Origin: Tubulanus polymorphus | Lineage: Eukaryota > Nemertea > Palaeonemertea > Tubulaniformes > Tubulanidae | Length of the DNA: 64,000 bases | Direction: 5' to 3' | Assembly: GCF_964204645.1 (NCBI RefSeq) | Contig: NC_134027.1 | Span: 4,018,485-4,082,484, forward strand | In this document: positions 1-64,000 of the stretch, piece after piece | Position numbering within the stretch: the first letter of the stretch is position 1 | Layout: every line of letters begins with the position of its first letter | Made by a program: the position numbers and the translations under genes | Notes under the pieces: model-generated | The model's database searches: none | The model's input: the letters and a program-made list of their open reading frames with translations, nothing else | Told to the model about the DNA's origin: nothing

Positions 1-466
1 TTACCAAGGATTTTGACACTCAATTGTCTCATTAATCATAGAATCATTGATTTGTTCTCAATATTCATATTTATCAATTATCCAGTATTTGAACGAAATC
101 ATTGAAATAAAAGAAGGTTTTGTATCCACTCGGATTACATAAATGCTATTAATATATGAGGGTTTATTACACCACCGACAGCATGATGGGCACAGGCGTG
201 TTTGCAAATGACGACGTTACGGACACTGGACAAAACAAAAGCAATTGATTTCATACGTCATCTATGACTACGGCGCAATACAATATATAGTATACATGTA
301 CGTGGTGACAGTTCTAGTATCTTACTCGTAATCCAGCGTTCGTTATATCAGTTTGTACCGTTACTTTCAAGGTTGTCTAATAGCGCTACAAACCTACGCG
401 TGAACTTTTCACTTTCGATTATAGTCAGATAGAAAGACCGACCGGCTCGTTTTGTTTATATTCGCT

Positions 467-1823
467 ATGACTACACCCACTCCGCTTGACACAGTTCTTC
501 AACCGGGTCATCAAATAACAAGGTAAGATAATCCTATGACAGGATAAGACTCATAAAATGATGAATCTTCCGCTGTAAAAAACTTTCGAATTAACAAGTT
601 TTATATCATTTTCAGTGTTATCGCTGGTGTGGTCAGTAGTGTTGGCGTCGTTTTTTCTGTCCTAGCATTTTATCTTTATTGGTACCGAAATTATCAGTGC
701 GATTGCTTTAAGGCAAATCAAATCAACCCGGACGAATCAGCAGGTAAAATGAACTTTGACACAATTTGTTTCGAAAAATTTTCGAATAATCATTAGACCC
801 AGATCATAAATGAATACGTACATCTAAATCATTTTTGTTTTTCTCACAGAAAACATACCCGCTGCAGTAAGTCAACTGGCCCAAGAAGTTAAAGACCATC
901 AGAAGATTTTTATTAATGATAATTCAGTGGAGCCAGTACGTCATTTAGGTGTTATTCACCAGTCGCAATATGAACCTGTTTTTCCGGCACCACCCGATTA
1001 CAAACTTAGAAAGCCAAAACCATTGAGATCTGCAAACGAAGCATTCCAAAAAGCCGGGCGTTTGGTCTCGACATTGAATACGTTCTTGCAATTATCCGCC
1101 GAAAGATCACCGCGGTTACACCGGCCATCTTTAGGAGTTGTTGACGAGACTGTCGAACATGTTGTTTCTGCTGGGCAACAACTGCGAGAATCGCCTAATT
1201 CCGTAGCCACGCCGGGATATGCGATTTCGAGAAGCTTCGAAATGCAATCACCCATACGTCCACGTCTGAAACGGACAGTATCGGCTCCTATTTTAGTGAC
1301 GGTCACATCAGAAGCTGGTGTCACAAACGAAGCCCTCCATGTTGGTTGTATTATAATGAAAGAGAGTAAAAAAGAGTCACATGGAAAAAATGAACAAAGT
1401 GCCACAGCTTGTTGTTTGGATAATGGCTTCCTGTTAAATCGTGAACATATCGATCGGCGCGCAGGAACTGGTTCTAACTCGCTGCTTCCTGTTGATAGAG
1501 AGGGACTCGGCGATGTTGAGTCGGTAATCGAACTGGCAGCTGACAAATCGGATATAGATGAAAAACCATCGATGATTTCGACACCTTCAGAAATGAACAG
1601 CGTCAATTATAATCTCGACAGATCAGTGAACAGAGAGGATAGTGTTTTAGAAAACGAATTGAACGTAACGCATCGCGATGACGGTAGTAGGTGGGATAAG
1701 ATTCGTAAATTAGTAAATCACACTAAGTTTGAACCATCGGATAGTGAAAATAGTTCGATAGCATCGATTTGTTCAAGTCGTAGATCATCCGTCGAAATAG
1801 ATGGTGGAATGAGTGCCATATGA
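467..1823 (+). CDS. Single-pass membrane protein, family unknown (385 aa)
   Basis: Three exons, 467-522, 616-743 and 850-1823, join in frame to 385 aa. The first 18 residues form a short polar N-terminus with no signal peptide. One hydrophobic segment follows (about residues 20-40), then a Tyr/Trp-rich border and CDCF, so the N-terminus is probably outside and about 340 residues are cytoplasmic. The tail is polar, Ser/Glu-rich and low in predicted structure, with basic patches such as RPRLKRTVSAP that look like kinase or 14-3-3 sites. Both introns have GT-AG borders and are short (93 and 106 nt). I do not recognise the family and see no enzymatic motif. The large last exon is certain to be open; the small first exon and the start are inferred from splice sites. 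Confidence 0.65.
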
Positions 1824-2834
1824 GGAATTACAGCGACAATTTTGAATATGAGGATAACGATGTAAATTCGATTGGTGACGATAGAAATAAACACGAGATT
1901 TGGGAAACATCGAAAATGGCCCAATTTATTTGGGAAATGGCCCAATTTATTTGGGAAAATGCACCAATCAACGAGGGGCTACCGAAAGGTCTATCTAATT
2001 CGAGTTGGTCGTTGTCGTATATGGAACGATTCTGCATTCGTTCTTGAATTTGATTGCATATTTGAAAGAAAGCCGGTTTATTGTTGAGTGTAGATTCACG
2101 CTCTGATAATCATTTTATGTTTTTTTTTTCAAACCATTCAATTGAAAAGAGCACGGTTATATACGTATTCGATTTGGATTTTCTTAAGTATTTCAGTTGA
2201 ACACAAACGATTTCGTTGCCCTGTTGCGTAAATTGGGTCTCCGAACAATTTCACAAGCTGCAATAACTACAAGCTGGCATGGCCACCGTTCCTGGGAATG
2301 AAATAGATTACAAAGGTCTGTTACGCGAACATCACGTTTACATTAATAAATTAAGCATGCGCACTATTCAAGAACAGAGCGCGAACCCGTTGTTCTACGT
2401 TTAACTTAGTTTGAAGTTTGAACCTAATTGACTGAGGTCATTGTCCAATTGGGAAATATACCATCATGATTCGATTCACTGCCGCGTCGCTCTACTGGTG
2501 CGTGTTCGTATTCAGCTAGAAAGTGGAGAAAATTCTCATAAAAAATCTGCGATTTATTTGGCGGTGTTATTCTCAAGCTTTAACAGACCATGGTTCCCAC
2601 GCATGCTCGAATATTCAATTAGCCTTCATCGGAAACATCGATATCTTGTGCGACATATCACCGGTCGTCAATATATTCGTGTATCGCGTAGTTTGATATA
2701 CGCCATGATCTAAGATGTTGGCAAATTCTTCGTGTTTTGTATTAGTGATTTTCTATTAAGGTGATCTATGAGGAGAACGAATACACGTCGCGCATTATTG
2801 GAACCATCGAGGATAGCCGAGAATTAGATAAATT
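1824..2834. other. Intergenic, includes a 21-bp tandem duplication
   Basis: 3' flank of the upstream gene and 5' flank of the transporter. A 21-bp AT-rich unit is repeated twice in tandem near 1918-1959. Short open frames here have no domain or splice support. Confidence 0.5.
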
Positions 2835-5726
2835 ATGATGACGAGTAAATCTACTGCCAATAGATGGGTTATTGTGACAGTGTCTTTCGTCGGTTTATTT
2901 CTCGTTGGAGGAGTAACGTATACGCCGGGTATCTTCTACGTCGAATGGCTGGATTCATTCGGTGAAGGTTCAGCCATTACATCAATCATTCCGTCGTTGA
3001 ACCTTGGACTATACAATATTACAGGTCAGTAAAAAGATTTCTAACAGAAACTCGTCGTCAATCTCAATATCGATGTGATGTGATACGTACGCAAAATCCT
3101 TTTAACATTTTATCTATCCATCCATCCATCCATCCATCCATCCATCCATCCATCCATCCATCCATCCATCCATCCATCCATCCATCCATCCATCCATCCA
3201 TCCATCCATCCATCCATCCATCCATCCATATTTTTTGTTTATTAAAAGAGATTGAAATATGTTTTTTTTTAGTAGGCTATCGCGATGATGTAAAGTATGA
3301 ATATTTGATGGTTTTCATTTTCAGCCGCAGTTGGTAGTATTCTCGTGTCTCGGTTCGGCTTCAAATGGGTGCTGATATGTGCCGGGCTTCTATCTTCAGC
3401 TGGTATGGTTGTATCATCATTCGTTCATGATGCGTATTTGCTCATGTTCACTTTTGGCATAGCTACCGGTAAGTCTTTGAGACGGATCTAGGTAAAAATC
3501 CCGTATTAGGTAAAAATCCCCAATTCAAGAACACTTCAAAGCAAGATATTCTTCCAATTCTCATTTATTATCATTTTTTCGTGTATATCTGCCTTTCTGC
3601 TAGTATCAAAATGAAGAATGAATGAAATCTAGAATATGAACTTATTATTTGATTGATAATCTTTAGATTCAAACTCTAATCTGCTTGAACTGCGCGATGT
3701 ACTTTTTCTAACTTGCGATATATAAATATATATATATATATTTCACTGTACGATGCGATAAACTTTTAATTTGTAATGGTTTTGAAATTCAAACTGTAAT
3801 AGACATATAAGAACTGTGCGGTGAACTCATTTTAACTTGTAATATTTGAGCCGTGCGATAACTTCTAGTATTCATGAACTTTAAAATTTGTACAATGTTC
3901 ACGGTGTTCTTACGTAATAATGATAATAACAATAATGATTCATTCGCTGATATAGCGCACAACTATGAAAATAATCGCCGCGCTTTACATAATAAAAACG
4001 ATAGATAACCACATAAAAAAGGGTCATACCCATTCGCATTTGAAATATACACGTCTAAAAAGGTAAGTTTTAAGATGACGCTCAAAAGTTTCGACGAATT
4101 TAGTCTCTCTTAAAGACTAGGAAGACAATTCAAAAGTTTCGACGAATTTAGTCTCTCTTAAAGACTAGGAAGACAATTCCAGGCTCTGCTGCCAATGATA
4201 TGTTTAAGCGCATGTACGACCAGGCGTGTGTAATCCTGTAAAAAATTTGAGGGATTTTTACAACCAGTGTATACGCCAGTAGATCGACCGACCGTAATTA
4301 TAATTTGTATTTTTTAAAGCATGCATAAACCCGCGAGGGCAATCACCCTTTTGTATTGTCATGCACTATAGAATTATATTATACATATTTAAAGAATCAA
4401 TTTGAATAGTTGGGTGGGTAAACTACACAATTACATATCCTAACCCAAGTAGATGCGCCGAGCCGTAAAAATCCCCGATTCAAAGTATGTAAAAATCCCC
4501 CACTTTTCGCTTGGAATGTAAGTAGATACAATTTATTCATATCGATAGAGGTCATTGCACAGTTCAAATATAAATTTAGCAGTTTTATAGCAAATGAATA
4601 GAATAGGAGAAATATCTTGCAATGTCTTCGTAGGGATTTTTACCTACTTTGAAGATTTGGGGATCTTAACCTATGGGGATTTTTACCTACAACTAGATAC
4701 GCTCCCAACATAACAATATGCAATGTTCGCAGTATATAATGTAAACTATATATTTTACATTTCTTTCTAGGTGTCGGATTTGGTGTATGTTTTATGGCTT
4801 TTGGTCTCGCCCCGGCGATATTATTCCCCGAGAAGCAGTCTTTATATACAGGTCTAGCTATGTCAGGGTTAGGCTGCGGAACAGTAATTATGCCCATAAT
4901 CATGGAAGTTACGATAGAGATATACGGTAGCTGGCGAGCTCCTATGTTGATAATCGGTGGTTTGATGCTTAACATATGCGCATGCGGGGCGCTGCTACCA
5001 GCAGGAAGACCTCGGACAGACCATCCCCCAGACAAGCCGAAATCTATTGACCAATACGAAGACGATAAACGTTCAGTATTCCACCTAGAGATGTTTACTT
5101 CCGTATCATACTTATTATTAATTCTGCATGGTATACTGTTTGCCACAGGGCTATCGGTAATGTACGTTCATATCGTCGCCCTGGTACAATACCAAACTCA
5201 CACGACAAAGTTCATGGCTAGTATCCTGATGACTTGTTTCGGCATTGCACGATTTCTCGGTACGATTGGACATGGATTTATTGGTCAATTAAAGAGTGTT
5301 AATATTGTTATTCAATGTATTGTTGCATATATCATCTGTGCAGTTTGTCAAATTCTTATGCCTTTTATAACAAGCTACCCAGCAATGTTAGCTGTCACAT
5401 GTATTGCGGCCTTCATGTTTGGTCCGTATGGTAGCATAAACATACCTATGACGTCAAACATTGTTGGTATCGAGCGCATATCACATGGATACGGCTATTT
5501 TTGCGTAGGATGTGGCTTAGCGTCAATCGCTGGTGCGCCGATTGCTGGGGTCCTTTTCACTGTGACAGACCAGTATAGCACATCATTCTATTTCACCGCC
5601 GCCGTTGTGCTTATGTCAGCGCTTGTTCTTCTTCCAGTATGTTGGAATGACTTTAAAAAGCGTAGATTCCCCTCAAAATTGGAAAAGGTAGAAGCCTCTG
5701 ATGTGCTAATCCTCGAAGGAATTTGA
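2835..5726 (+). CDS. Monocarboxylate transporter-like MFS protein (SLC16 family), 429 aa
   Basis: Exons 2835-3024, 3325-3468 and 4771-5726 join in frame to 429 aa. The protein is hydrophobic throughout, with about 12 membrane segments split by a polar loop near residues 195-220, the usual 6+6 MFS plan. The first segment reads [17 protein letters not shown] and is followed by TPGIFYVEW, the layout of monocarboxylate transporters, and introns fall in phase 1 as is common in SLC16. By family it would move a monocarboxylate or related small organic solute across the plasma membrane; the substrate cannot be told. The Asp/Glu-Gly-Gly-Trp signature before segment 1 of classical MCT1-4 is absent (ANRW instead), which suggests an orphan subgroup. 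At 429 aa it is slightly shorter than vertebrate MCTs because the central loop and C-tail are short. Confidence 0.85.
3116..3230. repeat. (ATCC)n microsatellite
   Basis: About 28 near-perfect tetranucleotide copies inside intron 1 of the SLC16-like gene. Confidence 0.97.
3489..4689. mobile_element. Inverted-repeat-bounded insertion filling intron 2
   Basis: Each end carries two copies of a short motif, TAGGTAAAAATCCCC on the left (3489-3502, 3507-3521) and its reverse complement on the right (4633-4647, 4675-4689). Two more direct copies lie near 4465-4500. The piece is about 1.2 kb of a 1.3-kb intron and has no open frame, so it looks like a non-autonomous DNA element or a composite of several. 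Inside is a 48-bp unit repeated exactly in tandem (4083-4130, 4131-4178). Confidence 0.55.
4083..4178. repeat. Exact 48-bp tandem duplication
   Basis: Two adjacent identical 48-bp copies, 4083-4130 and 4131-4178, within intron 2 of the SLC16-like gene. Confidence 0.9.
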
Positions 5727-7201
5727 TATAATTGTACAAATAAGCTTATTTATTTATTTATTGTTGGTGTTTGCGCGTATGACTTCTTTGAAACGCGTGA
5801 AAACAAGGAGGCAAGTGCTCCATTATTTGTTGAAAGTGTTCGCACGACGTTAAGGTACCGAATGCGATTACGAGTGGAATGATAACGTTTTGATGTTGAA
5901 CTATTAAACGTTTTGATGTCAAACTATTAAAGACTTAGAGATTAAACTTTTTCATGAAATTTTACCCTTAGCAAAAAAGGATTATTTTCTTAAATCCTAA
6001 CATCATGCAGATCTGTTTTGTGTCATCCAAGTTATTTCATGCTTGATTTCTTCCTAACTTACATGCCGAAAACGATATTTTCTTGGGGTGGTTCTGTCAG
6101 GTTTTCTGTTTGTTTACTATTTATCATTGATTTTCATCGTTATTCGGTATAGTTGTTGTTAATTGCGAATATTTTGCTACTTTTTTTAAGGGAAATGATA
6201 CTTGTGAATTATGAATGACATCTCAAAATTGATACACACGATCAGACCCGCTGAGATAGAAGCGTGTTTTCAATACGATAATCCTACTATTTTGCTCAAA
6301 CGCTTTTTACATTATTTAGGACTACTTTTTTTTCGTTTATACGCAAGTAATGAAAAAGTTACCGTACACGTGGTATCATATCATAAATACACTTATACAC
6401 ACTTTGTTGAATAAAAGGAGAAATTTTTCATTCTTGTCATTTGTCTCTATCTATCGTGGTGAGAGAACCGGTTCAAAAGCCCCACTGTTCGTTTCAGACC
6501 GAGAACAGCCTTCAACAGGTTTCGGCTTCGTGAAAATGAGCGACAACAACCTTAAGAAAACTTCAAACAATGAATTTTACTAGAGTATCTTGAGTGATTT
6601 ATTATTTTTGCGGCAGATTTAGCGACTACGCCTAATATTGCTGAATGCGAGACTGCAATTCTGTATCACCGAATGAAAAATAGCATATTGCAGGAAAGAA
6701 TATTCAAAATTCTAACTAGATCCAACATAATGATCCACGAATACGACCGATTTATTCCTAATGACGGAATTCAAATGTACAATATCAAAATACCTGCATA
6801 AATATCGAGAGAAATTAATTTGAAAGGAAGCACGAGGTTAAATATACCAGAAAATGTTAATACATACAGTATAAATCAAACTGCATTTACTGCATATGAA
6901 TGAAAGTTGACACAGATTCGAATTTAAGCGCATGTATTTGAATTAGAAATGCTGAATATGAAATCCGATTAAAATGCTGGAGAGGGAAGGAATTTTGCAT
7001 AGAATATTTTTCATAACCTCGATTAACCGTTATGAATTCTGTACTATCCATCGTTCGTTTCTCCCTCAGTAGAAAATAGGCATTCACCACGTCATCAGAA
7101 GCTAGATACGCAAAGCATATATTGATTGATATAATCTGAAATTCGGAATTGGTTTTTTGTTGGCTTTTTCATTTCTCGTTGTTTTTCGACAGAGTGAAAA
7201 T
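5727..7201. other. Intergenic, no supported gene
   Basis: 3' flanks of two converging genes. It starts with a run of TTTA repeats near 5748-5762 that may hold the poly(A) signal of the transporter. Open frames are short and AT-biased with no splice support. Confidence 0.5.
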
Positions 7202-8634
7202 TTATATGTTGAATAATGCGATAAGAGCCAATGATACCACTGTAAGGATACTGATGGAATATCCTCGACATGCGGCGCATTCGACACTTTTGAGCGCCTC
7301 GAAGAGTTCAACGTTGCGCTTCTTCTGGAAAAGATTTATCTGCGCCATGTTCGGACATTTCTCGTCTGTTAGCGCCTTCAGACACGATAAGGCTGTGGTG
7401 ATTTGGCTGAAATACACACGATTAGAATACAGTTTCAGGTGCCTCATGTTATGCCTGTCAATGCAGTCTTTTCTATCACATTCGACCAGAAATCAACCGA
7501 CAAGAGATTATATACCGATGAAACGATATATGCTTACAAGCAACTGGTCGAGGCTTTGGGTACTTGACATTTTCTGATTTCGGCTATGTTAGCGGTTATA
7601 CAATCCGTCGCCTGCACTATATCTATATTGATTAAATGACAAACAGTATTCATTTAACAATTTTAGGATTTTGAACCTCAAAAAGATATTATACGCATAG
7701 ATAATGATTATACTATAGTTTCACTTGTGAAATCCAAAATAATCATAGCCGATGACTAAAAACTCCCAGTAGAACTTACCGTCCATCTTATCACATTGGA
7801 ATTGAATGAAATTCTTGATTTCCTTGGTTTTTTTCGGCAAATCTTTGCTCTCAGTCGGGCATTTTTCAACAAAATCATCCGTGCACTGAAGATACTTTTT
7901 CAAACTAGCTAGATTCGGTTTGAAACCACTGAAAAAATAAATGAATTTTCAATGAGGAAAATGAAATTCATTAAGGTTAAGTGAGATCTCGGTAATAAGA
8001 AAAAACTAGCCATTAGTTTGGATCGAGAAATCCAGATTGATCCAGATAAGATCTATCTATTTCTGAAGTTGCAGAAATGCGCGAAACGTTCAAACCACTA
8101 TTTTTTTTTGTTTGTATTCGTGGGCTTTTTTACTCCTTGATTCAAATGTCAATATATCGATACACCAATAAAATCAAATTACATGCCTTGAATCGTAATT
8201 GAAATTTTTTCACCCATGGATGTGATTATTTTTACCTCGTGCACTTCGTTTCCAAATCAGTGACGTACGCCACAAGGTTTCTACTCGTCAGTGGTTTTAG
8301 ATGGGTAACCGCTTTTGTAATATGCTTCTCTGCTGCACTCAGTTCCTGTGCCGTCTCAACTCCCAAGCATGTCATGAAACTTTCCTTACTCGCGCAGTTA
8401 TAATTTGCATCCACCGCTCGAGTGTAAATAACTGAAAGGTAAAAGTTTTCGCTCGAAACTGTGAATTTTACGCGTGACCCCGAATTTCGCATGGCATATA
8501 TATCGTGTGAGACTCGAACGTATCTCGTGTAGGTGAAGAGTGAATCTTTTTCAAAATCATAAAGAAGAAGAGAATACACCTACTATCTTACCATAAAATA
8601 TGATAACTAGAAAAACAGCCGATAAGGCACCCAT
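7202..8634 (-). CDS. Cysteine-rich secreted or GPI-anchored protein (223 aa)
   Basis: Five exons on the minus strand, 8634-8592, 8431-8236, 7928-7780, 7616-7538 and 7406-7202, join in frame to 223 aa; donors are GTAAGA, GTAAAA, GTAAGT and GTAAGC. The protein starts with a signal peptide (GALSAVFLVIIFY), has 13 cysteines spread through a helical, Lys/Glu-rich body (for example LQCTDDFVEKC and LSCLKALTDEKC), and ends in a hydrophobic stretch followed immediately by the stop, typical of a GPI-attachment signal. Spacing of the cysteines suggests two or three copies of a small helical disulphide module, loosely like the extracellular DUF19-type proteins, but I do not recognise the family. Role is unknown; cell-surface or body-fluid location is inferred. 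The 79-nt fourth exon was found only by phase and cysteine content, so its left border is less certain. Confidence 0.7.
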
Positions 8635-8809
8635 CTTGTAGAATAAAACCTTATGTCCTTATCTATCCATGAATACAACGGAAGTGATGATACTAGCAGT
8701 ATGTGCACATGTATTTGTTAAAACATATCCATCTATGCAGATGAATTGTTACGAAGTTACAATCAATATATTCAGGTAGTTCTCTTGGTAATTGATATCT
8801 GGGTAGTGT

Positions 8810-8930
8810 TTATTGCCAAGAGCTCAAAATCATTTTATAAAGAATGTTGCCGCAAGCAATGACGTTTTCAGTAGCTGTACAAGTGATAATATCACATTTC
8901 CAGTCTAAATAAACTTTGTGAGTGCTGTTC
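8810..8930 (-). CDS. Candidate terminal exon of an unidentified secreted protein
   Basis: On the minus strand a good acceptor (TTTTTCCAG) opens a 41-codon frame that carries three cysteines (WKCDIITCTATENVIACG) and ends in TAA; the stop overlaps an AATAAA. It could be the last exon of a gene that starts with the signal-peptide exon at 9895-9946, but I could not find an exon chain in phase between them. It may be a decayed or incomplete gene. Confidence 0.25.
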
Positions 8931-9894
8931 CTGGAAAAACGAAATAATCTTAGATTTATTCTTCACTTATATTATCAAATATTGTTTTAAACAGCCAATT
9001 CATATTTTACTTATAGCGATTATGATTTTAAAAAGTTTGTCTACCAGTCGTGTTCCACGTACTGCGATCGATAATAACACGCCCATATATCAGAAAAAAA
9101 CCAATTACGACAAAAGCACTCCGTCCAAACACAATGAGCTGCGAGACCTTACATCTGCTATCAAATCTATATGAATAAGCCTTTCATTTTGTATTGATTT
9201 TCCCGAGCAACATGTTTTTCATATTCTGAATCTGAGAACTCTATGACCTGGAGTTTATTCTCTACCGGTATTCTCTACTCAATTCAGAGTTCTATGCTAC
9301 TTCCAATCAATTCATATTAGATAAACAAATAACGACCTATTGTAATATGTAGGAAACGGTACAGTGTTCTTTCAGTATATCAAGTAACATCTTGACTGGA
9401 TTCGACTCATATGATAAATAGATCTCAGTAGTAAACAAGTAATAGTACCGAAGTGTGCAGGAAAAACATTGTTTTTAGACGGTATACCTTCCCCAATATA
9501 GTTTTCATATTTTCATCAATTGCATTTTCTTTATTTGATTTCCCACTAGACGTATAGTAAACTGAGCATTCGCCATTTGCAAATTTAAATTTTGTATCAT
9601 TTCACACATGGAAATGGATAAAGAAATATATAAGCGCACCATACGGTGACGTCATTGGCATTAGTCCAGCAAGTTATAAAAACCAAATGTTTGCGTCCGG
9701 ACCTAGAATCTCGATTTAATCTAATCGAAAAAAACCGATCTCTCGATAATTCTAATTTGTGAAGATATGTTTCAATTTTGCCGGACGACATACAAACTAC
9801 TGAGTAAGTTTAGAGCAAAATATTCAGAAAATTAGATTTCACCATTCTATATATACGATTGATTGCAAAAAAAACGGCAAAATAATTAATTTAC
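8931..9894. other. Non-coding stretch between two orphan exons
   Basis: AT-rich sequence between the two orphan minus-strand exons. One possible in-phase exon (9561-9488, minus, encoding YYTSSGKSNKENAIDE) has a weak acceptor without a pyrimidine tract; nothing else is convincing. Confidence 0.4.
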
Positions 9895-9946
9895 CTTGCG
9901 AGAGTGCTACTGCTAAAACAATCGCTAACTTCATTGGTGCCTCCAT
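9895..9946 (-). CDS. Candidate signal-peptide first exon
   Basis: Minus-strand ATG at 9946 encodes MEAPMKLAIVLAVALSQ, a good signal peptide, then a donor (G|GTAAAT) in phase 1. Phase and design match the first exon of the cysteine-rich gene at 7202-8634, so this could be an alternative first exon of that gene or of an adjacent paralogue. The following exon is not resolved. Confidence 0.35.
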
Positions 9947-11321
9947 TCTGAGAAACAGTTCAACTCGTTAGAAAATCCTCAACAAGCGCTTTCAATTCTA
10001 TGGCTGGCGTGGCTGAAACCCAACTGATTCTATATGATTGACTAAAATATAATCATTTTTATATATCGGCTATTTTTTCAACGAGATTGCCCGGATGAAG
10101 TGGAGCGGACGGGTATGCTGACTAGATCACGTGAGGATTCGATGTTTTGTTTAATTGAGTCATCTGTTGCCAAATCAATAACAGAAATAATCTTTCTCAG
10201 TCAAAAAAAAAATGTGTTCGCTAAATTTGTGTCCATACAAATATATATATTCTACAATCTATAATGATTTTGCATGGAAAAACCATACGTACCGCATACC
10301 TCATTATCTATGATATTCAGCAGAGATAGGTGGATAAATACGAGGATTATTGGAACTAATCCATCCGTGATTTAGAGGGAAGAGTGGTACATAGTAAAGA
10401 TTTTGATAATTATTATGAGGAGTTCTTTTAGAATATATCAGCTGTGATTTCATGCCAGAGTCTCCAACATTATGTGTTGCAATACGGGAAGTGTCACGCA
10501 TGAAGTTTGTGCCTCGGAACAATGCTATCATTGAAAACCCAATTTGAAAATTTATGAAACCTATTTCTATTGTTGTACGATTTTGGTATGTCATTCTTCT
10601 ATTGTACATGATCTATTGAATATTGTTAGATAATTGAAATGTTGAAAAGTCATTTTAAAATGATGTTACTGAAAAAGAGGACGCAGATACATGGATTGTC
10701 TGTGGCCTTCAGCAACATCCGTTAGATAAATACGTGAACGGTATTTTCCTACTTCGTTTATGTAATGAACGAGCAGTTTTATATCAATAATATCGTGATT
10801 ATAGATTTAGCGTCGATGATGTGAGACAATTTTGAGACTAATTTTACATCCAGAGAACCAATTCTCCCGGGAGTTCACCCCCGCTGGCCAGAGTTTGGAA
10901 CCACCTTTAACCCGATAACACTCTCGCATACCAGGGTACGAACCGGGCCTTTTACCCGGAGATGCACCCTCGCTTACCCTGGTTCGAACCGACCCTCAAC
11001 CCGAAGCTACCCGGGTGCTCAGGAGTCGGAACTGAGTTGATTTCTACCCAATAGAATTTCGTTGGTTTTTCATGCTGTATTTCTCGATAACCGTTCGCAG
11101 CGACGGCAGAAGATATTGATTGAGACTCGGTTTATTTACATTGCCTCGCCAAACGACTTTCTCTACGATTGATCATTTTTACGGTTATATTATTTACACC
11201 AAGTAAACTTCAATTAAATCAGAAAGATTTTGCGAATGAATCCGTCATTAAAGCTACACAACGCAACACATTCACTGTACCAACTGTGAACGGACTGATC
11301 GTTCATTTTAAAACGGCAACG
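9947..11321. other. Intergenic, with a short GC-rich minisatellite
   Basis: No gene is supported. At about 10870-11025 there are two to three degenerate ~47-bp units rich in CCCGG and GGTTCGAACC, unlike the AT-rich surroundings. The GGTTCGAACC core resembles a tRNA B box, so a tRNA-derived SINE fragment is possible. Confidence 0.4.
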
Positions 11322-12774
11322 ATGAAAATTAAACAACTAATCGTGCTAATTGCATCACTCACTGATCTTGCATCCCAATCTACAGGTAAGGGGTCTGTAG
11401 AATAGCTATATTACGAGTATTTATATCAGTCAAAGATAACAAATATAGAAATTTGACACCATTTTGGTTTAATTTGATCAATTATAAAGAGGTATTTCAG
11501 TGCTGAAACAAAAAAGAAGTAGAAACAAAATGTATAGGGGAAAGAAAATAATGATAAGCGCTCGCGGGGTCGGAGCGGTTTCCGGCCGCCCGATGCAGAA
11601 CTTTATGATATCATACGTACATTTGCTTTCTCTTTAGGCGAAATTCAATCGGTCAATGATGTGACGTATGTCGTATTAGCTGATACCTATTGTCCAGTAC
11701 CAGTAACTAAAACGTTAGACACATACATCACTGATGTTGCTAGCGCTTGCAATTCATCGTGTCGAGGATTTCTAATAATTGATTCCACTGGTTTACTCTT
11801 TACTGACGACGACTGCTGGACGAGTTTCAGCCATAAACCAGGCGCTACACTTTATCTCAAAATGAGTACGTTCAGAAGTCGATTTCGTAACAATTAGATT
11901 TCAAAATTATTCTAATCTATGCGTTAGACTATAAAAACCTGTCCCAGGTATAGTTTTCTTGTCGTTCAGGTTTTATACGGGTAAAACATTGATTAGTCAC
12001 TATTACCCCGTCGGAATAACAAATATTGGAAAATCACAAAAATTTACTGAGGTCAGGTTGACGTCCCGCGTGTGTTGGAAATCAGTGGCTTAAGATTGTC
12101 TTTAGAATTTCTATATTTTCTGTAGATATCACGGGATACAGCTTGAAAATAGATACAATTTGTGAGACACAAGAACTTGGCGAAATAAATGTATCCACTC
12201 CACTACAATGTAAAAATATTTGTGATAATAATTCATATTGTGGAGGTTTCGTGTTTTATAAATCTCCAAATAATGTCTACTATCAGTGTTCGATAGAGCC
12301 TAAAACATGCGTTGGATCTACGACCAGCTACACCGGATACTTTTTGCAAATCAAAGGTAAAAAAGATTCCCGTTTATTGAGATAATAATCAACCTCCAAT
12401 GAAGTTTGCTCCGTTTTCTATAATCTACGACGTTAAAGGTATGGCTCTTACTGGTAGAGGTTCGAACCCAATACCCCCGATGACGAATCCCGGCCGTCGA
12501 TTAAGGTAGGTTTGTTTCAATTTCAAGTTCAAACTCTGATGAAATACTCATGACATAAATGAGTTGAGCGCGAACTCTCGCTTCAGATCATGAAGTGAAT
12601 CTCCTGTTTTGAATTGCATGACGATTTAAGAAAGCGTGATTTATCGAGGCATTGGTCACCCGTGTCATCAAGAGAAAACGTATTTTGGTGTTGATAGACT
12701 TTGTTCTTTTTGAATGAATCTTTTTTCGTTATCATTGCGGTTTTTCTGGATTTTATTCAGTTCGTTTTCAATAA
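11322..12774 (+). CDS. Small secreted PAN/apple-like protein (about 178 aa)
   Basis: Exons 11322-11385, 11638-11865, 12126-12356 and probably 12761-12774 join in frame. The first exon encodes a signal peptide (KIKQLIVLIASLTDLASQS). Exons 2 and 3 each encode one cysteine-bearing module of about 76 residues; exon 3 has the pattern C..(20)..CKNIC..(5)..CGGF with further cysteines, the layout of PAN/apple domains, and exon 2 is a weaker relative. All introns are phase 1, as expected for shuffled extracellular modules. PAN domains bind proteins or sugars. The last exon is only 14 nt (four codons, then TAA overlapping AATAAA) and is chosen because its acceptor has a good pyrimidine tract and correct phase; an alternative 3' exon is possible. 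Confidence 0.65.
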
Positions 12775-13428
12775 AACATTACCACTGTGCTGGCCCTTCG
12801 GGTCCTTTTGACGGGTGAGAGAAAATCTTTTGAAACTTTGTAAATGTGGGATTCGAACCGCATGTTGGAATTCCAGTACTGGCATGCGAGGAATATACAC
12901 TCTAGATCGTGTTGTGACGTATATTCGCGCCAATGGATGTAACCAATGAGGAGAGGGACCGCGCCCCTTCTGTTGTTATTTCATTGGTGGCTTTTTTTAT
13001 GTTGGAAAGTGAATCGGAAGCGGATGACAATGACACGGTTCGTGGACTGAATAAAAAAGGTAACTTTTAAACGTCGTCGCATTCGAAATCGTACTATTTA
13101 TGTTTTTGATTGCGCTATTGTAGTACGCAGAATTAATCAGGCCTAATTAATTAGGCTAAATCTAGCCTACTTCATATTACTAGCACCATGTCTTTTTTCA
13201 CTATCCCCATTAAAGACTAACAGTTAACCCAACCGTACCAGTATCAATAAATGACGTCACTGTATGTAGATCTATGGTGGCGCTGAAGTCTTTTTTTAGA
13301 TATTTGCACAGGGACTTGACACAACAAAAGGATTTTGACCCCTATCCTAGATATAAAAAGACTTTTTATATATTGGAGTCATTCATTTACGTACGCATTA
13401 CTAATGCGAGGGGGAGGGGTCGGGTCCA
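12775..13428. other. Flank with an isolated open first-exon-like stretch
   Basis: ATG at 12933 opens 42 codons (MDVTNEERDRAPS, then an acidic SESEADDND stretch) that reach a GTAACT donor at 13060. No downstream exon is visible before the large repeat element, so it may be chance or a gene remnant. Near 12840-12890 the minus strand has a GGTTCGAATCCC B-box-like motif, possibly a tRNA-derived SINE. Confidence 0.25.
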
Positions 13429-14619
13429 GTCATCCTTATTACCGAGATGACGTATTTTACCGAGATCAACCGAGATGAAGAAATTAAATAGGCCTATGAC
13501 ATATTTATTGGCGCTATTGCACTTTCGTACCCCCCTCCCAAAAATTTTTATTTCAGCATATTTATTATCAGGGAGGTCTAGAGATTCAAAATCAGTAACA
13601 TTTGACCCAAAAAACTTACTTTTTCTCGGTTAAAATTTTGTTATTTTGGGCCCTAAATCGCGTGTAAATTCGCCGATTCGCGACGTCAACAACGCCATAT
13701 TGGATGTCAATCAAAGTTGCTAACCCTCCACTGAAATGTCATGACATAAAAACTTTGCAAAAACCATGTTTTCAAACATAACCATCTCTGAAAATAACGC
13801 GTATGATTGCATTATTTTCATACTTAGCTATTGATTTGAAGATGTACCGATGAAGAAAAGTTATGTACCCAAAAACGAAATTATGTCAATTCAATTCCAT
13901 TTATTGAGATATATTTATTCAGATGTTTTTAGGTGGTAATTAGTGCGGAAACATGGCCGACCCGTCGGTTTGAATCGAGGAAATCGGCCATTTAGGTCTG
14001 TCTGCAGAGTTTCCAGAACCTGTCATGTCAGGGCCCAAGACCTGACATGACAGGTGGGACCTCAGGTGACAGGTCGATTCGCTAAAATGAAAATCGTTAT
14101 GACTGAACCGATGATAGGCGATTAGAAGATATGATAGGCGCGGATTTAGAACAAATGATAGCCGATAAGAACACAAAGAACATATCGTAGTGCTTTCTGA
14201 ATATATTATTCAAAAACAAAAAACAAACTAGGATGTGTTATGAATTCATTTAAGAATTTATGTTTGTCCGTTTATAAAAAGTTGTTGAACTATATCGCCT
14301 TATGATAATAAAGATGGAATGATTGTGAATTATTGGAGAACATTGAACGAATTGTTTACAATTAATTTATTTTTTTGTAACACGAAACACAAAAATATCA
14401 AGATCAGGCAAAATGATACCAGTAGTGCCTTATGTAATCATAATCAGTATTAATAACAATCATTATACTCATTAAGATTAGGCCCTATATTATTATATAT
14501 TATTATTAATTACTCGCAATATAATTAATTAACCAAGTGTACATACAATTTAAAAACATTTCAGTCCAAGCTTATAAGTTGACATAGATAAATTAGACAT
14601 AACACTGATTAATTAGTGA

Positions 14620-17600
14620 GGCCTCACACGGCAACGTGCGCCATTTTGCAGAGCTTCGGGACCTGAGGTGACAGGTCTGCATTAAAACTGATGAAATGAA
14701 GGAAAACTTTAATTTTTATGGTCTCTTTATAGTAAAGAGTATAATATAAATTGGTTACCATGGATAGAATTAATCTTAAGTTACTATAAAACAATAATTT
14801 TGAAGCGAGACCTCACACGGCAGCTCGCGCCATTTTGCAGAGTCTTCGGGACCTGTGGTGACAGGTCTGCATTAAAACTGATGAAATGGAAAAAACTTCA
14901 CTTTTTATGGTATCTTTATAGTAATGAATATAATATAAATTGCTAACCATAGATAGAGTTAATCTTAAGTTACTATATAAAACAATAATTTTGAAGCGAG
15001 ACCTCACACGGCAGCTCGCGCCATTTTGCAGAGCTTCTCGAGACCTGTGGTGACAGGTCTGCATTAAAACTGATGAAATGAAGGAAAACTTTAATTTTTA
15101 TGGTCTCTTTATAGCAATGAATATAATATAAATTGCTAACCATGGATATAGGTAATCTTAAGTTACTATAAAACAATAATTTTGAAGCGAGACCTCACAC
15201 GGCAGCTCTCGCCATTTTGCAGAGTCTTCGGGACCTGTGGTGACAGGTCTGCTTTAAAACTGATGAAATGGAAAAAACTTTAATTTTTATGGTCTCTTTA
15301 TAGCAATGAATATAATATAAATTGCTAACCATGGATATAGGTAATCTTAAGTTACTATAAAACAATAATTTTGAAGCGAGACCTCACACGGCAGCTCGCG
15401 CCATTTTGCAGAGTCTTCGGGACCTGTGGTGACAGGTCTGCATTAAAACTGATGAAATGGAAAAAACTTCACTTTTTATGGTATCTTTATAGTAATGAAT
15501 ATAATATAAATTGCTAACCATAGATAGAGTTAATCTTAAGTTACTATATAAAACAATAATTTTGAAGCGAGACCTCACACGGCAGCTCGCGCCATTTTGC
15601 AGAGCCTTCGGGACCTGTGGTGACAGGTCTGCATTAAAACTGATGAAATGAAGGAAAACTTTAATTTTTATGGTCTCTTTATAGTAAAGAGTATAATATA
15701 GATTGCTAAACATGGATATAGTTAATCTTAAGTTACTATAAAACAACAATTATGAAGCGAGACCTCACACGGCAACGCGCGCCATTTTGCAGAGCTTCTC
15801 GGGACCTGTGGTGACAGGTCTGCATTAAAACTGATGAAATGGAAAAAACTTTAATTTTTATGGTCTCTTTATAGCAATGAATATAATATAAATTGCTAAC
15901 CATGGATATAGGTAATCTTAAGTTACTATAAAACAATAATTTTGAAGCGAGACCTCACACGGCAGCTCGCGCCATTTTGCAGGGTCTTCGGGACCTGTGG
16001 TGACAGGTCTGCATTAAAACTGATGAAATGGAAAAAAACTTCACTTTTTATGGTATCTTTAAAGTAATGAATATAATATAAATTGCTAACCATAGATAGA
16101 GTTAATCTTAAGTTACTATATAAAACAATAATTTTGAAGCGAGACCTCACACGGCAGCTCGCGCCATTTTGCAGAGCTTCTCGAGACCTGTGGTGACAGG
16201 TCTGCATTAAAACTGATGAAATGGAAAAAACTTTAATTTTTATGGTCTCTTTATAGCAATGAATATAATATAAATTGCTAACCATGGATATAGGTAATCT
16301 TAAGTTACTATAAAACAATAATTTTGAAGCGAGACCTCACACGGCAGCTCGCGCCATTTTGCAGAGTCTTCGGGACCTGTGGTGACAGGTCTGCATTAAA
16401 ACTGATGAAATGGAAAAAACTTTAATTTTTATGGTCTCTTTATTGCAATGAATATAATATAAATTGCTAACCATGGATATAGGTAATCTTAAGTTACTAT
16501 AAAACAATAATTTTGAAGCGAGACCTCACACGGCAGCTCGCGCCATTTTGCAGAGCCTTCGGGACCTGTGGTGACAGGTCTGCATTAAAACTGATGAAAT
16601 GGAAAAAACTTTAATTTTTATGGTCTCTTTATTGCAATGAATATAATATAAATTGCTAACCATGGATATAGGTAATCTTAAGTTACTATAAAACAATAAT
16701 TTTGAAGCGAGACCTCACACGGCAGCTCGCGCCATTTTGCAGAGCCTTCGTGACCTGTGGTGACAGGTCTGCATTAAAACTGATGAAATGAAGGAAAACT
16801 TTAATTTTTATGGTCTCTTTATAGTAAAGAGTATAATATAGATTGCTAAACATGGATATAGTTAATCTTAAGTTACTATAAAACAATAATTTTGAAGCGA
16901 GACCTCACACGGCAGCTCGCGCCATTTTGCAGAGCTTCTCGAGACCTGTGGTGACAGGTCTGCATTAAAACTGATGAAACGAAGGAAAACTTTAATTTTT
17001 ATGGTCTCTTTATAGCAATGAATATAATATAAATTGCTAACCATGGATATAGGTAATCTTAAGTTACTATAAAACAATGATTTTGAAGCGAGACCTCACA
17101 CGGCAACGTGCGCCATTTTGCAGAGCTTCTCGGGACCTGTTGTGACAGGTCTGCACTAAAACTGATGAAATGGAAAAAACTTTACTTTTTATAACCTTTA
17201 TATAGTAATAAGTATGATATAAATTGCTAACCATTGATAGAGTTAATCTTAAGTTACTATAAAACAATAATTATGAAGTGAGACCTCACACGGCAGCTCG
17301 CGCCATTTTGCAGAGCTTCTCGGGACCTGTTGTGACAGGTCTGCACTAAAACTGATGAAATGGAAAAAACTTTACTTTTTATAACCTTTATATAGTAATA
17401 AGTATGATATAAATTGCTAACCATTGATAGAGTTAATCTTAAGTTACTATAAAACAATAATTATGAAGTGAGACCTCACACGGCAGCTCGCGCCATTTTG
17501 CAGAGCTTCTCGGGACCTGTTGTGACAGGTCTGCACTAAAACTGATGAAATGGAAAAAACTTTACTTTTTATAACCTTTATATAGTAATAAGTATGATAT

Positions 17601-17760
17601 AAATTGCTAACCATTGATAGAGTTAATCTTAAGTTACTATAAAACAATAATTATGAAGTGAGACCTCACACGGCAGCTCGCGCCATTTTGCAGAGCTTCT
17701 CGGGACCTGAGGTGACAGGTCTGCATTAAAACTGGTATAAATTGAAAAAAAACTTCATGC
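14620..17760. repeat. 190-bp satellite array, about 17 monomers
   Basis: Monomers can be counted by the shared CCTCACACGGCA box, which recurs about every 190 bp from 14621 to about 17665; the last copy is cut short. Every monomer carries a GACCTGT-N4-ACAGGTC palindrome and a GCGCCATTTTGCAGAG box. Copies differ by small substitutions; those from 17277 and 17467 look identical. Minus-strand open frames in this array (65-130 codons) repeat with the monomer and are not genes. Confidence 0.95.
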
Positions 17761-18385
17761 TTTAAATTGATGATCAGTCTCAATAAAATCAGTTTCTATA
17801 TTGCATTCGGCTCTTTTACATGTACATCATAAAGACAATGAATATAAATAGTGAGACTTCATGACTGATGACAGTGAGGAGTGTTGCCGAACTGTGATAG
17901 TGAGCAGTTAATTTTCAGTGTCTTATTGCGGAAACGAAATATCAAGACCTCGATTCATCTAGCGAAAATATTCTCTTATAATGTGCTCTTACTTCTACAT
18001 TAATTAATTCATCTACTAAATTAAAACTTATTTTTTTCCCTTAAATAAGTCATAGTTTACACATTAATATTTTCTTCTTATAAATCAGCCTTTCAAATGA
18101 ATTATTTGTCAGAACATTTTCCTTATCGTTATTGTTGAATCATTTTCGATATTAACGACGGGTCAGAATATTCATTCAACTCAAAATGTTCTTCCATTCG
18201 TCTAGCACATGTCTAGATATTTCGCCGTTTCGTCAAATATTGTCATGAGTTTGGGTTTTTTCGGGACCTGACATGACAGGTTCTGGAAACTCTGCAGACA
18301 GACATCAATCAATCGGCCCCAAATTATCAGAATTTTGGCTTGGAAAAAATTATTTTTTTTTGTCAAAAGTAATTTATTTTGGTAA

Positions 18386-18578
18386 GATTCAAGAATAGGG
18401 GACTAGTGGTTAGGATTAGGATTAGGATTAGGGTTAGGGTTAGGTTTAGTTCCCTAATCATCATTAATTACTATATACATTACTATCATTATATATCATC
18501 ATTATCAATTACTAATATTATTACTTAATTGATTACTATCACTACATATATATTGCTATAGTCCCCTATTCTTGAATC
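18386..18578. mobile_element. Small foldback unit containing telomere-like repeats
   Basis: A perfect 19-bp inverted pair, 18386-18404 and 18560-18578 (AAGAATAGGGGACT core), encloses GGATTA/GGGTTA repeats at 18410-18447 and an AT-rich ATT-type stretch. It sits inside the right arm of the 5.4-kb element. Confidence 0.7.
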
Positions 18579-18857
18579 GAATGAAATTTTATTGCTAACC
18601 GAGTTTACGTATTTGAAGTCAAAATTTTTTTAAATAAAAAAAATATGTAAAATATGATTCTAGAAGGTATTTATTACTGATATAACATGATTTCAAGTGT
18701 CAAAATCGATAAGGAATAAATAAATATGCTATATTTCATTTCATCTCGGTTCGTCTCGGTTCATCTCGGTAAAATACGTCATCTCGGTAATAAGGATGAC
18801 CCCAGGGGTCAGTGCGTACTGTAATCGATCGGTTTGGCTGCCACTCGTTATCCTCCT

Positions 18858-18980
18858 GATCTGAGTATGGGTTGAAGTTAGTCTGAATACATTACCAGTC
18901 GTTGTTACCGGTTCCCGATCTGAGTATGGGTTGAAGTTACCGTAGTCTGAATACATTACCAGTCGTTGTTACCGGTTCCC
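18858..18980. repeat. Tandem duplication of about 60 bp
   Basis: Two adjacent copies, 18858-18916 and 18917-18980, differ mainly by a 6-bp insertion (CCGTAG region). They lie just outside the right end of the large repeat element. Confidence 0.85.
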
Positions 18981-19130
18981 TTACAAAACTGCAGGGAGCT
19001 CTTCATGTCGTTGTTATGGTTCCGTCGTCCCTGTTCGAGCAAGTGTGAAGTCTGACTAATAATGATATTATCCGACTTTTGTTTTCTGGTTGATTAAATG
19101 GCCTCTTAATTCTTTGAATTGATTTTCAAG

Positions 19131-21895
19131 ATGTCGAAAAAAGAAGCTGAAGCTGCAGGAGCGTGTGGAGGTAGTCTTCCCCATCCTGGTACATCTGATG
19201 GACCATGGAGGCTTGGATATCTTGATTTTTGGCCAGTTATGCTGAAAAAAGGTGGAACTTTCAGTTTCCCAGAATATGAACCATTCGGGTGAGTTGTCTA
19301 AGAGCCTTGAAGAATGCTTCGTGACAATTTTTATATTGTAGATTGACTGATCCAAAACACTATAGATGATAAACTTTGCCTCAAATATTCCCACTGAATA
19401 GAATAGGCCTAAGGTTATGCGAAAAATATCTTTATGTTTTGCTAAAACAGGTCTCACCATGATTTTTCAGTCCTTGTATTCAACGGTGTAATGATTATCT
19501 GATGGCTAATCCACACCTGGAGGTAATAACAGTTGAAAGTGTAGAGACTAAGATTCGGTATGGGGCCGGTGTAAACCCTGAAATAATGGCGTACATGGAT
19601 TACACAAATGCTATGAGTTTTGTGCGCGGATTGCGGTATGTCTATTAATTCTATTCTACTCTTGAAATCACTATGATATCCGTATCAGGTTCGGGTACTG
19701 GTATACCAGAGATAAAAACTGGTCGGTTTTCTGTTGTAGATTATGGATTCGACCTCGTCAAGAACCAGGGCCACCGCAGCAACTGGCTCATATTAATGTC
19801 ATGCCTGGACTATTGAAAAAAGGTGGAGTTTTTTCGGAGGCTGTGTTTGAAAATTTGTCAACAGTTGTGGATAATGTAAATAAGATGTTTCGAGACAAAC
19901 CTTTGCCTGGTTAGTGTTTAAAAATCGAAACCGATTATATCGGAAAACACATACAATAGTCCTTCTAGCTGTCTTTTTATGACGAGTCTTTATGTTATAG
20001 GTCGAATCTTAACCATTGAAACACAAGACATGAAAATGAACCACGGATTGTTCTCATCAAACCATACTATTAATCCTGACCAGAGTGCTTGGGTTGAATG
20101 TCCTGGACATATATTCTTATTCGTTTTAAGAATTTTCTACATTGTTGGACCTCCAGCAATGGAGGAAATAGGTGAATATATTTCTTAAATGAGTTGATCT
20201 TGTCCTTGATAGCAACTGATTCTAATTTCTCTTTCGTTATGATTTAGGTTTCAGTGATTCTCTGCCGACATGCTTAAAGGAAGGATCGTGGACTAAATTG
20301 CCACACTTCACCCCTGTACATCAGACTGTTCTTCAAGCCCAGGATTGGATTAAAAAGTATCAATCTGTAAGCTTTTGATTTGATAAAGGATCGATTAATT
20401 GAGCTTCATATTTCAATTGACTATGCTATTTTTCTGGCAAGTATCAATGCTTGCTGCTACGCTGACATACAGTATGCATAATCCTGTACCTACATGTATT
20501 ACGGCACTTGTATTTTAGTCTGTCCGTATTACTAACGTTCAAGCCATAGAGCACAAAGTCAACTACGGGATGAATTTCACTGGTACGTACGGTAGATCCT
20601 GCTGTGTGTTTAAGGTGAAGCATATCAATGAGCGCACGTCCTTTTGTCTAGTATTGATATTGTGTGCATTAAAAACACTTGTATATCGTAAAAGTTTGAT
20701 CTAAAAATGTATAACCCAAGTTTTATCTTGTCATGATGATGGAGAATATAGAATTTGTTTTAATTTTAATATTTTGTAGCATCAACTGCTTTCGATCCGA
20801 GTAAAATGAGTTACTGGAATCGCCAGCTGACTGTATTCGTACGTGGTATACGCGTTGCTTATGTGAAAGCTATGGAAGGGTATTCGATTCCACCATCTGT
20901 GAGACCTATTGTCCTGACAGAGAGAGTATTTTATCCCGTCCAATTGACTAATTGTAAGACCTTCCAATTGCCAACATTTGAGACGCTTTCACAGACTATG
21001 CATAGAGCAAATGAATGGTTGAAACATGTTGGTAAGATAAGCTCTGCTGGATACCAAATTGACATGTGATTTTGGTACACGCATTTCAAAACAACATTAA
21101 AACGTTCACTGCTGGCTACAAATATACAGCTCTCCAGTGCAATTACGAATATATTCGTAGCTGATTCGTCCTATTGACAGCTAGATATTTGCATCTCTGT
21201 CGGTCTTTGAAGATTTAATATATTCATGTTAGATGTTTGCAATCTGGCTGCAGGAATGACACACTGGCAATGTGAACAAATTCTGCTTCATTCTCAATAC
21301 TCATTGATCAATCGAGCAAGGCTGAATATGTAAAATGTCCATTGCCAACTTATGAGTATATTCGTAGCAGCAATAGGGGGCAGCACTGTATTATCAAGCC
21401 AGTAGTGAACGTGTTTAAAAATGAATTATTGTTCCACTGATTCAATCGTATTTGTTGTGTTTATCAGATGCGAACGTAGTTGGTGTTGAGACGATTGCTA
21501 TAAGAATAATGGCGCGAGCATACGGAATGGGTCCAGAATATATCGGAGCTGATGCCTCGTTCTCTGTTGGGGAAGGCGGAAAGAAGAGGGGAGGATGCAT
21601 TATGCAAATCGTGCTAAGGTATGTAGATGATGTTACGCCTCAACTAGGTTGGCGAAAATTACTGATTACTGATATTGCCTAAAACTAAATGCTTTTATGC
21701 ATTGAACCCAAACCTTAATAACTTGAGCGAAATTGGATGATTTCTTTTGTCTAATTTCATGTTTATTTTTCTAAATGTTTCAGGATCTATTTGGATAATT
21801 ACTATACAGAGCCGCCGCCACATCTTCTGCCACCTGTACCAGAGGGAATACAACATTGGACATCAGTTTCAGCTCAGGCTTGTACTCTGCTCTAA
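19131..21895 (+). CDS. Conserved-looking protein with four ~100-aa internal repeats (453 aa)
   Basis: Nine exons join in frame: 19131-19288, 19471-19635, 19740-19909, 20001-20171, 20248-20366, 20519-20582, 20780-21031, 21468-21618 and 21784-21895. The product is soluble, with no signal peptide or membrane segment. It holds four copies of one module, near residues 37-130, 131-228, 229-336 and 337-436. Each copy starts with a Lys/Gly-Pro-Phe stretch (LKKGGTFSFPEYEPF, LKKGGVFSEAVFENL, LKEGSWTKLPHFTPV, KTFQLPTFETL), then a helix ending N-x-W/Y-L (RCNDYL, NVNKMF, QAQDWI, RANEWL), then a strand with an Ile/Val-x-x-(V/I)-E or similar core (ITVESVE, ILTIETQ, ITNVQAIE, VGVETI), and ends in F-V-R-G-L-R or a relative (SFVRGLRLWI, LFVLRIFYI, VFVRGIRVA, QIVLRIYL). 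I do not recognise the family; function is unknown. AATAAA at 21920. Confidence 0.85.
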
Positions 21896-23262
21896 TGCTA
21901 AATGCAGCCATTCGAGTTGAATAAAGCGTTTGTTCATCAGGTTATCTTACATCATCTCTGATAATAGAATTTTGTCCATGTATATTTATATAAACCTATC
22001 TAACTTATAAGGAACAGGTGCCAGTGGTATTATAGTGAATTAAAAATTCTGTATATGTAAAACTTAATGGCCTACCCTATCATTTTCAAGATAAAATATT
22101 GAAATATTTCTTAATTAGAATTTTAAGAATCATGCATCATATATTCTATTCACTTGAAAGTGGCATGTACTGGAAGATTTGTTTTTATGATACCTGTGCT
22201 CGAATAACTATATTGATATATTTTTTGTTGCGTTGTTCAAATATTTAAGAAATTCCTTATATCTGCATTTGAAATGAATTATCCTTCCATTTTATATTTG
22301 TCATTGAAGTCTATTTCCAATAGTCTAAACGGTAACACTTGTGGTTATTATATTGATATTTTTTCAACATAGGCGTTGCCAGAATTTTCTACAGAGAGGT
22401 TGAAATAACTAAGTCAGGAACGTGTTGTGCTCATAGTGGATTGGTGGAGGGGTAATTTTGAATTCTACTAATTTTTCGAGGATTTAAAGCAATTTAAGAC
22501 CTTAATACGTTTATTTCACTTCTCATGCAAAGAAGGATTTAAAATGACAAATGAGCGGAACTCAGTTTTGGAAAGAAGGGCTCGGGATCCCTGGCAACGC
22601 CCCTGTTTTTAAATTGCTGCTGTTTTCAAGTATTTATACAATTTTTCAGTTGCGATTGGAAATCCTACAATTTTATATTCGTTATATGAGGTCTATTTAA
22701 TAGTAACCGTTACGGTTTTGATGATGCCAAAAAATTTATTGTTGCTTTATATGTAATAAAGATTGGTATGTTACTCAATGATTCGTATTATTTTCGATGT
22801 GTTTGATTCTCAGTCGACTGGGGAGATGCAAACATCGCACTTATACTGAGTGGGTCAGGCCCTGGTTTGAAGACACAACTACTCAAGGCCACCACAGCCT
22901 CGTCTGATTATTGAGAGTTTGACCATAAGATTTTTTGCTAAACGCGATGCATGGTCCAATGGGCGATAAGCCGATGATCACTAAAGATTGCCGAAGCCGG
23001 CATACATGGCCACACTGAAGGATTAAACCCTAATCATTTAAGCGAGACGTGGCTGCAACTTTCATGATGATCAGTATTCAATGTCTAAAATATTGATTTA
23101 CTCTGGATGTTTTATACTATTCATTTTTGATGTAATCATACAATGTTTTTGTGAAAGTTAAATGAATCAATAATGAAAAGTTGAATTGAATTGTCCGTTG
23201 CCTACGTCCGTGATCGATCGCTAGTGACTGGGAATAGAATCCAACACCTATCATCAAATCAA
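21896..23262. other. 3' UTR and intergenic, no supported gene
   Basis: AT-rich sequence after the poly(A) signal of the upstream gene. No open frame with splice or domain support. Confidence 0.5.
21920..21925 (+). terminator. Poly(A) signal of the four-repeat gene
   Basis: AATAAA 25 nt after the stop codon. Confidence 0.7.
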
Positions 23263-26200
23263 ATGGCGACTACGGAGTTGTCAAATTTTGAAAACATCGA
23301 TAAAACGCTGTCCGATGACCTCGATGACGCTCCTACGATCTTACCATGGGATCGGTTCTCGAGCTGGTTGCATTGTGCATGCGTTGTGACATTTGATTTA
23401 GAGATAGGGCAAGCGATGGAGGTAAATTATACTGAAATGTAGTCAATTTTGTTCGGTTCACTGGCTCACACACAGTCACTGACACTGACAGTGTCTAAAA
23501 TCTAGTGTCTGACAAAAAGTCACAAAGGAAAGAAGATACTGACCTTTTTTGTGACTATCGTCAACGATACTGTTTCATTTAGTGATTCTGTTATTAAGCC
23601 AGGTAATATTTTGCGGACAGGGCATTATTCTTGTTAACGCTATTTTGCCAGCAATCAATGCCAAATGGCTCGTTCTGACGATAAGCTCATTTTACACTGC
23701 GTATGCACTGGACTGGTGCACGAACGAAAGTGTGGAGAACAAAATAAGAGAAAATAGAGCAGACAGAGCAGTATTCGTACCTGGGGCTGGGCCAGAATAT
23801 TGCGTTGAATTTCTCTGAATGTTTTCACTAAGCTATAGCACTCGACCCTATCCCTAACTGTTGAATTAACCCTAACCCTCTGATCTGGACCCTAACCCTG
23901 GAAACCCTACCTGATAATTTTGTTGGTATTTTTCTTGGTACATCTTATTTCATGTAGATTTTGACAAATAGCGTTCACTGCAATAATGCCGCGTCTATAT
24001 CCAGTTTGTTTACATTACACGCTCAATCACTTTGTAATTTCAGCTCATATATCCTGGTCACATAAAGTTGACTGAAAAGGAGGTGTGTTAGTTTTTGTTT
24101 TATTCTAGTCTGATTGTTAAGCTCCTTAAGAGAAATCCCTCATTATTATTATCAATGAATTGTGACTGCCACCCAGACTTATACCCAGTATCTGAAACCA
24201 GTTCCACAGTTCTTTATTTCATCTTTTACAGAAAATGAACATCTGCTATTTATCGTTCCCAGACTCGAATTCAGGTAAGAGATAATAGATGATGAATTTT
24301 GAATAGTGTTGCTTGAAATTCATCAAACAGTTTGTGATGTATTAAATATTATAAGTATCATGTTTATGGTTATGAATTGTATGTTGTTACACATTAAAGG
24401 TTGTATGGGAGATACACAGTTTCATTTCCGGATACGACAATGTGGAAATAGACGAGCAACGACCCTGGCGCATGTTGATTATAACTGTAATGCTCCGACT
24501 GCACTTACGGTAAAATCATTCAAAACCTGATCTTTAAAATCGAATTATGCATGTGAAAGTTGCTGATGTTTAAGGCGTTCGCTATATTTACGCCACTAAC
24601 TCTAACAGGGAAAAGTCAGGGAAATTTCTTACAAAAAGTCAGGAAATTTTGTTTAAAAAGAAAACTAAAAATCAGGGAAGTTTGTTGAGATTGCTAGATC
24701 ACACGTAAAATCAGTTTCTGTTCATGTCTTACAAATTTGACTGTGTTAATTGATTGGATCCTTAGCAGATCGAGTCAGGGAAAACAACGTTCATGTCGGG
24801 GAAAAGTCAAGGAATAAGCAAGTCAAATAAAAGTGGCCGCCCTGTGGAGCCTTACCTGACTCCAACCCTTAACCTTCACGTATTTTTATGCTGATGGTAT
24901 GAATATAGCCACTATTGGGTATTTGTAGTTAATTCACTCAGTTATGATTTGAGGAATATATTTCAGTGTGATGGAGCATATTACTATGGATTTGTCTACT
25001 TTCGCCAAACGAAAGATAAAACAATTAGAAGAGGATACTTCCAGAAGGTTATTTTCAGAAATCATGCTTGTATTATGAGACCTTTCTTCTTATTTACCTA
25101 GAGTACAGATTTTTTCTATAAAAAATTTGAAATCATATATTTTTATTATTCAAATCAAGTAACATAAAATCTTGGAAGACGAATAAAATTACAAAAAAAT
25201 TTTTTTAAATTTCAAAAAGCCACAAAACTGCAGCAAACTATTTTCTTTCTGTGGTATTGAGTGAACTACGTAGTTAATCAATTTAAATCTATTTCAGTCT
25301 GTGGTGCTAATATCGAAACTTCCATTTATGAATCTGTTTTCCCACCTGGTAAGCATTATCGCTCCAGAGTATTTCGACAACGGTGAACCTAGTCTAGAAG
25401 CTGCGTGTCATGACATTGATCAGTGGCCATTTCCATTTCCTGGTGAAACTCTTAATCTTCCCATCATGGGTTCCATTATACAAGTAAGTGCTGTACACAT
25501 TTTATCGCTGTATATAAAGCCTCGAGAAAACCTGTATTATCATTTATTTGCTGTATTATTTGTTCTAGGTTCGTGTCCCATCGAGATCTGATAAAAGTGC
25601 ATCATCCAATCAAACCAAACAACCTGTTGTAAGTATTGCATATTAATCCCATCAAGATTTTGAGCGTATATGTTCAAAAATTTTTCATTGCATGTTTGGG
25701 ACGTATGATTATGTCCATGTCACACCCATCATTTGAACATTTTGGACATTATTATGCATACTCGCTATTATCTTGTTTGCCCGACATCTGACCGATGTCC
25801 CTACTCTTCATTCAAAGTTCGGGAAAGGCAGAATGTTCACTACTAGAAATTGTGAATTTTGTGCTATTCATCGAGATAAATTGACAATTTGAATCAATCC
25901 TTAAGGCGGATGATTGTGTCCAAACGTGGATCATTATTTTGTCATTTTCATTTGTGATGTTTTATTTTACAGCCATCATTACCTGTCCACACAATATTAC
26001 CTACCTTACATGAAGTTGATTTATTCAGGTAAATTGAATTTTGCGTTCTGACTCAGTTGTAAATGAATGTCTATCTACGTCAACATATTGAATCGGTATC
26101 GTATTTATTGCTATAGAGTTTCTCTTCAATTGTGTTTTCGTTTTAGTGCATTTCAACCAGTTCTGCCGCATGTTCAGATGTTATGGGAATTAGTCATTGC

Positions 26201-29200
26201 TTCTGAGGTATCCATTCATTTCACTGTGATCAATAAATATAAAATGGTGGGGAAATAATGGTATTCCTCCTTGTAGGGCTATGTGTCTAAATGTTTTCTT
26301 TTTAATTTGTAGCCGATCGTAGTGATGGCATCCTCCCCGACAATCTGCGCTACTGCTGTACAAGCTCTAGTCAGGTACTTGAAATATGATGGAAGAGATG
26401 TCCTCCCATAACTCTATGCAATCGCTTCTCTTAGCCATAAATTTTTTTTCTTTAATTTTCTGGATGAGCACTTCCAGGACCCTAACTAAAAACTACAGAA
26501 GCGATAAAGGGCCTCGAGTTGTCACGTTCCAACTCGACAAGTCGCCATATTTATGTCGACATATCGCCATATATCGCGTCAAGTCGACATGAATATGTCG
26601 ATATATCATGACGTTTTGACGACATATTTCGTTTTCTCGACCACTTTCCTCGCGACAAGTCGACATATTCATGACGACTTGAAACTCAGTCATCATATCA
26701 CTGGCATCCTCATCTTACATTTAGACGTGTCTTCAAATGAGGGATTGTCCCGTGGAAAATGGGCGAAAAAGCGAAATTTGTCGTGAAAACGTCACGATAT
26801 GTCGACATATTCATGTTGACTTGACGCGATATATTGCGATATGTCGACATAAATAGGGCGACTTGTCGAGTTGGAACTCGAGGCCCTTTATCGCTTCCGT
26901 AAAAAACACATGCTTTTGATACCTTAAGTTAATGAAAAAGCAGAAACAGGGAAAGCGCAAAAAAGGGCTGGTTATGTATGGGCTTGAGTTAACTTCTAAT
27001 ATCTAATTGTAGTTAGTAATCTATATACAGTAGTGTATAAGTTTCTTTGATGTCTGAATAACGTGAGTCTGTACTGATTGTATTTTCTAGTATGATTTGG
27101 CCGCTTCGGTTTTGTTCCGATTATCGGCCATATTTCACGATCCATGATAGCGAATTCAAGGAATACACAACACGAACTCAAGCTCCGTAAGTTGTTTTCA
27201 TTACAGTATTATCAATGATTACAAATCTGATGTTGTTGAATAAAGGCATTGCATTCGGATATTCAATTTTTCAGCCCACCAGTCATACTAGGTGTAACTA
27301 ATCCATTCTTCGCCAAGACGTTGCAGCATTGGCCACATATACTTCGAATTGGTGAAATGTCGAGTGAAGGTATGAAGTTGAATAGCAATGAATATATTTT
27401 GACTTTTCAATCTGCATGCGCAAGAAAACACATCATTTATTCGAATGATTTGAGGTTTTCCATTGTCAGTGAAGTTTATAAGCTATTGAATTACATTCAC
27501 TTCATTTTAGCATACAGAATTATATTGCGTTATATGTTTGCGTGGTTATAATTGATTTGATTCATCTGTTAATGTAATGTAATGCCTAGTAAATGATTGA
27601 TTACTGCTTGGTATAGCTTGATTACACTGCGAATCTTGTTAGGCTTTAGATTCTTCTATTTCGACTAATTTTTCACTACTGATCGGCTTCAATATTGCAT
27701 TCCACGACTTTTGATTTGCAGTACCGCCTAAAAGTTTCAACAAGATTAAGAAAGGTGGGAGCGTGCGAACAATGGATTCAAAGCCAGGTAGCTTCTGCCA
27801 CGCCTGCTTCTAGTAGTTTGCATAATGATAGATAAACCATTCCTCATTTCATATATCTGAATAGTCAGTGGTGCAATAGTTGAATTTGGTATTATTTGTA
27901 GGTGTTTACACGAGATACAAAGCATTTCTTGCAAAAGACAAAATTATCCTTAAACGACTGGCAAAGGTAAGACTTCATTTTTAAAACTGTGTTCACCAAG
28001 TCATTTATATGATACATTGTACGAAGAGTGTATGCTAGCTTATTGTAATTCAATGAAATGAATTAACAGTTAATGATCAAGTCAATTATTTAGATTAAAC
28101 ATTTATATATTTTGCTTTCTATTTGCATCTAAAGTACCTTGATAACGACACTATTAGTCAGGTTGGTATAATACACACACACATACGTACATACATGCAT
28201 ACATACATATAGGAACTTGTGTATACATTTGAATTGAATTTCGACCGTACGATTTTGTAAAGTCCTATTCTAAACTATATTCTAATTTTATTTCGCACCG
28301 AATGAAGTGTTGTGTTTGAAACTATCTGCTAATCAGCTTGTGGTGTACGTCATTATATCGATACGAGGTGAAAGAACAGCCTCTGTAAATAAAGCTGCTT
28401 AGAACATCGGTGCATTGTATCATGGTATTTTTTTCTCAAGTTGATTATGCTAAACTCAACAGATATATACCGCACTGGGTAAACAAAACACATCAAGCAA
28501 AAAGCAGTGCATCTAAAGTTGATTAGATTTTATATCATTGATATATGTTGTGGTATTTAGGAATTTCATATTATTTCATCCTATTCCCGATTTTGTCCAT
28601 GTTTTATATGTGATCTTCAACATGTATTTAGTTATGGTTTATTAGTATTTTTTGATTATTTTTTTTTTCATACACCACTATTCAACGTGTTTTAGGACAT
28701 GAGTTATTATCGATTTGCATGACATCGCTCAATATTATCCCACATTTCTCAATAGACTTTAGAAAGTTTTTGATGGTCGGACATGAATAAGGAATATGAA
28801 TGATTATAAAAGTTGCAATTTTTCTGAACTACCTTTTAAACTTGAAATAAACCTGCCTGTCATTCAACCCATCGCTTTTCCTTCCTTTCTTTGCTTTATA
28901 ATTTATGTATTGTATGTCAAACTCTGCTGTAAAATCAATGTTAAATATTATGCTATATGTATGTTAGGGAATGCAAACTCGACGGCCTGTTGAGGTACAG
29001 AATGCTATGCTACGACGATATTTACTAGAACTTACTCAGAGCTTTATGATTCCACTGGTATGTACTATTGTCGTATCATCCCTTGTCTAGATATCATGTA
29101 CAGTATTTCTATAATGTTTTTTCCTGTATTTATTAATGTACAGGAGAGGTATATGGCTAGTCTGATGCCGCTACAAAGAAATATATCACCTCACAAGGTA

Positions 29201-30133
29201 ACTAATTACACTTGAGATCTATAAGATCAGATATGATATTCAGCTCGTGAAGTGAGAGTTATTAATCTTTTGATTCAGGGTCCGCCTACAATGCGCCCAT
29301 TTGATACCGAGGAATTTCTGAAAACAATTGAACATTCTGGTCCACAGTTAACATCTGGTCTGAAGGGTGACTGGGTCGGTCTGTACAGGTAACTGTCCAA
29401 TCTTTGATAATCACAGTCTGTTAAACCTACGTATGTACATGTATTGTTTTTGATTGATACTGGTAAAAAATCTGTATTTTTAGGAAATTTTTTAAATCAG
29501 TGAATTTTGCCGGCTGGTACAATCAGAGACAATTAGAAGTAAATCAGAAATTACAAGCGTTACATGTCGAGGCATTGTGTGATGCGGTGAGTATCAAAAT
29601 TACAAATATTTGTGTTTGGAAATTATCTCATTATTGCAAACCACAAGTACTGAAAGTCAGAAGATTAAACTCCTATGATATCCAGCTGATGATGTAACAC
29701 ACACTGAAGTAGAGCTTCTTGTCCCAAAACATCTGACTTACAGTTGGTTTACTGTATTTCGCAATCAGTTGAAACTATCAAACTGGTTTATGATGATATC
29801 TGGAATGATTTTAGGATTTGATGGAATGGATCAAAGGTAAACAAGAAGTTGAAGTTGTCGATCTAGTGTTAAGATTACGTGAGAAACTGGTAAATATATT
29901 CCTTTTTGATTAATTCTGTAAACCTTCAAATCTAACCAATTCATTTCTACTGAAGGCAGGATAAACCATTTCTACCATAGATATTTAGTGTATTTGTATA
30001 TATTTTTCAGAATTGTGCGCGAAACGATAAGATTCCAGTGACAGCTGATAAACTGGAGCAATTACACTTACATTTAGAGAGTATTATTGCATCATTACCC
30101 GAGGACTTACGGCTTGTTTTGCGCAGCAACTGA
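23263..30133 (+). CDS. DENND6: DENN domain-containing protein 6 (Rab GEF), 577 aa
   Basis: Twenty exons join in frame: 23263-23421, 24044-24082, 24232-24274, 24400-24509, 24967-25047, 25298-25483, 25569-25628, 25973-26028, 26147-26207, 26313-26374, 27091-27186, 27275-27369, 27722-27787, 27902-27966, 28968-29057, 29144-29197, 29279-29388, 29484-29586, 29815-29889 and 30011-30133. The product follows vertebrate DENND6A/B (FAM116) end to end: [20 protein letters not shown] at the N-terminus, [12 protein letters not shown], the core [44 protein letters not shown] and [20 protein letters not shown]. The family activates Rab14 on endosomes and controls endocytic recycling and cell-surface shedding of cadherin. 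Length is close to human DENND6A (about 608 aa). ATG at 23263 is used because the reading frame is open there and the RWDxFSxWLHC core follows. A 27-nt extra exon may sit at 28135-28161. Confidence 0.95.
26496..26899. mobile_element. MITE with about 110-bp inverted ends and TA target duplication
   Basis: The ends, GAAGCGATAAAGGGCCTCGA and its reverse complement, extend about 110 bp inward on both sides with few mismatches. TA flanks both sides (26494-26495 and 26900-26901), as in Tc1/mariner-derived MITEs. It is inside intron 10 of DENND6 and carries no transposase. Confidence 0.8.
28135..28161 (+). CDS. Possible 27-nt alternative microexon of DENND6
   Basis: Between exons 14 and 15, a pyrimidine-rich acceptor (CTAAAG) and a GTTGGT donor frame nine codons, YLDNDTISQ, in phase 0. 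Exons 14 and 15 join in phase 0 without it, so inclusion keeps the frame. Vertebrate DENND6 has no insert at this Lys-Gly junction that I can recall. Confidence 0.35.
28170..28211. repeat. CA/CATA microsatellite
   Basis: Imperfect ACAC and ACATAC run within a DENND6 intron. Confidence 0.8.
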
Positions 30134-30437
30134 CAGTTGCTTTAACTCGAAAAAAACTTCTTGTGACAAGATGCAATTTTCTAAACGCTGGAACTTGAAT
30201 CTGAATCAGTCCTGCTGGCGATCAGGACTTGTGAATAGTTTAGGTGCAATTCTTGTATTGACGCTTCAGTTTGTGTAAATTGGTTGCTTATGTTTCATTA
30301 GTAAGTGTTGTTTCTAGTGACCTGTACTTACTGCTGTATACATTAATGACTATATTCATTGTTCTGTTAAATTTGTAAATATAGAACTGGTATGTTGTGC
30401 TGAATAGGAACTAAAGCCTAGCGCACATCGACACTGC

Positions 30438-30749
30438 GATTGGAGACAACTAGTTGCTACCGAACGATTACCCCGCACACATCGAAATCTAGTTACAACC
30501 GGTCAGTTGCAGCAACTGCATGGCGCATGTCGATCGTCGAGATCCAGAGCGCGCACATTGACAGATATGACTGCGATTGAGTACAACCAGTTGCTCAAAA
30601 GTAGAACATGGGCAACTGGCTGGAACTGGAGATAGATCGACGCTTACCAATCGTAAGCTCGCTCACATCGACACATTCTAGCAACTGATCGTATCCAGCC
30701 AGTTCCTCTCATGCGCCGAAAACTGCCTTGCAACTAGTTGTCTCCAATC
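30438..30749. mobile_element. MITE-like unit with perfect 20-bp inverted repeats
   Basis: 20-bp arms at 30438-30457 and 30730-30749 (core GGAGACAACTAGTTGC) are exact reverse complements. The inside is full of CAACTGG/CCAGTTG half-sites and CGCACATCGACA boxes. No coding frame. Confidence 0.65.
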
Positions 30750-32346
30750 TCCAGTCTCTTAATGTTACTGATATGTTTACAGAGGTAACGATTAACTATA
30801 TGAAGTTTTTTTTCAGCGTGATTATTTGCATTACATAGAGCGTCATGTTTGTCTCCTAGGGAGTTATATAAGGTTTGAGCCAGGATATGTTGTACTATGT
30901 ACTTCAAGGGTCAGTTAAGTAGATAATGCTATTATGGTTTAGTAGATAATGGTATTGATAATTAAGGTAATGCTATTACATGTTTAATTCCTGGGAATAT
31001 CTCAAAATCTGCATTCTTTGTATTCTCAGTTGTCATCGTTACTATGATAGCTGAATGCAGTTCCCAGGTAGAATTGACTGAGATGTAAATTGTAACTCTG
31101 CTAGGCCCAGTTCTACAAAAAGCTTTAAAAACAGTAAACCTCGTGTGGTTGGGATCAGCATAAGTCTGATAGTCGCTTATGTTGGATTGATATTCATGGT
31201 TTCGATTATTCTTTCTCTTTTTCAAAGAAACTTGTATTCCAAAGTCAGATTTTCTCTAAGTCAGAAATTCGCCAGTTCCATATTTCTAGGTTAAGATTTG
31301 GCTCTCAGTCTAAAACATCGGTGATAATCTGATTCTAACAAATTTACCTGAACTGGAACTGGCTCCAGATTATTGAGAAGTTGCGTGTTACCGGTAAACT
31401 ATGTTAATCATTGACATAATAGAATCTTTACTCAAAATCTGTTAACAGTATTGAATTCTTTTTAATGAATGAATCGTGTTATTTTTTGTAAATATGTACA
31501 GAACTATAATAAAGAGTCTCAGTTGTTTTCAGGCAGTTAAGCAGTCTATAATTATTCAGGGGTTTATTCAGAAAAATATGTACTTAATACTAACTGCCAA
31601 CCGTGCTGCCACCTTGTATTCTCAACTTGACTTAAATATATCCTGATAAATTCGTAATTGTTCATATGAATGTACTTTCGATAAAAACTTTTCAAAAGAA
31701 TTGTTCTTGATTTGTCATTCAAAAATTAAGCATTTAATTGATCATTTTCATCAAATGTGATTTTGGCAATAACTAAGTATAGGTCCCTTCGATCGTTATG
31801 TTTGTCTAAGCGACACATTTAGTTCAGTAATTATATGTATCATGATCTGACTTAATTCTTGTCTTTTATCATGTTTTAAATTGTGTCAATTAGTACAAAG
31901 TCTTATTGTGTAAATGGCATTGTGACAAAGAAAATCTCCATTACAAAATCTAAATATAAACCTAATACCATGTATATATTTTTTTAAGCTGGGTTTGTGG
32001 CTACCCAATGGCAAGAAAGTTACTAAACCGTTTGTTTTTAATCTGTTTAAGATAGTAAGAAGACGCGTTATGAAACAGTTCTCCTCTAGGGTCTAATCAT
32101 ATAACAGATATTTGGACTCGAGAATAGTTTGTAGAATAACCAAGGGATTATTGAAACGTTTAATCCAGAACTGTCCTTCGAGCCAAAATTAGAATAGAAA
32201 TCATGGATGTATATAACCTTGTACACCTTAGCTTCTGTGGCTTCTCTGTTAGACTAACTTTATGCGGGTGAGTCAGAAAAACAAACTACCACGTTCTATT
32301 TTCTGAATTAATAGTTTAGGTTTAGACCGAAAATGCTTTGTGCTCA

Positions 32347-32398
<52 letters not shown>
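32347..32398. repeat. (ATT)n microsatellite
   Basis: About 17 uninterrupted ATT copies. Confidence 0.97.
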
Positions 32399-33408
32399 TC
32401 TGATATTTTATTAGAAGTGATATGTGTTTATTTGCTCAACAAGACAATGCCGAAGATATTATATGTGTTTTAACAATTCAAGTTTCTACCTAAAGTCAAA
32501 TTAATTCACACGATGCAGACTTCGTGATAGGTTTTTCTTTAGCCAGTGATTATTCACAGAAACCCTCATAATCTAGACTCAAAACTAATTGATTTATGTC
32601 TAGTCTGTATACGAGTGTGCTCTTCTCACACCTTCAATCATTGTATTGGTTTTGTTTTACTCATTATGATGTACACTAGTATCATTGTTTTCATTCCTGT
32701 ATTGTGAATACTTTATGTTTTAATAAAGTTATTGACATTTGAAAATATTCGACGTAGATATTCATTTTCTTGGTGGTCAATATTCTCTCTCCTCCCGATA
32801 TTTACTAGCGAGTCATACTACATGTACTTCACCCGACACTGCATCATTCATTATCAGCGTATATCATCATTGGTTCTGAACGTTTACGGTACATAATCGG
32901 ATATTCATCATCAGTCACCTTTGACTTACATTTTAATTCATCAGACCCCGATATTCAATGATCTTTAAATCATCCTGAATTATGGACCTCCTGCTAGTAA
33001 TATATCATTATGCAACCTATAATGTAAATATGGCAACTCATACAGAATTCCAGTTAGGGTTTGCCGAGGTTATTTTTGTTTCTTTTGGAGTTGTATTATA
33101 TATAAATTTTGTATATATGAATAGATATATAAGAAAATTGCGGTAAGGTTTCTCAATGCAATGTTAAAAAATATCTCTACATTTCCTCGTTTTTCAGCTG
33201 ATTTGCCTATCAATCATTTCGGAATACACGTTTTCGTCGGATATTTCGCTATTTTTATAGCCGGACGTCGGTTGTAAAAAAACATCATAAATCACCTCGC
33301 AAAGCGTACACATAACTCCCGCCCCTTATTTATCGTTATCAGCGCCATTTTATTCAGCGAGGGAAAATAGCATTCTCTTTCTCTTTTGAAAAATACAGCT
33401 TTGCCGAG

Positions 33409-33627
33409 ATGTCCGGATTGGTGAAATTAGCCAACAGCAGGAATGTACTGATTACTCGACTGGTTACCCGGCAGGTGGAACAAAGAGCGTCACTGGTATC
33501 AGGACCACCGAAAAATCGCGTTTCATTCGTCGAGAAGCTGGCTCACGGGTTCGTGATCAGTGCTTGTGTATGTGCCCCCGCTGCGTACGTCATGTCACAT
33601 ATAGAGGATTACAAACAGAGGGAATAG
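33409..33627 (+). CDS. COX8: Cytochrome c oxidase subunit 8 (72 aa)
   Basis: One uninterrupted exon. The product has a basic N-terminus suited to mitochondrial import (residues 1-30, rich in Arg/Lys/Ser with few acids), a mature part starting around PKNRVSFVEK, one membrane segment (FVISACVCAPAAYVMSH), and the C-terminus MSHIEDYKQRE, which matches the ILSHLETYRRPE end of vertebrate COX8. It is a small structural subunit of complex IV in the inner mitochondrial membrane. Length fits the family (about 69 aa in mammals). An AATAAA lies directly after the stop region near 33631. The lack of an intron is unusual next to its neighbours and could also fit a processed copy, but the frame is intact. 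Confidence 0.8.
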   Translation: MSGLVKLANSRNVLITRLVTRQVEQRASLVSGPPKNRVSFVEKLAHGFVISACVCAPAAYVMSHIEDYKQRE

Positions 33628-36275
33628 AAAGAATAAACATCTTGACATCTGATATTGTGAACAGAATATGATTAATTTCAATGCCATCGGTGATTTTTTC
33701 ACGACTAAATGTGAAGTTACTTTCAATTTGTTAATGGTGACGCGTCATTAAACATCATCGGTTTTGGTAAACGCAAGCTCGAGACTTTCATTAATATCAT
33801 TCGAGAACATTTTGATTTTTTTCTTGTTAATCAATGTGAGGGCATTTTTAGGTGTACGTACACACCTACTGATATGGAAGATGAGTTCATGAAAGGATAT
33901 TATCACATCGTTCCTGCGTTATTGATTACCAAGCCATGTATCCGCCATGAACATGTTTATATATATCCGTAAAATCGTGAATATCAGATGAAATAAAGCA
34001 ATGCTGTTCAACAACACGTAGTTTATATAAAATCTCTCTAGAGATCTAGATAACTTGGTTGAGTTTAATCTTCTTTTCGGTATTTTACTAAGGGCACATG
34101 TGTTCCTATTTTCAGATTGTGAATCTGCTTTGGCTAGTTAAAACGGACTCCCAGAACACACACATACTAAAACATATGTGTTTAATATGCATGGTTGGCA
34201 CAAAAAAAAACGTTTAGTCTCAAGAGGATGGAGGTGTACGTGATATGTCTCATGTATACTCATACGTGTGAAGAGCCGATGTGACACATGTAATCTATAC
34301 ATGTATATACGACATTTTTGAGTGAATTAGCGCACCTCCGAATCCCCTGCCTTACCACCCGGAGCCTACACGACAACAATATTGATATGGACCCCAAGTG
34401 GCATTGGTGTTTCACTGGGAAAAGAACCATCCAGACCGTTTTGGCATGATTGGCTGAGCCGGTTTATTCCATTAATGTAATAAACTCTTCTGGCGACCCC
34501 GCGAAGACGTTATCGTTTCCACGTTTATTTTGTAGTGCAACGCATGAACATTAATCAAACGATCACGTATTATAATACAACATGTAATTTCAAATAACTC
34601 ACTTCGTGCTTTTATAAAACGATGCAATTAAAAACCAGAGCCGGAATCTTTTTCAGTGAAAATAAACGCGTTTACATTTGACTTCCCGATCGATTCATTC
34701 ATCTGTGGGCAATATATATATTTCATTTTACGGTGAAATGGGTAATTTCGGCATCATGTTTCAAGGTCACAAATCACACAATTCGAGTACGTTTCTCGTC
34801 TTGTGATTTGATCATTCTCTCATAAACAAGTGCATTTTACGGTCTTTCGAATTTGACATCGGTTTGCAATTCGATACGTCGCATAAATCTGGACAACTTA
34901 TTCGAACATTGTCGTTCATGCTTGAAATTGAAGGGACAATATTATGATCGGAAATTTAGGGATTAAAAAATACAACTTGAAATAGAATTCATTTATTGCC
35001 GATAACTTTTGATTATGCCGGGTGGGGGCGTGGGCTAAGAATGCGCGGAGAGTGACACGTGTGAATTTTGTTTAATGAGTGACGAAGTTAGGAATTCCCT
35101 TTACGAGAGGATTGGCCCCTCGAGCCCCGGAGTACAATTATTGCAGAACAAACACTTGTGTAAATACTTTAACCACTAGTTTATATTTGTGTCAGGAAAA
35201 TTATAGTTTTGCGCTGACTGCTTTGAAGTGATCATCGGTAGGGTTCATGTGTTATCAAAAGACCTAAAAGTCACGTCTTCGGAAAGATTGAAACTAATTT
35301 CGTCGCACATCGCGCTGTCTACGAATAAACTTATTAGACGATAATCGATGGTTTCGCTCTTTTCGCCGCAGCCTTGCATCAAATCCCGCTGGCCATGTTT
35401 CATCCATTCAATCTTCGGGTAAGATGTTTATCAACGTCACCACAAACGAAAGTTCCGCTATCGGCGTCAGTGTAGGAGGTGGAGGACTTCCAGCCATCTT
35501 CCCGCGCTCAGCTCGTAATTAAAGTGGTTCTTCCAGTAACCATATTCTATTCGCTTTCATCCCATTGGGGTAATTTGATCGCACGAACTTAGTTCGACTT
35601 GTGTCGTCGAGTTAAGTTAAATAGTTCTGAGAATTCAAATCGAACGACTGCTTTAAGTGTTTGGTAACGGATCTATTTGCGAGATGAGGAATAATTGGTC
35701 TTTATAAGGGTATTCGAGAACTGTCACGCGGAATAGATCGTCATCAATTCACCGCTAGAAGAACACAACACGCGAACTTGCACGCGAGGAGAGGCGCTTC
35801 TCGACTTTCAGTTTCTCAAGTTGGCTAAGAATTCAGTTTAAACTGAGGGCATAATAACTTCATCTCGTTGCGCTGACATTTCGAAAAATAAAATCACCCT
35901 CGAAGCCGCAAGTCAGCATAAAAATCTGTCGCGAACGCAAATCGTTTTCTATTTGTGGATTCCAGTGTTCTCGAAGAAGCTGTCGAACGTAAAACGGTGA
36001 AAGCATTTTGTTGAATTATATGTGTCAAACTAGCTGCACTTTTGATCGGCTGGCAGAAACATTGTCAAATATCTACTGCAAATTTATTATTGCCGCGAAA
36101 CTAAGGCACGAACTTCTCGAACGTTTACTTTAGTTGTGAATTTTAGGAATTTTAGGTAGAATAACACGGGACATAGTAAGGAAAGTGCTAAGTGATCTCC
36201 AGTGGTTCTAGGAACGATTTTGTTTGAAACACCATAGATTTACCCCAGCAAGGTAAGCGTGAATATTAGAGAGCC
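33628..36275. other. Intergenic, no supported gene
   Basis: No frame with domain or splice support. The last kilobase before the protease gene probably contains its promoter and 5' UTR; a donor-like GGTAAGC at 36252 sits 23 nt before the start codon and might indicate a spliced 5' leader. Confidence 0.45.
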
Positions 36276-37388
36276 ATGTTCTACATTCTACAGTTTACAT
36301 GTGTCATCCTGTTACCGGCACTTTTCGCCGCTGCTCTTGACAAAATTCCGCCCACACCTGTCGATGTCGTAGAAAATGCGGATACTGATAAAAACTTGTT
36401 TAAGATGTTGGATTTGAATGATTTCTTTGATGCGAATCGAAGGGAAACTCACCAGAACAAACTACGTAAACGATCCAATTTACTATCGCTGCATAAACGT
36501 CGTTTTTGGTGGAAGCGCGTTGGTGACAGTGATGAGACGACACAGTTCGGGCAGTTACCTCGCTACTGTGTTATTGGTGGCGGCAAACTCTCCTGTTTAG
36601 TTTTAGTGAATCGGCAATGGGTACCAGTTGCAAAAACGTTGAAAAAGAAGTTTTCGAGCCCCACCTATCGTACTTCACAGCAGCAAGTACGACAGGTCCC
36701 TGATCTGAAAGTGGCTAAGTCGTATTTAACGAACATCGTCAAAATTGGAGGGGGATGTACAGGGACTCTGATCACACCAAAACATGTGCTAACTGCGGCA
36801 CATTGTATCCACAATGGACGTAATTTTATCGATAGTATCCACATGCTTAAAGTGGCCGTTCCAGACTCATTCAGTCTCAGGATCTATTACGTTGCTAATG
36901 TGCATGTCGCCCCACAATGGAAGGCGTCGGCTGGTATGGGGGACATCGGTCGTGCGGTATTTGATTACGCAATACTGCGCCTTCACGTTCGTGTCAGCGG
37001 ATCCCGATCGTACATGAAATTTTCAGCGATGAATAAACGTCTGTACAATCGGCGAGTCTTCTACACGGGATTCTCTGAAAATAGAATCTCATCCCACGAC
37101 GAGATCTGGCAATCGTCGTGTGTTGTCAATCCGTACTCGGTTTTGTTCAACAGTCTCATTATCAGTCAATGTCGCTCGATGCCGGGTATGTCTGGAGCGG
37201 CCGCCTGTGTTGAGACTGAGAAGGGTCATAAGGAAATAGTGGGCGTCGTCTCAAACATGATCGCCAGAGAAAACCCATTTATGCGTCAAACCGAGGTGGC
37301 TGTCATTACAAAACTCAACAAACAAAAACTTTACGATATCTGCGGTTATCTGGGAAACGAAGGTGTTGAGGCGAAGGTTTGTTATTAA
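36276..37388 (+). CDS. Secreted trypsin-fold serine protease, PRSS23/PRSS35-like (370 aa)
   Basis: A single intronless frame. Residues 1-20 are a signal peptide. A basic, low-complexity pro-region with KRR and RKR sites follows (about 62-82), then a trypsin-like domain from about 145. The triad can be read directly: His176 in LTAAHC, Asp230 in FDYAILRL, and Ser306 in CRSMPGMSGAA. The local sequences (GCTGTLITPKHVLTAAHCIH, DYAILRL, a weak PGMSGAA oxyanion loop in place of GDSGGP, and a C-terminal Ile-Cys-Gly-Tyr) match PRSS23/PRSS35, secreted proteases of extracellular matrix; in PRSS35 the serine is lost, but here it is present, so activity is plausible. Substrate unknown. AATAAA at 37457. 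Confidence 0.85.
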   Translation: MFYILQFTCVILLPALFAAALDKIPPTPVDVVENADTDKNLFKMLDLNDFFDANRRETHQNKLRKRSNLLSLHKRRFWWKRVGDSDETTQFGQLPRYCVIGGGKLSCLVLVNRQWVPVAKTLKKKFSSPTYRTSQQQVRQVPDLKVAKSYLTNIVKIGGGCTGTLITPKHVLTAAHCIHNGRNFIDSIHMLKVAVPDSFSLRIYYVANVHVAPQWKASAGMGDIGRAVFDYAILRLHVRVSGSRSYMKFSAMNKRLYNRRVFYTGFSENRISSHDEIWQSSCVVNPYSVLFNSLIISQCRSMPGMSGAAACVETEKGHKEIVGVVSNMIARENPFMRQTEVAVITKLNKQKLYDICGYLGNEGVEAKVCY

Positions 37389-40300
37389 GCGGACACTAGA
37401 TTACTTAACGTTTTTTCAGACAAAGAATCTGCAAATCTCACGATTTATGTAACCTGAATAAAAGATCCATGCAAGTCTTAATTCCCGTTTGTCTAAATTC
37501 CTATTTCTCAAGATGGATGACAAAGATTGTACATTGAAAAGAAATGATTATGAATGCTATAATACAACATGTTGTAAATTGTTCTTGATCTTTGCATCGT
37601 CCACCATGATGATAGATTGACCTGTGGAAATAACACGCGGTGAAGGTGAATCGGTCGGCATTAATCGACACTATTCGGGCTCTCCCATTGAATAAGATCT
37701 ACTTATGAGGATTCACCAACATTTACGTTTTTATGAATCATGGGGTTATATCGGACTGTGTGGGTTATCGGACCTTTTCCATTAGAGATAAGCCATAGAT
37801 ATTGACAAGTAGACAACATTATAGAAGAGGATCGTCAATTATCTAATAACTAATTACTTAAAGGTGACCTTAGTATAGTCAAAGTGTGGGAGAAGGAACT
37901 TGAGAAACAGGAACCCGCGCTGTCTAAATGTCATTTTCTTCATGAAATACAATACAATGAAGTATATTACGTATCACGATTGTGTGACCTAATAATAATT
38001 GCTCGTAGGTGTGACCACTCCCGATCTAGCGGAGTTATCAGTATATGTCCAGGCGTCCATAAAATGCTTCGTTCCATTAAGATGATAGATTTGCCATGTA
38101 AAAAATTCATAAACACTTTTGGCATGCCGTTTCAATCTTGATATCTACGTATATCATGACAATGACTTATTTTCATCATCTTTGATCACAGTTTACAAAA
38201 CAGCTGTCGATTCAATATATATTAATATTATAATATATATTCACCAATGATGTAAAATGGCATCCCAGAAAGCTCTTCGTGTATTTATTTTAGTATATAT
38301 TTATCTATTAATGTGTCACCTTATATAAAAATAAGCCAGCCTTAAAGGGCTTACGAGCCACTTAGAGCCACTTATAGACACTTATATAATAACAAACAGG
38401 CGTCAACAAGATTCATGAATTACGTTTTTAAGTTTGCAATTTTAACAAATTTACTAACATTTCGTTACATTAGGATTCGATGAAAATACCCTAAATTTTT
38501 CGGAGTCAGGTATACTAACATTTTCTACATTACCAATCAATCTAAATAAATCATTTCTGTATAGAAATTCACGAATTTACTTTCTAAACGACAGAAATAC
38601 GAGTCCAATGAAATTTTAATCGAATTTTCTAATTTTACACTAATTGCTTTGTTATGTATTTCGCGATTGGAAACAGTATACATGTACTACGATCCCTGCA
38701 TATTGATCGTTGATTAAAAGTCCACTGACAATGTCTAATTCTATCTACTGATTGGTTTATTTTAATTTTTTTTTTTTGAAAAATGATACAATCGTTTCGA
38801 AATACACATTTAAGCAACGATTTTATTATTTTTATCTGAATATATACGTTTCAGAATGACGTCAAAGGAACACGGCGTGTACTATTTATAACATGAGTGT
38901 ATGCCGATAATTCTAACTTAAATGCACCTAAATCACGACAACCGGCAGCAATCATCGACAATTTGAATATTTGATTGGGCAACCGGACTAGCACAGTTAA
39001 CACTCCAGTCCAATACGTACGTAAGTCCTGCAACCCAATTATATATGCATAGATAGTTGCAAATGTGTATGATTACGAACGATGCAGAATATCATGTTAC
39101 CATCGCGCAAAAATAGAATAAAGGTGTATAATGTTTTTGCCGTGTGTTAAACGTTTTCTTTGAGCAAAGCTTATTAATATCGTTGAATTTATTCCGTTTT
39201 CTATCGGACAAAATTCTATACACAGAGTGAAGTTAAACTATTAATGCGTTTGCAATCTCACGGAACGGAATATTCGTGTCGAGTGCGAGGAGTGGGAGGT
39301 TATGATGGAATCGTCAACGAAATATGCATCGCAAATCATTTTGTCATCGATAAGGCGCACGTACGGCTCTTATAGGCGGTATTTATTTCGAGATAGTGGA
39401 AATCTACCCGAGTCTGCGGTCATTATATCCGAGCTGGTAAAGAGTAAGAGATCATAAAAAACCCTTTACAACTAAATAATCCAGTATAATCCATCTTTAG
39501 AGGAAACCAACGAAACAAATGTCGAAAATGCACCATTTGCCGCAAGTTATATGCTCCACAAAACCAGTGGAGTATCTGTCGTTTTCCCCGTCATCATAAT
39601 TATGAATTTAACAGTACATGATCGAATAAATGAGTAATAATCAATTTGAAGACAAGAGTTGCAGGTTTAACTAGTGTTATACAGACAAGTGAAACCCAAG
39701 AAGCCCTACACACTCTAGTAGCGTTTTTGATTGTTATCGACGGGCCAGACCTTGACCAAATAGTACTTGTAAAATATTCCATTTTGTTCCAGTGTGCTCC
39801 GGGGTACATCTCGCAAAATTTCCCTGGCTTATAGCGCGCATTAACCTATTATTCCATTTCGAGGGGCAAAACTTCGAAATGAGCGCTGTTTGGAGTCACC
39901 TTTTCTTGGAAAAAGCCTGTTTTCATGGAATATGAGTCTGTAATGAATAATGTTTTTGACCGATTGCCACCTTTCATTTTCACTGCTGTCTTCATTTCCA
40001 AGGCCCATCACCGTGAAAAAGATTTTACAAGCCCGTAACAAACCCAGGATATCCATTCCAAAAATATATAGAAATTTATTGATTGAACCAAAACCAAGTG
40101 AGGTCTATCAGTTGCAGATTGCGGATATGTCACGGAAAACATTTCTTCTATTGATACAATGATATTCAGTAAATCTCACCAAACTCAGATAGGCAAATTT
40201 GATCCAAGTTTCGTGCAAGCCCGAGTTAAGGATCAGAAAATACTGTTAGAAGTCATTAAACTATATCATTTCATTCCGAGTTAGTTTAAAGTCAAAGTTG

Positions 40301-40742
40301 GTATTGTCCGAGTTAGGCAAGGTTTACTGTAATATTTGAATTCCATTTGTGTTCTACTGATACAGGAAGCATATAAAAACAAATAGAAGTGATAAATACA
40401 GTATTAATAAATAGAAAAAGAACTATATTTGACTAAATATACAAGGTTTCTTCACACATTGCACCGATTATATCTTACAATAACAAAATCATGAAATTTC
40501 GTTATATCATTATAAACTATCATATTTGAATCATTTTAATATCATGATTCCACAGTTCAGTATAAAATTAGCCAAACACCTAATTAATCAGGTATCTGTA
40601 CAATAGGTGAATTCTCAGCGATTTTACCAATTTCTGCAAGTAAAAAAGATCACAGATTTAAGCTATTAATGTTTATTTTTCAATAACACGTAAAACAATT
40701 AAGTTTAAATAAAATACATTCTTCTACCTCAAATTTGTACAA
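37389..40742. other. 3' UTR and intergenic, no supported gene
   Basis: AT-rich, includes a short palindromic AT tract near 38213-38235 and direct GAGCCACTTA repeats near 38354-38380. Several 60-85-codon open frames lack start context, domains and splice sites. Confidence 0.45.
37457..37462 (+). terminator. Poly(A) signal of the PRSS23-like gene
   Basis: AATAAA about 69 nt after the stop. Confidence 0.65.
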
Positions 40743-41202
40743 CTATCGTAGTTTTTTCTTCCCACGCTCTTGACGTACTTTAACTTTGTTAGCGTCATGA
40801 TGGTGTTTTGAGTTCCCATTTTGTTCAGCTTGAGCACATTCTTCATGTTCTTCCTGGAAAAAAATCACTAAAATGGTTTAGATCCTCTAAATCTACTTCT
40901 ATCCTAGAAAGCATTCAATCTAGGCCCTATCTTGGACCCTAACCCTAACTGACACTATCATGCGTGGCATGCGAGGGTAAATAAAACATCACGATTTGAA
41001 TTGAATTGTTGACAAAATATACTTTTGGATGGACTTTATGTTAGATATCTGTATTCAGTGACATACTTACTTGTTCATCATCGCTCTGTGGAATAAATAC
41101 TACAGCAAATATACACACAAGTTGAAATATAGCGCCTAGAAACAGTGCATAATGCAAAAAAGTGTCAAAAATTGCATTACCAGTTGCATCAACAGCCGCC
41201 AT
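40743..41202 (-). CDS. MANBAL: MANBAL / UPF0239 family membrane protein (80 aa)
   Basis: Two minus-strand exons, 41202-41071 and 40853-40743, join in phase 0 to 80 aa. The core [21 protein letters not shown] matches human MANBAL ([20 protein letters not shown]), followed by a polar, Lys-rich tail ending KKKLR. The family is a small single-pass endoplasmic-reticulum-type membrane protein of unknown role; the name refers to a genomic neighbour of beta-mannosidase, not to enzyme activity. ATG is in the context GCCGCC on the opposite strand and the length fits. It is divergent from GTSE1, with 325 bp between start codons. Confidence 0.9.
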
Positions 41203-41399
41203 GTTTAAACGATGACAGCTCTTTACGACAGTGCCTACCCGAAAAATTATCAACTCTCCAATGTGTAAACTTTCAAAATGAATTTTTCAGAACATTTTCT
41301 GAAATTGATTGTTTTCATAACCGTTGTTTCAAAGTTTTGATCTAATCGAATGTTGAGAAGGCAAGAGGAAATGGCGCTGGTTTACGGTAATGAATTCAG

Positions 41400-41447
41400 C
41401 CAATGAGAGAGTGTTGGCGCTAGTGTATGGTTGGAGGGATGTTTGAA
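41400..41447 (+). promoter_or_regulatory. CCAAT box and CHR-like element of a shared promoter
   Basis: CCAAT at 41400-41404 and TTTGAA at 41442-41447, with TTGGCGC (E2F/CDE-like) between them at about 41414-41420. A CCAAT site roughly 40 bp before a CHR (TTTGAA) is the arrangement of G2/M genes controlled by NF-Y and DREAM/B-Myb-MuvB in vertebrates. The site lies about 80 bp before the GTSE1 start and between GTSE1 and MANBAL, so it could serve both. Confidence 0.5.
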
Positions 41448-41527
41448 GTATACACCCCGACGCTGTCGACAACCGAATTCTCTTACTACTGTTTCTCACT
41501 CTACCGACTCAGGAGCTGAGCTCTAAA

Positions 41528-44500
41528 ATGGGTAAATATGGTCTGATGATAAGTTATTGGCCTTTCTATGACATTTTTAATTTTGGGGTGGTATGCATGT
41601 CCATATGTATGGATGCCGGGCGCTGACAAAGAAAGAGATCAGTGTTAGGGGTACTACTACTGTCACTTGTTAATAGTTATCAAAAACACAGGGGTTTGGC
41701 GATGGGCTTGGATTTTATTTCCGGGTTGTTGATAATCTCGCGAGAATGGCGCTAAATATGAACTGCGAATAAATTCAAAATATCACGGAAATACCTCGTG
41801 TTTATATTGTTCATTTATCCGCTATAAAGTTTCGATAAACAATTGGTTGTTAAGAATCATTATCAGATGGTCGTCACGCTTTACTATATAAAATCACAAG
41901 GGATGAAACGCCAGGCCTCCGCTGTACTTAAATTTTCAGCCAGAAAGTTGGGACAGTCACGTGACATTCTGATGACGTCATCGCATTTAAAACTTCAACA
42001 CGAAAAGTTAACATATTCACAGACCGATATCAAATGTCAGATTATGATTCATATGAAATAAATAACTTATAAAGAATAAATTATGATGAAATATATAATT
42101 CATAGTAAAAAAATGCATTTGAATGTAAGTTATTCTCAAACATTTTTCGTATCATAGTTTCCATCTTATATGCTTCAGGTTCGCGTTGGCCATGGTCATC
42201 AAAAACCAAAAGCTCTACTTTTATCAGAAAATTATCATTCAGCAAGATTAACATTTTCATATTTTCAGATGGAATATTAGTAGATCTTGAAGACAATGAC
42301 GATGTCATTCGAATACCGCTGAAAGTACCAGTGCTGCCACCGGTTACAGATGTCCTAAACTACCACTGTAAGGCTTGCTCTCATAAATCAATTCATTTTA
42401 ACTCATTGAAAGCATTTAACTTATCGGTTTGTTATATAAGAATTCTTTTGTGTTTAAGTGAATAAGCAAAGTGAAAAAGTTCGAAAGGATGCTGAACAAA
42501 TAGAAAAGCAAATTCTTGAGGATCCTTCAACAAATACTGCTGAAGGTAATGAAAGCTTAGTTCTTAACTCATCAAACCATTTTCAGTTCAGCTCGATAGG
42601 TCAAAATACAAATATGGAGGATCTTTTCATCATAACTTACAGATGATGTGAAATTGTTAGAAGATGAATTGTTTGACTTTGACTTTGTTTCGCCAAATAC
42701 AAGGTTAGCACGAATACAAATGATTTGAATGATGCAAAATACTGCAAAAAGAGAATTAATCATCTATTCAGTCACCTGTTCAGTCATGAGAATATTAATT
42801 CATTCCATTCGCTTTTTAGTGCCGCAGAAGATGACGAAGATGAAGTATTTTTTGGTCCGGTCAAATTTGTGGAAACTGTTAAGTCGGCGGCGATCGGTTG
42901 TGGTGCTCACAGTGGACAACTGGAACCACTTACAGCCGCTCAGTTATCTGAAGTCGTTAAGGAAGCGCATACTATAGCTTTTCATATAAGGCATTCTCAC
43001 AAGGATGTGAGTACTGTAAGCCATATAGTATTCGGTTTGATAAGTTTACAGGGTTCTTGCAGATCTAGAAAATCATGGAATTTTGGATTTATATTTTCCC
43101 TGCAAGGAAAATCTAGGTCTTGTCATTTTTCTTGGAAGTGATGAGTGACACAAAGAACCTCCTCTTGAGAAGGAACAACCCCCACTGAGGATATCTTACG
43201 AGGGTCAGGAAATTTAGGATGCCCTGAGTCTACAGGAACTTGCTTTTATCAAGTGTTTTTTTCCATGCAGGATATGTTACCATCAGTCGAGGAAGAAGAG
43301 GTGGAAGGACGAGGCAAATTAGAACCGGCAAATGTGAGTCCAGTAGCTGACCCATCAGTTGGAAGTATTAGTCCGCAGTCAGTATCAGCTACATCACCTG
43401 ATAGTGGTATATTTAGTAGTTCTAATGTTAAAGGTATGTCATCCTATCAATCATTAAAATGAAGTACAGATATGCTGTAACTACTCCGTCTCAATTTGAT
43501 TTATGATGAGAAATTCTTCATTTTTCTGCAGAAGTTGTAAAAATGCCGAGTACCGATAAAAAACCTTCGCAAATGACTGAAGTACGTAAAAACCTGAGTA
43601 ACACGGATAGTAAACTGAAGAGTTTATCCGGATTGAAACGTCGTCCGTCTGGAAGAATAGCTGCCGGACAGGCGCAAGTTCCTTTAAAACGTTCGCTTAA
43701 AGAGTCATTTAACAAGATTACTAAAACACCAAGCACTGGTGCTAGGGAGAGGTAATAAATAAACCAAATATAGTAATTTATTTTACAGTGACTGAGTAAA
43801 GTTACACGCTTCATACGTGCGATGTCTTTATTTCAGTAAAAGTTCAACGTCATCAATAAGTTCAGTCTCCGGCACTCCTTCCAAAATGAAGCCTCCCTCC
43901 TATCAACAGAGGAGTATAATACCACCAAGGTAGAGATTATCTTCGCTTCTATAGCAAAGTTGAAATAAGTCCAGAAGCCATCGTATTTTCACAATGAGCA
44001 TGATGGTTTTATTTTCAGTCCAGGAAGGTCGATGAGGAAGTCACATGTGTCAAGTTCAGAATCAAGTCTCAATGGAAATTCAATGAAAGCTAGTTCTTCA
44101 CTAACTAGATCAACATCTTTGGTAATATTTCTAAATATTTTTGGTCATATATGAAAAATGTATTTCTGGTCGTAAAATGCTATTTTGGAAATAAACGATG
44201 TACGATTATCTATTACAGAAGAGACCGACTGGAATAAAATCTACAAATACTGCAATTGGTAATAGAATGAATGGGCTGGCTGTTGGTCGCAGTAAACCTT
44301 TAAAAAATAATCAACCTGCAACATCGCATTCGGGACCAATCAAAGCTTTACATCCGTCATCAGTAACAAGCAGTACAGCAATGTGTGATAAAGGTAGGCT
44401 AAAATGTACTCATATATTGCTATACAAAGGTTGATGTTTTGTTGTTTTTAGTTGAGCTATAAATGTGTATTATTTGTAAAGGAGCAATGAATTGCGGTGA

Positions 44501-45527
44501 TAGAAATCGTCAGTGGAGTGGCAGTAGTACTAGTAGTGTCAGTAGTGTAAGCAGTCTTGGATCTTTAACGACACCCGTAAAACCTGATAGGTGTTTACAA
44601 CCGAAAAAAATACTATCTTCATCTACATGTATCAACAACACTCGCATGCAACGACCAGCTTCTCGATCTAACAGGTACTGTATACGCTGTCTGATATAAT
44701 CTGATATTCAATCTCGGAGGCATTAACTGATTAGTATGGAAAAAATCAGGCACATTTAATTGGTCCTAGCCATAGAACTATATGTAAATGGGAACACTGT
44801 GTCGTCACTATATATTTGCCTTTGCGATCTTCGGAATTCATCAGCACCCTCGTGGTTAGCAATTAACGATAGATTCTCGGTTATAATAATATTTTCTCTG
44901 CGGGCATTGAGGATACAGTTTTCGAGATTTGGTATAGTTTAAAGACTATAACAAATCATGAAAAATGCTAATTAAAAAAGAGACCGTTAACCAGTCAACA
45001 AAATGTATCACTTATCATGAGGGTGCTGAACAATCCACAAGATTACTGGCGGTGCCTAGTGTAGTTTTCCGGTTTTCTAGCTTGTTAATTAAACGATGAC
45101 TTCTCTTATTGTGTATTGTCTCATTGCAGTGGTTCTATTCCTCCATCTACCCCTGTATCTGCCTCAAAAAGACGTTCATTTTTACCAACACCCGGACGAC
45201 AATCGTCCGATAGAAAAACAACGGCGAGTCGAAGTGAAAGCTCGTCATCAGTCCAGTCTACTGATGAAAGTTTTGTCCTAAGGAGACCACCAACGCCTAG
45301 TCGAATAGTACCGGTATTTAATCACACAATTCACATCTTATATACGTCCATCATCAGAGATGCTTGAAATTACCCTCAATTTCCTTGTTGATCATTTTCA
45401 GCCCAAGAAATCAACGATACCTTCTGTCAATCCGGTAAATAGCAATAAAGAAAATGTATCTGTGACTGGATCGCATAAACCTTCGAAATTAGCAACGTTA
45501 CTGCGGAAACCGAGTATAAAAAGATGA
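41528..45527 (+). CDS. GTSE1: GTSE1 homologue (G2/S-phase expressed, microtubule-linked), 564 aa
   Basis: Thirteen exons join in frame: 41528-41531, 42269-42367, 42459-42545, 42643-42703, 42820-43006, 43271-43433, 43532-43751, 43837-43929, 44019-44121, 44219-44393, 44482-44674, 45130-45313 and 45402-45527. The GTSE1 N-domain is clear: FDFDFVSP, then EDDEDEVFFGPV (about 85-97) and VVKEAHTIAFHIRHSHKD. The rest is long, basic, Ser/Thr/Pro-rich and disordered, with many RxxS and SxP sites, as in vertebrate GTSE1, which binds microtubules and EB1, stabilises them in mitosis and restrains p53. Near the C-terminus NSNKEN (about 536-541) is a KEN box, a likely APC/C degron. Only four coding bases sit in the first exon, so the start is the weakest part. 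The CHR/CCAAT promoter fits G2/M expression. Confidence 0.85.
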
Positions 45528-45840
45528 CAGCGACACCGAAGAAATGAATAAAAAAACTTTCTAAACACGCAATCCTTATTTGCATGATTCAAATGTTAAG
45601 AGTAAACAAAACTTTAAAATGTAAAAAATAATATGCGTATTCCATGTACACTAAACGGAAGTTTTGTCAATTATTTTAGATGTTTTTTGTAAATTAACTC
45701 TTTGTACTTAAACTGGAGAATGCATTCATTCACAGATCTGTTAATCAACCTATATAATGTGATAATAATAAAAAGTGCTAAATGTTGAACAAAATGTTAT
45801 GATTCCTTGTTATTCCTCTGTGGGATTCGACCTGATCTCC
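45528..45840. other. 3' UTRs of two converging genes
   Basis: Holds AATAATAAAAAG near 45764, the probable poly(A) signal of GTSE1. Confidence 0.5.
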
Positions 45841-46044
45841 CTATCCACGAGCTAGCAGTTTCTCATGGATGCGATTAAAGATCTGTTTTGAGCTATCGGG
45901 TTCTCGAGGATAGGATTTAATACAAATGACAATAAAGTAAATTGAAATGCTTGTTACGAGGAGTGCGTAGAAATTGATTGATTTAGAGTAGATGGTGGCT
46001 GAAAAATCGTTTATTCCTAACCAGAAGTAAACACACAACTTCAT
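45841..46044 (-). CDS. Candidate single-pass membrane microprotein (67 aa)
   Basis: Minus-strand open frame from ATG at 46044 to TAG. Residues 24-43 (INFYALLVTSISIYFIVICI) form one membrane segment; the tail is charged (SYPREPDSSKQ) and amphipathic. The composition is that of small integral membrane proteins, but I cannot name it. Its start is only 30 bp from the opposite-strand start of the zinc-finger locus, so either the two share a very compact promoter or one start is misplaced. It might also be the final exon of a longer spliced gene. Confidence 0.45.
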   Translation of the reverse strand: MKLCVYFWLGINDFSATIYSKSINFYALLVTSISIYFIVICIKSYPREPDSSKQIFNRIHEKLLARG

Positions 46045-46074
46045 GCCGTCGAGAGGCCAAGAAAGGAGCGAGAA

Positions 46075-49000
46075 ATGATTCTTTTAGGTAAATTGCCGTG
46101 AAATCTACGGATGGATGGAGTCTGGACGGTCAAGAAGATATCGATTCTTATTTATTCATTCTGTTTGAACTTTTTAGCCTGGCCCCTGAATGTTAACGGC
46201 CCGTAAAATGCTTAAATGGTAATCTTTTTTAGATCTGAGTGAAGTACATATTTTAGAATCTGCGTTGCGACATGCCCTACAACGCGATCAGTGTCAACAA
46301 CCGGATGACATCGACATCGGTTATATCCAATTAAGAGCTATCAGAAATGTTGGGGTTAATGAACAAGAGTTGTTGCATTGTATTAGAAATAACCAGGAGA
46401 TTTTAGATGAAATAGTTGTAAATGCTGATGATGATTGCTGGAGTAAGTGGTGCGCTAAAAAAGCTGCAGGTATGGTACAGTTTCAATTCCAACAAGGCTT
46501 GTTTTTTTAACGCGGAGTACAGCTTTTATTAGATAAAAAACAAAATGATAGAGTGAAAGGAAAGAAAATAGAAATAAGATCTTTCATCTCGGAAGGACTG
46601 TAGAAAAAAATTGAGGAGTGAAAATTGTTTAAAATTTAATTAAGATGGGAGAAACTAAGAATCATACAAATATCGTTATTTTATTTCTTGTTTCTAGTTA
46701 AAGTTAGGCAGAACATAAACCCAAAGACGCAGTCAAATCACTTGAACTCGATGACTGATGACATAGTAACGAGAATCAGTAACATTGTTGAATCAGCGGA
46801 TATATTTCCTGTTGACAGTAATTCAAATGATAGTCTTAAACGGATAACGCGAACAGAAACTGATAATGAAGATTTCTTCTACGTCGATGATGACAAAGAT
46901 GCTGATTTCGTTCCTAATGACGCGGAATGTCTTACGGATCAATCGTCAAATACGGATTTCGCTGAACCATCTACGTCTAGAAAACCGCCGGGTAAGTATA
47001 CCACCCTAAAACAAGTCTAATAAGGAGCATTCAAATACAGTATAAGACAGTGCAAGTCATATGTGATTGAATAACAATACTGAGTGAATATTCATCATCT
47101 CAAGAATATTGCCATTATTTCGTTTTAGATAATGGTGAAAAAAGTTCAGAAACAACAGATGGTGAAAACATTTCTTCTGGTGAGTGTGTAACAATTCAGA
47201 AATGTCACTTGTGCAGTCGGTTATTTCTTACAGATGAGGAGCTGATCGAACATTTTGCCTGTTTTCACGACGGCTTTTTACCGTTTAAATGTAACGTATG
47301 CGGTTCCGGTTATAACGTCCTCGAAGAGCTGGTCGTCCATCACGTAGAATATCATAGATCTGACGATAAACCGAAACCGACACTCGTATGTAGATTATGT
47401 GATGAAAATTTCGATGAAGATCGACGTTACATCGAACACTGCACCGATGAACATCCGCATGAAAACCCGCTCTCTTGTGGAAAATGCGACAAAGTAATTT
47501 CGTCTTTACATCAATTAAAGCGTCACCAAGTTTTACATTCGACTACGAAACGTTGGATCTGCGAGAAATGCGGCGTAGGATTCACACGTAAAGACGTGCT
47601 GAAAAATCACACGCGCGTAATACACGATAAACTGAAAACCGTCGAATGCGGTATTTGTAACCAGAAGTTTTCGAATCGATCTCAACTTACGTTACATACA
47701 CGCGTGCATACGCGTGAACGACCGTTCTCATGTACGGTCTGCGATCGCAGGTTCGCCGAGAAAGGTAAAATGACTAAACACATGCGAATTCATACGAATG
47801 AACGGAACTATCAGTGTTCATGGTGTGATAAACGATTCCGCGAGCATCCATTGTTGGTACGACATGAACGCACCCATACCGGAGACCGGCCTTTCAGTTG
47901 TGATATTTGTGGAATCGCGTTCTCTCGTAAAGACTCGCTTCTAGTTCATAAACGCGGCATTCATAAAGTATTTACTCATGGCGACTTATTGAAAAAAGAA
48001 CCTGGATAGATAGTCGATTGAATTTAATCGAACATATTTGACTCCTCTCTACTTTGTATAATGGTCAGCCAGTAAACTGTTGGTTTTGGTTTGAAATTTC
48101 TACTGGCACCTGTAGAATTTTTACCATTTGCAGCTTGCCCCATTTGTGTAAAATACTAATGATTGACATTATCTTAGTCTTCTTGAGAAATGAATCTACA
48201 ATTTCGTTTCTTTGTTCGCGAACATGTAAACATAAATAAATATGCATTGTATCAAATGGGTATATATTGTATTTTATGAATTTCTCTTCAGAACTCTCCA
48301 CAATATCTGATTTGGATGATTGTTTCAGGTTCAGGTGAAGAGTATACGCCTTCGAAACAGAGAAAAACGCGACTATCTACAGCTGGACGATCTAAACCGC
48401 GGCCTCCTCGTCGTAAAATCACAAAATATCTTCCGTTTGATTGTTGCGCTAACTGTCGATTGTGTTCGAAATCATTCGTATCCGAGGAAACGTTGAAAGA
48501 ACATTTTAGAATCATGCACAGTTCAGAACCTGTGTATTGGTGTGATATATGCGATATCGGAGACTTGGACTGGTCGTCTCAGGATTTAGTCGAGCATCGA
48601 GCGAACAAACATGACAGCGCTAGAGATACTAAGAGGAGAGGTCGACCGCCGCGAGTTGATTTTGATTTAACGTGTCGTTTATGCAGAAATGTACAATCCT
48701 CTCATGTAGCGTTGAAGGAACATTTTAAAATCTCTCATCCCGGTTTATCGGCGTATCAATGTCGGGAATGTAATAAATGCGTGACATCTTTTCGACAGTT
48801 GAAGTTTCACATGGCCAGTCATTCCGGGCACCGGCCTATTAAATGCAGCCATTGTGACTCTACGTTTGCATGCGAAAGCTCGATGCAAGCTCACTTTAAA
48901 CGTCGACATAATCCTGAAAGAGAGCGTCGTTGGATTTGTCACAAATGCGGCCTGGCTTTTTACGAACGCGTAACGATGCAGTCTCATTTAGCTTTACACA

Positions 49001-52000
49001 CGAATATACGTTATCCGTGTGATATCTGCGGAGCGAAACTTTCCAGTAAAGGACACGTCAAAAAGCACATCGCGTCCATACACCGCGGTGAAAAACATCA
49101 TCGTTGTCCCGAATGCGGTCAGCGTTTCTTTGAACTAGCGGCTCTTCGTCAACATCGACGCGTACATTCCGGAGAGAAACCTTTCAGTTGTGATATCTGT
49201 CAACATCGATTCGCGCGTTCTGATATGGTTCTGGTTCATAAACGCTTGGTTCATAAGTTGATTATTCCAAAACGAAGCGAAAAATTGTACTGAATATACC
49301 GGTACTTCTTATATGTTATATTGGCATTCATTTATAACTGCGCAGTACAGACTTTTCAGGAAAAAAGATGTAAGGGCAAATGTAAAAAGTGCATCTGTAC
49401 TCCAAGTGATTAAAAAGCCCAAGTATTTCTAGATGTTTTGTTTTTGTGATATCACTACACAGGGTCCCTACAACTCCTTGATTCCTTGAAAATCCTTCTA
49501 AACAAAAAATATTTTTCAAGGTACTTGAATATGCTTGAATGTGAGCAAAATGCCCAAAAGTCCTTGAAAATTCCTTGAATTTTGAGAAATTGGCTCTTTT
49601 TTTGGCTCTGGGTCTACTTATCATATACACAGAATTCCACCGAATTAAATGGTTTACTGAGAAAAACAGTACTGAATTAGGAGGTGTCAACAGTAATTGA
49701 GATATGAAAGGGATACAGACACTACTCGAAATTTTCTCCTTGAAAAGTCCTTGAATTCTGGAATGACTGCTATGTAGGGACCCTGCTACAGTACATTGTA
49801 CAAATACGATGTGATTTGGTCATCAGATGATTGTTTGAAAATGAATGTCAAATTACGTACATGTATTCATCTTTAGTAGTGAATAAAAGTACTATTTTTT
49901 ACTTGGTCGTGAAAAATATGTTTAATGTTATTGGGAGTATAGTTGTTGTGATGGTTTTTATTTTCAGACTGGTCTAAAATGGAACATCCACAAAAACGAT
50001 TAAAACTGACGAATTCTGAAAAAACAAACGATTCGGAACTCATCGAAGCCGATATTGGAGCTGCTGGTGATCACAAGTTGGATCTCGATGTGGATGACTT
50101 GATCGGAAATGATTTAGATTTGAGGCCATTACTATCGGATATTGTTGATGAAAATAATGATTTTGAAAATTTAAGGACGTTTGAAAACAATCAAAAACAA
50201 GCGCAGAAAAAAGTGAATTTAGAATGTCGTTTGTGTCTGGATGAGTTTTCAACTCACGGAGATTTCAGAAATCACTTTCGCACAACTCATCCTCAGACGA
50301 AGCCGTATATGTGCACTACGTGTGGTGATGTATTCTCATATGAACAGTGTTTGGAATTTCATATAGAAAAACAGCACAACAGCGACAAACCTGATGGGTG
50401 GATCAAGCCAGAAATTAATTGCGCGTATGAACTTGTTTGTAGAATATGCAATGAAATTGGAGATATAAAAAGTCATTTTGATCTAGTTAAACATTTTGAA
50501 AAGGAGCACCCAACTTTGTTTCCATATTTGTGCATTATTTGTGGTGTCTGTTTCCCGGGTTTTAGTAGACTACAAATTCATTTACAAGATGTTCATGAAT
50601 GTGAAGTTTATACAGCAAGCGATGATATTACTGAATCATGCCGGAGTGATAAGCAATTATCAGTCGATTATTGTGCGGATATAGTTTGTCACATTTGCGG
50701 AGAACTCTCATGCAATCCGCTCAGTCTAGCGAAACACTTTAAGATAAAACACGGTGCGTGGAAACCTTTCATTTGTGTCATCTGTGAAATCACTTTCAGT
50801 TCTCTTTCAAAGTTAAGAGGTCACCAACTAAAAGAGCATGCAGTCAATAAGGTGGAATATGACGAAGACGTTGTTAAGAAAAAGAATTTCCCAGAAGTAC
50901 CCGCTTACAGACTGTATTGTCAGGAGTGTAATATCAATTTAGAAAAACATATTCCTTATATTGAACACTTTCGAACATATCACGGAGAAGAACGACCTTA
51001 TTCCTGTCGCGATTGCAACCAGAAAATGAAGACTTTGTCGGCGTTGAATTATCATTATCGAGTGAAACATTTAAACTATTCGATGTTTACTTGTGACGTC
51101 TGCCAGAAACCGATGCGAAATTCGCAGCTTTTAGAACTTCACAAATTAACTCATCTCGATCGAAAAACTCGCAAATCGTTACATCGTTTTATGTGTTCCG
51201 ATTGCGGAGCTGCGTTCGAACGCAAGAGTTTACTCGATTCGCACATCCGCAGCAAACACACGAATGAAGTGACTGATGTGTGCGACGTATGCGGGAAAGT
51301 GTTTTACAATAAAGAAAATCATCGAACGCACATGAAATTCCACGCCGGAATTAAGAAATATAACTGTAATATTTGCGATAAAAGATTTGTAACTTCGTCG
51401 ATGTTGACGCGCCATTTAACGGTTCATAAATCGAAGAAATCGCATCAATGTCCCGTGTGTCTGAAATGGTTTGCGAGGAACGATTCGATGAAAGCTCATT
51501 GTCGTTCATTTCACAGACTAGAAATTTTACAAACATCGACCGCATCAAATACTGCTTCATTCACGTGTGATATCTGTATGGAAACATTCCCGACTAAGTC
51601 CATCCTCGATGTACATTTTACGAAACATTTAACTGAAGAAATTGGAATCGAAAAATGAGCTTTTGGTACCTATTTGAGAATGGTCAATGTGTGTTATTAA
51701 TCCACCCGAATTCGTTACACTAGTGTCGTACGTGTTCCTGTGATTTAAAAAAAAGGATCTCTTTTTACAGATTTCCTGAACGCGGCAGACCCGCCAAAAG
51801 AAGTTGTACATGCCGCAAAACGACCCAACAGAAATCGGACGGTTAAAAAGACCAACAAACGACTTGTTGGTAGACCTTCCACAGGAGGCTACGAACTGAT
51901 CTGCAGGTTATGTCAGACCGAACACCTTCAACATAAAGCTTATCGTGAACACTTCAAAATCGAACATCCAGGATTTAGACCTTATTTTTGTGAGCAATGC

Positions 52001-52558
52001 GATAAAGCATATGCCTTGTACACTCAATACAGGATACATTGTCGCACGAAGCATATTACAGTCTCCGATAAAATGTACGCTTGTGATCTGTGTGACAAAT
52101 GGTTTATTCAACCTTCTAGTTTGAAACTTCACCAACAAGTGCATCTAAGTGACGAATTAAAAACGCAACTAAAGCGTCACGTTTGTACAATTTGTAACAA
52201 AAAGTTTCGGAGTAGTTCGATGTTAAAAGTGCACGTTATGACTCATACCGGTGAACGTAATGCTATTTGTAATATTTGCGGTCTCGCAACTCGTACTCAG
52301 ACTTTACTCAAATTCCACATGAAAATCCATTCTCAGGAAAAAGATCACAAGTGCCATGTTTGCGGTAGAGGGTTCGTTCAGCCGGGTACTATGAAACGAC
52401 ACCTGCTTTCGCACACCAAACAACGACCGCATCAGTGCGATATGTGTGAAAAACGATTCGCGCGAAAAGACGCTCTTAGAAATCATAGGAAGTCGATACA
52501 CAAATGCGACAATGTTTGTGGTAACAAATCTTTGAGTATAATTTTGCAGAATTCCTGA
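46075..52558 (+). CDS. C2H2 zinc-finger locus with shared 5' exons and four alternative 3' exons
   Basis: Shared exons 46075-46087, 46233-46469 and 46698-46991 encode 181 residues and end in phase 1 (last base G). They contain a compact helical part (residues 5-83, with VHILESALRHAL and QELLHCIRNNQEILDEIV) and an acidic linker (DNEDFFYVDDDKDADF) before PSTSRKPP. This is not a BTB, SCAN, KRAB or ZAD domain that I recognise. Four large exons downstream each begin after a pyrimidine-rich AG in the same phase, carry a C2H2 array and finish in their own stop: 47129-48009, 48329-49293, 49968-51658 and 51771-52558. Joined with the shared exons they give 474, 502, 744 and 443 aa, all in frame. This is the design of Drosophila lola and mod(mdg4): one N-terminus, several DNA-binding ends. 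Separate promoters for some exons cannot be excluded. Confidence 0.75.
47129..48009 (+). CDS. Alternative terminal exon A, 9 C2H2 fingers
   Basis: Acceptor CGTTTTAG, phase 1. Nine C2H2 units follow, from CHLCSRLFLTDEELIEHF to CDICGIAFSRKDSLLVHK, some with HTGDRPF- and HTRERPF-type linkers typical of sequence-specific DNA binding. The exon ends in TAG after KKEPG. A poly(A) signal at 48235 lies before the next alternative exon, so a transcript can end here. As the nearest exon to the shared part, this is probably the default form. Confidence 0.8.
48235..48240 (+). terminator. Poly(A) signal after exon A
   Basis: AATAAA about 225 nt after the exon A stop and about 90 nt before the exon B acceptor. 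Confidence 0.6.
48329..49293 (+). CDS. Alternative terminal exon B, 9 C2H2 fingers and AT-hook
   Basis: Acceptor TTGTTTCAG, phase 1. The exon opens with a basic stretch (TPSKQRKTRLSTAGRSKPRP), has an AT-hook-like KRRGRPPR between fingers 2 and 3, and nine C2H2 units ending CDICQHRFARSDMVLVHKRL. The finger after the hook (CRLCRNVQSSHVALKEHF) is closely related to the first finger of exon D, showing that the exons arose by tandem duplication. Stop TGA at 49291-49293; AATAAA at 49882. Confidence 0.8.
49460..49785. mobile_element. hAT-like MITE between alternative exons B and C
   Basis: Exact 12-bp inverted ends CAGGGTCCCTAC / GTAGGGACCCTG (49460-49471, 49774-49785), flanked on both sides by CTACA. 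The inside is rich in CTTGAAAA/CCTTGAATT repeats. The CAGGG start suggests a hAT-type, 5-bp-duplication element. Confidence 0.75.
49882..49887 (+). terminator. Poly(A) signal after exon B
   Basis: AATAAA about 80 nt before the exon C acceptor, 590 nt after the exon B stop. Confidence 0.5.
49968..51658 (+). CDS. Alternative terminal exon C, 14 C2H2 fingers
   Basis: Acceptor TTATTTTCAG, phase 1, reading DWSKMEHPQKRLKL. A 75-residue acidic lead (DLDVDDLIGNDLDLRPLLSD) precedes fourteen C2H2 units, from CRLCLDEFSTHGDFRNHF to CDICMETFPTKSILDVHF; the first eight are spaced and irregular, the last six are close and canonical. The ATG four codons in means this exon could also start its own transcript with a short leader. 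No AATAAA is seen before the exon D acceptor 113 nt further on. Confidence 0.75.
51771..52558 (+). CDS. Alternative terminal exon D, 7 C2H2 fingers
   Basis: Acceptor CTTTTTACAG, phase 1. It starts with a basic linker (AAKRPNRNRTVKKTNKRLVG) and an AT-hook-like VGRPS, then seven C2H2 units from CRLCQTEHLQHKAYREHF to CDMCEKRFARKDALRNHR. There is no good ATG near its start, so it needs an upstream exon to be translated; this is the best single argument for splicing from the shared exons. Stop TGA at 52556-52558; AATAAA at 52875. Confidence 0.8.
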
Positions 52559-52874
52559 TGCTGCTTTTGGTACTTGTATATATTGTATACATAGCGAAAA
52601 CTTAATGAATCGAAAAAAAAGTTGCGTTTATGATAGCTGTTCTTATTATGTAAAAATGTATAAAATTGTTCACGCATGTAAACACTTTGCGGTTGTTTAT
52701 ATTTAGATAATAAGAATAATTAAGAGCTATAGGTTACGTTGTATTATTTTATCTGCATTTCATAGTAATAATATAGATTCCAGCGCAATCGAATCTACTA
52801 ATGGTGATGTTGGATGTTCACGAAGAAAACTCGAAGGACCCCTCAATCTATATAGACTGTTTAATATTCCAGAA

Positions 52875-52880
52875 AATAAA
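52875..52880 (+). terminator. Poly(A) signal after exon D
   Basis: AATAAA about 320 nt after the exon D stop, near the 3' end of the opposite-strand gene. Confidence 0.5.
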
Positions 52881-52945
52881 CGCGCGATTTTCTCAGAATA
52901 TCCTCTTATTTCAGTCATACGCCCACCATCAACCATCCAACCACA

Positions 52946-53674
52946 TTAAGTGAAGCACGACCACTGAGTCTCCTTCAACCGTGATGACCACGACCGCTTG
53001 TATTCCGCTTTCAAAAACGAATTCTCGTGCGGATTGAATTTCGGATTTGAATAGGCGATGTAACAAGGCGCTGAAGGCATTGGGCATTCGGCAAAAACCT
53101 TCATTTCCGGCATCCTGAATACTATCGGTGACGCCGATTTCAATTCCCAATCTCGCGTTTTCTGAGATCCGTTCCAAGCATAACTAGACATGATTCCGCA
53201 TGTTCTCTTTACGTCCGGGCCCCAAACTCTGCGAGCGTCTGCACCTTGCGCTTCTTTTTTGTACAGTCTCCGTAGTAATCGTTTCTGGTCTTCAAGTTTC
53301 CACGAATCGTGTTTTTCACCTTTAAATCTTCCCGGTGAAATATTCGGGATTAGATTAAACTTCAGCGATTTGCGGCTCTGCCCTTCGACGACGGGCGAAT
53401 CTTGGTCCTTGAATTTACGATTAACTCGTTGTTGGCTGGAGACGGTTGGACGATTGTGTCTTTGAACGACAATCGGCAGTTCATCCGGAGTAAACTTTCT
53501 CTCCATCATATCATCATCATCGTCTATCATCAGTTTACCATTTCTCATGCGACGCCTTCGTCTCTTCTTGGCCATGTCAGCCCGAGCCTCTGCCCTGGCC
53601 ATTTCCGCAATATCTTTGGTCTGTGTTTCAAATTCAGATTCATGCTGGTCACTTTCTTCTTTTATATGTTCCAT
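52946..53674 (-). CDS. Uncharacterised intronless basic protein (242 aa)
   Basis: One minus-strand frame from ATG at 53674, preceded by an in-frame stop, to TAA at 52946. The N-terminus is charged and helical (MARAEARADMAKKRRRRRMR, a strong nuclear-localisation-type patch), then acidic DDDDDMMERK, then a long basic region with few hydrophobic stretches and a conserved-looking aromatic tail (APCYIAYSNPKFNPHENSF). No domain is recognised. It converges on the zinc-finger locus. No intron is seen, unlike most neighbours. Confidence 0.55.
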   Translation of the reverse strand: MEHIKEESDQHESEFETQTKDIAEMARAEARADMAKKRRRRRMRNGKLMIDDDDDMMERKFTPDELPIVVQRHNRPTVSSQQRVNRKFKDQDSPVVEGQSRKSLKFNLIPNISPGRFKGEKHDSWKLEDQKRLLRRLYKKEAQGADARRVWGPDVKRTCGIMSSYAWNGSQKTRDWELKSASPIVFRMPEMKVFAECPMPSAPCYIAYSNPKFNPHENSFLKAEYKRSWSSRLKETQWSCFT

Positions 53675-54448
53675 CCTTAGATCGACGTCTCCTGGGTTCT
53701 AAGTCGTAACTATTGCGTTCGTAGAATATAATAGTTCAAATTAAAGAAACACATCCATAAGTTTCGACGACTAAACCATTCGTCATGTTTGTATTTGTTG
53801 ATTGTCGTTTGGACTTTTAATTCCCACAGCTCAACCCGATTCTCACGCTGCTTTTATAAACGGCATAAAAAGACACTTTTAGTAAGAAACGGCAACCACC
53901 CGCACGACTTCTTTTGTGCCGGGAGTTCCACATGTTTGATATCAGCACGTAAACTTGTCCATGTTATCAGGAACCTCAGTCGACCAAGCAACATTCCGCA
54001 GGTTTAATTTTGTCTGGGCTGGAACCATTCGTTACAACCGTTAAGCAAGAACGCTCGAAGACGGAGGCGCCGGGGAGCGCGGGTCGCAATGGCTGGCGTC
54101 ACGCGGGTTTTTGGCGTCTCGTCGTGCTGCATCACTTTTAATACACCATATCGTTTTGCACCATAAGACGCCGCCGTTATGTTCATCCATACCATGGCCT
54201 CTCAAGAATCCATGATCGGGTTCATGGTTCATCTAACGATTTCTTATGCTATACCGTGAGGTGCTGCCACAATGCTCATCGTTAGCGGATTCTTCATACA
54301 CTAATATGAATCCGCGCTCTGGCAATCTACGGGCGATGAGCATATAGCGGCAGCACCTGCCGGTGTAAATGAGTGCTGTGAACTTTAGAACCCACTGGAC
54401 CGATTCATTGATTCCTTACCGCTGTTTAGCTGTGGAATTTGGTGAAAA
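53675..54448. other. Intergenic, includes the likely GMPR promoter
   Basis: Contains a CG-rich patch near 54050-54130 and an imperfect foldback at 54253-54364. No supported gene. Confidence 0.4.
54253..54364. repeat. Imperfect ~110-bp foldback before GMPR
   Basis: Left arm 54253-54294 and right arm 54316-54364 pair through AGGTGCTGCC, ATGCTCATCG and GCGGATTC blocks, with GAATCCGC, CGATGAGCAT and GGCAGCACCT opposite. The right arm ends 85 bp before the GMPR start codon. It may be a MITE or, if transcribed, a 5' UTR hairpin. Confidence 0.7.
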
Positions 54449-56586
<2,138 letters not shown>

Positions 56587-57600
56587 ACTTTATGATTTAA
56601 CCTTTTAATGTCTTCCCTTTATCCCCGCTGCAGTTATTTTTCCTAACCTGAATAGTGAAGTTGTTTGAATGCTTTTACCGTTATGTTTGGCAGGACGAAT
56701 AAAAACTAAATGTGTGCCTTATGATAATACTTGTACAACAGCCTACATTGATGTGCTAGAAAAAAAGGTTGATAGTGTCTGTGATAACTAATGATGATCT
56801 CCTATACCTCAAAGAAGATTATTTGTTATGAGACAAAATCAAATTCGCCCAATGTGGCGATACAGTCGACTCTTAATGCTAATCTAAATAATCAATTGAA
56901 TCTTGATTTTTGATCATATCCAGATATTACTTATATATTGTTATAATGTATATGTAGAATATTGATGCTTAATTTGGATTTCTTATCAAGCTACTTGGTT
57001 TTAATTGGTCCCGAATGATCCGAAATAAGCAAGGTCTACTGTATTTATTGTTTAAATTGGTTTGAAATGTGTATAACCCTCTGTGTAATTGTTAGATCTT
57101 AATCATTGTTTGCCTACTGTTGAAATGACTGCAGGAATAAAGATTATGTCAATCTAAATGATTTGTATAATTTATTTTTCCAGGAGCTTCTTTCTAGTTT
57201 GTTGCCTAATCGTAGGTAGTAAGTTTTGTAATAATGATAATAATAATATTTATTTACAGTCTGTTACTTGGATATCTCGCTAGACTTTACAAATAATGCA
57301 GATATAAAACATGGACAAATAAAAAGATGATAGCATAAACATTAAACAGTAGGCTGATATGGAATACATACAATCCTATTGGCTTATGCCAACATCAAAA
57401 TATCCAATTGTCTAAGTTAACCACAGACATTGCCCTACTGTGACTTAGATTCGCCAGCTGAGGCAGTTGCAACGTAAGGAAAATGGGTTTAGGATGTGGC
57501 GACGCGATGTGGCTAATTAATGCACTAAAACTATCGATTTTAAACCACAGAACAATATGGCTGTGAGAGTTGTCGAAGTTTGACAGTTTTAGCGCAAAAT
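56587..57600. other. 3' UTR and intergenic, no supported gene
   Basis: Starts with the GMPR poly(A) signal at 56698-56703. A short AT-rich repeat stretch follows near 57226-57260 with a TAATAATAAT run. Nothing coding. Confidence 0.45.
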
Positions 57601-60600
57601 ATGAGCGATTCTCCGTTTCACCGTTCACGAAAAGACGATTTCGAGACTCCTCAGGAATTACGGCGGTTATTAGTCCAAAAAGAGGAATTGATAAGGGCTC
57701 AAGCTCAGAGGATATCTCGTCTTGAAGCTGAACTGGATCGCGTGAAAGTCGACCGCGATTCAGTTGTATCCAAACTTCGATCCCTCAGTCCCAATCCAAG
57801 TTTTGACAAGCGACAGGATTTATCAAGAATTGCGATCGAAAAGTCTCAAAATGGAAAGTAAGTCTTCGAAGAATTCCTATTCATGTACTATTCTGTTTCT
57901 TGTATGTACTTTCTTACTTAAATGCTACACTGACAATCTGTGCCCGCGGCTGCCCGGACCGCGTGGCGGTGACGATCTGCGTTTCTGGTCTCAAATGTCA
58001 CACTTTTATAGTTAAACCTGTCATAGATGAGTAGTTGAGTGTTTGAGCTAGTTTATGCTTCATGGTTGATAGGTCTCTGACCATGTCCAAATCCTTTGAG
58101 TGTGTCAATTCTATTTGAAATCTCTCAGTTTTCATTTTCAGTTCGGGCAGTCTCTTTTAGGGCACAGTTCTGGTGGATAAATTGTATTTTCTTTTGCCAA
58201 TTCATAGTAATCTTGAAACTTTCGTGCGAATGCAAACTACACAAAATCAATGCCGTTCTTTCACATTATTTGTCTAGGTTCCTACACTTTTCTTTTTTGA
58301 ACATGAATATACTTTCAGCTTTAATAAAGGAGCTTTCAGCCACCACTGGTGGATGTAAAGAGGAGTGCTTGAGTGCACTTCACAGGGTTGTTGCAGTGCA
58401 CTCATCTAATATACCTACCCAATAACAGTTATTGTATATATGCAATTGGAAATAAAAAATATTCCTGCCATACAAATTCACTAGAATAGATTCAAACTAG
58501 GAACATGTATTTTCATGATATAGATAGTGTATTATCATTGTCATTTACAAGCAGTTGACATCCTTGTTCTTATCTATCATTGTTTGAGTCAGGTTCCAAA
58601 TTCCAATTTATGAAGGAAGTTCCTGGAACAAAAAGAAAATTGTCGCGGTTTTATGTTCAAAATAAGAAATCTTTGAGAAAGAACAAAGAGATTTTGGATT
58701 TCCTTTGTGTGTCTGGAAGAGATTATCCCTAGTAGGCCTAGATCTTGATTGATTTATATCTGTCCTGTAGGTCTATTGAAGCTGCAAGAATTCCCACTTG
58801 CCTGACATACGCGCAGTCTTATTGATCCGAGTCCCAGGTGATAAAAAGTTCAAACTATTGTTCTGCTTGTTTGTCCAGTAATTTTTATTTCAATGATTCA
58901 TCATCCAGACTTTTGCTTCCAGCATGGAATAGTTTCGCATTTTCTATAATGCCGTAAGCTGAGTGCCATTAAATAAGAAATAGTATTGAAATAAGAGTCG
59001 AGCCATAGAAAGTCATTTCCGCATAGGCCTACTGTGTTTCTGTCAGTTGGAAAGGAACCCAGTGCTGTAAGCACTTTTCCTAGGTTGTCCATTGTATTTA
59101 AAACTCAAGTTGTTTGTTGAGAAGAGTCAGCGTTTAATCTGTCGGTCCATCGTATCCATGGTTACTGGCTCCAAATCATCAATGGCGGATCCATTCCTCA
59201 TGGGATGGTTATATTCTTAACGGGATAAAGCGACTGGGATAGTTTATAGTCGGTTGTCAGGGTATTTCTTTGTAGAGCGCGTCGTAATTAACATCATTAC
59301 AGATTTCTCAAATGCTGCAAATCTTTCATGTAATGCTGTCAGATTGGAACTGTTTTCGGTAGTTGAAAGACCCTTTGAAGTCCGGCTGAACATTTTTACC
59401 GACTGATAAGCTAAAGCTTGCCTTTGTATCGGAAGGCGTAGGAAGTTTTTGAAAAAAAAATTGCAAATTACAAATAACCTTAAATAGTATTCACATTGAA
59501 TCTAGTTCTTTTTCTTCTGGGCCCGGTTTTATGGTATAAACTTTAGGCCGGGGGTTAACTCAATTCATTTTCAATAAAGTTGGCCCCTGGGTTAAAGGAA
59601 TAGCGGTCTACGAAACTGGGCTCAGGGTTTTAAGTTATGGGTTGGGAACATTTCAGTGATTTCCTCAAAACATCTTAGATGAAGCGCCTGTAATTTGCTT
59701 GATATGATTCTGCCAGTGCGTATGCTCAACTCTCCGTTTTCATATTCCCAACTAATGCTTTCATCAAACTCTCTTCCGTTGCCTTGGATTGTCCTTGGTG
59801 ACAGATCACAATGTACTGCTAGTCATGAGTCACTATCGATTATATTACCTGTCGTATTGCTGATAAAAGAAAAAAAAAACCGACGGTCCTGGATTTTACA
59901 GTCATTATCTGTTGTGTTTACGCGACATCATTGTAATGGAAATCACAATGATCGTCCATACAACTATTGTCTCACGGATAAAATTTCCCGTTCATTATCT
60001 GTCCATGCGTAATATTTAGTTTTAACTCATCTCAATTAAAAAAACCTCAGTTGCAGGGATTACAACCAAGTGCAATATCTCCCTATTCATAGAGACGTTA
60101 TTCACATGCGAGATGTGCCGCAATACTGCTTTCGTGAAGTTCCATTGTGTTTGTACAGGCTACGTTCACCGGTCTGAATTTAGTTAGAATTTATAACGTA
60201 CCAAGCGTTCATGCCGACAAAAAGTCCATTCCGCATTTGGTCTGTCAATTTTAGAACGGACCAGTTACCAGTCCAAACTTTACCTGCGATCATAAAAGCG
60301 TTTTTGCCCAGGAAAAACTGTTCACATGGGTGCCAAAATTGGCCCGGGCAAAAATTGGCCTGACCAAGCATCGGAGCAGGTCCGAGCCAAATTTTAGCCA
60401 AATGATTGTGCTGAATTGGAGCTGGTTCTGTGACTCACTTTGCTTTGTTTAAGCATTGTTTAGTATCGAGTGAGTGGTTTGGCACAGGCCAAATTTGACT
60501 CGGGTCTGATCTGTGTCAATTTGGTCCGGGCCCAAACTGTGTCAATTTGTTCAGGGCCAAATCTTTGCGGGTGATCACGGGGCTATTGATCGATGAAATG

Positions 60601-60687
60601 AGACGATCTTGAATTAAAACTTTTCTTGATTTCTATTTTCAGGCTATGTCCAGGTATGCGAGTCACTCCAGATTCCAGAACACCAAG
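57601..60687 (+). CDS. 5' exons of a coiled-coil protein, possibly a cGMP-dependent kinase (partial)
   Basis: Exon 57601-57857 (ATG at 57601, 85 codons and two bases, donor GTAAGT) and exon 60643-60687 (acceptor TTTTCAG, donor GTGAGC) join in frame; the gene continues past the right edge. Exon 1 has a leucine-zipper-like stretch, ELRRLLVQKEELIRAQAQRI followed by SRLEAELDRVKVDRDSVVSK, about 40 residues of heptads. The order L-x-x-LL-x-x-K-E-x-x-I followed by L-x-A-E-L resembles the dimerisation zipper at the N-terminus of cGMP-dependent protein kinases. No cNMP-binding or kinase exon is in the window, so the name is only a suggestion. Confidence 0.45.
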
Positions 60688-63600
60688 GTGAGCTCTCGCT
60701 GAATATCCAGGAAATGAAATTTTCCTCTTATCTATTCATGAATCATTGAGCGCTATTTACTGCCGCTTACCACAACAAATTTCAGAATAAACGGCGAAAA
60801 TTTTATAGCCTTCGGTATACAGGCTCGGTGCCGGTCGAGTTTCTGAAACAGTTTCTGCTTCATTCATTTCTCTGCCCCTTTCTCTCTCGGGAGATCCGAA
60901 ATATAATTTATACAGTTCTTGATACTAATCTTCGTTCACAAGCTTCGTTTGATATGATTTGATTTGATTTATGTCGAATTGATTCCTGTTGAGAAAATAT
61001 ATCGTCAGGCATATGTTAAATGAAATTGATAGTGTTTTGATGTGTTATGGTGTCATTTTGATGTTTGCGTAGTTGTGGCTGTCCACATCGTGTTGATATT
61101 TCAACCGTTCAATTTATTTCGTAGAAGAATAATAGGTCCCTGTATTATTTATGCTCTCTGTGGTTCTGTTGTTGTTCCTTATATTGTGAAGTAGTCGATT
61201 TCCTATTAATTGCCGACTAATCATTAGAACTTTGAGTTAGTTTTACATCTTTTTTTTTCACTGTGACTCGACGGACCATCAAGTTATGTATTGTGTTTCG
61301 TTTCTCGAGGACGCGATATAAAGATTTAGCACTTGTTAATGTCGCTGGTATGTGACACTGTTTTCACTCAGGATTCCTGAGCTGAGTCACCTCTTCACTC
61401 TCTCTTTCACTCATACACCACTCATGACAAATAACTGCTACTCAGAGCTTGCTTTACATGTTTTTCATTAGATTTGGTTCATAGTTTAGGAGTTCAACGC
61501 ATGAGTCGAATCATTTGATAAGAAACACGATTCTCAAATGCTCTCATATTTCTGCACTCGCACCAAAATGTCTGCCTATAATTTGTAGTTTATATGAAGA
61601 TTAAAGGTACCAGTATCTTGTTGCCTGTATCTGTGGGTGCAGATGACTTATCATCTGAAAGCTTTTCAATGTTCATTTCTGTAGAAATTGATGATTTTTC
61701 TACTGCACATAAATTAGGCAGTATTACTTAAGAAATCAATCGTTTATACCACACAATGCCTTAAGACTTTTCAAATAGTATATAAGCTTTTTAATGATCA
61801 GGAGGGTATTTCATTTGCGTTTGTGCTGAAGTTTTTAGCTGTGTTCACTGCAGTATTTGTGTGTTTCAATTAACAACGGATCAAGGATTCATCCTAGTGA
61901 AAACTCCCTTCTAAATTGGTTCATTCCATTGTAGAACAGACCAATCTAGACCGATCAAAATACAGGTTTTGGTCCGAAAGTTTGTCTGAGTGTGAATAGG
62001 AACTTTGCCTGTCAATTGCGGTCTGGCATCGAAGATTTGCCTTCTAGAGCCAAATTAGAATGGACCAACCAAGCGATAGTCTGAACGTAGGCCTAGCTTA
62101 TAATGGTAAAACAATGAAGTCATTGATACTGAATTAATCAACTGCATTTTAGCACAATTCTTAGAGAATATTTGTGTATACGTCATGCGGTTGACTGGCA
62201 TATTTCTGTTTCGTTGGACTGATAAATCCTACTGATTGTGGCAGGGGTACGCATGACTCAATTCCTCCATCAGAGATCGAGAGATTTTCCGTACATTGTT
62301 TGTACAGATAGCCATGACAGAGCACTACTGTACGCCTGGACCCTCAATCACCCAGCATTGAGTCACTTCATAACGATAGATCAATTGGCGATAACCTTAC
62401 GTTGTGAAGAATTGTCGAAGAAATTAGATCCAGTTATCAGTGATGAAGTCAGCAAATAATTGCTCGAGACAAAAAAGTAAAACGGCGATGGTTTGCAGGC
62501 GGAACTATGAAACTGTTTATCTTAGGTTTTTGTGCAGATTTTTATCAGAAATGATGTAGGAAGTCATTTGATGATAGTGCTTTCACAGTCACCCGCAAGA
62601 TGAAATAATTTCAAAGGAAATTGTTAATATCCTTGTCGATGGAATAATGTCTTCTACTAACTAAGTTGTTAGGTTTACGGAGCTTTAGTGCTATTCCTAT
62701 CTCTCAGCGATAATATCGAAGCCGGGTTTGTTCATCGTTTCAACTAGGCTTGGAATACCACTTGCTCAGAATCATGTATTTACAAGTATTGAAATCAATT
62801 GGCAATTATCTGAGAATTCCAGAAAACCTTGAATTAATACCAAATCAGTAGATTGCGTGATTGTGAATATACTAGATGGCAATTATTATACTCATAACAT
62901 GTTATTATATGATATCAATAGGGTTTCATTATAGTTACTGTGGTTTCTATTGATGCTGTTTAGAATTTCGCCCTATTTAGGTCCACATTGATACGACCTA
63001 AACTCTTGTTTCTTATTGGATGAATGTAATCGCTTAGTTTTTAGTTGAAATCTAAACCCTGTATAGATTTATTAGTGAAGTTCTGATGTCCTCAGAACAA
63101 TGATTTCTGTATCAGTAACAATTCGATTTACTCCTCGTTTTCTAAAGCCGCTTTCACGACACTATGTTATTTGGAACAGCCTAAATTTGGTGCGTTCCAA
63201 TTTAGAATGGTCCAAGTTTCCCACTCCAAAATTTAGAACAGACCTGGATTGGTTTTAAAGTCCTGTCTGGAAACGGGCCAAATTTATAGACCGTTCTGAA
63301 TAATGTTTGCGTGAACGCGGCTTAAAGCTTCATCTCTTCGTCTATTAGAGAAACGCTAACCTAGTGTCAATGTCTGGTAATAGCTATTGATCCGCCTCCT
63401 TACTTCTTATACCGAAAATAGTAATTGTCAAGGTTGCTGATTCCCGATGGACTGATTCTCAAATTAGGCCAGCGGTTTGATTTGTAATAATTCGTGTCAA
63501 TTCTCGCAGTGATTGGTATACAGCTCGTTTCGTTGATTACACAGTGTTATACTGATTTTCACCGCCGCTATCATGACGCTTCAAATTGATTGATGCCGCG

Positions 63601-64000
63601 CCAAATATTGCTTCTTTTTTAGCGTGGTTTGTTCGTTCAAAGCGCCCCTGTGGCAATGATCCTATAACAGGATAGGGACTGACCTTTAGTAAAAGTGGGG
63701 TCTGTATTTGATATATACAGAAGAGCCTAATCTGCTGCAGCTCTGAAGTAGGATGCTCGAACATCTGATTTCAGATTCATCTAGGTAATACTGAAACTAA
63801 GTGGTTGCATAGACGTCACAATTACGGCGTAATTCTTCAATTATCCTTCCTCACCAGATGAGATGCTCGAGGATTATATTCGCTATCACAATTACTTTTG
63901 ATGAAGAAATATGAAGAGATATGTCATCATGTTCCTTAATTTCATTTCCTCCACCATTTTCACATTCTTTCGCTGTAAATACTATTAATTCTATTTCATT
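60688..64000. other. Long intron (or flank) with repeats
   Basis: No confident exon. An open frame at 62238-62459 (RSRDFPYIVCTDSHDRALLY) has protein-like composition but no in-phase acceptor. Relatives of one MITE family lie near 60160-60420, 61920-62100 and 63143-63325. Confidence 0.4.
63143..63325. mobile_element. MITE with AAAGCCGC-TTCACG inverted ends
   Basis: Left end TAAAGCCGCTTTCACG (63143-63158) and right end GTGAACGCGGCTTAA (63311-63325) are inverted copies with one mismatch. The inside has repeated TTTAGAATGGTCCA-type boxes. Similar sequences occur near 60180 and 61930. Confidence 0.6.

Follow-up and report, generated by a model that had tools for sequence, protein, structure and literature searches.

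Probable alternative C2H2 zinc-finger ends behind a shared N-terminal domain at a locus of the ribbon worm Tubulanus polymorphus

The window analyzed here is a stretch of 64,000 nucleotides (C3:4018485-4082484) from the genome of the palaeonemertean ribbon worm Tubulanus polymorphus (268 Mb, 77 contigs). Positions without a contig name are those of the window, and all exons described for it lie on its forward strand. Four exons form the shared front of the gene. Exon 1 (46075..46087) contains the start codon and encodes M-I-L-L, with one further base; exon 2 (46233..46469) encodes a new N-terminal domain, and exon 3 (46698..46991) encodes an acidic linker. Exons 2 and 3 are in phase 1 on both sides, and exons 1-3 can be joined in phase 1 according to the reading frames. 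The fourth shared exon (47129..47179) corresponds to the first 51 bases of a longer zinc-finger exon, exon A, and is closed by an internal donor.

A protein search with 100 residues of the shared part returned two T. polymorphus NCBI models, both 100% identical. These are isoforms X2 (P0001, 519 aa) and X1 (P0002, 761 aa) of LOC141901926, and both contain all four exons of the front. Isoform X2 is identical letter for letter to exons 1-3, 47129-47179, and end B, and isoform X1 is likewise identical to exons 1-3, 47129-47179, and end C. NCBI alternative models are normally based on RNA reads. The sequence-only reading had placed the end of the shared exons at 46991. Its phase-1 exons 1-3 were retained, but the shared part in both models continues past 46991 to donor 47179, inside exon A. 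Because both models carry 47129-47179, the junction to the other ends was placed at 47179.

Four zinc-finger ends follow the linker. End A (47129..48009) is a composite terminal exon with 9 C2H2 fingers in an open frame with its own stop, and would be formed if donor 47179 is unused. End B (48329..49293) is a terminal exon with 9 fingers that is exact in isoform X2, and end C (49968..51658), with 14 fingers, is exact in isoform X1. End D (51771..52558) is a candidate terminal exon of 7 fingers, with an open frame and a phase-1 acceptor. The finger counts are those of a simple C2H2 pattern, and each of the four ends exceeded the Pfam cut-off for PF00096 (54 to 107 bits compared to 25.2). The four C2H2 exons had been described as phase-matched with their own stops, and this was confirmed by an AG, phase 1, and a stop in each of them.

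The splice sites were scored with a rough matrix of approximate frequencies; GT ranks refer to the 7074 GTs that the window contains when its two strands are counted. Donor 47179 (CTG/GTGAGT) scored 11.1, in the top 0.17% of GTs, and donor 46991 scored 11.3, in the top 0.11%. Donor 47179 was the only donor scoring at least 8 within exon A and its 3' flank. The donor of exon 1 was weak (top 3.7% of GTs); acceptor 46233 was also weak (top 32% of AGs), yet it is used by both NCBI models. At end B, the highest-scoring AG nearby (48292) is out of phase. At end D, the phase-1 acceptor 51771 was modest (top 10.4% of AGs), with two of the nearby AGs ranking above it.

We consider it likely that a single transcription-factor gene occupies the locus, with an N-terminal half common to all its products and a choice of C2H2 ends. 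If donor 47179 is unused and the message ends after an AATAAA at 48235..48240, a possible poly(A) signal, end A would be produced. If the donor is used, the front would be joined in cis to B or C, as in the NCBI models, or to D. Since all junctions are in phase 1, each choice would give the same front with a different DNA-binding array. The front would presumably provide the effector or partner contact, with target choice left to the ends. The ends would have arisen when a zinc-finger exon was duplicated long ago, and the plan would have expanded further in paralogous loci on C8.

The four ends had also been given equal standing, and this part of the earlier description was abandoned, as models were found for B and C only. 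No NCBI model ending in A was found among proteins of 260-830 residues, and none ending in D, for which the best match was 37% identical and no match was named Tubulanus. Models for B and C alone would also suit a gene with two ends, in which only these are real, the fingers of A come as a by-product of intron retention, and D is either a relic or a piece of the 3' UTR of C, an explanation that we regard as unlikely. The possible poly(A) signals agree with it in one respect. An AATAAA at 49882..49887 may serve end B, with ATTAAA at 49409 and 49644 too, and an AATAAA at 52875..52880 may be common to ends C and D. Because neither AATAAA nor ATTAAA occurs in the 112 bases from the stop of C to the acceptor of D, the message of C probably continues through D, with its end after 52875. 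However, end A has its own AATAAA downstream, the frames of A and D are intact with 9 and 7 fingers, and coding constraint is indicated on both. Across all six A-D pairs, synonymous differences were 0.75-0.83, replacement differences were 0.44-0.51, and the saturated synonymous sites yield no rates; the comparison suggests long coding constraint on all four ends, including D.

The positions of the first methionines bear on whether the zinc-finger exons could be separate genes. End D had been described as having no usable ATG near its start, and its first in-frame Met was indeed residue 101, with the first finger at 44. Ends A (first Met 214) and B (first Met 62) likewise have no Met before the first finger. 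Tandem zinc-finger genes are common, end C has an in-frame Met at residue 4, and NCBI models can err, with some on C8 looking stitched (P0012). These points would suit tandem separate genes, some with their own first exons or promoters, that were joined to the upstream exons by the NCBI pipeline. We hold this to be quite improbable, given the lack of Met before the fingers in A, B, and D, the phase-1 entry of all four ends, and the identical upstream exons of the two models. Joining of front and ends from separate transcripts in trans, in part as in mod(mdg4) and lola, deserves the least credit: the family junctions examined are all in phase 1, so that fronts and ends would be interchangeable in principle, and trans-splicing is reported for both fly loci in PMC11426971 and PMC4667647, but with four ends on one strand within 6.5 kb, cis splicing is enough.

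The reading of one gene with alternative ends is supported by the exact B and C models, the phase-1 acceptors and stops of all four ends, donor 47179, the missing Met before the fingers of A, B, and D, the codon constraint, and two many-ended loci on C8. Against it count the missing A and D models, the modest acceptor of D, the out-of-phase best AG of B, and the single zinc-finger exon of the nearest paralog in the 9 kb read. The claim of one N-terminus with alternative ends held for B and C, which are present in NCBI isoform models, but without the 46991 junction, the phase odds, and the equal standing of the ends.

The phase odds had been given as 1 in 81 for four acceptors. This value fails because the ends are not independent draws; they appear to be old duplicates that likely inherited their phase. 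Three AGs score at least 4.7 at end B, and three at end D; by our own arithmetic, about 5% of cases would give every exon one or more in-phase AGs even if the exons were independent. The exact match to the NCBI models replaces the phase argument as support.

The relationships among the ends were compared across the genome. Among the best 146 of 657 candidates scored, the best matches of D after itself were C, the paralog zinc-finger exon at C3:3985343, B, and A. A tree built from 19 zinc-finger stretches placed A, C, D, and B with the paralog in one group at 88/88, a value under the mark of the tool, which also flagged the long branches. The grouping of B with the paralog was firm (100/99), and end B showed 53% identity to the zinc-finger exon of the paralog compared to 29-32% to A, C, and D. 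From these sequence relationships, ends A-D probably split before the paralogs separated, and the nearest paralog probably lost, or never acquired, the other ends. The phase-1 entry of A-D was probably inherited.

A MITE-like repeat with inverted ends CAGGGTCCCTA...TAGGGACCCTG lies between ends B and C (window 49460-49785). For a 134-base piece of it, the genome contains 40 or more copies at 87-100% identity, counted among the best 40 of 765 candidates scored.

The shared part had been described as an unrecognized domain without BTB, and this was upheld. The shared 181 residues matched no Pfam family at E 10, including BTB and KRAB. ZAD was rejected as a candidate, as none of the 36 PF07776 matches in the genome was at the locus and none was in the shared part. 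Among 15 paralog pieces, Pfam gave one weak stray match in one piece only (E 0.073). The PDB sequences gave nothing for the shared part, and the profile gave one stray match at E 0.36. Neither of two protein searches, with the shared part or with twelve paralog pieces, returned relatives in other species; both were bounded by protein length, and in the latter the best 8000 candidates by common words were scored. All 13 proteins obtained with the twelve paralog pieces belong to T. polymorphus, and 11 of these had C2H2 matches. Literature listings showed nothing on this N-domain family.

In the genome, the window's domain gave 41 matches up to E 10. A paralog consensus gave 44 matches at E 0.01 or below, which include the window's exon 2 (E 1.6e-5). 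The nearest paralog, C3:3987542, is among the matches of the window's domain and absent from those of the consensus. The sequence-only reading had described one locus. One front with alternative ends probably does occur there, and the domain itself occurs at 44 matched places of the genome. Its core comprises about 40 residues at the protein start. All 13 rows of one alignment have D60, D67, W71, and W74, whereas W71 alone is invariant when 15 pieces, the nearest paralog among them, are compared. The window's gene belongs to the family, with the core at the protein start and the W-x-x-W motif, and has about 30 extra residues before the core relative to most copies.

At least 18 of the 44 N-domain places are followed, on their own strand and at no more than 12 kb, by a relative of exon D, a lower bound based on 99 of the matches listed. 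Outside the C8 cluster, this was the case for at least 9 of 29 places; the opposite-strand control gave at least 3 of 44. One N-domain protein, P0010 (LOC141909522), has a C-terminal half without a Pfam zinc-finger match, and some N-domain fronts may therefore be joined to another kind of end. The NCBI models P0014 and P0015 (LOC141909519 isoforms X4 and X2) carry tandem copies of the linker segment, as if linker exons too had been duplicated and then spliced together.

The C8 cluster contains 15 N-exons between 11.41 and 11.64 Mb. The region C8:11563501-11593500 (L041-L043) has a single N-exon and a single linker exon, whose phase-1 donor lies after 11565438. Downstream of these the acceptor motif TTCTGATGGCTATTTGCAGG is matched loosely 20 times, and one of the matches is due to chance, judging by its sequence. 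Of the remaining 19, 16 open phase-1 exons with 2-8 fingers and their own stop, and this count was the same for the longest-frame and the all-phase-1 readings. The other three zinc-finger exons are broken or fingerless. By comparison, the window's locus is much smaller. With up to 3 mismatches, the motif occurs 60 times in the genome compared to 12 times for the reversed control, and 39 of the 60 copies lie within the C8 cluster. The twelve-paralog-piece protein search showed no NCBI model for this 16-ended locus.

A second locus, C8:11496001-11516000 (L044, L045), has one N-exon and one linker, and all eight of its motif acceptors are in phase 1 when the motif is allowed up to 5 mismatches and the frame with most fingers (2-4) is taken. 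Additional finger frames that are not behind the motif were also observed in this region. By coordinates, a third N-exon has five motif acceptors, four have one or two, and eight of the 15 have none. Many-ended loci are therefore a minority even in the C8 cluster. These related loci look able to use many more ends than the window's gene.

The predicted contact residues of the C8 ends were compared between similar exons. In the closest pair on C8 (11577209 and 11579878), 8 of 16 predicted contact residues differ. Elsewhere in the fingers 3 of 40 positions do so, and outside the fingers 0 of 88 (Fisher, 9e-4 against other finger positions and 5e-7 against all others). The 14 closest whole-exon pairs listed have exons in common with one another; in 11 of them the predicted contacts differ more than the rest of the finger positions, and in 3 they differ less. 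One of these three counter-examples has 1 of 8 contacts against 5 of 20 other finger positions. The other pair tested was not significant (17 of 28 versus 33 of 70, p 0.27). A finger-pair contact count of 0.61 versus 0.16 was dropped, as those pairs had been picked by off-contact identity. The comparison gives a lead, not proof, for selection on the contact residues of the C8 ends, and gene conversion between fingers could produce the same pattern.

The arrangement was compared with known systems. Like Drosophila lola, the worm gene has one common front and many alternative C-terminal zinc-finger ends; in lola, 17 of 20 isoforms have different C2H2 ends according to PMC11426971. The worm front matches no Pfam family, whereas the lola front is a TTK-type BTB; lola is trans-spliced. 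The same source reports the TTK type as not found outside Arthropoda. Like Drosophila mod(mdg4), for which at least 30 or 31 isoforms are given in PMC11426971 and PMC4667647, the worm gene has common 5' exons and multiple 3' ends. However, mod(mdg4) has a BTB front and FLYWCH ends, some of them on the opposite strand, whereas the worm locus has C2H2 ends on a single strand. The plan of both fly genes, alternative 3' exons with their own stops in one phase, was found for A-D, with models for B and C only. Because BTB is absent, the window's gene is by the defining test not a relative of lola or mod(mdg4).

As in KRAB, ZAD, and FiNZ genes (PMC10547256), a short N-terminal domain exon precedes a finger-array exon, and the family has expanded within one lineage. 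FiNZ and KRAB genes consist of one domain exon and one array exon in that account, whereas the worm family puts several to many arrays behind one N-exon. The 28-residue FiNZ domain of cyprinid fish is likewise described there as having no significant similarity to known domains.

On the best reading, the system evolved independently, resembles lola in plan, and is built on a new N-terminal domain. An independent combinatorial transcription-factor gene had been proposed from the sequence, and the BTB-less front, the B and C models, and the recurrence of the plan in paralogs agree with this, but the equality of the ends does not stand. Transcription-factor loci with one front and many ends are best known in insects, on an arthropod-type BTB. 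If the reading is true, the same plan on an unrelated ribbon-worm domain would have originated independently, and BTB would thereby be shown not to be required for it. With the C8 arrays one could ask whether a fast-changing zinc-finger repertoire can grow by added terminal exons as opposed to gene copying. More tentatively, and with doubt prevailing, Tubulanus might possess a superfamily with a domain unknown elsewhere, arrays of alternative ends (16 intact at one C8 locus), and selected contacts. It would be KRAB-like, possibly directed at transposons, and grown by splicing choice, not gene number.

The 36 ZAD-model matches in the genome (e.g., L001-L008) were also inspected. They are just above the cut-off (28-32 bits), nearly all cover model positions 1-60, and many lie in frames of equal length (124 aa). 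These features suggest a repeat family as opposed to ordinary ZAD-ZNF genes.
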